This document shows, in pieces, positions 1 through 64,000 of a DNA stretch of 64,000 nucleotides. The translations under genes were made by a program, and so were the position numbers. How positions within the stretch are numbered: position 1 is the first letter of the stretch; every line of letters starts with the position of its first letter. Source of the DNA: Notamacropus eugenii (lineage: Eukaryota; Chordata; Mammalia; Diprotodontia; Macropodidae). The stretch is taken from positions 354,764,660 through 354,828,659 of the forward strand of contig NC_092873.1 of assembly GCF_028372415.1 (NCBI RefSeq), written 5' to 3'. The notes under the pieces are model-generated. The model had not been told where the DNA came from. It ran no database searches and saw only the letters and a program-made list of their open reading frames with translations.

Positions 1-849
1 CCATCCTGGCATGAGTAATGCCAGCTCGCTTGTGCCCCTAGGACAACCCTATCAGAATCAGCTTCTTCCTGGTCCCAGGAGGAAAGTTTCCTGAACAAAA
101 TGTTCCCTTCAGAGCCTGTATGGAAGCTCTGAACACTGGCACCTGCTCTCAGGAAAGCAAGAAGAAGGGCCATTGAGATGGGGAGGCAATGTCTGCTTTA
201 AGACACTCAGGGAGAGAGGAGCTGGTGGCAACCTAAGCTGAGTGGACCTGCTGGAGGGCAGGAGGCAGCCCCCCTGCCAGCTGGACTAGTGTCTACCTGC
301 TCCAGAAATGTCTGATCCCCCTGACCACCACAGGGATTTTTCTGGGTTCCAAACCAAGACTCTTCTCAGTCCAGCCTGGGTGGGAATGACATGGATGTGA
401 GTCACCACATCCCCATTGCCACAGAAGCCCTTTTCTCTTCTCTTCCTTTCACCATGGAAGCAGGAGAGTGGAAGCTTTGGGTAAGGGAAGTCAAGAAGTC
501 AAAGGTTCTGTCTTCTGACCCTCACTGCCCCTTGGACCTGCTCCCTGGCATGGGAGAGATGCCACTTTGAAGTAGCTGGCAGACCTGCCTATCAAGCATC
601 TTGGAACCTTTCAGGCATTTCTCTAGCTCCTTCCAGTCAAGTGACCAGAAGACTGAAAATACTTGGTCAACTTCTTCTGCTCACCCACTCCACCCTTCCA
701 GGCTGAGAACAACATAGATGTCAATTTCTATAGAGCTGGAACTGACCATAGAACATGGACTGTGAGGGCTAGCAAAGATCTTAGAATGGAGACATGTAAA
801 ATGTAAGACTTGACAAGAGCAAAGACCTTCAGACTGAAGGAATCTCAGA

Positions 850-1255
850 TGCCATCTAGTCCATTTCCTTTTTTATTTTTTTTACAGATGAGATAACTGA
901 GGCCTAGAGTGGTTAATTGAACTGGCCAACATCACACAAGGAAGTAAAAGAGGTAGAATTTGAACCCAGGTTCCTTGACTTCAAAGCCAGAAGCTCTTCC
1001 CACTATACTAAATTATTTTTTATGGACCTTAGAGATCATCTTGTCTAACACTCGTTTCTCAAAAAAGGAAACTGAGACTCATTCTGGGGAAGTGGATCAA
1101 TGAGATAATCACAATAAAGCCCATTGCAAACCTTCAAGTGTGATACAGATGCTAATCATGATGATCATGATGATGATGATGACGATGATGACTACCACCC
1201 CAAATCACCCAGCTAGTTAGTAGCATGGCTAAATCTAGAACCTAGGCTTCCTGAC
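850..1255 (-). repeat. MIR-type SINE pieces with (GAT)n
   Basis: The antisense MIR core (acagatgag, aactgaggc, then catcacacaaggaagta and gaacccagg) runs from about 850 to 1010. Further fragments follow at 1030-1085 and 1203-1250. Between them at 1155-1195 is a short imperfect GAT/ATG trinucleotide run. Confidence 0.6.
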
Positions 1256-3019
1256 TCCCAGCACAGGGCTCTCTTCTTTTACATATCTCCCTGTCCATCT
1301 CTTTCTTTCCCCATCTAAGACACTCCTCCCTTTTCTCCAGTTCCTGAAAGGGCATGAAGCAGCTGCAGGGTAGGCGGTAGTGGGCACCGGTGCCAGCTGA
1401 CTCAGATGGTGGTGCTGGCATAGAAGGGTCCCCTTTCCCTGGGGAGGATGAAGCCAAAGGATGGTGGGGTGAGGGGGTGGGGATGTCCCATGTTGGAGTC
1501 AAGTTCGTTTCTCAGCTGCTTTGCTCTGGGAGTAAGGACAAGAAGAGGAGACATGTCTGAAATTCACCACTGACCCTAAGTAGGCAGGTTGGCAGTGCAA
1601 ATTGGGAAGGAGGGAAGTCACCATGAGTTAGTTCTATTATCTGGATGTATGGGCCCAAGAAGAAGATGCCAAGATTGGTATTTTGTATTTATGTGGATCA
1701 TGAATTGATGACAAACAGGATTTTAAATACTGACGTCAGTGTCTGCCAGTTACTCAGCCTCCTCTGTTGTACCTGGCCACCTCCAAGTAACAGACATGAA
1801 AGAAGAGTATCATGGGCAACAACCAGACCCTCTCACTCTAGGGACATAAATAAGCCTTCTATGTCTCTCTCTCAAGTTATCTCCCACTCTCTCAAGGCTA
1901 GGTTGAGGCATATAAACTACCTTTGCTCCATCCTGTTTGCCCACTTCCACTAAAGGAGATGGAGCATTTATCTTTGGCAGTCACGGTGAGGGGAAGCGTA
2001 GTGATGCTAAACATGATCTTCCCATGGCTGTTTTGCTATTGTATGGTTGCCTACTCTATAGGGTCTTTCACTAGAGTAACGAGATGAAGTAGGGGCCCAG
2101 AGGACTAGGTAGCCTCACAGACAGGATGGGGGAAGGGGACACTGCCCAGATCAGACCTCCAGCCCTTCTCCCTATCCCAGGGTAGAACTGTTTTCAGAAG
2201 AGTCCTCAGGGTGGGAGGGGGGAAAGGACAGCAGCCTGAATCGGCTGACTCTTCTCCTTCCCCTCCCCTAAGCTGAGCTTGCAGGTTGGCCAACTTGCTG
2301 AGATGGCAGTGATACCACAGGAGCATCCCCCACCCACCCCAGCTCCAGCGTGGCTGAGAGAAAGGAGGGGAGTGGGGAGACAGGTTCTAGATGGGAATGG
2401 ATAAGCTCCACTGATAATAATTTAAGATCTGGGGAGACAGAGGACCTGTGAATGAGTGTCTCCCCAGGTGCTTAGGGAGAAGGGAAAGAGAGATGGGGAG
2501 AGGACTGGTACCCTAGTGTACCAACTCTGACTGGATTTATCTATCACCCCTCTCCCCTCCTCAGCTTTATTCCCTCTAGCTCTAAGATGCTGTCACAGAT
2601 ATTACAATAGCACAATTGGACCACCTCCCCAATATTCCTGATCTAACAGCACCTATCTCTCCCCAGGCTGAATTAACCCTTTGTTAGGAGTAGTGGGTTA
2701 CCATTCTCCACCCCTAGAGGTGGGTGAGAAAGTCAAAGGTATATGGGGACCCTAAGAGCAGGGGAGGACCGGACATTTGCTTCCCACTGCCTCAGTCTTC
2801 TAGGATGGCCCGGGTTTGGGGGCATGGGCTTTCCATTCTCAGTCAACTGACATTATCTTCCTCCCCTAAATGCTTTTAGCATGGTTGACTTTGACCTTGA
2901 ATTAACCTCTTCTGTCTGGGGGGGGGAAGTGTGTATGTGGGCAGGGGTGTGGGGGGGGGAGATAAAACGTCCAGGGAAGTATTTAGGCCCCCAGGGACCC
3001 TAGGGGTGAACTTCAGGAC

Positions 3020-3470
3020 CTAGGGTGAGGATAAGAGATATCAGACACTCTCCCCCCTCCCACTTCCCCAGGTCCTTTCTCCTATTTTTCTCTCTCTCCC
3101 ACCCTAAATATTCCAAATAGACATAAATAGAAGTCTAAAGAAACTAAAGATGGGAAGTCAGCCCTTTATACTAGGCTTAAAGGAATGGAGGTTTATTGGC
3201 CAGAGGGGAGTGAACTCTTAACCCGTGCATACCCACTTCTCTTACCCAGTTAGGAATTTCGATCCAAATGCTATCAGGGAATTCCTGCGGCTAAATTTCA
3301 GCGGGATCTGGGCCGGAGCTCATGAGGTGAAGCTCTACCCAAGTCTACAGCTCCTGAAGACCCCGCCCTCCTTCACTGGGGGAATAATTCATTCGTTGTT
3401 CAACTGACTTGTTATTCCCACGAGTAACAATCATGAATAATTAGGGGTAATTATGACATTAATTATGATG
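3020..3470. promoter_or_regulatory. Candidate conserved enhancer in STAC2 intron 1
   Basis: This non-repetitive block is rich in A/T motifs. Several homeodomain-type TAATTA/ATTA cores cluster at 3436-3470, and A/T-rich blocks such as CTAAATATTCC and ATAAATAG lie at 3104-3130. The region has no coding potential and no repeat signature. The texture resembles a vertebrate conserved noncoding element, but conservation cannot be tested here. Confidence 0.35.
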
Positions 3471-3856
3471 GCTTTTCTGTCTCTATCCTCTCCTATACCA
3501 GGTGGGGGAAAGTGGAAATGAGAGAGAGTAGCAGCTAGTGGCACTGTTCCACTGCCCCCTACCTCTCTTCCCCAACTCCCCAAGGGAAGAGAAGCCTTCA
3601 GGCTGCCGCAGCCCCTGGAACCCAGCAGCCAGAAAGATCCGACCCTAGGACCGCCTTCCCCTGCAACCCTCCCCTCCTTGTTTCGCGGCTCCTCTGAGAC
3701 TGCAGCTGGACAGAGACATAGAGATCGAGAGAGACCAAGAGAGATGCAGGGAACGAAAACATAGCCAGGGAGACAGTGACCCCAGGGCCCCACACATTCA
3801 AAGAGATCCAAGGCTACACACTGAGACCTATATCCCAGGGAAACACACGCCTGCGT

Positions 3857-3960
<104 letters not shown>

Positions 3961-4472
3961 CTCACTGCTTCTCCCCAGACTATGCAATGATTCCTCCAAA
4001 AGGAGTTGCAACCTTCCCCTAGTCGAGTAGGGAGAGAGCTGACCCGAAGCGTGTTTAGATGTCTATGTGTGTTTGTGCATGAGCGCGCGCACATGTGGTG
4101 TGGTGTGCTGTGGTGTTGTGCGGTGTGGTGTGTGTGTGTATGTGTATGTATGTACACGCGCGAGCGTGAGTGTGTGGTCATTTACTCCCTCCCCTTCTAG
4201 TTTGCTCTCCAGAGGCTAAGGTTCTCAGATTACGCTGGACAGCGCACGTCCTACCATGGTGGTGGGAGAGGGGACGAGCTATCTCGACCGATTCTTGACC
4301 CGGGTCGCTGTGTGTATCGGCTATGTCGCGGCAGTGCGGGGACAAAAAAACCCCAGGTCAAGGAGAGGGTAGGACAGAAGCGGTGACCGCGGGCCGAGGA
4401 AGGAAGAGCTGCAGGGCGGGAAAGAAGGAACGGGAAGGGAGTGGAGGAAATCGCGACCCCTCCCCAAGTTAC

Positions 4473-4562
4473 CTTGGTTTCCTGGAGGGTGGAAACAGTC
4501 CCAGGGGAGGGCTGAGTGCCAGCGTCCTCGGGTTCGTTCTCCTTCTCGCTCATTTCGGTCAT
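4473..4562 (-). CDS. STAC2: STAC2 exon 1, coding part (30 residues)
   Basis: The reverse strand encodes a 30-residue N-terminus that begins [15 protein letters not shown] and ends TLQETK, followed at once by a consensus donor (AAG|GTAACT). From family knowledge, human STAC2 begins with nearly the same 30 residues ([15 protein letters not shown]..., ending ALQETK) before its LQRFKRS segment in exon 2. STAC2 is a neuronal and muscle adaptor with one C1 zinc finger and SH3 domains; it binds L-type calcium channels and affects their trafficking and inactivation. None of those domains is in this exon. The reading frame stays open upstream of the chosen ATG, but homology fixes the start at MTEM. 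The exon ends in phase 0. The rest of the gene is outside the window. Confidence 0.9.
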
Positions 4563-5190
4563 GATCGTGGTCCCGCAGCTGGGGCGCTGCGTGAAGGGGG
4601 TAGCGGGGGCGAAGTGGGGGAGCAAAGGCAGGATAGAACGGCCGGGTTAGATGCGTGAGACCAAGCGCAGAGAGAGATTCTCACTGGGGTCCTATACCCC
4701 CTTCTTTCCAAGCTCTAGAGCTTGACCCTCCCCTTAAAATCAAACCAAGAGGAACTCTTCCCCCTCCCCCCCTAAAAATGTCGAGCAAATACCCTAATTT
4801 TCTCCGCAGGTAGAGAAAGTTCTGGGGGCTACTCCGCAGGAGGAAGGAGGAAGACAATTAAATGGATATGCAATTCAAGGTAGATTGGGGAGAGAGGACC
4901 CCCAGGCACTGAGGGTTTGCAGAGGATGCTGTGCAGAAGAGAGAGGGAAGGAGGAATGAAGGAATGGAGGGATGGAGGGAGAGAGCTCTGGGCTGTGTCC
5001 GGTAGGGCCCCACTGTCCTCTGAGCCCGCCCCCCACCCCCCTCCCCCCAGTCCCTGCCTGGGCACTTGGCATCCCCCTCTGCCCAGTCCTAGACTCCCAA
5101 CTTTGATTTAAGAGGTCGCTTGGCCCCACCCCTTCTTTTCCCTGCTCCCCCGCCTCACTATGCAAATTAGGCAAATAGCCATTGGCTGCC
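4563..5190 (-). promoter_or_regulatory. STAC2: STAC2 5' UTR and promoter region
   Basis: The flank upstream of the STAC2 start codon is GC-rich. CpG density is highest around 4240-4680, overlapping exon 1. Further upstream, at 5160-5167, is a perfect octamer ATGCAAAT, and at 5181-5185 an inverted CCAAT box (ATTGG), about 600 bases from the start codon. I see no clear TATA box at a plausible distance, which fits a CpG-type promoter. The transcription start cannot be placed from sequence alone. Confidence 0.5.
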
Positions 5191-6403
5191 GTTCTGACGG
5201 GGGTTGGGGGGAGTAAGGTAGGTGGGGCCTGAAGGGCTCAGAAAAAGTGGGAGGGGATTTGAGGGGGGGACCCTCAAGAAAAGAAAGGGACTGGCCAGAT
5301 AGGGAGAGTAGGGACTTTCAAGCTAATTGTCGCTTTCTGCTCCGGTATGAGACAGATAAGAGGCAAAAATGGATTGGAGATACAGGAGAGATGAGGGTTA
5401 GACTGAAGGAAGGACTTTCCTATAGAGAAGGGAGTTACTGGAAAGTAGGAAGTATGCCTGAGGATGAGGCTATTTCATCTCAAGGTCAAGAGAGACCCCA
5501 TGCCAGCCCTCCTACTCCTGGACCATACAGAAGGCCAGTTCTTTTCCTGAGAAAAGGCAAGAGACAAAGTAGAACTGGCCAGCAAGAGGCCATGCTAGTT
5601 TTAACGTCTGGTGGACAGAGAGAAGAAACCTGCATTTCTGTCCGGATTATCATTTTGTGAATTTGAAGTTCACATCGCCTCTTTGGGCCTCAGTAGTCAA
5701 ATTCTGTCAGACCTCTGTTCTCAGGATCCCCCAATTCTTCTAAAAATCCTCACCCAACCAAAGACTTTTTTGTAGGTTGCCTTGAATTAAGAACTGACAA
5801 AGATTGGGGTGGCAGGGGTGGGAGGTGGGGGAGAGGACAGGAGCAGTGAAAACATTTCACTCTCCTGGTCTCCCTCCTATGGAGCCGCCTGACCTCTTCA
5901 GATTCCTGTGACTGTCCCTTGTCTAGGGACCAGTTTCCCCAAATCCTCCTCTTACAATTTTCCCTTTCATTGTCATCTTGAGAAAGGAGAATCTCTATGG
6001 CTATTGCTTAGTCGCTTGCCCGAGTCCAGGCATTTCTCTGAGTTAGGGATGGGGAGAATCTGCCCTTTTGAGTGAACAGGGGACCCCAGACAGCAATTCC
6101 AGTTGCTCTCACCCATAGCTACCCCACTGTCTGTGATGTGATTCTGGGGAGCACTTGATTAGATGGAGGATAAGGCGGCAGTTGTCTTCACATGGCATCT
6201 GGGGAGAATACAGTAATGAGATTACTGGAGGCTCATTTTCCCCCTCCCAGCATTTCTTTGCCATCCCCCTACCCCTCCTATCCAACCCACATTATGATCT
6301 CATTGCTTCCCCTACCCAGGGCAGGAGATTTATTTGCCAGCTGTGGAAGTAGAGCAAGGGCAGACATGAGGATTAACTCTAAGAGGCTCTGGACCACCCT
6401 ACT

Positions 6404-6453
<50 letters not shown>

Positions 6454-7240
6454 CATCTGGAAGCCTGTACCCTCCATCTCTATTTCTCTAAGAGGCATTA
6501 GGCAGGGAATGAGAAAAGGAAACTATCCTGAGCCATTTATCCTCAAAAATCACTCCCTTTCCCCATGCCTCCAGGAGATTTTTCTGCCCTGTCCAGACCA
6601 GCCTTCCCCTCTGTAGTCCCAGAATTTCAGATGCTTGAGCATTCCCAGGAAGGGTTGTTTCTGTTTTCCTCCTGCTTGGGGCAAAATCCTGGTTCAGACA
6701 AAGCAGCAATGTGGGATTATGGTCCTGGATTTGGTAGCTGGGAAGATGTCATAGCCTTCTTGTCAGGATCTACTCAGCTGCTCTATTATCTAATGTTTTT
6801 CCTTTTAAAGAATTTCTTGCCTCTCTCTCCTATTTCTCCAGGCAGGGAGAAAGATCTCCCCACATTCTTCTGGACTTCCAGTGGGGACAGTGACTAAGAG
6901 ACAGGGAGAAAATGGGTTTGATTATCAGACATTCAAAGAGATTCTAGTTAGATCTTATGATGAACTTCTCAGATGGAAATGTGGTGGGGCAGATGGTCAA
7001 CCAGGAGGCTGAGAAATTTCTAGTCCTGGAGACTTCTAAAAACATATCCCACCCAGGGCCCAGGTATCGTTTTTTAGCTGAGGCAGGGGGTTGAAAGCTA
7101 TGACCTCTGGAGGTCCTTTGAGAGCTGGATGACTTCCTGAAGCATCCCTGCTCCTGACCAGAATAGTCTTTCTTTAATAGTGTCTGAGTCATGGCCCGTG
7201 CTGCTACTGCCTAATGACAGGCCTCTCCCCAATCTTGTGT
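5191..7240. other. Intergenic, mostly single-copy
   Basis: No gene or transposon recognised. The only repeat I can name is an (AC)n tract at 6405-6449. Open frames here, including one of 137 codons at 5247-5660, match no family I know and lack splice or start context. Confidence 0.6.
6405..6449. repeat. (AC)n microsatellite
   Basis: About 22 AC units without interruption. Confidence 0.95.
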
Positions 7241-7244
7241 CTGA

Positions 7245-7420
7245 CCCTGTTAATAATGATACCAGCTCACATTTTCAGAGTGCTTTCAGGTCAACAGAGG
7301 GCTTTCCCCACAACATCCCTGTGAGGCAGGTAGGTCAAATATCTTCATTTTGAAGATGAGAAAACAGTCTAAAAGAGGTTGGCAAAGATCACAAATCTAA
7401 CAAGTATTGGATTCAGATCT
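7245..7420 (-). repeat. MIR SINE
   Basis: The antisense MIR pattern: a gctcacattttcagagtgcttt-like 3' part, then tgtgaggcaggtaggtcaaat, then gatgagaaaac and gatcacaaa. Confidence 0.7.
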
Positions 7421-8099
7421 CTTGCTTCTCTGCATATTGCCCTTCAATGCTTCCAGACTTCAGAGGACTGAGGTTTCCAGAAAAGAAAGAGAGTGGAGTT
7501 AGGGCCTCTACTCCTGGAGAAGGCTGAGGGAGAGACCATAGTAAAGTCATATCCCAGTTTCAGATAAGGTTGGACCCTCCTTTCTCACTGGGAACTGAAA
7601 TGAGTTACAGGAGGAGAGAGATTTCATTTACAGAGGAGGAGGAGAGAAGGGTGACAGGCAACACAGCAGTAAGATGAATAGCAGTCAGACTACAAGAAGG
7701 ACTGATCTGGCCACCATGAAGGGTATAGAAGCCAGGAATTATCAAAGATGGTTTTTTCTGGGGGAGAACTAAGGGAGGAGAGGCTGATGTTGATTTGGAC
7801 ATGGTAGGGGGATGGATGAAATAACCTTAAGTCTGGGTCTTGATGGATTCTTTCTCCATGAAATCTGGAGATCCAATGGGAATGGGGTTGAGTGGTTCAT
7901 TGTTCCTGATTTTCTTGGTCTCTATGCTGGGAAGGAGGGCAGTGGTAGTCAGCAATTCTACCCAAATGGGGTCACAAAGTGGGGGCAGTGCCTAAGGGTG
8001 GAAGGTAGTGGGGTTGGCCAAGAAACCAGCCCATGTCTCAGCCTTTCTTCCATCCGGGCAGGTCTTGTGCCCCTGGGCCCCTGGAGGCAGACACCGCTC

Positions 8100-8230
8100 T
8101 AATGAGCTAACTGCCATAGCAGCCATCAGTAATTATGACTTTATGGAAATATGAAGGGAACTTACGCAAGTCCCTGACACACTTCCCGGCTCCTAGCATC
8201 TGGGACATTCAGGTCCCCAGGGGCTGGTAG
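8100..8230. promoter_or_regulatory. Candidate conserved noncoding element
   Basis: A compact non-repetitive block with TAATTA at 8131-8136 (in CAGTAATTATGAC) and an ATTTGCAT-unlike but A/T-rich flank (TTTATGGAAATATG), followed by a TTACGCAAG C/EBP-like site at 8162-8170. No coding potential. The conservation claim is a guess from texture. Confidence 0.3.
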
Positions 8231-8764
8231 AAGGGACAAGAAGACGAACTGTGGGCCCCCACAGCCCCACCAGCTTTTTAGAGCCTCAGGTAACTGGTAC
8301 AGAGATGCATATCAGACTCTTTTCTAAGGCTGCCTGTCTCTACTTGTGTCTGTGTCTGTCTTCAGGTGAACTATTCTCTTTTTCTTTGTTTCCCACCTGC
8401 CCCAGGGGAAAGAAGCTTCCTGGCTCTTTCACCCCCAAACTAGGACTTTTGTGGGATGCCTTTGTAGGCAGAGGGGAGTTACTGTGAAAGGAAGTATGGA
8501 GTGGGGGATACCCCCACGTCTCTCAGTTCCAAGGAAACTATGTCTTTCAACTTTCCAGGAAAATACCTTCTCTCCCTTTCTGCCATGCAGACAGACTGGG
8601 CAGGAGGCCTGAGGATTATAGACACTGAGAAAACAGATATTGGCTAGGAGACATGGGGTATAAGTGAGAGGAGGTAGTCCTATGAGTGTGGCAGTCTGAC
8701 TATCCCCACCTGGCCTGGTCTATCTCTAAAGTCTCCTCTCATCCCCCAACCCCCACCCACCAGG

Positions 8765-8800
8765 CACCTGCTGCCATGGTAACAGCTATGGGATTAGGGG
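8765..8800. promoter_or_regulatory. RFX-type X-box with E-box and OTX-like site
   Basis: CCATGGTAACAG at 8773-8784 matches the RFX half-site pattern (GTTGCCATGGTAAC). It is flanked by the E-box CACCTG at 8765-8770 and GGATTA at 8791-8796. The tight clustering in single-copy sequence suggests a regulatory element. Motif-only evidence. Confidence 0.3.
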
Positions 8801-9039
8801 TTTTTGGGGAGGGGAAGAAAAAGGCTGAATGGATCCAGGTTTGTAGTGAGTAGAGGGGAGGGATATCTGGTATTTCCATGAATGATGGGATGAGGGTCTG
8901 TCTCCTGTTTTTTGTTTGTTTTGGGAAAAGGATGACTTGGGAGGCTGGGCAGCTGGAGGGGATAAAGCTAGATTTGGAGAGTACCTTTATCCCAAATACT
9001 AACCCTGCTCATCTCTTCTGCATGAAGGGAAAAGGATCT

Positions 9040-9370
9040 TCATTCTTCTGTTGAATGTGTGTGCTCATCCTTCATTGCCAAAGAAGACCATGCCATCAGA
9101 GAAATGATGACATGACTTGCATTTGACTTTGAGTGAGGGAGGGCTGTGCAGGTCACCAGCCTCACTTCTCCTCCAGAGCCATCTGAATCCAATGACCAGA
9201 TATTCATCAGGATGACTGGAGATGACCCAGGATGAGGCAGCAATTGGGGTTAAGTGACTTGGCCAAGGTCACACAGCTAGTGAGTATCAAATGTCTGAGG
9301 TGAGATTTGAATTCAGGTCCTCCTGACTCCTGCACTGGTACTCTATCCACTGCACCACCTAGCTGCCCAT
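9040..9370 (-). repeat. Composite tRNA-derived SINE with RTE-type tail
   Basis: The right half (9243-9370) is the antisense tRNA-related head common in marsupials (caccacctagctgccc, tctatccactgc, ggtcacacagctag). The left part (9040-9240) is a body also seen in sense at 24480-24772 (ctggacccagatggctct, gtgaccttgcacagccct, gaatgaaggacaaac). Confidence 0.7.
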
Positions 9371-9474
9371 TCTTCTGTTATTCAAACCCTGAGTACTAGA
9401 GAATAGATAGGAGGGGTAAGGGCTAGGCTGAGGCCCTGTGTAAGGACTCTATCCAGACCTGGTGGCCCTAGGCC

Positions 9475-9577
9475 ATGTGATAAACCACTCCACTCCAGTA
9501 TCTTTGCCAAGAAAATCCCAAATGGGGTCACAAAGAGTTGGACATGAATGAAAATGACTGAACAACAAACAACGACA
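9475..9577 (+). repeat. RTE-mobilised SINE, 3' fragment
   Basis: Carries the tail cactccagtatctttgccaa, then a ggggtcacaaagagttggac-like segment, ending actgaacaacaaacaacgac. This is the 3' end of the SINE found complete elsewhere in the window. Confidence 0.75.
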
Positions 9578-9689
9578 AAGAAGAGAGGAACATGGGCAAT
9601 AAATATAGGGCACTTTTATGTCTCACTTTTAAATATACTTCTGGTCCAGCTTTCAGGTTATTAACCCTTCACAGCAAAGACCATAGAAT

Positions 9690-9945
9690 TTAGGGCTTTT
9701 GTTGTCCAATTTTATATCACTCTTCATGACCCCATTTCAGGGTTTTCTTGGCAAAGATACTGGAAGGGTTTGCCATTTCCTTCTCCAGATCATTTTACAG
9801 GGGAGGAAACTGAGACAAACAGAGTTAAGTGTCTTACCCAGGGTCACATAGTAAATGTCTGAGGCCAGATCTAAACTCAGGAAGATGAGTCTTCCTGACT
9901 CCAGGTCCAGCACTTTAAGCAGTGTGCCACTTGCTGTCCATGGAT
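9690..9945 (-). repeat. RTE-mobilised tRNA SINE, near full length
   Basis: The antisense copy starts with gttgtccaatt...cttcatgacccc, continues through tttgccatttccttctccag and gaggaaactgagacaaacag, and ends with the tRNA head (gtgtgccac...gctgtcc). Confidence 0.8.
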
Positions 9946-9984
9946 TCAGGACTGGAAAACACTGCAGAAGTTATTAGTCTGAGG

Positions 9985-10520
9985 CAGCCTGATATAGAGG
10001 ATATATCACCTCTGAGTCTGGGTTCAAGTCCTACTCCTGATGCCTGCTACCTGTATGATCCTAAGTAAGACATCTGACCTTTCAATGTCCCTTAGGATCA
10101 TTGATTTAGAGCTAGAAGGGACCTTAGAGGCCAATTCCAACCCCCTCATTTTATAAATAAGGAAACTGAGAGAGAGACAAAGTAACTTGTCTAGAGTCAT
10201 ACAAGTAGTATGTATCTGAGGAAAAGTTTGAACTCAGGGCTTCCTGATTCCAAGTCCAGTGCTCCAGAAGTATTTCTCCAAGCACTTTCAGGTCTGCCAA
10301 ACACTTTATCCGTATTTTCTCACTGCTCCTCACAACAACCCTGTAAACAGTATGTGTTGTTATTATCCCTGTTTGACAGATGAGGAAACTGAGGATGAGA
10401 AAAATTAAGTGATTTGCTCAGGATCACATAGCAAACAAGTGTCTAAGGAAAGATTAGAACTCAGGTGTTCCTAACTCCAAGTCCACCTCTCTGTCCACAG
10501 CGCCACCTAGCTACCCATAC
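9985..10520. repeat. Cluster of three SINE fragments
   Basis: A plus-strand tRNA-like piece (9985-10100, ctgggttcaagtcctactcc), then two minus-strand MIR-like copies (10105-10275 and 10300-10515). The first of those carries the head gatttagagctagaaggga that also makes up the tandem array near 28 kb. Confidence 0.65.
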
Positions 10521-10779
10521 TGGCACTCTCTAGGACCCTAAATTCCAGAGAAGCTGTCCAGGTGCTCATCTGTACATTGGTAGAGGGGATTTTCTCACCC
10601 AGAGTTTCCTATTCCAGTGAAATCTTGGGCCCAGTACAAAAATTAAATAATTTAGCACAACTTCAATTGAAGCAACTGGCTTCCAACTGATAACTCCATC
10701 CCAAGCTCCAGTGCATGTCACAATCAGCTTAATCTTTCTAAAATGCTGATTTCTGTAGGTCACACCCCTCCCCTCTAAA

Positions 10780-11050
10780 AACCTCCAATGATCCCTTATT
10801 TTTAAAATTATTTTAAAATTGTATTTTAAATGTTAACAATGCCTTTTATTTTTATTTTATACCACAGTTGCCTCTCAATATACCTCACACGCAGAATTTT
10901 CCATTGAAACAAAGAAAAAAAACATTCATGCCTTTTCCTCATTATTTAGATAAGGAAACTGAGGACTAGAGGAGAGGGACTTTTCTAAGGTCATACCATT
11001 AAGAAATGGTAGGGTCAGGATTTGAATGCAACTCTTATGACCCTAAATAC
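10780..11050. repeat. Old L1 3' and MIR fragments
   Basis: A T/A-rich L1-like tract (ttttatttttattttataccacag) with a MIR-like piece at about 10940-11045 (aggaaactgaggactagagg). Poorly preserved. Confidence 0.4.
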
Positions 11051-11051
11051 A

Positions 11052-11300
11052 GCGTTCCTGTTGTTCAATTGTGTCCAACTCTTCATGACCCTCTTTGGGG
11101 TTTTCTTGGCAGAGATTTGGAAGTGATTTGCCATTTCCTTCTCCAGCTCATATGATGGCTGAGAAAACTGAGGTTAACAAGGTTAAGTCACACAGGGTCA
11201 CATAGCTAGTAAGTGCCTGAGGCCAGAGTTGAACTCACAAAGATGAGTCTTCCAGACTCCAGGCCTGGCACTATCCACTGCACCACCTAGCTGACCATAA
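11052..11300 (-). repeat. RTE-mobilised tRNA SINE, near full length
   Basis: Antisense copy from ttgttcaattgtgtccaact through ggttttcttggcagagat to tatccactgcaccacctagc. Confidence 0.85.
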
Positions 11301-11309
11301 TGTTCCTAC

Positions 11310-12120
11310 TATATTATTTAAGGAGCTTGGCATAGAGATTAGAAAGTAGATCCTGAAGTTAGGAAGATCTGGGTTCAAGTTCTGCCTCTAACAAACTAAG
11401 TAAGAAACTTAACCTCTCCATGCTGTAGGCAATTCTCTAAGTCTATATGTTACAAAGAGAGGTGCTGATCTGCACTGATAGAAGGACTTTTCTCACCTGG
11501 GAGTTCCCTATACAAATGCAATCACAGATCCAGTCCTTAACTCTCCACTGTCTCTATTGTAGAAGCTTTTTAGCTGAGCAATCTAAACCCTCAGCCTTGA
11601 AAGAGTGCCTACTGAGTCCAACCAAGGAGAGCTGTCTATGCCCACAGCAAGGACCCACTGCCAGCTTATCAGTTGATATCCATTTATTAAACTCCTATTG
11701 CACCAGGCAGTCTGCTAAGCTCTGGGGTACAAAGAAAGGTAAAAGATTATTCCTGCTGTCAAGGAGCTCAGTCTCACAGAACACAGGTTATGGTCCAACC
11801 ATGGGAAAGAGTCAGCCACTGGAAGACAGAAGATTTGTATTCTTAACATAGTAGCTTATACATAGTAGGCATTTTAATAACACTTGTTGAATAGAGTAGA
11901 ATTGAATCAGCCTTAACTCAGCCACTGACACACTATGTGATCTTGAATAAGGGAAGGGAAGTCCAGGGTGGGGAAGGAATACACATTTATACAGTATCTA
12001 CTAAGTGCCAGGCATTATTCTAAATGCTTTCTAAATATTATCTTGTTTGATAAGATGCATTTAAATATTATCTAATTTGATAAGATACATTTTCTCAGGG
12101 TCTCAGTTTCCTATAAAGTG
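11310..12120. repeat. SINE and MIR/L2-like fragments
   Basis: A tRNA-SINE piece (11330-11440, gatctgggttcaagttctgcc). A MIR/L2-related copy follows at 11680-11900 (tttattaaactcctattgca, gctctggggtacaaagaaag), and another at 11970-12110 (actaagtgccaggcattatt). Confidence 0.5.
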
Positions 12121-12189
12121 ATAAACCACATGAACTGCTCCATCATTTGAAGCATCTTCATTGATTTATTTCATTGCTATCTTTTTCTT

Positions 12190-12645
12190 TTACATGATCA
12201 TTCATTACTAAATATATTTTCATTCCTTCCCTAACCAATGAATCATTCCATGAAACAAATAATTTTTTAAAAAATCTAGTTTGACTTTTTCTTTTTCCAA
12301 AGAGAAGACAAAAAGTACTTCAGAAAAACTAAGCAGCTCAAGTCTGATGGTCTATTCAATATTCCATGCTCATAGTCCCCTACCTCTTTAATGAAGGGAA
12401 GCTGGTGCATTTTCTCATCTCCTCTTTGGAGCCAGCCTGGGTCATTATGATGATACAGAATTCTATAATTTTTTTGTACTTTCTATTTACATTAATTTGG
12501 TCATGGTGTATATTGCTTTTCTGGTTCTGCTTACTTTATTCAGCATCAGTTCACATAAGTCTTCCCATGCTTCTCTGGATTCCTCATATTTATCATTTAA
12601 GAGTGCAGAGTGTGTTTTCCTTTCTTTGAAACTCTATTCTCTCAG
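12190..12645 (-). repeat. Old L1 3' end, minus strand
   Basis: Antisense L1 3' region: ttctggttctgcttacttta, cagcatcagttcacataag and ctggattcctcatatttatc. It abuts a plus-strand L1 copy, giving a head-to-head arrangement. Confidence 0.6.
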
Positions 12646-13395
12646 TTGTGAACTGATCCAGGCATTTTGGAGAGCAATTTGGAACTATGCCCAAAAAGGA
12701 ATCAAACCTTGCAATACCACATCTGTATCTCAAAGAGATTAAAAAGGGTTGGAATGGGGATGGGAAGAAGGATCTATTTGTATAAAAATATTTTTAGTAG
12801 CCCTTTTTCTGGTGGCAAAGAATTGGAAATTAAGGGGAAGTCAATCAATTGGGGAATGGCTGAACAAGTTGTGGCATATGAGTGTAATGGAATACTATTG
12901 TGCTATAAGAAATGATGAGCAGCCAGATTTCAGAAAAACCTGAATATACCTCTAGGCCAACTTACATGAACTGATGCAAACTGAAGTGAACAGAACCAGG
13001 AGAACTGTACACAATAATAGCAACATTGTATCATGATCAACTACGAATGACTTACTATTCTCAGTAATACAAAGACCCAAGACAATTCCAAATGACTCAT
13101 AATGAAAAATGCTATCCACATCCAGAGAAAGAACTGACAGAGTTTGAATGCAGATTAAAGCATGCTATTTTCACTTTGTTTTTTTGTAGTTTTTTTATCT
13201 GTTTCTTCTTTCATAACATGACTGATATGGAAATGTATTTTACAAAATTACACATATGTAACCTATATTAAATTGCTTACCATCTTAGGGAGGGGAGAGG
13301 GGAAAATTTGGAACTCAAAAATTTTTTAAAAAGAAAGTTAAAAATTTTTTATATGTAATTGGGAAAAAATAATAATTATTAGAAAAAAAAAAAGA
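12646..13395 (+). repeat. L1 3' end (ORF2 C-terminus, 3' UTR, poly-A)
   Basis: Sense L1. The ORF2 C-terminal motif SIGEWLNKLWHMSVMEYYCA is read near 12840-12905, followed by the 3' UTR (ccatccacatccagagaaag; ttcataacatgactgatatg) and a poly-A run ending about 13393. Truncated at the 5' side. Confidence 0.85.
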
Positions 13396-13695
13396 AACTC
13401 CATCTTCTCCTGGACACTCTGCTGTCTTGCTTGGTTCTATTGCTCTGCAGCTTTCACTGGCTCCTGCTACTCTTCCTCCTCCTGTCCATTAAAGGTCACC
13501 TAACATTCACTAAGGCTTAGTCCTCTAAACTAGGATCTCTCCATGTCTTTCCAAGAAATCTCATTGGCTCCAATGGCTTCAGTTTTCTCCAATATGGAAT
13601 TAACTCCTAAATCTACCTCTCTGGTCTTCCCATCTACCAGGAGCTCCAACCCCAAATTTCCTGTATTCTGATACTGGAATATCCAAGTGGATATT
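13396..13695. other. Unassigned stretch between L1 copies
   Basis: Pyrimidine-rich, with no gene recognised. Parts resemble L2 3' UTR (ccaatatggaattaactcc), too weakly to call. Confidence 0.3.
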
Positions 13696-13699
13696 TCTC

Positions 13700-14270
13700 T
13701 TTTTTAAAATTTTAATTAATTTATCTTTTTTCAGTTTTCAATGATTACTTCCATAAGTCTTAAATTTTCTCCTCCTCCCTTCCCCCTCCCTCCCCAAGAT
13801 GGCATGCAATCTTATATGGGTTCTACACATACATTCTTATTAAACATATTTTCACATTAGTCATGTTGCATAGAAGAATTAACATGAATGGGAGAAAAAG
13901 CTAACCAAAACAAAACATAACACAAGAGAAAATAGTCTGCTTCATTCTGCATTCTGATTCCATAGTTCTTTCTCTGGATGTGGATGGCATTTTGCCTCGA
14001 GTCCTTTGGGAATGTTTTAGGTCCCTACATTGCAGTGAAGGGCTAAGTCTATCAGAAACAATCCTCGAACACTGTGGCTGTTACTGTGTACAATGGTCTC
14101 CTGGTTCTGCTCACCTTACTCAGCATCAGTTCATATAAGTTCTTCCAGGCCTCTCTGAAGTCCTCCTATTCATCATTTCTTATAGCATAATAGTATTCCA
14201 TTACATTCAAATACCACAACTTGTTCAGTCATTCCCCATCAAGTGGATATTTTCACTTGACTTTTTCACT
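13700..14270 (-). repeat. L1 3' UTR and ORF2 end, minus strand
   Basis: Antisense L1: ttttcagttttcaatgatta, ccccaagatggcatgcaatc, ttctctggatgtggatggca, then ctggttctgctcaccttact and attccccatcaagtgg. Confidence 0.85.
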
Positions 14271-14399
14271 ATCCCCTCAAACTCTACACATTCAAAACTG
14301 AACTCCTCTTACTTTTCAGAACAGCTCCCCATTCCAATTTCCCTGTCTCTGTCAGTGACATTGGTCTCTCTATTACTCAGTTGTAAAACCTGTGTCCTT

Positions 14400-14880
14400 A
14401 ACAAATGTTTTTGTTTTACTAAATATTTCCCAGTTACATTTTTTAAAATTAACATCCATTTTTAAAAAATTTGAGTTTCAAATTATCTTCCTCCTACCCC
14501 TCCCCGACCCTTAAGAAGGCAAACAATATATCAGTTGTACATGTGAAGTCAAGCAAACTATATTTCCATATTAGCCATATCCTCAAGAAAAAGAGAGTGA
14601 AAAAAGTATGCTTCAATCTGTCCTCAGAGTTCATCAGTTCTTTTTCTCTGGAGGTGGGTAACATTTTTCATCATGGATTGTCTTGTATCATTGTCTTGAT
14701 CAGAGTAGCTAAGTCTTTCAAATTTGAACATTGTTACAATATTGCTGTTACTGTGTACAATGTCCTTCAGGTTCTGCTCACTTTGGTTTGCATCAATTCA
14801 TATGAGACTTCCCATAAAACCTGTTCATTTTTTATATGTCCATGGTTCATCCCCTATACACAATAAGTTAGTCATCAAGT
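14400..14880 (-). repeat. L1 3' end, minus strand (diverged)
   Basis: A second antisense L1 3' end with the same order of landmarks (aaggcaaacaatata, ttagccatat, ctgtgtacaatgtcc, gttctgctcactttgg), more diverged than its neighbour. Confidence 0.7.
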
Positions 14881-14884
14881 CCTT

Positions 14885-15530
14885 CCAGTTCTTCATTCAT
14901 GTTGTTCCTCAGATTCTACAGATACAAATCTGTCCCTTCCTCTTCATTCCCATCATTATTACCGTAGTCCAGATCTTACCATCTCATGACTGGATTGATG
15001 CAATAATCTTCTGATTGGTCTCTCCAGTATTTGAATTCAAGTCCATGAAGTCCAGCTCTCTATCCATAGCACCACCTAGCCACCTATACTGACATTCCCT
15101 AAGAATTTAAGTTATAAAGCAGGTGTCCAGGTGATTAACTGAATTGGTAGACCAGGATTTTTCATAAGTTTCCTGTGTCAATGAAATCTCAGATTTTATA
15201 AAAAAAAATCTTGTCTAACTCTGATTGAAGTAATAGGTCTCTCTCTTTCTGATCCATTCTGTATTTCAAAGTTGGCTTCATCCTCCTTTAATGCTGATTT
15301 CATTGCATCATAGTTGTCCAAAAAAAACCTGAGGACTCTATTTTCTTTTTAAAAAATTTTTAAATTCTATTTATATTTGAAAGATACTTTTTATTTTTTA
15401 ATACCACAGCAACTTCTGAATATACCCCAGGTCAACAGAACCTTCTCTTGTATCAAAGAAAAGAAAATATGATTGACATCTTGTCATCAAATCTGACAGT
15501 GTAAGCCATATTTTCTCCCTTAGTCCCCCA
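14885..15530. repeat. L2-like and L1-like fragments
   Basis: L2-like sequence at 14950-15035 (ccatctcatgactggattga, tgattggtctctcc), a tRNA-SINE end at 15040-15085 and a decayed L1 3' end at 15340-15530. Boundaries are uncertain. Confidence 0.4.
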
Positions 15531-15544
15531 CCTTTCTACTGAAA

Positions 15545-15670
15545 GGATCATAGGATCATAGATTTAGAGCTGGAAGTGATCCTACAGGCCATCTAGTACA
15601 ACACTTCATTTTACAGGTGAGGAAACTAAGGCTCAGAGAATTGTGATTTGCCCAGAGTCACAAAGGTCTT
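15545..15670 (-). repeat. MIR-like SINE
   Basis: Head aggatcatagatttagagctg, then cattttacaggtgaggaaac and gatttgcccagagtcac. Confidence 0.75.
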
Positions 15671-15734
15671 CCATGTATTATACCATGTTCTCTATGATCA
15701 AGACTATTTTCTTTTAATGAATTCAGCTGTAACC

Positions 15735-16165
15735 CAATAAGCATTTATTAAATGCCTACTATGTGTTAGGCCCTTGCTAAGTGCTTGGGATATAATTAAT
15801 AAAATGAAAGACAGTCCCTGGCCTCAAAGAGTTTAAAACTGCATTAACTTTGGGACACACTTTATCATCACCACCATCATCATCATTCCTATTCTGTCAC
15901 TTTTTTCACGGTAGGTGGGTATGACACATTATTATGACTCATTCTCATTTCTCTAGAATTATGTTTGGCCTTTGCATCAGATCAAAGTTGTTTGTCTTTA
16001 CAGCATTTTTTTCATTTATAAATTTTTCTGGTTCTGCTCACTTCACTCTGCATCAGTTCATATAAAGTCTTCCTAGGGAATGGCTGAACAACTTGTGCAA
16101 ATGATCTTGTTGGAATACTGTTGTGCTAAAAGAAATGATGAGGGAGATGCTTTCAGAAATACCTG
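15735..16165. repeat. MIR/L2-like piece and L1 fragments
   Basis: A MIR/L2-like copy at 15735-15850 (gcatttattaaatgcctact). L1 antisense fragments follow at 15900-16075 and an L1 sense fragment at 16076-16165 (ggaatggctgaacaacttgt). Confidence 0.5.
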
Positions 16166-16725
16166 GAAATAAATTTAATATGTCACTTTCAAAGTTGCCC
16201 TACTTGTCTGTGATTCTTTTGGGCTTCCCTTCTATTCCAGGAACTTAATAATCGCCACCAAATTCAAACATCATAGGTCCTTGGGAAAACTAGGTAAAAG
16301 GTTGGCTTGGTTGTCATAGATACTTCTGGCATCCTGAATCTCTCTCTCCTGAGGATCACTAACCTGGTAAGCCGGAGACAAGGGGTTACTCACCACACCA
16401 GGTTGTCTTGTGGGAACACTAGGCTTCTAGAGCTACTCTACCCTCAGGGGCAGTCAACATTCCCATTGCCCCGGGAGGGCTAGAGAAATCTAGAACTACA
16501 AAGTACCTTAGAGGGTTCAACCTCCCCTCATTGGAAATGTAGACCCAAAGAAGGAGACTTGTTCAACATTACAAAGGCAATAAGTGATAGGGCCAGAGTT
16601 GAAAATCAGGTCTCCCAATTCTAAATCAAGTGGTCTAGATTCGCATCTAATGAGGGGAAAAAGTGAGGGGTATACAGGAGCAACAAGGTACAATCACTGC
16701 CCACCCCAACCTATATTTGAAGAAG
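16166..16725. other. Unassigned, partly SINE
   Basis: No gene recognised. A MIR-like minus piece may lie at 16500-16630 (gtagacccaaagaagg...acattacaaaggcaat). Confidence 0.35.
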
Positions 16726-16727
16726 AT

Positions 16728-17130
16728 GAATATCTAGCATTTCTAGAGCATTCTGATGTCTGCAAAACACTTCATGTATCTTGTCTCATTGGATCCTCTA
16801 AAACAGAGGTGTCAGACACACAGCAGAGAGAAGCATCTGGAGCAACTCCTGAGTGTGCAGTCCAAACCACGCTAAAATAAAACTGGGAAATACTCAACAA
16901 AATAAGTAAAAAGCACAATAAAATGTAGATGATGTTAATACATAGTTTTCTACGTCAGGGATCCTTATGCACCATTTGGTGGCCCTGTTTCTATTTGAGT
17001 TTGACACCACTGGTCTACACAACCCTGTGAGTCAGGTGTTATTATTCTCCCCATTTTACTGATGAGGAAAATGAGGTTGAGAAAGGTTAAATGACTCATC
17101 CAGGGCTATACAAGTATGTAAGTGTCTGAG
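16728..17130 (-). repeat. MIR SINE split by a hAT MITE
   Basis: Antisense MIR runs 16728-16803 and resumes 17013-17130 (tctacacaaccctgtgagtc, ttttactgatgaggaaaatg). The interruption is the MITE listed next. Confidence 0.7.
16804..17012. mobile_element. hAT-type MITE (209 bp)
   Basis: Terminal inverted repeats CAGAGGTGTCAGAC and GTTTGACACCACTG (the latter read inverted is CAGTGGTGTCAAAC). Flanking 8-mers ctctaaaa and gtctacac agree at 5 of 8 positions, fitting a decayed hAT target duplication. It has no coding capacity. Confidence 0.7.
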
Positions 17131-17389
17131 GTGGGATTTAAGTGTCTCTTGCCCCCTTCCATTTCCCACACAGGGAGGAGAGTTGAGAGACTTCTGTCCC
17201 TGTCACTTCTAGAAGGTAATAGCTGATCATCACAGCCACAGAGCCGAGTGGGTATTGGGTGGGCATCTGGAGAAGCTGAGTGACTCTTGCTTTGCCACAA
17301 GAAGGGACTTAACTGTCACCATCCCCCACGTGGATACACACAAACATACTCTGCTATCTCTACCCTATCAATCTACATCTAAACATCAG

Positions 17390-17618
17390 TCCACCTATTT
17401 TTTTTAAAAAGTTTTATTAATGTTCTTTTTTTAAAAAAACAAAACAAAACATTATTGTCACCACTCATTTTTCTAAAAGTCAGACAGGCCCAAAGGAGAA
17501 CCCAAAACACATAGCAAGAAGGTTTCATGGGAGAGAGAAAGCTAGAGAAGATAGGTTCTCTTCTAGGTGGGTCACAATCTGTTTCTTGCCCTGTCCCCAC
17601 TCCCAACCTTTAAAAACA

Positions 17619-17649
<31 letters not shown>

Positions 17650-17750
17650 GTATATGTTTGGGGTTTTTTTTAGTTTCAAACATTCACTTTTATAAGATTT
17701 CCCATTTTAAATTTTCTCCCCCTTCTTTGGCTATCCAAATTTGTGTATCC
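17390..17750 (-). repeat. L1 3' UTR fragment with (TA)n
   Basis: The block tttcaaacattcacttttat, aagatttcccattttaaat is the antisense L1 3' end (17670-17745). A TA-rich tract lies at 17617-17655. The part left of it is T/A-rich without a clear assignment. Confidence 0.55.
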
Positions 17751-17955
17751 TGCACTTCCTTTGTGCTATCTGAATTCTGCTTTGCTCATAGAGCACAGCA
17801 CCTTTTCTGATGTGGGCACACCAAGCTTCGTGGTCCTGTGCCAGTGTCTCCCATGTCCCACAGTCAAATCCAAAGTTCTTGAGAGAGACCTTGATAGTGT
17901 CCTAGGATCACTTCTTCTGACCACCATGTGATCACCTGCCCCATGTGAGTTCTCC

Positions 17956-19197
17956 TTTTCCATTTGGCTAATTCTGGTTTTGAAAGCATTCTTCTCCTCA
18001 TTGGCTTTTTGAACCTCTTTTGCCAATTGAGTTAGGCTAGTTTTCAAGGTGTTAATTTCTTCAACATTTTTTTGGTTCTCCTTTAGCAGGGAGCTGATCT
18101 GCTTTTCATGCTTCTCTTTCATCCCTCTCATTTCTCTTCCCAGTTTTTCCTCCACCTCTCTAACTTGATTTTCAAAATTCTTTTTGAGCTCTTCCATGGC
18201 CTGAGCCCATTGGGTGGGCTGGGGCACAGAATCCTTGATTTCTGTGTCTTTGCCTGATGGTAAGCATTGTTCTTCCTCGTCAGAAAGGAAGGGAGGAAGA
18301 GTCTTTTCTCCGAGAAAGTACCCTTCAATAGTTTTATTTCTTTTCCCTTTTCTTGGCATTCTCCCCAGCCAGTGGCTAGACCTCTGAATATTCTCCTCAC
18401 ACCCACCTCGCCTCCTGGTCCTCCCAGCCAGCGTTTGGGGACTGGGATTCAAATGCTGCTTCCCACCTTAGGGCTTTTGGCGGGGGCAGGGCTGCTATTC
18501 AGTGTGAGAATTAAGTTCAGGTGGTCAGGTAGGGGCAGGGCCGCCTCTCAGGCTCTGTTCCCTCAGGGGGTTTATGCACAGACCTTCCACAATGGATCCA
18601 GGCTCCCGCCCGCTTGGGGAGCCCCTGTCTGCAGCCGCCTCTCAGCTTCTATCTCCTGGGGGGGCCCGAGCCATGGGGGCACCCCACTCCCCTCTCGACC
18701 CGCCAAAGAGACTCTCTCACCGACCATCCTCACCTGTGGGTGGAGGGACTTGTGCCACCACTGGAGATCCCGTCTCTAAAGCCTGCTCGGATCTGTACCT
18801 CTCGGAGCCGCGGCCGCCGCAGGTCTGGGCTGGGCTCCACGTCTGCAGCGCGACGGACCTTTTGCGAGAGGTTTGCAGTTCCCTCTGTGGGTGGAGGGAC
18901 CCGCGTGGCCACAGGAGATCCTGTCCCCCGTAGCCCACTTGGATCTTTTCCTCATGGTGTCGCGGCTGCTGCAGGGCTGCACTCAGCTCCCAGTCCCGGC
19001 GCCCAGTCCGCAGCACGAAGGACCCCCCGCGAGAGGTTTCCAGGTCTCTCCGGAACAGAAATCTCTCTCGCTCCAATATTCCGTGGCCTCTGGGTGCAGA
19101 ATTCGCCGTAAGTTACTCCCCTCTAGCCATTCTGTGGGTTGTGTGTTCGGAACTATGTGTATGTGCGTCTTTCTACTCCACCATCTTGGCTCCGCCC
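17956..19197 (-). mobile_element. L1 insertion with 5' UTR and ORF1 start, 3'-truncated
   Basis: On the minus strand the element begins at a GC-rich 5' UTR carrying CAAGATGG (YY1-type, complement of 19181-19188), as in other mammalian L1s. It runs into ORF1, whose ATG is at 18359 (MPRKGKRNKTIEG...), followed by a long Lys/Glu-rich coiled coil. It stops after about 134 codons at an A-rich spot (CAAATGGAAAA). The 17-mer CCCCATGTGAGTTCTCC flanks both sides (17939-17955 and 19198-19214), a target-site duplication in the RTE host. Usual L1 copies lose the 5' end; this one lost the 3' end. Confidence 0.85.
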
Positions 19198-20336
19198 CCC
19201 CATGTGAGTTCTCCATAAAATAGTCTTTTTGGCAAGTGTACATTTCACTTTCAAACAATGTGCCAGCCCATTGGAATTGAGCTCGCTGAAGCATAGTTTG
19301 AATGCTTGGCAGTTCAGCTCGAGCAAGAACTTCAGTGTCTGGTACCTTATCCTGCCAGGTGATCCTTAGAATCTTCCTAAGACAGTTCAAATGGAAGCAA
19401 TTCTGTTTCCTGGCATGGCGCTCATAGATTGTCCATGTTTCACAGGCATCCAACAATGAGGTCAGAACAATGGCTCTGTAGATCTTCAGTTTGGTAGTCA
19501 GTCTAATGCCTCTTCTCTCCCAAACTTTTCTTTGCCTTCCAAACACTGAGCCAACTCTGGAAATGCATGTGTCAACCTCATTATCATTGTGTACACCCCT
19601 GAAAAGTACACCACCGAGGTAAGAGAACTTATTCGCAGCATTCAAAACTTCACCATTTGTTGTAACTGATGGTTCCATGTATGGATGGAATGGTGGTGGC
19701 TGATGGAGCACCTGTGTTTTCTTGGTGTTAATTATTAGGCCAAAATTGACCCATACTTTGTTGCATTTCAGCTTTAGAGGCTTAATTGAGTATACAATCA
19801 TCTGCACACAGAAAATCATGCACCAAAACTCCCTCCACTTTGGTCTTGGCTTGTAGCCTTTTCAAATTGAAGAACTTACCATCTATATGGTAGTTGACCT
19901 TGATGCCAGGGTCATCCTTATTGAAAGTATTTGACAACGTAGCTGAAAACATCATGCTAAAAAGCATAGGAGCAACGCACAGCCCTGTTTCATTCCACTG
20001 GTGACTGGAAGGCACGACAGCATTGTCCACCATCCAGAATCTGGGCAAACATGCCATCATGAAATTGACATATAATACTGATGAACTTCTCTGGGCAACC
20101 AAATTTAGACATAATTTTCCATAAGCCTTCACAACTAACAGTGTCAAAGGCCTTGGTAAGATCTGCAAATGTTGTATACAGACCTCTGTTCTGCTCCTGG
20201 CATTTCTCCTGGAGCTTTTGGACAGCAAAATCGACCTTTTGTGAAGCCATACTGGCTCTCAGGTAGATGACCATCTTCTAGGTAAAGGATCACCCTATTA
20301 AGGAGGACTCTAGCAAGAATTTTGCAGGCAATGACT

Positions 20337-20354
20337 GAGAGAGAGAGAGAGAGA

Positions 20355-20394
<40 letters not shown>
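20337..20394. repeat. (GA)n(CA)n compound microsatellite
   Basis: About ten GA units then about nineteen CA units, lying inside the reverse transcriptase region of the RTE copy. Confidence 0.95.
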
Positions 20395-20395
<1 letters not shown>

Positions 20396-20869
20396 CCCCC
20401 ACCCCACCCCCCGCTGTGATTGCACAGGACAGTCTATTCCCTTTACCCTTATAGAGATGGACAGTGGAGGCATCCTTGAACTCCTGAGGGATAACCTCCT
20501 CTTCCCACATAACCTGGAAAATTTCAGCCAACTTTTGTATGAGCAATGGTCCCGCTACCTTGTAAATCTCAGCTGGAATAGAATCAGCACCAGGTGCTTT
20601 GCCACATGGAAAGAACTTAATGGCCCTCAAAACCTCTTCTTCAGTTGGAAGTTCAGCTAAGGAGGGATGGACTTCAACCTGATGTAAACACTCAATGACC
20701 TCAGCATTGATTGATGATGGTCTGTTGAGAACACTATGGAAGTGTTCAGCCCATCTCTCTAGGATTATGTCCTTATCACTAATCAATGTGGCTCCATCAG
20801 CGCTGAGTAGTTGAGATGCACCACAGGTTTTTAGTCCATAAATAGCTTTCAGGGAATCAAAAAAGTATA

Positions 20870-21100
20870 CATGTGCAATCATATTAAACATATTTTCACA
20901 TTAGTCATGTTGTAAAGAAGAATTAGCACCAAAGGGGAAAACCACAAGAAAGAAAAAAAAGGAAAAATAGTCAGCTTCGGTCTTCATTCGGACTCCATAG
21001 TTCTTTCTTTGGATGTGGATGGCGTTTTCCATCACGAGTCTTTTGGATTGTCTTCAATCATTGCACTGCTGAGCTGAGCGAAGTCTGTCAAAGTTGGTCA
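20870..21100 (-). repeat. L1 3' end, minus strand
   Basis: Antisense L1 3' UTR: tcatattaaacatattttca, cattagtcatgttgt, ggatgtggatggcgttttcc, aagtctgtcaaagttg. It cuts off the 5' side of the RTE copy. Confidence 0.8.
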
Positions 21101-21104
21101 GCAC

Positions 21105-21370
21105 ACTAGAAGACTTGGAAGATGTAATTACTGAACTATTCACAATTATCTTTGACAAACTATATGGTACAAGAGATGGTGAACCACAGGCAATTGTTGC
21201 CCTGATTTTCAAAAAAAGGACGAGAGTGAGTTTTGCAAACTATATGCTGGTGAATATCGTTTTAATTCCTGGCAACATTCTTGAATATGTTTTTTACAGC
21301 CTAGGTGCTTCTAAATAATAGACTCCCTGAAAGTAACCCTGGGATCAAGGCATGCTTTGAGTCAAATCAT
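21105..21370 (+). repeat. L3/CR1 LINE fragment
   Basis: The segment cctgattttcaaaaaaagga, tgagttttgcaaactatatg, tttaattcctggcaacattc matches the reverse-transcriptase N-terminal region of vertebrate CR1/L3 elements (family knowledge). It is broken and has no intact frame. Confidence 0.55.
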
Positions 21371-21371
21371 A

Positions 21372-21605
21372 GGTACAGCAGAAGGAGAATTGGATCTTAA
21401 TTCAGAAAGAAGTGAGTTCAAATCTAATCTCAGACACTGGCTGTGAGATCGTGGGCAAGCTGCTTAACCTCTTTCTACTTTAGTTCTCTCTGTTGTAAAA
21501 TGGGCAAAATAATAACAGCTACCTCCCAGGGTTTTTGTGAGAAAAAGATAATATATGCAAAGTACCTTACCAACTTTAAAGCATCATGTAAATGCTGTTA
21601 TGAGC
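21372..21605 (+). repeat. MIR SINE
   Basis: Sense MIR: agtgagttcaaatctaatct, gatcgtgggcaagctgctta, ttgtaaaatgggcaaaataa, and a 3' part with atatgcaaagtacctta. Confidence 0.8.
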
Positions 21606-22440
21606 CCCCACTAATGTTCCTTTTACTAGATTAAACAGAAGACACAGTCCAAAGCAAAAGACATTTAATTGACTAGCTCAAGACAGACAATCAGGAAAAT
21701 TCTACCCATTTACAGCAGAAAATACTTTCCTACAAATTCCAGCAGCAAATTATCCACCCACTTCCCTGTGGAGAGTCTAATAATCCCTGTCCTCTCTCAT
21801 TGACTCATCACCTGTCGCCTGGATGATTGCATCACCCTTCTAATTGGTCTCCCTGACTCAAGTCTCTACAAACTCTCATCCATCCTACACACTGCTGCCT
21901 AAGTAATTTTCCATAAGCACAGATTTGACTATGACTTTCCTATTCAATCAAATATGGTGGTTTCCTTTTGTCTCTAGAATAAAATATAAACTTTTCTGTT
22001 TCACTTTTAAAATACTATACAGTCTGGTCCCAACCTATCTTTTCAGCCACATGGAATATTATTCTGCTTCCATGTTCTGTGATATAGCCTAACTGGCCTT
22101 CTTTCTGTTCCTCACCTATAGTACTCCATCTTCTATCTCTGTGCCTTTGAACATGCCTAGAATGGATTCCCTCCTTACCTCTGATAAATGGAGTTCTCTT
22201 CCTTCAATATGCAGCTCAGTTGCCATCTTCATCAGACCTTTCCTCCAACTGCCCTGACTCCCACACTGTCTCATATTTAACTACTCTGTATATGTTTCTA
22301 TTTAATGACTTTATATTTATGCTGCTTGTCTTTTCCATCAAAATGTAAGCCCTTTGGGAGCTAGGATTGTTTCATTATTTGTACTTATACTCCCAGTGCA
22401 TGGCTGGCACACAGTAGGTGATTAATAAGTACTTGCAATT
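21606..22440 (+). repeat. L2 LINE 3' UTR
   Basis: Long L2 3' region from about 21790: attggtctccctgactcaag, tagaataaaatataaac, acagtctggtcccaacctat, tgtaagccctttgggagc, and the L2 tail ggcacacagtaggtgattaa ending about 22440. Positions 21606-21790 are less certain. Confidence 0.75.
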
Positions 22441-22610
22441 CATATGGAGTCTGAATGCAGATCGAAGCATACTAATTTCTCTTTTTTTGTTGTTTTTTTC
22501 TCATGGCTTTTCCCTTTTGTTCTGATTCTTCTTTCACAACATGACTAATGTGGAAATATGTTTAATATGATTGTATATATACATATACATACATACATAT
22601 ATATACATAT

Positions 22611-22642
<32 letters not shown>

Positions 22643-22795
22643 GTATCCTTTATCAGATAGCTTGCTGTCTTGGGGAGGAAGGAGGAGAGGGAGGGAGAAA
22701 AAAAATTGGACCTCAAAATCTTATAGAAGTGAATGTTGAAAATTACCTTTACATGTAACTGGAAAAAAAAATATTAAGAGGAAAAAAAAATAAGT
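22441..22795 (+). repeat. L1 3' UTR with (TA)n and poly-A
   Basis: Sense L1 3' end: tatggagtctgaatgcagat, cacaacatgactaatgtgga, ggacctcaaaatcttataga, acatgtaactggaaaaaaaa. An expanded AT/TACA tract is at 22572-22648. Confidence 0.85.
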
Positions 22796-22827
22796 ACCTG
22801 TGGACTGATCACTCTATTGATTTAAGC

Positions 22828-22996
22828 CAGGGCAGGATGAGGCGGGGGGGGGACCCTGTAGTCTTGAGACTACCTATGGCCCTCTAGGTCCTCAAGTGCA
22901 GCCCTTTGAATCCAAACTTGTGAAGTTTCTTGGTCAAAGGGTTGCACTTGAGGACCTGGAGGGCCAGGTCCTTGAAGGTGCTGGTTCCCCACCCAC
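22828..22996. mobile_element. hAT-type MITE, long inverted repeat
   Basis: The arms ggccctctaggtcctcaagt and acttgaggacctggagggcc are near-perfect inverted repeats, and the ends read CAGGG...CCCACCC. It is the same family as the copy at 28497-28699. Confidence 0.7.
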
Positions 22997-23105
22997 TTCC
23001 TAGTATAGGAAGTTTGCAGGCTCCCATGTTTTCCCTGCTTGCCTCGGCTTACGATTTGCCCTGTCTCCCAAAAGTCCTGTTTTCCCAATACTTTGAGAGG
23101 GAAAC

Positions 23106-23709
23106 TGTTAGGGGTGTAAGCTCAGTTTCATGAGGACAGTCTCGGGCAGGTAAAAGTGAGGACCTCTAAATCTTAGAGTTCTCATGAGGCCCCCCAGGGA
23201 ACAGCTGGGGATTGAGGTGAGAAACACAGGCTATCTTGTGTATTTCCACCTCTTCTCAGTTGGAAACTTGCTGGGGAGAGCATCCCACCCTTGAGATTGG
23301 CCTGTGGTCTGAGCACACCTGTTGTTGACTAGCTAGGGGCTGAGAGCAGGCACGGTATTCACGTGCAAACTATGCGGCTGGGAGAGCTTAAGTAGGGACA
23401 GGAAAGCCTGAAGGTTCTTCTTCTTCTTCTTCTTGCACTGAGGGGCCCTTAGAGGGAAGAGGGTCCCTCCCCTCTTCTGCTCCCATCCTCTTGCTGTGTG
23501 ATCCTTGTCTCTTGGCAAGGGAGAGGGGGAGGATTCCTCTCTCCTGAGGAAGAATTCACTCTGCACATGTAACTAAGATCCTGAATAAATCCTAACCCTT
23601 GTTCGACTCTGGAAAGTCTCTTCTCTCAACATGTAAATCCAGCTGATCACCGAAGACCTGGACGACAGATAAGAAGGCTCGGGTAGTCCATCGGCCTCTA
23701 GGCCGAACA
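23106..23709 (+). mobile_element. Solo LTR of a class II-like endogenous retrovirus
   Basis: The 604-bp block begins TGTTAGGGG and ends GAACA. It is flanked by perfect 6-bp duplications GGAAAC (23100-23105 and 23710-23715). It has a polyadenylation signal AATAAA at 23584-23589 and a promoter-like GC-richer middle. A 6-bp duplication is typical of class II (ERVK/betaretrovirus-like) elements. No internal viral genes are present, so it is a solo LTR left by recombination. Plus orientation follows from the AATAAA. No viral protein is encoded here. Confidence 0.85.
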
Positions 23710-23715
23710 GGAAAC

Positions 23716-24475
23716 TAGCTCAGTCACTCATAAGAAGTGGCAGGAAGCCTTGTTTTTGACCTTGGGATGTGCTAGAAACCTCAGCATTGAAACCAGCAGT
23801 GTTTCTTCTTTGGAGAAGAAACACTTTACATGTTATCAGCAGATGTCAGTAGATGTTACCCCCTTCAATAAGGGATGTATTTCATCAGTGTAATCTATCC
23901 TACAGCTAAAGGGAAGGACTCTTGCAAGGGAAATCAACATCCAGGCATTGTGGTTCTTTCTGCCTCCCAAGTGAGCCGCGGAAGGAATTTATTTGGCGCA
24001 ATGTCCATAATCTTCTTTCTCTTCCAAATTGTTTCAGATTTTTTTAAACCCTCCTTCATTCAGAAGGATGCCCCTATGTTGAGTGCCATGAATGGCCCTT
24101 TGGGACATGACATTCAGGACCCTATCCCAATGAGCATAGTTCTCTGACCTGAAGCCTTGTGAGAGGATATAGTGCAGAGAATCTATCCAGACCTCAGTCT
24201 CTTTCATATTAAAGAGATAGATTAGGAGTATAGGATAGGGTCCATAATCTGTTTAGGGAGATGACGGGTAATGAAGTTTATAGAAGAAAAATAATGAAAT
24301 AGTAGAAGGATATACCCCTTTCAGGTTCTAGGTGGTCCATTTGCACCTTGTCAAGGAGTTAGATTTCTCAGTGGTTTGCACTGAGTAATCTGGCTTTGAA
24401 CACTGGAGGAAGACAATTGATGATTGAGAGTATCAGTCAGGTCCCTTACGACAAACACAACCTGGGACATCCCTT
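23716..24475. other. Intergenic, unassigned
   Basis: No gene or repeat recognised. Confidence 0.45.
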
Positions 24476-24479
24476 GACT

Positions 24480-24775
24480 CACTTCTTAAAAAGGCCTATT
24501 CACTGAATGGGCATTACTTCACTCAAAGTGAGAGCTTGAAAAGACATTAGCCTAAAAGGGCCAAGGTCTCCCACTGCATCTTGAGCCATCTCCAGTCTTC
24601 TTGATGAATATCTGACCACTGGACCCAGATGGCTCTGAAGAAGAAAGGGAGGTTAGTGACCTTGCACAGCCCTACCTTCCTCAAATCCAAGTCAACTGCA
24701 AGTCATGTCATCGTTTCCCTGATGTCATGGTCCTCTTTGAGAATGAAGGACAAACACAATAACACAGCAACAATC
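24480..24775 (+). repeat. SINE with RTE-type tail, plus strand
   Basis: Contains cactgcatcttgagccatct, gaccactggacccagatggc, gtgaccttgcacagcccta, cgtttccctgatgtcatggt, and the tail gaatgaaggacaaacacaat. The opposite-strand copy is at 9040-9240. Confidence 0.75.
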
Positions 24776-25520
24776 TAGAAAAACTAGCCCACTCCGAAAT
24801 AGTCAAAAAGAGAGCCACCTATGGAGAATATACCTAGCTCTTCAGGAATCACCTGAGCCTCTGGGGAAATGCAGCCAGGTAGAGGGAAAGGATTTTTTTC
24901 TCCTTCCACCTACCCCCATTAGCAACAGTGATTTTCAGTAGAAGCACATGGCACATCTAGAAGGACAGGCAGTCCACCAGCTGAATCTGGTTGAGTTATC
25001 AGCAAGAAGAGAGAGCCCCTGAAGCCATGACCCTACTGCTCAGAACATGGCATGCCTTAAAATCAAGACTAAAGGAGCAGAAATGGGTAGGATCCTGCTG
25101 ATTCCAGAGTTCTGGATGATGAGGGCATACAGTACCCTGAGTCAAGATTTCAATGGGGCCAGAAGCTGGAGGGAGTGGTGACCATAGCTAAGGAGTAAAA
25201 CAGTAAAAGCCAAGTCATGCGGACCAGTGAGAAGACATCAGTGCCATACAACATCAGAGGCATGAACCTAATGTGTTCAACAATGACATAGCATGTATTT
25301 GCAGGAAAGGTATATGAGACAGATACTTTGTTGCTACTTTCTTACTTCGCTAATTTAATAAATGCCTTTGAGCTAATTACTATAAGGTAGACACACAGCT
25401 GGGTTTAATGAGATATAGTTTTAGGAGGATGCCCTGTATCCTGAGCACCTTGAACCTGGGGGAGTCATCCTCCAGGAGGCTCAACCATCAAAGGTTAACC
25501 TTGAAGGACTCCACATCAAT
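24776..25520. other. Intergenic, unassigned
   Basis: No gene or repeat recognised; it may be the diverged upstream part of the L3/CR1 copy that follows. Confidence 0.4.
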
Positions 25521-26024
25521 ATTTAGAAAGGGAAGCAGGAATCACTAAGACCAGCATCGCTTTATCAAGAGCAAATCATGCCAAACTAATCTCATTTCCT
25601 TTTATGACAGGGTTATTAGATTACAGGGTTGAGAAGGGAATGCCATAGACATAATTTACCTAGATTTTAGCATGACGTTTGACAAAGTGCTATCCTTGTG
25701 AACAGATACTGCCCATGGGCTATATGCTAATACAGTTAAGTTCAAAATTGGTTGAAAGACTGGACCCAAAAAGTGGTCATGAATGGGTTTCTGTCCAAGC
25801 AAAGTCTTCTTAATTTTGTGCATTTTGTTCCTTTGTTTTGTGCTACTAAGCATGTTTACTAATGACTTAGATAAAAGGGCAGGTGCATGCTTATCAGATT
25901 TGCAGATGCCACAAAATTAGGAGGGAGAGCTAAAAGACTGGGTAACAATCAGGATCTAAAAATGAGTCAGAAGGCTAGAATGATGGGCTAAATCTAAGAT
26001 GAAGTTTAGCCATCAGAGCTATTT

Positions 26025-26270
26025 ATGTGGGATTTTGAGATTTCTAAAGCACTTTACATATTTTATCTATTATTTCTCCTAATAATCCTGTAAAGAGGTA
26101 GTATAGGTGTTATTGTGCCCATGTTACAGATAAGGATCCTGAGGCTCAAGGAAGTTAAGTGCCTTTGCCTGAAGTCACCTATTTAGTGCTAGAGACTGGG
26201 TTGTAAACTACGTTTTGCCTTATTTTGGGGCTAGAACTCATTTCACTCTGCCATACTACCTCTTGAATCC
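26025..26270 (-). repeat. MIR SINE
   Basis: Antisense MIR: agcactttacatattttatc, ttacagataaggatcctgag, gaagttaagtgcctttgcct. Confidence 0.7.
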
Positions 26271-26369
26271 CTATGAATAAATACAAAGCACCCTGGGGTT
26301 CAAGGAATCAACCGTACAGGTACAAGGTTGGGAAGGTTTGACTTGACAGCATTAATAATAATAAGAAGA

Positions 26370-26635
26370 ATGTTGTCGTTGTTGTTCAATCATGTCCAAC
26401 TCTTTGTGACGCCATTTTGAGTTTTCTTGGCAAAGACGTTGGAATGGTTTGCCATTGCCTTCTCCAGCTCATTTTGCAGATGAGGAAATTGAGACAAACA
26501 AGGTGAAATGACTTGCCCAGAATCACTCATCTCAGACAACCAAGTGTCTGAGGTCAGACTTGAACACAGGAAAATGAATCTTCCTGACTCTCAGCTGGCA
26601 CTCTGGCCACTGCGTCACCCAGCTGCCCCAATAAT
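26370..26635 (-). repeat. RTE-mobilised tRNA SINE, full length
   Basis: Antisense copy from gttgttgttcaatcatgtcc to the tRNA head cactgcgtcacccagctgcc. Confidence 0.85.
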
Positions 26636-26639
26636 AACA

Positions 26640-26895
26640 CTAAAGTTAGCATTTATACAGTACTTTAAGGGTTATAAAGTGCTTCACAAATATCATTTCA
26701 TTTGAGCTTCCCAACAACCCTATGAGGTAGGTACTATTATTATCCTTATTTTACAGAAGAGAAAACCAAGGCAGACAGAAGTTAAGTGACTTACCCAGAG
26801 TCACACAGCTAGTAAGTGTCTAAGTTAGGGATTTGAACTTGGGTCTTCCTGACTCCAGACCCGGCACTTTACCTGCTTTGCCATCTAGCTGCCTC
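26640..26895 (-). repeat. MIR SINE, well preserved
   Basis: Antisense MIR/marsupial SINE: agcatttatacagtacttta, aacaaccctatgaggtaggt, acccagagtcacacagctag, ccatctagctgcctctt. Confidence 0.85.
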
Positions 26896-27261
26896 TTAAT
26901 AGGAAAAATATCCTGAGTTTTTAGCCTACTACAAATTCAATATGAATCACCAGAGTGATCTACTGGTCAAAAGGGCAAATCAAATCTGAGGCTACATCAA
27001 GAAGGCTGTGTCCAGAAGGAAGGAGATAACAGCTCTGCCTAGTTCTACTCAAATCAAACCATCTTCATGTAAAATGAGCATTGTACTCATTTCAATTTGA
27101 AAAGAACATTAACAACTTAGAGCATGCCCAAATAAAGGTGACCTGGATGGTGAGAGAACTGGAGACCATGCCATAAAGTGAAGGTAGTAAAATGTTTAGT
27201 CTGGAGAAAAGAAGATTTAGTAGATAATTTCTTTCAAGTAACCAATAAAAATAGAGCAGCT

Positions 27262-27485
27262 CTAGGTGGCACAGTGGATAGAGTGCTGTGCCTGGAGCTG
27301 AATCCAAATTTGGTCTCAGATACTTACTAGCTGTGTGACCCTGGGCAAGTCTGTTTACCTCAGTTTCCTCATCTGTAAATCGAGCTGGAGAAGGAAATGG
27401 CAAACTATTTCACTATCTTTGCCAAGAAAACCCCAAAATAAGTCACAAAGCATCAGGCATGACTGAGAAATGACTGAACTGAAAT
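27262..27485 (+). repeat. RTE-mobilised tRNA SINE, near full length
   Basis: Sense copy: ctaggtggcacagtggatag, gctgtgtgaccctgggcaag, tcgagctggagaaggaaatg, ending catgactgagaaatgactga. Confidence 0.85.
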
Positions 27486-27964
27486 CAATAATAGCTATCA
27501 TTTATATGCATCTCTTAGGTTTGCACTGAATAGGTTTTCAATATGGAAGAGAAATTAGATTTGTTCTGCTTGGCCCAGAAAGCCAAACTAGGAGCAACAG
27601 GCTTATCCCTCTCTGGTTCATCTGTGTGGTGATTGGGGAATGATTTGCCTACAGTTTGGATTTTAGCAGGGAATTTAATCCACTAGAGAATGAATGGAGC
27701 TGTTTTTATTTTAAAGATTAATTAATCATTACTGAAATTGAAATCCTACTATATACCTAGTACTAAATTACATGCTTTGTGGGAAAACAGAAGAGATAGG
27801 AGGAATCTTAATATATGGAATGTCAGAGCTGGAAGGGACCTTAGAAAGTAGAATGCAAGAACTAGAAGGAAGCTTAGAACATAGAATATGAGAGCTAGGA
27901 AGCACCTTAGAATATAAAATATCAGGGCTTAGAACACAGGACACCAAATACAGAATGCTGAACC

Positions 27965-28107
27965 TATGGGGCAGCTAGGTATAACAGTAGGCAGAATACT
28001 GACCCTGGAGTCAGAGGGACCTGAGCTCAAATTACTTACTAGCTGTGTGACGCTGGGCAAGTCACTTAACCTCCACTTGCCTCCAAAAAAAGCGAAAAAA
28101 AAAAAAG
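27965..28107 (+). repeat. tRNA-derived SINE with poly-A, in the tandem array
   Basis: Starts ggggcagctaggtataacag, includes gctgtgtgacgctgggcaag, and ends in an A-rich tail. Confidence 0.85.
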
Positions 28108-28496
28108 AACGCTGGACCTAGAAAGGGACTTAGAACATATAATATCAGAGCTGGGAGAGCATCTTAGAACCTAGAATGTTGGATCTAGAAGAGAGTTTAG
28201 GATATAGAATATCAGAGCTAGAAGGGAGCTTAGAACATAGATTATCAGTGATAGAAGGGTTCTAAAAACATAGAATGGTAGATCTGTAAGAGTTTGGAAT
28301 GTGGAATATAAGAGCAGAAGAGACCTTAGAATACAGCAAATTGATATAGAAGAGTTATTAGAATATCAGAGCCAGAAGAGAACTTAGAACATAGAGAATC
28401 AGTGATGGAAGAAACTTTAGAACCTAGAATGTTAGATCTAGAAAAGAGTTTTAGAATATAGAATATCAGAGCAAGAAGGGGACTTAGAACATAGAC

Positions 28497-28699
28497 CAGG
28501 GGTGGCAAGCCTACAGCTTCGAGGCCACTTGTGGCCTTCTAAGTCCTTGGATGTGGCCTTTTGCCTAAGTCCACGTTTTACAGAACAAATCCTTTTATTA
28601 AGGGGATTTGTTCTGTGATGTTTGGATTTGGTGAAAGGGACTCACTTGAGGGCCAAGAGGGCCACATGTGTCCTCAAAACAGTAGGTTCCCCACCCCTG
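28497..28699. mobile_element. hAT-type MITE (203 bp) with 8-bp duplication
   Basis: Ends CAGGGGTGG and CCACCCCTG are perfect inverted repeats. The arms continue inward (gaggccacttgtggcc / gggccacatgtg), and the centre is palindromic (acagaacaaatccttttatt / aggggatttgttctgtg). Flanking 8-mers acatagac and acctagat agree at 6 of 8. It lies inside the tandem array. Confidence 0.8.
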
Positions 28700-28845
28700 A
28701 CCTAGATCAGATGTGGAAATGACTTTAGAACTCAGAATGTTGGAGGTAAGAGCGGAGCTTTAGAACACAGAATATCAGTGATAGGAGGGATTGTAGAATA
28801 TAAAGTTTCAGAGTTGAAAAGGACATTATAAATTTTTTTTGTTAA

Positions 28846-29101
28846 GAATAAAAAACTTTAAATGGAAAATTTTTTAAAAGAATATATTAACAGTAATAAT
28901 ACAGCCAAGTCCCAATGAGTGTGAATAATGAATCCCCTGAAGCAGTCACATGTATTCAAATTCATACTATTTGAAGTTTAATTATGTAAAATATGGTCAT
29001 TGGTTCCAGCCCAATGAAAATATGCAGTCTGAACTATAATACTGTGACATCTTCACAGGATTCATCATTCACACTGATTGAGGAATTAGCTAGTTAGTAT
29101 T
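28846..29101. other. Unassigned
   Basis: A/T-rich, with no recognised feature. Confidence 0.4.
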
Positions 29102-29103
29102 TA

Positions 29104-29906
29104 CAGGCATACCTCAAAAGATATTGCCAATTCAGTTCCAGACCACTGTGATAGGGTGACTAACACAATAAAATAAGTCACATGAATTTTTTGGTTTCCT
29201 AATGCATATAAAGTTATGTTTACACTATAATGTAATCTATTAAGTGTGCAATAATATTACATCTAAAACCAATGTACATACCTTCATTAAAAAATACTTT
29301 TTTGTTAAAAAAAAAATGCTAGCCATCACCTGAACCTTCAGCAAGTCATAATCTTTTTTGCTGGTTGAGGTTCTTGCCCCTGTGTTGATGACTGCTGACT
29401 GATCAAGGTGATGGTTGCTGAAGATTGGGGTGACTGTGGCAATTTCTTAAAATAAGATGACGATAAAGTTCACTCCATCAGCTGATTCTTCCTTTCACTT
29501 CAGCAGCTAGAGGCTATTGTAGGGTTATTAACTGACCTAATTTCAATATTGTTGTGTGTCAGGGAATAAGGAGGTCCCAGGACATCAAGAGAGATGAGGG
29601 ACAGTCAGTGAATCAGTGAGAAGACACGTAATATTTTCTGATTAAGTTCACCATCTTATATGGAAGTGATTCAAAACAATTACAATAGTGAGCATCAAAG
29701 ATCGCTGAGCACAGATCACCATAACAGATATAATAATGAAAAAATTAGAAATATTGTGAGAATTACCAAAACATGACCCAGAAACACAATGTGAACACAT
29801 AATGTTGGAAAAATGACGCCGATAAGCTTGCTCAAGACAAACCTTCAGTTTGTAAAAAGAAAAAAATGAGGTATCTGGAAAGCGTAAATAAAATCAGGTA
29901 TACCTG
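29104..29906 (-). mobile_element. Tigger1-like DNA transposon, internally deleted
   Basis: Termini CAGGCATACCTC and AGGTATACCTG are inverted repeats, with TA on both outer sides (29102-29103, 29907-29908) as expected for Tc1/mariner-superfamily insertion. The interior matches known Tigger1 landmarks (cagttccagaccactgtgat, gaattttttggtttcctaat, tgatgactgctgactgatca, then ctagaggctattgtagggtt, and ctttgaacc-free end aaaatgacgccgataagctt). Most of the transposase frame is missing. The strand is inferred from the published Tigger1 orientation and is uncertain. Confidence 0.85.
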
Positions 29907-29914
29907 TATATTTA

Positions 29915-30110
29915 GCTTTGAGGTTTGCAAAGCTCATTAGAAATATTATCTCATTTTATCTTTATAACAGCCCTGGGAGGTGGCATTATTCTACCTGGGA
30001 GGGGCTGTTATTCTCTACTTTTTACAGATGAGGAAACTGAGGCAGACAGAAGTTAAGTGACTTGCAAGTAGGTATTAAGTGCCTACTATGTAGTAGCAGA
30101 AGTAAAACTG
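29915..30110 (-). repeat. MIR SINE
   Basis: Antisense MIR: tgaggtttgcaaagctcatt, tcattttatctttataacag, acagatgaggaaactgaggc, and acagaagttaagtgacttgc. Confidence 0.75.
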
Positions 30111-30437
30111 AAAGTAATTGTTAGATAATTAAGTAGGAGATTTGGGCTTTTGGTTAAGTTCCCATTAATAGGCAGAGAAGATTGGCAGTTTCAACTGCCC
30201 TTTCCTGTCTCCTTAGTCTGGTCTCACTCAACATGCCCAATCAGCTTTCAGCAACATCTGGGTCACCCTCAGCTGCCAATCTCATTATCCACAATGGCAA
30301 ATGCCCTTGAGGGAGGCTGGGGACGGAGCCTAGGGACTGGGTCCCTATGTTCCCCCTACCTATGGCCACTCCTCATGGCTCAGCCAAGATCCAGTCTCCC
30401 TATATTTCTTCCCAGAGTTCTTTCTAGTTAGTCAAAA
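30111..30437. other. Unassigned intergenic
   Basis: No recognised feature. The open frame of 93 codons here matches no family I know. Confidence 0.45.
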
Positions 30438-30454
30438 AGTATTTATTAAATAAG

Positions 30455-30605
30455 TGGCTTTATTGAGCTTCATAGATGTTACAATTAATTTACAAATTGA
30501 AGGTTTGTGGCAGCCCAGCGTTCAGCAAGACTTAGCAGTGTTATTTTTCCAATAGCATGTGCTCACATTCAGTCTTTATGTCACCTTTTGGTAATTCTAT
30601 AATCT
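30455..30605 (+). mobile_element. Tigger-like terminal fragment
   Basis: Contains acaaattgaaggtttgtggc followed by agcccagcgttcagcaagac and tttttccaatagcatgtgct. These are landmarks of one Tigger end, also recognisable in the larger copy 600 bp to the left, but in opposite orientation. Confidence 0.65.
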
Positions 30606-30611
30606 GTATTT

Positions 30612-30642
<31 letters not shown>

Positions 30643-30700
30643 GCATTTATGTATACACATGATATATATGTGTATGTACGTGTATATGTGTGTGTGCGTT
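30612..30700. repeat. (TA)n and TATG/TGTA tract
   Basis: About 14 TA units then a degenerate TG/TA tract. Confidence 0.9.
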
Positions 30701-30732
30701 ATACTCATTATGCTAGTTAGTATAGTGAATTG

Positions 30733-31065
30733 GGGCAGCGAGGTGGCACAGTGGATATAGTGCTGGGTGTGGAGTCAGGAAGATTCTTTCCAAATTCAAT
30801 TCTGGCCTTAGACACTTAACCAACAGTGTGACCCTGGGCAAGTCACTTAACCCTGTTTGCCTCACTTTCCTCATCTGTACAATAAGGAAGTGAAAGAAGG
30901 AATCAGATGATGGGGTAAATTTCACTGTCATCTTATTTTAAGAAATTACCACAGCTACCCCTTTATCTCAGCTGGAGAAGGAAGTGGCAAACCACTCCAG
31001 TATCTCTGCCAAGAAAACCCCAAATGAGATCAAAGAGCTGGACACAACTGAATGATAACACAATG
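30733..31065 (+). repeat. RTE-mobilised tRNA SINE, expanded copy
   Basis: Sense copy: ggggcagcgaggtggcacag, gtgtgaccctgggcaagtca, then after about 90 bp of extra sequence, cagctggagaaggaagtggc and caagaaaaccccaaatgaga. Confidence 0.8.
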
Positions 31066-31500
31066 AGTAGAGCATGGGACTTGAAGTCAGGAAGTCCTGA
31101 GTTCAAATCCTCCTTCGGACACTCAGTAACCTCCTAACTTTCCTCCTACCATAGGAGATGGAAGTAGGACAGGAGACATTCAAATTCCACTTCAAATACT
31201 TATTTACCTATGTAGTCCTGGGCAAATAATTTAACCTGTATGTGCCTCAGTTTCTTCATATATAAAATGAGGAATAATAATAGCTTCTATCTCACAGGGT
31301 TGTTGTGAGGATCAAATGAAAGAGTGCTTCATAATGTGCTTTAAAAACCTTAAAGTACGCGTGCTAATTATTATATTAGCCTTTCTGTGCCTCAGTTTCT
31401 CCATCTGTAATAGCACTTATCTCACCTGGTTGTTACAAGAATAAAATGAGTTAACAAATGCTTTGCAAACCTTAAAGCTTTAAATAATTGCTATTGTTAT
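31066..31500 (+). repeat. SINE and two MIR copies in tandem
   Basis: tRNA-SINE piece (31066-31140), MIR (31190-31375; ctcacagggttgttgtgagg) and MIR (31378-31490; tgcctcagtttctccatctg). Confidence 0.75.
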
Positions 31501-32428
31501 TGTTATATGTGAGCACTTTTTTTTTAGTGTGTAAGAAAAGGGAGGATTTAGTCCCTAGGCCTAGTTTGGGATAACCTAGTTCAGTTATAGTCACAGATGA
31601 TAAGATGCCAATGTGTTAACTGGGTGTTGTATTTATATCCCATTATTTCCTTTTGAAGTATGATCACCCCTCTCTGATTGAATCAGAGGTGGGGAAATCC
31701 CATTGGATGAACAATGATCAGCTTTGTCCCTAGGTGACTCTCAAAACACAGGGTCCAGGAAGTTGAGCCAGGGTAGGAAGGACTTAGCAGTCAGTTACTT
31801 CACCCCTTGGGTGGGAGAAGGGAATTTTCTTTCCTCATTCCCCATCAGTCAAGGTCTCTTTGGCAGCAGAGTTACTCATCCAGGGGACACACTGCCCAGT
31901 AGTTGGAAAGTCAGCTAGAAAGTTCAAGACTCAACAGAAAAAGCAAAAACATGTGCCAGATGGACATAGATACAGAGAGACAGTCACTTGAGGTCAGAAG
32001 CAGCTACTTCAAGGAGTGTGAGCTCCAGCCACAGAAAAGGGAGTTAGCTATGGGCCCAAGAGGGAGGGCTAGCCTGGGCGATCAAAAGTCAGTCTTGGAG
32101 CAGAGCAGACTCCCTGGGAGTCTGGGTGGGTAATCTCAGTTCAGATAAATTACACTTGGAAGAGGGAGCTTTCTGAGGACTCCATGAAAGGACAAAGGCA
32201 CTTCAGAGTTGTGAATTGTCTTGTCCACACATAGTCCCGTACGAGTTTGAGCCCATCCTTCTCACTGATGGTTTTGTATTTTGGAAGAGTGTGGACCACA
32301 TTTGAAAGGGCAAGGATATTTTATGACAACTATTCCTACTTTACCTTTGCTAAAAGCTAATTATGCCTACTGGCACACTGGTGGAGGCTCAAAAGCTATA
32401 TAGTAGAAATGGGTACTCACAGAATGAG
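31501..32428. other. Intergenic, single-copy-like
   Basis: No gene, repeat or RNA recognised. Confidence 0.45.
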
Positions 32429-32429
32429 G

Positions 32430-36018
<3,589 letters not shown>

Positions 36019-36019
36019 A

Positions 36020-37104
36020 TGCATCCAGATTCACTCTTTTATTTCTTTATAAATTTAGAAGACTTTTATATACCCTTTTAGCTGTATATGTTGTTCCCTC
36101 TTTAACCCAGTTACATGAGAGTAAGATTTCAGAAATACTGGTCCTTCACCCCCTACTTCTATATCAGTTCTTCCTTTCACTCTTTATTTGTGTGAGATAA
36201 TTTCTCCTTTCTACTTCTCCCTACCCAGTTTTATTTTTTAAAATCAACTCATCTTACTCAGCTCAGTCCATCCAAGCCTTACTTTCAAACTACTCAAGTA
36301 ACGATGACAGTCTTAGGAGTACTGATAATATTTTCACATATAAGAAGTAAACACTTTGATCTTAAGTCCTTATTACTGATCTTTACTGTTTGCCTTATGT
36401 TTCTCCTGAATCTTATATGTTGAATTTCCCATTAAATTTTGGTCTTTTTGTCACAAATATCTGAAAGTCTTTCAGTTCATTGAATATCTATTACTTTTTC
36501 ATTCAGGATTATACTCAACTTTGTTGGATAAGCTCTCTTTGGTTGCAATCCTAGCTCTTTTGGTCAAAACTTCAGGGCAATTTTCCTTAATAATTTCTTG
36601 TAACATTGTATCAAGACTCTTTTTTTTTTGGTCATAAGTTTCAGATAGTCCAAAAATTCTTATATTGTCTCTCATCAATCTGTTCTCCAGATCAGTTTTT
36701 TCTAATAAGATGTCTCACATTTTCTTCTATTTTTCCATTCTTTTGAGTTTGTTTTTATTATTTCTTGGTGTCTTATAACATCATTCCAAGTCTAGTTTTC
36801 AAGGAGTTATTTTCTTCCTTGAGTTTTTGGCTCTCCTTTTCCAATTGGTTGATTTTCTCCTCAAAATTTTCTTGATTTTTTGACATTTCTCTTTGAGTTA
36901 GGAGTGACTTTTTTAACTTCACTATCTTCCTGTGAATATGAGCCCAGATCTTCTCTATCCCACTAGTAGCTGACTATGGTTGTGTTCTTTCTCCTTTACT
37001 TACTTATTTTAATTTTGTTTTATGTTATTTTTAGAAGCTTATTATTATAATTGGTTCAAGTCCTGGGGTATAGGGAATGGTGCCCCAGGTCTCAGATCAT
37101 TCTT
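36020..37104 (-). mobile_element. Older L1 ORF1 remnant, minus strand
   Basis: The minus strand gives decayed ORF1-like sequence. A Lys/Glu/Leu coiled-coil tract lies near 36.75-36.95 kb, then the segment ENRLMRDNIRIFGLSET near 36.6-36.7 kb, which matches the L1 ORF1 RRM-start motif (family usually R-NNLRI-G). A younger L1 copy (37105-38938) is inserted in it, and further remnant may continue at 38951-39090. Confidence 0.65.
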
Positions 37105-38938
37105 TTTTTTTTTTAAATTATTTTTTTATTTATTTTTTATTTTTTAATGTTTAACAATCACTGCCATACAATTGAGATTTTATCCTCCCCACCTACCCCC
37201 ACTACCCCCCTCCCTCCCCATGACTGCATACAATTCTGTATAGATTCTACATATACTTTCTTATTGAGTATATTTTCACTATAGTCATGCTATGTAGTCA
37301 GACTAAAATAAATGAAAGAAATCGTATAACAAATCAGAACATGATACACAAACACATACACATATACAAACATGATCTGCTACATTTTGTGAGTGACTTC
37401 CATATTTCTTTCTCTGAGTGTGGAAGGCATTTTGCCTTGAGAACCACCTTTGGGATTTTTTTTTTTTATAAGAAATTTTTGCTTTATTACAAAAATCCAA
37501 GTCTACCAGAAAAAACTCTCACACACTGTGGTCGTTGCTGTGCACAAAGTTCTCCTGGTTCTGCTCCTTTCACTCAGCATCAGGTCATATAAGTCCTTCC
37601 AGGCCTCTCTGAAGTCTTCTTGTTCATCATTTCTTATGGCACAATAGTACTCCATTACATTCATATACCATAATTTACTCAGCCATTCCCCAATTGATGG
37701 ACATCCCCTTGACTTCCAGTTTTTGGCAACTACATAGAGTGCTGCTATAAATATTTTTGTACATGTGGGACCCTTTCCCATTTTTATGATCTCTTGGGGA
37801 TATAGTCCTAGTAGCGATATTGCTGGGTCAAAGGGTATGCACATTTTTGTAGCCCTTTGGGCATAGTTCCAAATTGCTCTCCAGAATGGTTGGATGCGCT
37901 CGCAGCTCCACCAACAATGAATTAGTGTTCCAACTCTCCCACATCCTCTCCAGCATTTATCATTTTCTTGTTCTGTCATGTTTGCCAATCTTATAGGTGT
38001 GATGTGGTACCTCAGAGTTGTTTTGATTTGCATCTCTCTAATCAATAGTGATTTAGAGCATTTTTTCATATGATTATAGATAGCTTTAATTTCTTCCTCT
38101 GAAAATTGCCTGTTCATATCCTTTGACCATTTATCAATTGGGGAATGACTTGTATGATTATACATTTGGGTCAGTTCTCTATATATTCTAGAAATGAGGC
38201 CTTTATCCCCGAGCTTAGCTGTAAAAATTCTTTCCCAATTTACTACATCCCTCTGGATTTTGGTTGCATTGGGTTTGGTTGTGCAAAAACTTCTCAGTTT
38301 AATGTAATCAAAGTTATCCATTTTGCATTTCATAATGCTTTCTATCTCTCCTTTAGTAAAGAATTCTTCCCTTCTCCATAGATCTGATAAATACACTATT
38401 CCTTGCTTCTCCAGTTTATTCATGGTATCAATCTTTATACCTAAATCATGTACCCATTTGGACTTTATTCTTGTGTACGGTGTCAGGTATGGGTCTATGC
38501 CTAATTTCCGCCACACTGTTATCCAGTTTTCCCAGCAATTTTTGTCAAACAATGAGTTCTTATCCCAGAAGCTGGGGTCCTTGGGTTTATCAAACAGAAG
38601 GTTGCTATATTCCTTGCCTACTGCATCTTGAGTGCCAAGTCTATTCCACTTGTCTACCTCTCTGTTTCTTAGCCAATGCCAAGTGGTTTTGATAATTGCT
38701 GCTTTATAGTACAGTTTGAGGTCTGGTAGTGCTAGGCCACCTTCCCAAGCATTTCTTTTCATTAGTCCCTTTGATATTCTGGACCTTTTGTTTTTCCAAA
38801 TGAATTTTGATATTATTTTATCCAGCTCTAGAAAGTAATTGTCTGATAGTTTAATTGGTATGGCACTAAATAAGTATATTAATTTAGGTAGAATTGTCAT
38901 TTTTATTATATTAGCACGGCCTACCCATGAGCAACTAT
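37105..38938 (-). mobile_element. L1 3' end with 465-codon open ORF2 C-terminus
   Basis: A young-looking, 5'-truncated L1. An uninterrupted frame of 465 codons (37503-38900, minus strand) covers the ORF2 C-terminal region with WRGCGRVGTLIHCWWSC, FDPAISLLGLYP, CTKIFIAALYVVAKNW and SIGEWLSKLWYMNVMEYYCA. This corresponds to the zinc-knuckle and DUF1725-type parts of L1 ORF2. The 3' UTR and poly-A (read as T-run) lie at 37105-37500. The imperfect 12-mer CAGATCATTCTT (37093-37104) / CAGGTCATTCTT (38939-38950) is a target duplication. It is the least decayed element in the window. Confidence 0.92.
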
Positions 38939-39090
38939 CAGGTCATTCTTACTGTTATTTTCTAAGCTCTGTCCAGGGGCCCAACCTCAGACACTCTTCT
39001 CCACCCCAGTCTTTTGGCTAGGGCCCCCAAAGATGCTATCCCACAAAAATTCTTGCTCCCTGCGACAACCCATCTTTTTGATAATGTCAT

Positions 39091-39232
39091 CATAGTTGTG
39101 GTTTGGCTGCAAATTATGGAACTATAACCAGCAGGTGTCACTGTGGGGCAAGGTTCATTTGGACACTGACTCCTAATAGGAAAAGCAAAGAGGAGATTCT
39201 TTTACCTTTCTCCTCGCACTGGATGCCCCAGG

Positions 39233-39233
<1 letters not shown>
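39091..39233. other. Unassigned
   Basis: No recognised feature. Confidence 0.4.

Positions 39234-39304
<71 letters not shown>
39234..39304. repeat. (TG)n microsatellite
   Basis: About 35 uninterrupted units. Confidence 0.97.
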
Positions 39305-39308
<4 letters not shown>

Positions 39309-39840
39309 TTTTTATCTGCCCCATGTTCATAGGCTGAATATTTTGCCTGAAGTGCCTGCATTGGCTCTAATTAAGATATAAATCACCCAGTTTTAGCCTA
39401 GGATGAATCATTCCTAATCTGTGTGGATCATCACTCTGTTATAAGCTTATAAAAAGTTATTAATTAAGAATCATCACCATTAGATCCTCTTCTACATTAC
39501 AGCCTGTGGAATCTCTGCTAGATAGAAACCTTGAAGTTTTGGGGTTTTTTTAAAAAAAGATTTAAGTCTCTGACCTGATTAAATTCTGTATATTTCCAGC
39601 TAGTCATTGGAAGTCTCCATTTTGCACTCCTTGGCACAGAAATAACATGCAGGTATGCATCTCAAAACAATTGTGACCAAATATCAATTTTTTAAAAATG
39701 TGCAACAGAACCTGGAACTAGAAACAACTTAAAGAAACAGAGGGATAAGAAAATAAATCTACACTAAGAATCTGCAAAAAATAGTGAGGCAAATTATATA
39801 AAAGTATCTGCTAGAAGCTTTTCGGTAGAGAAAGTTGAGG
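39305..39840. other. Intergenic, unassigned
   Basis: No recognised feature. Confidence 0.45.
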
Positions 39841-39841
39841 G

Positions 39842-40395
39842 ATTGTTAAAAACCTTTTCACAATTTTTCTCAGTTCTTAAAGGGATAATCAAATGTACCA
39901 GTCTTTGTCTGAGTTCTTTGTTCCATAAAGTGAAGGCTTGGTTGCTGGAGCCTTTAGACCCAGAAATGCACGCTGAAGGATTCCTGAAAGAATCTATAAC
40001 CTCTCCCCTCCACTGCAGGCAGGTTAGGCTAGTTTTTCCTCAACAAGTTATTGAGACATTCCTTGAGACTTGGTTGACTCAGGGGTTGTTGGGCTCAGAC
40101 TATCAATGTTCTCATCACTGAATATAAAACAGCCACAAAAACCTGGGGGAATGGAGGGTGGGTCTCAGAATTGGTAAGGCCTGGTGAATCAGTAGGGAAG
40201 TCCAGGGAACTTTGCTCAGCTGAATCATCTCAAGATGGCCTCAATGCCTGTCCTTGTTGAATATCTTTCTCCTGTTGTGGTTAAATAAATCTTTTGTTAG
40301 TTCATAAATGCCTTAACAAGAGTCTCATTTTCTTCCAGTATCAAACCCAAATTACCAGGGACTGACCTGAGTCAGGCCCAGCCCAGAACAATTGT
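39842..40395 (+). mobile_element. LTR-like element, copy A
   Basis: Shares landmarks in order with a block at 43.13-44.40 kb: caggttaggctagtttttcc, cacaaaaacctggggg, gggtctcaga, gcctcaatgcctgtcc, gttaaataaatcttttgtta, then the 3' part accagggactgacctgagtc. An AATAAA near the 3' end and two diverged copies suggest a retroviral LTR. The repeated ATTGTT at both edges may be a target duplication, but the termini are not clean TG...CA, so the type is uncertain. Confidence 0.5.
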
Positions 40396-41225
40396 TGTAG
40401 AATTATAGAACTGGAATGTAATTAGTTCACTGAAGTGAGGGATAGGTAGTGCAGAGAAAGCTGAATCCAGATTGGCCTTCATGCATCTGGTGGCATTTTT
40501 GGTGATGCCACTAGAAATAGTGATTCCTTATTGACAGGTATACCCTACTCCTGGGTAGCAAATGCCTCTGACCATTCAACAAGAATTAAAAAAATATTAT
40601 CAGTGTGTTCTGGGTCCTTTAAGAACATATCATGAAGATAATTCTGGTAAACTGTGTTTTAAGAACACCATCTTCCTTGGGCCTGCCTGCCTGAGTATTT
40701 AAGCTTCCTCCAAGTTTTACTAAAGAAAGTCTTCAGAACTCAGTTTACCTTCAAAGCAGAGGGATTGACTTTTTGGGGGATGGTGAAAGAAATGTTCCCC
40801 TCATTTTAAAAAGACAAATTAGAAAGAACTAGTACCTAGCCTTTGCTGGGGATGTTTGTTTTTGTGTTGCTAACAAGTCATTGCCAATTGCTGTGGAGAG
40901 CCTGAAAATAAGGCTCTTCCCACCTTTAAGACAGTAATCATCTTTGTTTAAGCTTGTTTAGCTTTGAATGGCTTTTTGAAAATGACAGATTAACCAGCCA
41001 TGTTCAGCCTGCAGGCTGAATTTCTAATTCTCCAGACTTTCTCTACCATGTCACAGAAACTTCTTCATCCTGGAAACTCACTCCTCATACTAGAAGTATC
41101 CTCCGGCCCTTGTGGCATCTTCCTCTGACTGGCTGGTTCCTCTTTAGAGGACACCTGGGCCAGCCATGTGTTCATTCTTCCCTGGGTCACATTTCTTTCC
41201 CTTTGCTTCTCTCCTCCTGTAGCTT
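40396..41225. other. Intergenic between LTR-like copies
   Basis: No retroviral coding sequence and no gene recognised. Several open frames are short and unconvincing. Confidence 0.4.
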
Positions 41226-41229
41226 CCTT

Positions 41230-41360
41230 TTATGTGTTTATTAAAATATAAGCTCCTTGAGGTCAAGGAATGTCTTTTTTTGCTTGCACTTATAATCCTA
41301 GTGTTTAACACAATGTCTGACATATAGTAAGTGTTCAATAAATGATTGTTGATATGACTT
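41230..41360 (+). repeat. L2 3' tail
   Basis: aaatataagctccttgaggt, cctagtgtttaacacaatgt, tatagtaagtgttcaataaa. Confidence 0.8.
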
Positions 41361-41820
41361 CAAAATGATTGCACATGGACATGGCCAACCATTGGGGGTG
41401 GCATAAGGAACCTCAAAAGTGAAAAGATGCAAACCAAGGCAAATCCCTGGAATCTTAGGATTATCTAACAACTAATGCTGCAGAAAACATTTGAATTTGG
41501 ATTTGTGGGTTCTGGGTTTTTTTTGGAATTTGAGAGAACAACACCAATTTTGCCACAAGGATTTTGTTGCCATTTTTTTTTTTGATGCAAGCCATTGATA
41601 ATGCTAAGTTCTCCTCAGGAGCTAGACACATTTTTGGTATTGGAGATATGACCAAATGCACCAATTCCACCTCCATTTAAGCAGCTGAGAATAGGCAGGG
41701 GAATTGTGTGAAAAGGTCTAACAATCCTTCAATTTTCTCTATCCAAGTGCTTCTATATGAAATTTTTCTCACTATTTTTGCAAATTCTAATACAGAATTC
41801 TACTATTGATTTTACTACTG
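41361..41820. other. Unassigned
   Basis: No recognised feature. Confidence 0.4.
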
Positions 41821-41829
41821 CAGTAACCT

Positions 41830-42485
41830 GATAGCAGTTTTGCAAGCCTTAAGTCTCTCCCCACTCCAATCCATTCTCTACCAGAAGGACAAGTCCAACC
41901 ATGTCACCCCTTTACTCAGTAAAATCCAGTGGCTCCCTATCACCTTCAGGATCAAGCATAAAATGCTCTTTTTGGCATTCAAAGCTTTTCATAACCCCTC
42001 CTACCTTCTTATACTTTACTCTCCAAAATGGATTCTGATCCAGTGACACTAATTCTTGGCTGTTCCACACTCCATGTCTGGACTCCAACCTTTTTCTCTG
42101 GCTGTCTCCCATGCCTGGAAGGTTCTCCGTCCTTCACTGTTACTACTGATCTCCCTGACTTGCTTTAAGTGTTCCATCTTTTATTGGAAGTCTTCCCCAA
42201 CCCCTCTTAATTCTAGTGCCTTTCCTATGTTAATAATTTCCTATTTATCCTATATTTCCTATTATATACACACATACAAATGCACATGTATATACGTCTA
42301 TATGTGTGTCTATATTATGTATGTATATATGTATGCATGCATGTATGCATACATAAATATATAAAATGTTGTAAGCTAACCCTTTAGGTTGTAAGCTCCT
42401 TGAGGACAGGGACTCCTGCTTCCTTTTGTATCCCAAGAGCTTAGCACAATGCCTGTAGATAATAAGTGTTTAATAAATGTAGATG
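41830..42485 (+). repeat. L2 LINE 3' UTR with internal microsatellite
   Basis: Landmarks: gtccaaccatgtcacccctt, cagtggctccctatcacctt, gcataaaatgctctttttgg, ccatgcctggaaggttctcc, taagctccttgaggacaggg, aatgcctgtagataataagt. A TATG/TACA tract lies at 42262-42362. Confidence 0.85.
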
Positions 42486-43120
42486 GATGGATTTTCTTTA
42501 TTTCTTTAAGCAATTTCTACTTCCTAGCTTTGTTGTAAATTCCTCTCTAGGGAGGGACTAAGCTAAAGGGACTGGGAAATGGAATTGTTAGAAAAGGAGT
42601 TTGCTTTCTGGCAACCGGAGAGGGGAAAACATCTAACCAGTCCTTGTAGAAAAGGGGTGGGGGTGGGAGGGAGCAGTCTTTCAAAGGCATGGGCAGAAGT
42701 TTTGTGTTCTGTTCCTTTCCCAATGGGGCACTTAAGGAAGGGACGGTCCTGGGTGATGGATCAGGGATAGTAAAGTGGGTTAAGTCTCTCTGACCTGTGA
42801 TGAGGATCAGTAACTATGAAGCAAGTGTCATCATCTTTGTTGTAGCCCTCATGTTCCAGTTTTATTCCTGTTTATAGTATCTTTTTTACATTGAAACCCA
42901 CTGTGAACTGCAAAGATTGGTTATCACTCTCCACATAGATCTAATTATTTAGACCCAGGACTCAGTCCTCCCTGGGACATTCAGATTCAGTCACTTCTGA
43001 AAACTGTTACACTTTGTTTTGGTTTTGGTTTGTTTTGGTTTGGTTTTTCTCTTCCTCTTTTAGTGGTACCTATATCTGGCTTCTTGAATTCCAGAGGTCA
43101 AGATAGAACAATAACAGACC
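42486..43120. other. Intergenic, unassigned
   Basis: No recognised gene; a GTTTT-rich run lies at 43013-43048. Confidence 0.4.
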
Positions 43121-43124
43121 TGAT

Positions 43125-44405
43125 GCCATTTAAGTGATGAAGTATTCTTTAGAAGACCTTAAGGAGACCTTTAACCACCAAAGGGTGGAGTGTGGTAGGA
43201 ACCATAGTCTGACTTTGCCCCCATACAGGTTAGGCTGGTTTTTCTTTAAAAAGTAAGATATTCCATAAGATTGGGTTGGCCCAGGAGAATAAGGGGTGAG
43301 AATGTTGACATTACTTCCTCATCAGCTAAGCACAAAGCAACCACAAGAACCTTCAGACAGAAGGGTTGGAGTGGGTCTCAGAGGTTTGGCAGGTGGATCA
43401 GGATGGGTGATGAAGTCAGGGGAGTTTCCCTTAGCTCAGTCAACTTGAGGTGCCCTCAATGCCTTTCCCTATTAAATATCCTTCTCCATTTATATCTAAA
43501 TAAATCTTCTCTTGTTAATTATTGAATGACTGTCACGTTTTTTTGTTTCAAAGTAATTTTTTTATTAATGCTTTCTGTTTCTTATATCATCACATATCTC
43601 ATGTATCCTTCTCCCTTCCCATCCCCCTCCTCAAAAGTCATCCAATATGACAAAAGCATTTTTTTAAAGAAAAAAAACCTCAGCATAATGGATTGATACA
43701 TTGACCAAGTCCAAAAACCAATGTGTAACACCTGTTACTCTCCTAACTTCACAAAGGAGAAAGTTGGGAATGTCTTCTCATATCTCTTCATTCAAATCCC
43801 ACTTGATTGCTATAATTTTGTCATATTTACTTCTGATTTTTCGTGTATGGTTATTCTTTCCATATACATTGTTTTAGTTATTATGTACATTGTTTTCTTG
43901 TTTCTGCTTACTTCATTCTCTATTAGTTCATATAGATCTTTTCATGCTTCTCTGTATTCATCACATGCATCATTTCTTACAGCAGACCATTATTCCATTA
44001 TATTCATATACACAATTTGTTTCTCAATTCCTCAGTTGTTGGGCATCTCCTTTGTTTCCAATTCTTAGCTATCACAAAAAAGTGCTGCTATAAATATTTT
44101 GAAGTATATGGGGATTTTTCTTATTGACAGCTTCCTTGGTGTATGAGCCCAGTAATGGAGGCTCTGGCTCAAAGAGTATGGACATTTTAAGCACTTTATT
44201 TGCATAATTCCAAATTTCTTTCCAAGATAGTTACACCATTAATGTGCCTCTTTCCCCACAACCCCTCCAACACTGATTGTTGCCATTATTTGTCATTTTT
44301 GCCAATTTGCAAGGTGTGAGGTGAAACTTCAGAAATGAACATCACATTTTGTTCCAACATTGAACCTAAACTACCAGGGGAATGGTCTGAGTCAGTCAGT
44401 CTAGA
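43125..44405 (+). mobile_element. LTR-like element, copy B, split by L1
   Basis: The left part (about 43125-43540) and right part (about 44335-44405) align with copy A at 39842-40395. An L1 3' end is inserted in the middle. Boundaries are approximate. Confidence 0.5.
43541..44334 (-). repeat. L1 3' end inserted in LTR-like copy B
   Basis: Antisense L1 with its poly-A on the left (read as T-run near 43541). Landmarks are catttcttacagcagacca, cattatattcatatac, gctgctataaatattttgaa. An imperfect target duplication (atgactgtcacgtttt / atgaacatcacatttt) flanks it. Confidence 0.75.
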
Positions 44406-44585
44406 ACTCCATGACACTGTTGCTGCTGCTATTTCCACTGCAATATACTTTCAGTTTCTTTTCATCTCTCCCTCTTTCTCTGTCATAGTTTTATTCAAAA
44501 GCTCTCACAGTGGCAAGAAGTTCTGTTCCTAGCCCAGAGCTTGCAATAGACACAGACTCTCTAAAGGTGAAGAGAGAACATTGTC
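44406..44585. other. Unassigned
   Basis: No recognised feature. Confidence 0.4.
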
Positions 44586-44589
44586 TCTT

Positions 44590-45527
44590 TGGAAACTTCA
44601 AATCCAAGATGGTGGATTAGAGACAACATTCTAGAAGGGTCTAGGATTATAACCAAGAATCACCTACCCAGTAAAGCTGATTTCTGAGGGAAAAAAGTGG
44701 ATATTTAATTAAATAGAGGACTTCCAAGCATTCATGAGAAAAAGATCAGAGCTGAATAGAAAATATGACATTCAAACAAAAAACTCAAGAGACACATAAA
44801 AAAACAAGAAACATGAGAGACTAATCTTAAGGGATTCAGTCAAGTTAAATTACTTACATTCCTATACAGGAAAATGATACATGTAACTGCTAAGAATTTT
44901 AACATTATTAGGGCAGTTAAAGAGGGATGCACTGGAAGAAGGGGGAAGGGAGAGGTAGAATGGAGAAAATTTTCTCACATAAAAGAAGTGTGCAAAGAAG
45001 AGTTTTTAGCATGGCGGGTAAAATTGGAGGAGTGTGGCAGGCAATGCTTGAACTTCACTTTTATCAGAGTTGGTTCAAAGAAGGAAGTACATATGTAAAA
45101 CTCAGTTGTGTATAGAAATGTACCCAATAGGCAAATAGAAGGGGAAAAGATAAAATACGGAGAGAGTGATAAAGGAGAGGGCACATTAAGGGAGACAGTT
45201 GTTAGAAGCAAAATAGACTTTTGAGGAGGGACAGGATAAAAAGAGAGAGAGGCAGAGAGCAAGAAACAGAAGATAATGGGGTGGTAAGAAATACAAAGCT
45301 AGTAGTCATAACTGTGAAAATAAATGAGGTGAGCTAACCCACAAAATGGAAGTAAATAGCAGAATGGATCAACAATCAGAATCCAACAATATGTTCTCCA
45401 CAAGAGATATACATGAAACAAAAAGACACACAGAGTTAAAATAGAGGGCTACAAGAGAATCTAATATGCTTGAGCTGAAGTAAAAAAAAAGGCAGGGATA
45501 ACAATCATAATCTCTGACAAAGCAAGA

Positions 45528-45566
<39 letters not shown>

Positions 45567-46540
45567 GACCTAATTAAAAGAAATAATCCAGGAAACTACA
45601 TTTCTCTAAAAGGACAATGAATAAATAATACACAATAATCAATGATGTACTATCAAAAAAATTAAGGACAAGTTTCTCTGATAAAGATATCACTTCTCAA
45701 ATGTATTTTGAGCATAGAACTGAATCAAATTTATAAAAAAAAAGAGCCATTCCCTAATTGATTAATGATCAAAGAATACAAGCAGGCAGTTTTCAGAAGA
45801 AGATGTCAAAGCTGTTTACAGTCACATGAAAAAATGTTCTAAATCACTATTGATTAGAGAAATGTAAATTAAAACAATTCTAAGGTACCACTTCATACCT
45901 ATCACAAATGACAATTGCTGGAGAGGATGAGGGAAAAATAGGTACATTGGTGAAGTATTAGTGGAGTTGGGAACTGATCCAACCATTCTGGAAAACAATT
46001 TAGTACTATATCCAAAGAGCTATAAAATTATTCATTCCCTTTGACCCAGCACTACTACTACTGGGCCTATATCCCAAAGCAATAAAAAAAAAAAAAAGGA
46101 AAAGGACATATATGTACAAAAATATTTATGACAGTTCTTTTTGTGGTGGCAAAGAATTGGAAGTTGAGGTGATGCCCAACAATTTGGGAATAACTGAACA
46201 AGTTGTGGCATGTGATTGTGATGGAATGCTATTGTGATATAAAAAATGATAAAGGAGTGGCTTCAGAAAAACATGGCAAGACCTAAATGAACTGATGCAA
46301 GTGAAGTGAGAAGAACTAATAGATCACTGCACATAGTAACAGCAATGCTGTAAGGATAAGCAACTGTGAAAGACTAGACTACTTTGATCAATACATTGAT
46401 CCAAGTCAGTTCCAAAGGACTCATAATGAAAAAATTCTATCTTCCTCCAGAAAGAAAACTGATGAACTCAGAGTACAAACTGAAGTATAATTTTCTCACT
46501 TTCTTTATTTTTCTTGCTTTTAAAAAAATGGCTAATACAT
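44590..46540 (+). mobile_element. L1, plus strand, 5' end kept, centre deleted
   Basis: Begins near a CAAGATGG motif (44605-44612) as at the other L1 5' ends. It then passes through a purine-rich leader to an endonuclease fragment (KKAGITIIISDKA near 45.48-45.53 kb), then a (CA)n tract (45531-45562). It jumps to the ORF2 C-terminal region (FSEEDVKAVYSHMKKCSKSL at about 45.79-45.85 kb, then the SIGEW-like region at 46.17-46.25 kb) and the 3' UTR at 46.27-46.54 kb. RT is missing. Multiple stops. Confidence 0.7.
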
Positions 46541-47300
46541 ACTAATGCTTTGTTGGTGGAGTTGTGAACTGATTTAACCATTTTGGAGAGCAATTTGGAA
46601 CTATGCCCAAAGGGCTACAAAAATGTGCATACTCTTTGACCCAGCAATATTGCTTCTAGGACTGTATCCCCAAGAGACCAATGGGAAAGGGTCCCACATA
46701 TACAAAAATATTTATAGCAGCTCTCTTTGTGGTGGCCAAGAACTGGAAATTGAGGGGACGCCCATCAATTGGGGAGTGACTGAATAAGCTGTGGTATATG
46801 AATGTAATGGAATACTATTGTGCTGTAAGAAATGATGAACAGAGAGGCCTGGAATGACTTATGTGAACTGATACTGAGTGAAAGGAGCAGAACCAGAAGA
46901 TCATTGTACACAGTAACAACCATAGTGTACAAGAAATTTTTCTCATAGACTTAGCCCATCACAACAATGCAAGGCACTAAAATGTTGCCAAAGGACTTTT
47001 GAGGGAAAATGTCAACCACATCCAGAGAAAGAGCTATGGAATTGGAATTGGAATGAAGCAGAATATTTTCTCTTGTGTTATGTTTTGTTTTGTTTGGGTT
47101 TTTCTCATGGTTTCTCCCATTCATTTTAATTCTTCTATGCAACATGACTAATGTGAAAATGTGTTTAATAAAAATGTATGTATAGAACCCACATAAGATT
47201 ACATACCACCTTGCAGAGGGAGGAAGAAAGGAGGGGGAGAAAATCTAAGACTTATGGAAGTGATTGTAGGAAACCGAAAACAAATAAATTAATTTTTAAG
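46541..47300 (+). repeat. L1 3' end, plus strand
   Basis: Sense ORF2 end (agcaatttggaactatgccc; gcccatcaattggggagtga; gtaatggaatactattgtgc) and 3' UTR (ccacatccagagaaagagct, gcaacatgactaatgtgaaa), A-rich end near 47300. Confidence 0.88.
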
Positions 47301-47735
47301 AAATTTTTAAAAAGAAGAAATGAGCAGAACCAGGAGAACATTGTAACAGCCACAGTGTGCGAGGACTATTTCTGATAGACTGAAAACAAATAATTTTTAA
47401 AAAAGAATAATTTTTTTCTTTTTCTTTTAAAATCTTTGTTACAAGGTAAGGTTCACTGGATGAAAGGATGGGGGATATATTTGGAAATGAATGGATATAA
47501 AAAACAAATAACACCAATTATTTGCCTAAAGAAAAACACTACAACTTGGGAGTCAAATCACCTGAATTCTAGTCCCAAATGTACTACTAACTGGCTAATT
47601 GTCCCTAAACAAATCACTTCCCTTTATGGGCCTCATTTTCTTCCTCTGTATAATGGGAGCTAGATAAGAGATAGATAGCTGTGCAATTAGACTAGATGAT
47701 CTTTGAGGTTCTTTTCAGCTCCAGAGTCTTATGAG
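47301..47735 (+). repeat. L1 scrap and MIR SINE
   Basis: A short L1 fragment (47310-47390, gagcagaaccaggagaacat) and a MIR at 47530-47735 (tgggagtcaaatcacctgaa, ttcttcctctgtataatggg). Confidence 0.65.
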
Positions 47736-48235
47736 AAACATTTATTTTAGCATCCTTTATAGATCTAAAGTGACTTTGCTAGGTTAGGAACATAAAAATG
47801 TATTATGTATAACTTGGTTTGCTCATAAAATTATCATGCTTGATATATTTAGAGATGTGAAAGCCTGGGGGAAAAAAGCCAAAAAAAAAAAATCCAGGGG
47901 AAAAATCTTTTTAAAAAGAAAAGGATTATTAGAAGAAAAAAAATTTTCCCCTGAATTTTCCAATCATGCCTTCTGTTCTGACACAACAGACATGTGTCAA
48001 AGAACATTTAACCAATTCCCCCTACAAAATACATCCCCCCCTCAAACAATTAAGCAATAGTGCCTGATAGAATGACTCATATTTCCTGATACAAGTGATT
48101 GTGTGTCCAAATTGCATAATGGGCCACAATTTTTACTAGCATTTGTAGGCCTGTATTTCGTTCTGACATCAGTTCAATTCTATCAGTGTAGACTCTGATG
48201 CAATTCTGCCACCTCATACAATTTTCATTAAGAAC
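47736..48235. other. Unassigned, A-rich
   Basis: No recognised feature; it may be the degraded flank of the hAT transposase relic to the right. Confidence 0.4.
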
Positions 48236-48245
48236 GAGTCAATTA

Positions 48246-48407
48246 GCAGGACTACACATATATACCTTTTATCAAATTGCTTGCCTTCTCAATAATGGGG
48301 GAAGAGAGGTAGGGTGGGAGAGAATTTGGAACTTAAAATTGAAAATAAAGAGGGTTAACATTGTTTTTACATGTAATTGGAAAAAATAAAATATTTTTTT
48401 AAAAAAT
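48246..48407 (+). repeat. Short L1 3' end insertion with target duplication
   Basis: Only the last ~160 bases of an L1 (tatcaaattgcttgccttct, ttggaacttaaaattgaaaa, acatgtaattggaaaaaata). GAGTCAATTA at 48236-48245 and 48408-48417 is a perfect 10-bp target duplication. Confidence 0.88.
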
Positions 48408-48559
48408 GAGTCAATTATATTGAACATGTATCTCGGTATGGCATTATGAATACCAGGTTCACAAAGTAAGGTCTTCCCTAACATCGGGTTTAATAACATA
48501 TCATACATATGTAATCAGGTAAGCATCTTTAATTAATTCTACTGCTTCATCCAGAGGCC

Positions 48560-48965
48560 ATTTACAATAAAAAACTTTCAGCTCCTATTAGTTGATGACA
48601 AAGGTGTTTATTTGTATTGTCTCCAATTGTATCGTCTGCAAGTGGGAGCCTTTGAAGCTGTTTTGCATGTCTTGCAAACATTCTTTTGACCCTAGCAACT
48701 GCAAGCAGCTCCAATGTTTCTCCTGTCAAATGAGGTTTTTACACTTGGCAATTCAATATGCAACCTTATATAATGCAAGAAATCCTTTTGATGTCACAGA
48801 TATGGTTTTTGGAAAGGTTTGCTGCTGCTTATTAAAGTATCTAAATTTTCCCTGCAAAAATTCCCTTGCCCTGCCAATGTATTCTTTATGTACACTTTCA
48901 AGATAGCATTTTAATTTACTAGGTTTCATTCTGTCTGCAAGTGAAACATTTGTACAAATCAAACA
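48560..48965 (-). pseudogene. hAT transposase relic (BED-finger/SCAND3-like)
   Basis: The minus strand from 48965 reads SLADRMKPSKLKCYLES, then FRYFNKQQQTFPKT, ALYKVAY, and after a stop IAKCKN. Further on, in a shifted frame, it gives KQLQRLPLADDTI. This order (MKP-KL--HL zinc-finger end, SY--A--IAK-KK, then IPLSNDTI) is that of hAT transposases and of the human proteins derived from them (ZBED5, FAM200, SCAND3 types; family knowledge). Two stops and at least one frameshift show it is dead. Confidence 0.65.
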
Positions 48966-49440
48966 GTGGTCTTTCCTCTACATCAATAATAGTATTTAAT
49001 AGTATTTATAGTATAATAGTATTTATAGTATTCCCACTGATAATTATGCTGGATTATATTTTCTGGATTTGAGTTTTTTATTTTATATTTCTATATTTCC
49101 ACTACTCTATCTTCTTTGCATGTCAAGCTCTCCAGTAGATTTTCTCCTCAAATCAGTTACGGACTTATTGATCATGAAGGGATATGATTTCACTTAAAAT
49201 AGTAAAAGACAATAAAACAACTGAATAATGAAGAAGGCAATGAAAATTTCCAGTGATTATTTATAAACATACTCAAATGTTTTAATTTGAAGTTTTTTTC
49301 AGGTTTTTTAGGAACAAATTTATTATATTGTACTTGTCAACATCAGGGATACTGATAAATATTAGCGCTATTATAGTATTTTTAATGGCCAAACAAATAT
49401 TATTTAACTTTGAATTTATACACTTCACATTCAGATGTAG
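48966..49440. other. A/T-rich, unassigned
   Basis: A short AGTATTTATAGTAT repeat lies at 48988-49032. Nothing else recognised. Confidence 0.4.
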
Positions 49441-49443
49441 TGA

Positions 49444-49710
49444 TCAGTGAAGCAAACAATTCACCTGTATCTTGAGCCTACTCAAACAGCTGTTGACAGT
49501 GTCAGTTAAAATCTTTGGGACAAGTTTGACATACATGGACTCAAATTCGACCTTACTTGTATGTGTTTTATTAAATAATCTCTGTACCTCATTTACTGTC
49601 AGTTGAAGTGAATTGGCCACATTAATCTTGTGTTTGTCTGCTTTGAATGGAATTTTGCTTTTATTGAAAAAATGCATTATGGCTCTAGTGTTGTATACCA
49701 AATTAGCCAA
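49444..49710 (-). other. Unrecognised 88-codon open frame
   Basis: The protein (MANLVYNTRAIMHFFNKSKI...) is not low-complexity and matches no family I recognise. Upstream minus-strand sequence up to about 49790 (KGKEQELLKENMK in another frame) also looks protein-like. It could be a processed pseudogene piece or part of the nearby transposase relic. No start or splice context supports it as a gene. Confidence 0.2.
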
Positions 49711-51885
49711 TAATTTTAGCTAGCACTTCATGTTCTCCTTGAGAAGCTCTTGCTCTTTGCCTTTGGACCTCAGTTTATGAAACTCTGCCTATAAGCAAAT
49801 CACTTTTTCTTTCTGGGCTGCAGGGGCCTCTGTAAAATGAAGAAGTTGAACCAGATGATTTCAAAACTCTAAGATGTTCTCCCCAACCAAAGTGAAGTCC
49901 ATACTCATTGGTCGGAAAAACTTCTTCTTAAAGTAGAGTAGCAATTCAAGACAACATGAGTTCAGGGTAATATGGGGGCACTTCCCTGTAGCAATACTGA
50001 TAACCACTGTACCTAAGCCATCCCAGAGGTTTTCTTAGGCATCCCTTGGCTTCTGGGGGCAGGTGGCCATGGCATGTCAACAGCCTGTCACCAGGTGGAG
50101 CCCCCACGGATATCAGCACTGAAGTTGGTGTTCTGCCTATTCATCACTGCTATGTCATCTTTTTTTTTTTTTTAATACATAGATTCGGTTAAACCAGATC
50201 ATCCTGAAAACATTTACAAATGGAACTGGAAGGAAGAGGGGGAAAGATTTTTAAAATGAAAAAGATTTATCAAGATTTCTAGAACCAATTCTTCTATAAA
50301 TAGGGTTGGAGTCACCACATTTGTACCCTAACATACTATTCTCCAAAATGCTGTATAAAGAAATGGAAATGATACTAAAGAAAGGAAAATTGGGAAAAAC
50401 ACCTGAATCAGATCAAGCATACACAGAAAGTATTTTAGGATCAACACTCAAAATATCTGAAAGAGAGAATGATACTAAAAGCCTATGGGTGGGGAGAACA
50501 CAAAGACTTTACTACTGATAAAAGTAGTATCTGAATATATCATTAATTACTACATTAAGCCTGCATTCTCACTTCTATAAACTATAAGAATAATTTACAA
50601 ACATATAGAGGACACTCAATGGAAATGTGAGAAGAGAATAGGTAACCATTCAAAAATAATAATCTATAGCAGATCATATCTTCAGTCACACAACTGATGG
50701 GAAGGTGCAGAGAATTAAGGATCTTACTATGTCTGTTGTTTATTTGCTAAATAAACAAAAAATTCCCCTAGTTGATTCAGTAGAACAAAACGTACTCTTA
50801 ATGACTCTTTTCCTACAAAGTGTAACCCATGAAATTATGCAATCTTCCTTGATAGATGTAACAACAGATATCTATGTTTGATGAGGAAAAATATGCTCCA
50901 AAAAAGGGTATTTTTCATTGTAATGGAAGAATATCTGGAAAGAACCAAGATGGAAAAGATAGAGATGGTGGATCCTTTTGATGTTCTTGTCTATAGATGA
51001 CATCAAACCATGGAACATTGCAGAATCTCCCGAAATAAGAGCCAAAGTCACTCCAAAGAGTCCAACAACCCGCACAGGAAAAACCAATTGATAAAGAATG
51101 CCTGCTGTCTAGGCTATGAGGGACAGGAGCTGGTCCAGTGTTAAACACATAGCAAGAAGGGTTGTCCCATATGCAAGAGGTAAGATACTAATTACTGGAT
51201 TAATCAATGACAGAAGAAAGATAAACTGACATAGGGTGATTCACCCTGGGGAGAACATCCTGTGATGGGGGCTTGAGCTAAGAGTGTTAGAATAACCCCA
51301 CTGCCTTCATGGGTATTAAAGGGGAGATATAGCTAGCCAGACCTCTTAAGACCCAACTCATCACTACTGTGAGTGGGAGTTGGGATAAGGAACCCAGGAT
51401 TTTTATGAGTTATTATCAATGTTAGCATCCTTTACATCTTGACATTCCTTTGTATTACTTTTTATGCCCATTGTATTTACTAGTCTAGCTTCTTACTTTT
51501 CAAATATGTTGTATTTCTTTCTCACACACTTCACTAGCAGGCAGGCTAGCTAGCTGCATGGGCCATAGCAACCCATGAAACAAAGAAAAATATGAAATGC
51601 CCCTCAGTCCTGTGAAGCCATTTCAGCAGTGATTGTAGTGTGGGGAAAGGAGACTCAGAGCACTGAGAAGCAAATAATTTTTAAGACCATCTATAAATTT
51701 TAATTTTGCTATTGAGACTTTAATTGTGAGATCTTTGTCCCATGACCCAAAAATGGATATATTCCTGGAGAAGGTGAGTCATATTAATTGACATTCTTGT
51801 CAAAAAGAAGAAAGATGTCACAGTAAATGGAAGGATGCCTCAGGCATACACCTTAGGGAGGTGGAGAAAAGAGTTGGCAGAGTAG
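49711..51885. other. Mixed, mostly unassigned; possible RTE scraps
   Basis: A MIR-like piece is at 49770-49880. At 50355-50440 the plus strand reads YKEMEMILKKGKLGKTPESDQ, resembling the RT N-terminal motif of RTE-like LINEs (usual form K--K-GKA-GPDQ). The minus frame at 50872-51148 is unrecognised. No gene. Confidence 0.35.
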
Positions 51886-52080
51886 ATTTTGTCATATGTC
51901 TAGAGGCAACAAGAAAAATTATTTCATGTGATATTTGGTCATCACTGTGGTAGTACTAATGGTAACCATTTGCAAACAGACTTCCATATAAATGATTGTG
52001 GCTTATGTACCAAAACTGATTGCTAATGAGGAAGAGGTAGAAAAATTTTATGACGAACTTGCTAAGACTTTGTAGATTAA
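51886..52080 (+). repeat. RTE-type endonuclease fragment
   Basis: The plus strand reads VIVAYVPKLIANEEEVEKFYDELAK near 51995-52070 (with one base shift upstream). It matches the endonuclease motif V-AYAPT----EEE-E-FY--L of RTE/BovB-like LINEs. Confidence 0.5.
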
Positions 52081-52089
52081 TGGTATATA

Positions 52090-52340
52090 CTCTGATACTT
52101 ACCATGTATAGGCACTGTGCCGAGTGCTTTTCAATTAATATCTCATTTAATCCTCACAACAACCCTGAGAGGTAAGTATTGTTATTATCCTCATTTTACA
52201 GATGAGGAAAATGAAGAAAACAGCGGTTGAGTAATTTGTCCAAGATCATACAGCTTGTGTCTGTGATCACATTTGAACTCAGGTCTTCCTCATTCTAAGT
52301 CCAATGCTCTATCCTGAACAACCTAACTGCCCTAATATTG
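52090..52340 (-). repeat. MIR SINE, near full length
   Basis: ggcactgtgccgagtgcttt, cacaacaaccctgagaggta, ttttacagatgaggaaaatg, ttgaactcaggtcttcctca. Confidence 0.85.
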
Positions 52341-52835
52341 GGAACTCAGGTGACTTGCAAAGCTGACAGAGCCTTCTGTGGAAGTTTGAAGGATGGATAG
52401 GTATTTGAGAAAACATGATGAATTTTATTGTACAGTAAAAACAAAAATGAAGAATTCAGAGAAAATTCAAAAGACTTGTGTGAACTGTTACAGAGCCAAG
52501 TAAATGAAATGCAGAGAAAAATTGACACAATGCCACATGTAAAGATAATTCAAATAATGTAAAGGAAAACTTTAAGACTATTAAAACTCTGACCTATGTA
52601 AATGACTAAAGGAGATTAATAATGAATGTATCCTTCTTGTTTTGACAGAAAAGTGGTGAACAATAGGTTTGAAATGAGGTATATTCTCCAATATATATTG
52701 ATTCATTTTGCTTAAATATACTTCATTTTAATAGAGAGTTATAAGGAAGAAGAGAATCATAGGGAAATAAAAACAATATAAGAAAGCAATAAAATATTTA
52801 TTTTTAAAAATATGCAACAAGGTCTGTTTTTGAAC
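52341..52835. other. A-rich, unassigned
   Basis: No recognised feature. Confidence 0.4.
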
Positions 52836-52839
52836 ATAG

Positions 52840-52995
52840 GATCAGAGATTTATAAGGGACCTCAGTGGTGCTCAAGTCTAGCCCCCTCATTTTATGTGAG
52901 GAAACTGAGTCAAAGTTTAAGTGATTTGCCCAGAACATTGAGGTAGTAAGTATCTAAGGTGAGATTTGAATCCAGGTTTTCATGACTCCAGGAAA
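52840..52995 (-). repeat. MIR-like SINE
   Basis: cataggatcagagatttata, ccccctcattttatgtgagg, gtgatttgcccagaacattg, gaatccaggttttcatgact. Confidence 0.75.
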
Positions 52996-53575
52996 TATAA
53001 ATATAAATAAATAAATATAAAAATATTTTAACATTTTCAATTTTTAATTTAAAAAGTAGATATTAAAATAGATTTTAAAATTTAAAAAAAATCATTTTTA
53101 AACTGTTTTTATTTTTGTTGAGTTCCAATTTCTGTCCCTCTCTCCAGCCCCCTCACCCACTGAGAAGACAAGTGATATAATACCCATTGTATATGTGCTG
53201 GGTCCCTTTATAAGCGGTGTTGAAGGAATTAATGGTGAAGGAGAATCTGGAGATGATGGAAGGAGGGAGGTGAGCTAATGGGAAAGAAGGGATGAATTGG
53301 GATTGAGAGCACCAGATGAGGACCTGACCTTGGCAAGGAGAACAATCAGATCCCAGAGACCACAGCAAAAGATGAGAGAATGGGTTGTAGTGAAGTAGGT
53401 TTTTTGTTTTGTTTTTAAATAAAGGGACTTATTTAATAACAGCAGATTTTAGACCAGTAGGACACAGGCTCTATCCATGGACAATCTTTTCCTCCTTCTG
53501 CTGAGGAACTTTACCTCCATGAGGAATAATGAATGACTGGAGGTGCTTCCTTGGCCCAGTACTTTGTCAGAACCT
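52996..53575. other. A/T-rich, L1-like in part
   Basis: 53000-53215 may be an old antisense L1 3' end (ttgagttccaatttctgtcc, ctctctccagccccctc). The rest is unassigned. Confidence 0.35.
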
Positions 53576-53579
53576 GCGT

Positions 53580-53795
53580 GCTCAGCAAAGGCAGCAAAGT
53601 GAAACAGTGGATAGAGCACTGGGCAATTCACCGTGTGCCTCAGTTTCCTCAATTGTTAAATGAGGAAAACAACAGTACTGCCTCCCAGGGTTGTTGTGAA
53701 GATCAAATGTTTGTAATTTACAAATATTTGTAAACTGCTTAGCACAGTACCTGGCACGCAGCAGGTGATGTATAAATGGTTATTTTTCTTATCCC
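53580..53795 (+). repeat. MIR SINE
   Basis: acagtggatagagcactggg, gcctcagtttcctcaattgt, cccagggttgttgtgaagat, ctgcttagcacagtacctgg. Confidence 0.85.
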
Positions 53796-53994
53796 AGCCA
53801 CCCAGCTTTGTCAATCTGGCATTATCTTCGCCTGCTCACTCTACCTCACACCACATATGTAAACAATTGTCAAATCTTCTCATTTTTTTGTCTCCATAGT
53901 GTCTTCTGCAGTCATTCACTCTTCACTCTCAAAGGTACAACCCTAGTTAAGGGTTTCATCACTTCTTCCAGGAAATGCTACAATAGCCTTTTCT

Positions 53995-54248
53995 TTTCTA
54001 AAAAAATTTATTTATTTTTAATTTTCAACATTTGCTTTTATAGGATTTTGAGCTCTAAATTCTGCCCCCCCATTCTCCCCTTCCCATGATGGCGTGCAAT
54101 CTGAGATAGGCTATACACATGTGATCATGTTAAACATATTTCCACATTAGTCATTTTGTGAAAGAAGAATCAGAATAGAAGGGAAAAACCATGAAAAAGA
54201 AAATATACCCAAAAAATAACAGCAAAAACAGATAACATAGTATGCTGG
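53995..54248 (-). repeat. L1 3' end with 14-bp target duplication
   Basis: Antisense L1 3' UTR (caacatttgcttttatagga, catgatggcgtgcaatctga, cattagtcattttgtgaaag). CAATAGCCTTTTCT occurs at 53981-53994 and 54249-54262. Confidence 0.92.
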
Positions 54249-54424
54249 CAATAGCCTTTTCTAACTGATCTCCTTGACTCAGGTTTTCTTTTCTCCAAAC
54301 CATCCTCACATAGCTACTAAAGTGATTTTCCTCCAGCATACATCTGATCAGATCCCTCCCCCTGATCAGATCCAGTGGCTCCCTATTGCTTTGAAGGATG
54401 AAATAGAAACACCTCTGTTTAGTT

Positions 54425-54580
54425 TTTTATTTTTATTTTTTGGAGGGGGGAAGGCAAGGCAATTGGGGTTAAGTGACTTACCCAAGGTCACACAACTAGT
54501 AAGTGTCAAGTGTCTGAAGCTGGATTTGAACTCAGGTCTTCCTGATTCCAGGGCCAGTGCTCTATTCACTTCTACTTGGC
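54425..54580 (-). repeat. tRNA-derived SINE
   Basis: Antisense: caattggggttaagtgactt, acccaaggtcacacaactag, ttgaactcaggtcttcctga. Confidence 0.85.
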
Positions 54581-54864
54581 TTTTAAAGCCCTTCATAACC
54601 TGGTCCCAATCTATTATTCATTACTTTCCTCCCTGCACACTACAGTTCAACCCAACTGGACTTCTTCCTGTTCTTCACACATGATACTCTATAGCTCATC
54701 TCCTTGGCTTGGCACTGGCTGAGCCTCACGCCTGGGATGCATTCCCATTTCACCCTCACCTCTTAGAATCCTTGATTTACTTCAAAATTCTGTTCAAACC
54801 TTCTACATGAATACTTTCCTGATTCCCCTTCCCTAGTACTATCCTTACTCCCAAAATTTATTCT

Positions 54865-55045
54865 GAATTTATTTATTTATAAATTCTATACAAATTTATA
54901 TATTTATATATAAATTGCAAATATATTTATGTATAAATTTTACATAAATTTAATATATTTATATATAAATTTAATACAAAATTTTATATATAAATTTACA
55001 TGTAATTTTTTATATTTACATATAAACTATATATATAAATTTATT
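54865..55045. repeat. TATAAATT-type A/T tract
   Basis: Degenerate repeats of tatatataaattta, probably expanded from the A/T part of the L2 3' UTR. Confidence 0.8.
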
Positions 55046-55414
55046 TTGCATATGGTTTTGTGTTGTCTTTCCTGAATAGATTGTAAGCTCTTTCAGGCAG
55101 GTAGTGTCTCATTTTTCTCTTTGTATCTTCCATGCTTAGCATAATGCCTGGTATACAGTAGATGCTTAATAAATAGATGGGGAGACTTGAGGAGAAAGGG
55201 GAATGTTTAGGAAAACAACTGTGAAGGGTGAGATTCAAAGTCAGTCAGAGAAAAATAAAAGCAGTAAAGCCCAACTGAGTAGGATAAATGATATAGCAAA
55301 GGATGTGGGCTGATGAACTGAGTTGATAACCTGCTGTCTATGTAAAGTCAGGAGGAAGGCTCTGAGCCCATTGGGGACCCACCCTCCCTTCCCAAGTTAT
55401 ATTGGATGAAGGAA

Positions 55415-55665
55415 TAAGTAAGTATTTCTATAATACCTTCTGTGTTAGGCAGAAGGCTAAGCACTTTACAAATATGATTTCATTTGACCCTCACAACAGC
55501 CCTTCCAGGTAGGGGCTATAATTATCCCCATTTTGTAGCTGAGGAAACAGACAAAGAAAGGCTAACTGACTTGCCCACAGTCACATAACTAGTGTCTGAG
55601 ACTGGATTTGAACGCGGGTCTTCCTGACTCCAGGTCCAGCACTCTATCCACTGCACTACCTGGCC
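55415..55665 (-). repeat. MIR/marsupial SINE, near full length
   Basis: agcactttacaaatatgatt, cctcacaacagcccttccag, tagctgaggaaacagacaaa, ctctatccactgcactacct. Confidence 0.85.
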
Positions 55666-56240
55666 GACTCAATGAGAAAGATGTTACAGCAGGGATGAGT
55701 TGCATGAAAACTGCCCCTCCCATGGAGGACCCACATGGATGACATCACGGATTCACTGATCCATTGAAGACTGTCTTTTCTGGGATTGGTGAGAAGCACC
55801 AGCCTGAGCAGAAAGGAATAGGACATGCTCGGAGTGTTAATGTCTTGGCATTCGGCCTGGGGAGGAGAGTCAGAGAAGGAAAAGACGGAAGGGAGGGAAA
55901 AGGAATCCACGCTTAGGAGCTGCACCATCTCAGGGATGGAGGGACAGAGGGAAAGATTAGAGGGACAGACAGACAGAGAGAGATGCAGAGAGGCAGAAAT
56001 ATAAGGAGAGAGAAAACAAATACAAAGTCATGGAGAAAAGAAAATTGCAACAGGTATCTAATCTCACTGGGGCTTTTGTCAGCTCCTGGAACTCCAGCTG
56101 GAAGCTTCTCTGGGTGGGGAGGATTCTTTTAGTTGTATGTATCCCATAGCTATTCTGGGACTCATTAGTACAAAATGCCTACCTCTAGCCCTGACATAGG
56201 AAGAAATAGACTGAAAGATAAAAAGGTGAGAAAAGACACA
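55666..56240. other. Unassigned, purine-rich in part
   Basis: Single-copy-like, with a GA-rich stretch at 55930-56020. Nothing recognised. Confidence 0.4.
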
Positions 56241-56249
56241 GAAGCAGAA

Positions 56250-56480
56250 GTAGCTGGATGCAGAGTGCACCCTTAGAATCAAGAGGAACTGAGTTCAAAT
56301 TCTGTCTCAATAGTATCTTTCTTCCAGGGTTGTTGTGAAGATAAAATGAGATGTTTGGAAAAGTGCTCCTAGGGGCAGCTAGGTGCCCTGGAATCTGGAG
56401 GACCTCAGACACTTGGCACTTACTAACTCTGTGACCCTGGGCAAGTCACTTAATCTCAATTGCCATAAAAAAAAAAGTGC
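56250..56480 (+). repeat. MIR piece and tRNA-SINE with poly-A
   Basis: MIR-like 56280-56368 (agggttgttgtgaagataaa). SINE 56370-56476 (aggggcagctaggtgccctg, tgtgaccctgggcaagtcac, A-run). Confidence 0.8.
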
Positions 56481-56659
56481 TCCAGTCCTCCAGATACTCT
56501 CCTCAAAATCTTTCTCTGCAACCAGGAAGGTCTCAGGCCTCAAAGTTCTGGGCTAATAAGTATACATCTGTGGGGACTCCATGGGCACCCCGAGCCTCAG
56601 CTCCCACCATTGTGAACTATAACCTTAGAGGATCATCCACTCCCTACCTTCAGGCTTTC

Positions 56660-56895
56660 CTTTTGGTGTTATTCAGTCATGTCTGATGCTATGATGTCAT
56701 TTGGAGCATTCTTGGAAAAGATACTGGAGCAATTTGCCATTTTCTTCACCAGTTCATTTTACAGATGAGGTGAACAGGGTTGTGACTTGCCCAGGGTCAC
56801 ACAGCTAGTAAGTGTTGGTGGCTAGATTTGAACTCAGGTCTTCTTGATTCTAGGCCCTGCACTCTGTACATTATGGCACCCTGTAGCTCCTCTCT
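56660..56895 (-). repeat. RTE-mobilised tRNA SINE
   Basis: tgttattcagtcatgtctga, ttggaaaagatactggagca, acttgcccagggtcacacag, ttatggcaccctgtagctcc. Confidence 0.85.
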
Positions 56896-59225
56896 TACTG
56901 CCTGGTTTTCCTAGGGAGGGCAGAAGTTCAGAGCTAAAGAGAGAAGGTGAAGACAGAGGAGAAAGGCTATGCCATTGATAAACTTTGGTGGAAGGCCTTT
57001 TCTTACCAAGGCAACAGGGTGTGCAGTGTCAAAGAGACTTAGAGATATTAAAAGAAAAACAGACCCTTCCCTGAGCTTGTAGTTATAGAATATGAGATTC
57101 AGACCTGGAAGGAAAGTGAGCCTCAGAGAAGCTGAGACTTTGCCAGAACATAGTTGCAGAGATAGAACCAAGAATTCATAACTGACTAATAATGAGGATG
57201 GAGGGCAGGATGAGCAGATCTCCCAACTCTTCACATCCTACGTCCCTCACTCCAGGATGGAGAGCCCTGCTCAGAGCACAAGCAATAGGCAATCAGCTTC
57301 TTAACAGGAGGTACATTTTGAGGTGAGGCTGGAGGCATGCTTCTCCTTTCCAAACCTACCTTCATTCCAGGGATGTTCTGTGTACAGTGTAGGAGGGGTA
57401 GGGGGAGTAGGGGCATAAGTTTATAGCCTTGTGGGGCCTCTCAGTTGTGAGTTTACTTTCCCCCAATCCTCCTCCTATCCTACCCACTCTCAGCACTTAA
57501 GGATGCCTTTTCTCTAACCCTCCCCCTTCTGTTTAACCCCAAACAGCCAGGTTCTGAGTAGAGATAAGAACTCTGTTTAATATCAATAAAGGAAAAGGGG
57601 GTTCCCCTTTTAGGGCATTCATTATTTGCCCACAAACATCCCCTCCCCTGACATGGAAGATACCAAGGGGATGAAGAGCCCAGGAATGTCTAGGTCGCCT
57701 TCATTAGGGGATTTTGACTACATTTACAAGCCCTACTGCTCCAGTTACGGGCACCTCATGTCTAGGGTGACCCAGTCTGCTAGAGGATCCACCCCTTGCG
57801 GAGAGCATAGATATCCAGCCCCCAGTTCCTTGGATCTGTTTCCCTTCCCCAGGCTCCACCAGTCTGTTTTCACAACAAGGCAGGCTGTGTGCCCTATAAA
57901 CTTGGTCCCTCCTCATTCCCCACCCCTATGCTGGGGACACAGTGACCTGAGTGGGGGTGGGAGTTCCCTAACCCCAACTCTCCTTCTAAGAAGGAGAGAA
58001 GGGGGTGGCCTCTTCCCCCACTCTTCCAAACCAGGGAACTCGGGGTGATTCCCTCTACCGAGACTTAATGAGGAATCTTAACACTCCTATACTCTCAGTG
58101 GTGATTAACCTACCACCTCATTTTGAGTGAGAGAAGATAATTCCTTATGTTCATAGGATCTGTAGGTGAGTTGTACGCATGTATATACATGTGAGAGAGG
58201 ATTTGTACATATGATGGTATGTATATATGTACACAGATGTATATGTATATACATACATGTATCTGTGTGCACACACAGGTGTACAGAGCTATTTAAGTAA
58301 ACTGCATGTGAATGTGTGTGATAAATAGGTATCTAGCTTTAAAGTCAAGATCCCTAGATCTGGGTTCATATCTCACCTCTCATATATCCCATTTGCTCCA
58401 AGGCTCTGAATCTTCAATCGATGAACAAGCAATTTAATAATTAATGCTTAAAACTTAATTAATGCTTAACAAAGCATGGCCAAAGAAAGCTGTTTGACAA
58501 CAGAGGTCCTGGGTTCAAATCCAGCCTCTGCTTCTTCTCCCTCCCCCAACTTTGAACTCGGACTTTCTCTTTCCAATTTTGCCTCAGACTCTAGCTGTGT
58601 GATGCTAAGCAAGTCTCAGTACCAGACTTAACAAGAAGACCAGGAGACAGAAAGACTTACTAACTATCCAGCAGAGATAACATGAATATATAAGGATATA
58701 CAGTATAGATAAAGAATAGACACAAGGTTTGGAATTGGGGAAGAGAGGAGTAAAAAGGCATTGGCCGGGATCAGTCTTGTGGCTTTTGAGATGATCGTTG
58801 AAGGCTTCTAAGGCTCCTGATACAGGTGAGGAGGGAGTGCATACCAGGCATGGAAGACAGTGCAAATGTGGAGCGCCATGTATGAACAAGGCCAGTTTAG
58901 CTGGATGGAAGTGTGCATGTAACAGAATAACGTGAAACAAATTGGAAAGATAGATTGAGGCCAGATTGTGGAGGTTTCGAATGCCAAACGAACAAGCAGG
59001 GAAAAGGGAGTCACTAGAGTTCATTGAGCAGATAAAGTGAGTCAGGATTGCATTTCCAGCAAATCAATCAGTTTGGCAGCTGTGTAAAAGATAGATGTTT
59101 CCTCGTGTGGTTCCGTCCCTTGGTTGATTCCATATGTATAGAACTCTGTCTCTGAACATTTATCTCCATGTTTCTGCATGGCCTGCCATATTTGCAAATG
59201 TTCTTCTCTGTTTATATCAGTTTTC
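56896..59225. other. Intergenic upstream of the CP2-like gene
   Basis: Mostly single-copy. An open frame of 140 codons (57626-58048) has no recognisable homologue or gene context. TG/TA-rich degenerate microsatellite lies at 58170-58330, followed by SINE scraps at 58330-58395 and 58480-58620. No promoter or exon was recognised here. Confidence 0.45.
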
Positions 59226-59229
59226 ATGT

Positions 59230-59485
59230 CAAAGATTGAAGGCTGAAAGGAGTTTTAGAGGCCATTGAGTCATTCACTCCCTCCACCTTTTTACAGATGA
59301 GAAAACTGAGACCCAGAGAGGTTAAGTGACTTGCCTAGGGTCACAAAACTAGTAAGTATCTGAGACAGAATTGGAAAGGGAAAGTGACATGGGGGAGGGG
59401 GGGGGGGAGAAGAGGCTGGATTTGAACCCAAGATCTTTGATATCAAATTCAGCTTTCTATACTGTATTACAATGCATTGGGGAGG
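59230..59485 (-). repeat. MIR-like SINE
   Basis: tacagatgagaaaactgaga, aggttaagtgacttgcctag, ggatttgaacccaagatctt, with a G-run at 59393-59408. Confidence 0.75.
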
Positions 59486-59554
59486 GGGAGAGGGTGTAGG
59501 AAGAATCTCCATAAACTTGTTTTCCTCATCTCAAGATCCAGCCTCCCCTACTGT

Positions 59555-59760
59555 CGCACTTCCCATGGGTTAATAATTATTGGGGATCCCATTAGTGGCT
59601 CACAGTCCCAGCCCCTCCCCAGCCTCAGCTGCCCTTGACCTGTCTAGGCTTTGGGAGGGGTTCTGCTCTCCAGCCAAACAGAGCCCTTAGGCTCAGCCCC
59701 GCCCCATCCCTGGGTTATTTTCCCAGGATCTATAAAACAAGAGACCCCAGGTAGGGCCCC
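59555..59760 (+). promoter_or_regulatory. Predicted promoter of the CP2-like gene
   Basis: Three motifs lie in order in single-copy sequence before exon 1. GTTAATAATTATT at 59569-59581 is an HNF1-like site (11 of 13 to GTTAATNATTAAC). CTGCCCTTGACCT at 59629-59641 has the complement AGGTCAAGGGCAG, a DR1-like nuclear receptor/HNF4-type site. TATAAAA at 59731-59737 is a TATA box with transcription expected to start about 59760. The start codon follows 150 bases after the TATA box. A CCCCGCCCC GC-box lies at 59698-59706. This is motif evidence only. HNF1 plus DR1 would fit expression in epithelia such as kidney or gut. Confidence 0.55.
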
Positions 59761-59884
59761 TACCTGTGGAAAGAACCTCTACTCCACCTCCAGGACCTTG
59801 TGCTGCTGCTGCTGGTCTGGGTTGCTGCACCTCCCCTGCGATTCCCATTGCCTTCCACCACTCAGTGTCTTAACCTTGCCCAAA

Positions 59885-59967
59885 ATGTTACTCTGGCACA
59901 ACCAACCAGAACATCTGTGGCCCAGCCCAGGGGAGCTATACCCCTGTTCCAGTAGTAGTCTGCTCAG
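59885..59967 (+). CDS. CP2-like gene, coding exon 1
   Basis: Codes [17 protein letters not shown]... (27 codons plus two bases), ending CTCAG|GTAGGT (phase 2). A at position -3 of the ATG is favourable. The frame is open upstream, but the start is set by its match to TFCP2L1's first residues. Confidence 0.85.
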
Positions 59968-62900
59968 GTAGGTGCTTCCACCCCTGGGAATATCCCCAAG
60001 GTCTCTTCTCCCTCATCCTCCAGCTCTCTCTGAGGGTGGAGTCATTTGCCTAGGTACCCACCTTGATCCCCCATAGTCAATGTCTTCCAGTGTCTGTCCA
60101 TTTCTCCTGCCTCAGCTGGGTGCTCCCTGTTGACCCTGGTTTCCCCAATCTGCAGAACAGGACTGGGAAGGTGATCCTTAAACATGGAAGTTTCTTTGAG
60201 GGGAGGGGAAACTGTCACCTAGGATTAACTGAATGAGGAAAAGGTGGGCAGAAACACCCCCCTTGGGTTTCCAGCTCCTTTGGAAGCAGAGGAGACTCTG
60301 AGTCCATCCAAGGTTTAGTCATTGTTCTGTGGATATCCAAGCATTTCCTAAAGGTTTCATTCCCCTTTGTACATCCTCTGAGTTAAAGCCAGATCTGTTC
60401 TTATCCAGAGAACGAAGATTGTAAGGTTTAGGGACACGGATGGGAGGTACTCTTTCAGGCATTGAACCATGTCAGCATTTCTGGAAGGAGATTTTCTAAG
60501 GAGATCTGAAGCTGTTTGGAAGATGAGCAAGGCAGACCCTGGGAGAACTGGGGACCATTAACCTCAGCTGCCAGTAGCCCATGATTGGGGAGAACAGGCA
60601 ACATTTGAGAGTTGTAGGAGGAGAGGCTGGCAACTGAGAGTATCCATCTCAACCCAGCAGGGAGTCCCTGACACTGCCATACCTGAAGCAGGAGTACCCA
60701 GCCAGTATTTCTACCTCGGACATGCACTGTCCAGTCTTCCAATATGTCCTCTGTGCTGTCACTTCTCCTGCTGTCAAGCAACATGAGGAAACACTCACCT
60801 ACCTGAACCAGGGTATGGCCGACATGGGGCATGGATGTTGGAAAATGACCACTCAGTGGGGCACTGTAATCTGTTGGCTGTTTGATTTGGAGCCTGGAAG
60901 ACCTGGGTTTGGATCCTACATTTACTGTATCTGTGTGACCTTGGGTGTCATTGGAATCTTAGTTCTCCTATCAGTAATATGGGGATAATAACATTTTCCT
61001 TGTTGTTGTAAGGGTTAAGTGTATGATGTGCATAAAGTGCCCTGAAAACCATAAAGGGCTATGGAAATGCCAGTTGTTTGGTCTCTGTATCCCTAACACC
61101 TAGCTAGCATGGTACCTGGCACCCTGACACATCCAAATGTTTTTGAATGATCATCAAGAGGCACATTGACATAGGGAACAGAGAGCCAGCTTTGGAGTCA
61201 GGAAATCTGGGTTGAGGTCCTCCTTCTGATGCATATCGGATGTGACCCTGGGCAGATCATTCAACTTCCCAATGATCCAGATATCTCTCTAAGAACAAGC
61301 TGTAGAGGTGCCAATTTGTGCTTAGCCCTCACTGGGAACTCCCCACAGGGCCCTTTAACAAATATTGTTAGTGTGGTGGGAGCCTGGATACCATGATGGA
61401 GTTAAGTACACATGATGAACCTGAACCCCAGGGAGGTCACAGGCTAGTCAGCATCAGATACCTGGGAATGGGCTGTAGAAGGTTTGGGGACAAGGGGACC
61501 CCAGAAGTGGAAGGGATTATCTCTGGTCTTCAGATGGTTTGGCTTTAGGCATCACTCTGTTCTCTTTCAGGGCAATCCTATGAGATACGGATGTTCTGTA
61601 ACCCCAAACTAGGGGATGCTTCCCAGTGGCCTCGAATGCTGAAGGTGAGTCTCTTCTCACCTCTGAATCTTCCTTCATATAGATCACATGTGGCTAGCCC
61701 TCAGGCGCTAGGCAGGTTGCCTTGTCTGGTGTTCTCCTCCCCCCATACTCTCTACCTTGGGTACTGGACACCATACTTTAGAGGTAGCATGGATCCAGTA
61801 GTAGAGAGAATATTGAAAGGGAGGTCAGGAAGCCTAGGATTCAAACCACTAACATGGTGTCACTTAACCACTGACCCTCTCCCAGGTTCAGTTTCCTTAC
61901 CTGTAAAATGGAAGAGATATCCTGTAGTGACAATCTTACTGAGAGGCACATATGAGAACACGTATTTTAAAATGTTTTGCAAATAAAAGCATTTGGTAAG
62001 CACCAGACTCCTAGGTGAATGATTATTAAGTAATCTTTCTATTCGTGTAGGATTGTCCATTTGTCTTCTTATTTGGGATAGGGGAGAAGAGGGAGAGGAG
62101 AGGCAGTTTGAATCAGATGAAGAGTATGGAAGGTACTCGGAGGCTGGACTCTGAAATTTCCCAAGTGTTTCTCTGAGCTGGGTGTCTGGTGTCCACAGAG
62201 TGTGGTACGTGTGGTTTTCCATGACCGACGCCTACAATACACAGAACAACAGCAGCTGGAGGGCTGGCGGTGGAACCGTCCAGGGGACAGGATACTGGAT
62301 ATTGGTGAGGGGAATGGAGGGGGAGGGGAGCAAGGTGGAAAGAACCCTCCTCAAGGGACTTCCCTGGATCCTGGAGTGCCTGGGGAGGGGACCCATGGAG
62401 GCTGTGGTGGGGGGAGGCTTTCAGGATGCTTTTACTTCCTGCTACGATCCTTTTGTCTGAGTTTAACTTTGGTGCCTGTCTACCTCTTCCCCTGTGTCTA
62501 CAGATGTGCCCCTATCAGTGGGGGTGCTAGAGCCCCAAGTACTGTCCTCACTCCTCAACACAGTGGAGTTTCTCTGGGATCCTGCAAAGAGGACATCTCT
62601 CTTCTTGCAGGTCAGGGGTTAGGGCATATCATTCCTACTCCTCTAGTCGATCACTGACTGGGTGGTGGGATGAGGTATGAGAAGACAGACAAAATAAAAA
62701 TAGCTAATGCCCAGAAGCATGTGAAACCTGGCAGAGGACCAGTGTCAGAGAAGCTCAGAGGCACTTGAGTGTCCTAGAGTTGGGGTGGCATTCTGGAAAA
62801 GGAGACAGTGTACTCTGAGCAAATTGTCATGCTACTGGGTTTAGATAAGGACAACAAATGGGTAAGGAGCAGAATGACGTGGGGTAAAACACTGGGCCGG

Positions 62901-63836
62901 CTTCTGATGGCAATTTGACTACAGAAATCTTGGACATTCCATTTAGGGGATTTGGGTTCAAATCCCATCCCTGACACTTATACCAGTGCAATCTTGACCA
63001 AGTCACTTGACCTCCCTTATGTCTCGGTTTCTTTATCTGTAAGATGATTAGTCTAGACCATTGGTGGGGGCTCTTTCAGATCTAGATATGAATGATCCCA
63101 AGTCATCGTTCCTTGATCCTTAGTTCCCCCCCATCCTGAAGAAATGTTTAGAATGTTAAAAATTGTTTTTACATGCAACTGGGAAATAGGATATACAGGC
63201 AATGGGGTATTGAAATCTATCTTGTCCTACAGAAAAACAGAAGGGAAAGGGATCAGAGAAGGGGTGGTGGTGATACAAAGGAGGGCAGACTGGGGGAAGG
63301 GGTAATCAGAATGCACGATTTCTTGGGGTGGGGGAGGGGAGAGATGAGGAGAAAAATTAGAATTCAAAATCTTGCGGAAGTGAATGTTAAAAACATTTTT
63401 TTTAAAAAAAGAAAGTGTTTTTAAAATACCTACTATATGCCAAACACTTTACAAATGTTCTCATTTGATCCTCACAACAAGGCTATTATCCCTATTTTAC
63501 AGATGAGAAAACTAAGGCAGACAGAAGTTAAGTGACTCACCCAGGGTCACACATCTAGTAAATATCTGAAACTGGGTTGGAACTTCCAGGTACAAAATCC
63601 TGGGACAGGTATAAGAATAGGTAGAGTACCCAAGTGTGAGGAAAGGATAGACCAAGGGGTTCTTAACCATTTGTGTGTGTGATGACAAGAGGATGGATCC
63701 CTCTGGTCACCTGGTTAAGACCACGGACCCCTTCTCAGAATCATGTTTAAATTCACAAAATAAAACAAAATGGGCTACAAAGGAAATCAATTATGTAGAA
63801 AGAGCTATAAAAAATGTTGGGTGTGTGTGTGTGTGT

Positions 63837-63886
<50 letters not shown>

Positions 63887-64000
63887 CTACAGACCCCAGG
63901 AGAACTCAGAATATAAAGCTGGTTTTGGTTCCATCTGACCGTGGCTAAGCCCCTACTTTCGTCTGCTTACTCCCTTCCTTTTCTATCACAGGTTAATTGC
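59885..64000 (+). CDS. CP2/LSF-family transcription factor, TFCP2L1-like paralogue (5' part)
   Basis: Spliced plus-strand gene, coding segments 59885-59967, 60661-60812, 61571-61644, 62199-62304, 62504-62610 and 63992-64000 (continues). They join without a stop into 177 residues. CP2 proteins bind DNA as dimers or tetramers through an immunoglobulin-like CP2 domain and use a C-terminal SAM-like/dimer region, which is outside the window. The N-terminus [10 protein letters not shown] closely matches TFCP2L1 (MLFWHTQPEH). Residues 29-45 give a (L)TLPYLKQE motif equivalent to LALPIFKQE. From residue ~55 comes the CP2 domain: [77 protein letters not shown], then VNC. Two stretches diverge sharply from all three known vertebrate members (residues ~86-101 and ~144-156). 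The introns are short (199-1381 bp) and carry several MIR copies. All splice sites are GT-AG, and no disabling change was seen. It is STAC2's divergent neighbour, 55 kb away. I recognise the family firmly, but not this member. Confidence 0.92.
60661..60812 (+). CDS. CP2-like gene, coding exon 2
   Basis: Acceptor CCCAGCAG|GGAG, donor CAGG|GTATGG (phase 1). Codes from [11 protein letters not shown] to [10 protein letters not shown], the entry to the CP2 domain. Confidence 0.9.
60870..61090 (+). repeat. MIR SINE in intron 2 of the CP2-like gene
   Basis: tttgatttggagcctggaag, gtgtgaccttgggtgtcatt, ggataataacattttccttg, aaagtgccctgaaaaccat. Confidence 0.8.
61150..61290 (+). repeat. tRNA-SINE fragment in intron 2
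   Basis: agagccagctttggagtcag, ggaaatctgggttgaggtcc, tgtgaccctgggcagatcat. Confidence 0.75.
61571..61644 (+). CDS. CP2-like gene, coding exon 3
   Basis: Acceptor TCTCTTTCAG|GGCAAT, donor AAG|GTGAGT (phase 0). Codes (G)[19 protein letters not shown] and then PRMLK. The second half is unlike the equivalent exon of TFCP2, UBP1 or TFCP2L1. Confidence 0.92.
61785..62015 (+). repeat. MIR SINE in intron 3
   Basis: aggtagcatggatccagtag, ggattcaaaccactaacatg, ccttacctgtaaaatggaag, aaaatgttttgcaaataaaa. Confidence 0.75.
62199..62304 (+). CDS. CP2-like gene, coding exon 4
   Basis: Acceptor GTCCACAG|AGTG, donor ATTG|GTGAGG (phase 1). Codes [20 protein letters not shown] and then the [15 protein letters not shown] motif, the most conserved part of the family. 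Confidence 0.96.
62504..62610 (+). CDS. CP2-like gene, coding exon 5
   Basis: Acceptor GTGTCTACAG|ATGTG, donor TTGCAG|GTCAGG (phase 0). Codes (D)[17 protein letters not shown] and then [18 protein letters not shown]. Confidence 0.94.
62930..63075 (+). repeat. MIR SINE in intron 5
   Basis: gggatttgggttcaaatccc, aatcttgaccaagtcacttg, ctttatctgtaagatgatta. Confidence 0.8.
63140..63412 (+). repeat. L1 3' UTR fragments in intron 5
   Basis: attgtttttacatgcaactg, ggggagagatgaggagaaaa, attcaaaatcttgcggaagt, A/T-rich end. Confidence 0.65.
63418..63590 (-). repeat. MIR SINE in intron 5
   Basis: tacctactatatgccaaaca, ttgatcctcacaacaaggct, ttttacagatgagaaaacta, cccagggtcacacatctagt. Confidence 0.85.
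63645..63900. repeat. DNA-transposon-like scrap with (TG)n
   Basis: ggggttcttaaccatttgtg, cacggaccccttctcagaat resemble a Tigger/MER-type terminal region. It is split by a (GTGT)n tract at 63818-63884; tctacagacccc closes it on the right. Confidence 0.55.
63992..64000 (+). CDS. CP2-like gene, coding exon 6 (first 9 bases)
   Basis: Pyrimidine tract then TATCACAG|GTTAATTGC; VNC aligns with the VHC that follows F(I/L)Q in the family, in phase 0. The exon runs off the window. Confidence 0.8.

Follow-up and report, generated by a model that had tools for sequence, protein, structure and literature searches.

A Fourth LSF/CP2-Type Gene beside STAC2 in the Genome of Notamacropus eugenii

Introduction

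Transcription factors of the LSF family recognise half-sites of the CNRG type, and one of them, TFCP2L1 (LBP-9, CRTR-1), is a pluripotency and kidney factor. Together with TFCP2 (LSF, CP2c) and UBP1 (LBP-1a), this protein is named as a subfamily (PMC6213935), and four proteins are listed for mouse, of which two are splice forms of one gene (PMC9223585); in the sections cited here, the literature thus treats the LSF subfamily as three genes. The Grainyhead-like proteins GRHL1-3 share the CP2 DNA-binding domain, and the presence of a SAM domain marks the LSF proteins, as stated in the cited part of PMC2873413. No description of a fourth LSF/CP2 gene was found in the literature searched. We analyzed a stretch of 64,000 nucleotides from Notamacropus eugenii (the window), for which such a gene had been proposed from the sequence alone.

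Results and Discussion

Five coding exons and the start of a sixth had been predicted in the window, and their coordinates, splice borders and frame all match our gene model (Table 1). The window part is a frame of 177 residues with no stop codons, AG/GT borders throughout and phases 2,1,0,1,0. The exons past the window were read from locus C2:354828001-354838000, with the window coordinate corresponding to the locus position + 63341. Nine further exons follow exon 6, and the stop codon ends at extended coordinate 70686. Joined, the 15 coding exons, all with GT-AG sites, encode 480 residues in one open frame, and a check of the downstream exons for breakage showed them to be intact as far as the stop codon. 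Automatic annotation already covers the gene, calling it TFCP2L1 or UBP1. The NCBI model "transcription factor CP2-like protein 1" of N. eugenii (P0001) equals residues 1-452 of the joined frame, and the X2 model runs into intron 13. The proposed neighbour STAC2 was likewise recovered with a STAC2 protein as the query, the rest of the gene lying just left of the window.

Table 1. Features of the fourth LSF/CP2 gene and its surroundings, in window coordinates.
Feature	Position	Strand	Remarks
STAC2, first coding exon	4470..4562	-	head-to-head with the fourth gene; query, STAC2 protein
TATA-box-like TATAAAA	59731..59737	+	about 150 bases upstream of the ATG; putative promoter, without CpG island
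Coding exon 1	59885..59967	+	ATG at 59885; identical to N. eugenii model P0001
Coding exon 2	60661..60812	+	CP2 DNA-binding domain begins here
Coding exon 3	61571..61644	+	
Coding exon 4	62199..62304	+	holds conserved 15-residue core
Coding exon 5	62504..62610	+	
Coding exon 6	63992..64000	+	first 9 bases in the window; ends at 64144 (extended coordinate)

The CP2-family identity of the window frame is confirmed by Pfam (CP2, E 7.1e-27), and its top match among solved structures is human TFCP2 (8y7v, E 2.9e-60), a likeness far above chance. The 480-residue protein consists of a CP2 domain (residues 46-244, E 3.7e-53), a SAM_3 domain (315-372, E 9.2e-18) and a C-terminal region that matches the GRHL1_C model (379-471, E 7.8e-15). 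Structure 8y7v is again the best match of the whole protein (E 2.4e-111, residues 54-268), whereas GRHL1/2 match far more weakly (E 4.6e-23 to 1.2e-20). The CP2 domain is therefore nearer to LSF than to Grainyhead. This LSF-like CP2 domain is followed by the SAM domain, which distinguishes LSF proteins from Grainyhead, and by the C-terminal domain, the composition that defines the LSF/CP2 subfamily. Conservation is high in the DNA-binding domain, which keeps 105 of the 111 columns that are invariant across 39 other LSF proteins.

Comparison with the three described members shows homology to TFCP2L1 along the whole protein, with the same domain order and type of first exon; measured against the human sequence, 145/191 residues are alike in the DNA-binding domain and 23/65 in the linker. 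UBP1, some models of which have a like first exon, also has the same domain order (140/191 in the DNA-binding domain) but forms a separate clade, as does TFCP2, from which the fourth gene differs by Q234L, R257Q and H201N. TFCP2L1 keeps Q234, unlike the fourth protein.

The original prediction of a separate paralogue is upheld by both the phylogeny and the genome. In a tree of 81 rows, the fourth clade comprises 41 rows, separated from the remaining 40 at 100/99; UBP1 (100/98), TFCP2 (100/99) and TFCP2L1 (12 rows, 100/98) form the other clades. The wallaby gene lies outside the TFCP2L1 clade and groups with other tetrapods, a lungfish and sharks or rays. A FastTree analysis of 245 fetched proteins places 161 inside the fourth clade with a support of 99. 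That the locus is a relocated or recently duplicated TFCP2L1, as its database name and similar first exon would suggest, is refuted, and the chance of it is negligible: a distinct TFCP2L1 is located at C15:311.67-311.70 Mb, where three stretches of exon are 96-97% identical to human TFCP2L1, and the tree divides the two clades at 100/98 and 100/99. TFCP2 and UBP1 also lie at other places in the same genome, and the matches to CP2 on C1, on C14 and at C15:64.8 Mb are GRHL-type genes.

A kinship with TFCP2L1 had been read from the ML-WH-QPEH start, and this reading fails because the same start is found in lamprey proteins and in UBP1-named models from coelacanth, elephant shark and frog. It has the appearance of an ancestral first exon. 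The sister of the fourth clade in the best tree is UBP1, joined at only 87/62, and the AU test does not reject TFCP2L1 as the sister (p-AU 0.232).

Both the fourth and the TFCP2L1 clades hold a shark or ray, a lungfish and tetrapods, so the duplication predates the split of jawed vertebrates. STAC-family neighbours are found near three of the four LSF copies: STAC2 adjoins the fourth gene, and relatives lie at distances of 1.9 Mb (UBP1) and 9.2 Mb (TFCP2), an arrangement consistent with copies that arose in the genome duplications of early vertebrates. The gene is probably a fourth family member of vertebrates, complete and about as old as TFCP2, UBP1 and TFCP2L1, with the fourth copy from two such duplications as its most likely source. 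With regard to another neighbour, FBXL20, its paralogue FBXL2 was not found beside UBP1, whether the whole genome was searched or the 20 kb holding and following the UBP1 end. Going by human gene order, FBXL2 would be expected there, and the negative result counts against an early-duplication origin.

The gene had been suggested to be possibly lineage-restricted or lost from placentals; it is neither confined to marsupials nor lost from placentals, as many placental orders have members of the clade, among them cats, whales, bats, elephants and lemurs. Marsupial members include opossum, koala, brushtail, devil, bilby and others, and birds, reptiles and amphibians also have the gene. Names of humans, catarrhines, rodents or rabbits are absent from the fourth-clade matches listed, and the gene is possibly missing from human and mouse. 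A single squirrel-monkey model looks damaged, without the conserved 13-residue core and with an odd end. The evolutionary rate of the fourth gene exceeds that of TFCP2, UBP1 and TFCP2L1 about 4- to 13-fold, depending on the comparison. Fast evolution and the damaged model together indicate that it seems dispensable somewhere, and some placental lineages could probably lose it because the need for it had relaxed.

The same two observations, and the X2 model that reads on into intron 13, would also suit a gene that is decaying in the wallaby and no longer has a role there. This is very improbable, given that 15/15 exons and their splice sites are intact and that so many other marsupials have the gene. 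Wallaby and cat proteins, moreover, share 165/191 residues in the DNA-binding domain and 51/58 in SAM, against 41/70 in the linker, a pattern of kept domains and a loose linker that would be expected of selection on function. A fourth LSF gene, apparently of the same age as the other three, is present in many mammals, whether farm, pet or wild, as well as in the other classes named above. This means that redundancy in the family has to be read anew, and that many TFCP2L1 database entries in these animals represent a different gene.

By analogy with its relatives, the fourth protein would bind paired half-sites through the CP2 domain, in dimeric or tetrameric form, and is predicted to oligomerise via its SAM and C-terminal domains, with other family members probably among its partners. 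Position 234 is Leu in 143/143 scorable amniote members (3/146 are gapped there), in contrast to Gln in 84/84 fetched non-members and 15/15 non-amniote members. The amniote-wide Q234L is a new observation. A laboratory dominant-negative form of human TFCP2 (CP2c) is described in the cited part of PMC10667816 as Q234L and K236E. The amniote protein might thus be a natural dominant negative that joins oligomers of TFCP2, UBP1 and TFCP2L1 through its retained SAM and C-terminal domains, reads DNA poorly via Q234L and damps their activity. We consider this unlikely, since the laboratory form has both changes and the fourth gene only Q234L; K236 is kept in 143/143 scored amniote members, R245 in 142/144 and K248 in 141/144. 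Even more speculative is the proposal that the amniote stem fixed this half of the known TFCP2 mutation and turned the gene into an antagonist dedicated to TFCP2, UBP1 and TFCP2L1, or into a partner of altered specificity for them. The fixed Q234L offers a direct test for a natural antagonist within the family. If the antagonist reading is true and the gene has disappeared from the lineages of human and mouse, both standard models would be without a brake present in many other amniotes.

Expression may be confined to few tissues, because the putative promoter is TATA-type and CpG-poor. Two contigs (P0027, 1926 bases; P0116, 1718 bases) hold full-length fourth-clade frames. A gene with these introns would not fit on them, so they would be spliced transcripts or intronless copies.

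Gene Structure and Domain Organization

The fourth LSF/CP2 gene of the wallaby is real, intact and ancient, and its annotation carries a wrong name; it is an addition to a known family, not a new kind of gene. The exons originally predicted within the window are correctly positioned, with AG/GT borders, phases 2,1,0,1,0 and 177 stop-free residues. This part matches Pfam CP2 (E 7.1e-27), and its top solved-structure match is human TFCP2 (E 2.9e-60). The window spans C2:354764660-354828659 of a 3.445 Gb genome. Past it, the rest of exon 6 plus nine more exons were located by tblastn with human TFCP2L1 and splice-site reading. The joined frame comprises 15 exons, all GT-AG, with 1443 bases encoding 480 residues, and is intact to its TAG stop; the broken downstream exons that had been envisaged as a counter-case are not seen. 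The NCBI model P0001 ("isoform X2", Notamacropus eugenii) is 100% identical over residues 1–452, beyond which it runs on into intron 13.

A TATA-like box lies at 59731 of the window, and no CpG island was found in the eight stretches tested (CpG observed/expected 0.02–0.22). The gene order on C2 is STAC2, fourth LSF gene, FBXL20; we take STAC2 and FBXL20 to be side by side on human 17q12.

Coordinates of protein domains, neighbouring genes and paralogues in the wallaby
Feature	Position	Strand	Located on or by
CP2 domain	residues 46-244		480-residue protein of fourth LSF gene
SAM_3 domain	residues 315-372		480-residue protein of fourth LSF gene
GRHL1_C domain, C-terminal	residues 379-471		480-residue protein of fourth LSF gene
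STAC2, first coding exon (rest left of window)	4470-4562 of window	minus	match to STAC2 protein
FBXL20	matches from C2:354844918 upwards	minus	match to FBXL20 protein
TFCP2L1	C15:311.67-311.70 Mb		96-97% to human TFCP2L1, 3 exon stretches
UBP1	C4:489.01-489.03 Mb		wallaby genome
TFCP2	C4:223.47-223.49 Mb		wallaby genome

Phylogenetic Position

The IQ-TREE set of 81 rows consisted of 76 of 245 fetched proteins, hand-picked for taxon spread, the wallaby query, three human anchors and a wallaby UBP1 retrocopy, and used 475 of 967 alignment columns. The tree check proposed with the original prediction yielded a separate fourth clade (41 rows against the other 40; support 100/99) that does not fall inside TFCP2L1. 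Support was 100/98 for UBP1, 100/99 for TFCP2, 100/98 for TFCP2L1 and 100/98 for TFCP2 with TFCP2L1, and the placement of lamprey was weak (87/62). Grouping of the fourth clade with TFCP2L1 was not rejected (p-AU 0.232). Because both of these clades hold shark or ray, lungfish and tetrapods, their split is older than the living jawed vertebrates. Relocation of a known paralogue is ruled out, since TFCP2L1, UBP1 and TFCP2 are each found elsewhere in the same genome.

The UBP1 retrocopy in the tree set is intronless (C4:81480578-81482437, plus strand). Its open reading frame spans 620 codons, with a MAWVLK start inside it, and its end branch in the tree measures 0.27; it is a candidate intact retrogene. 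Pieces nearest TFCP2 (C1:64264306-64264545 and C15:40273098-40275065) and TFCP2L1 (C1:275784140-275784409) all have internal stops and are probably broken processed copies; stops also occur in a weaker piece at C15:69544382-69544765.

Synteny of the STAC and FBXL Families

With the SH3 portion of STAC2 as query, STAC2 itself came first, followed by C4 matches at 487.07 and 232.68 Mb, both on the same exons as STAC2 and presumably STAC and STAC3. The first lies 1.9 Mb from UBP1 and the second 9.2 Mb from TFCP2, which supports a common paralogous region. FBXL2, which human gene order would place next to UBP1, was found neither in the whole-genome search with FBXL20 nor in the 20 kb at and after the UBP1 end (C4:489034001-489054000), and this counts against such a region.

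Distribution and Possible Transcripts

Three protein searches, from which the best 120 rows each of 2452, 2500 and 2425 matches were taken as cluster representatives only, gave 245 distinct proteins. In a FastTree analysis with four anchors, 161 of these, some of them chimeric or low-quality gene models, fell in the clade of the fourth gene (support 99). Four of the first 120 (P0053, P0059, P0078 and the lungfish P0079) scored better, by best single alignment, against a human protein than against the wallaby gene; P0053 and P0059 lie inside the clade and P0078 outside it.

By name, the members include marsupials and monotremes, crocodile, turtles, squamates, tuatara, birds, frogs, salamanders, caecilians, a lungfish and sharks/rays. 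The idea that the gene might be lost in placental mammals was mistaken, as many of their groups are present: carnivores, whales, camels, bovids, deer, pig, donkey, rhinoceros, bats, moles, pangolin, elephant, aardvark, tenrecs, golden mole, colugo, tree shrew, lemurs and squirrel monkey. Within the listed rows (cluster representatives, best 120 of each search), inspection by eye showed no human, catarrhine, rodent or rabbit among the names of the 161 clade members, and the 13 rows bearing names of ray-finned fish all lay outside; this suggests loss in the groups with no listed member. In the squirrel-monkey protein P0210 (Saimiri boliviensis), the [13 protein letters not shown] core of the DNA-binding domain is missing and the C-terminus is unrelated. 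Either a damaged copy or a poor gene model would look like this; it hints at decay in New World monkeys.

Two clade members sit on contigs that could not hold a gene with such introns: P0027 (481 residues; 1926-base contig) and P0116 (477 residues; 43 member sequences; 1718-base contig). We read both as spliced transcripts; alternatively, they could be intronless copies. Among the matches listed for open-licence PMC, no title concerned a fourth LSF gene or a gene between STAC2 and FBXL20. PMC2873413, a study of deep origins, contains neither "TFCP2L1" nor "paralog".

Evolutionary Rate and Changed Residues

Changes per column in the fourth gene were 0.694 (cat–turtle), 0.818 (cat–eagle) and 0.964 (cat–newt). 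The values for TFCP2L1, UBP1 and TFCP2 were 0.100, 0.159 and 0.061 between human and bird, and 0.217, 0.220 and 0.103 between human and amphibian. The gene thus evolves about 4 to 13 times faster, a rough factor because the species differ between the compared sets. Wallaby and cat share 165/191 residues in the DNA-binding domain, 51/58 in SAM and 41/70 in the linker, a pattern that fits selection on the domains.

The wallaby protein retains 105 of the 111 DNA-binding-domain columns that are invariant across 39 LSF sequences from elsewhere in the tree (3 lamprey, 14 UBP1, 10 TFCP2 and 12 TFCP2L1; retrocopy excluded). The most surprising point concerns position 234 (TFCP2 numbering), which among the 245 proteins is Q in 84/84 non-members and 15/15 non-amniote members, and L in all 143 scorable amniote members (gap in 3 of 146). 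According to PMC10667816, dominant-negative CP2c carries Q234L and K236E; one of its two changes is therefore fixed naturally in amniotes, and K236 is retained in 143/143 scored amniote members. Position 257 is R in 15/15 non-amniote members. The 84 non-members carry R (80) or K (4) there, and the 145 scored amniote members carry Q (143), R (1) or E (1). Position 201 is H in 84/84 non-members and N in 15/15 non-amniote members; amniote members have N (57), K (86), G (1) or a gap (2).
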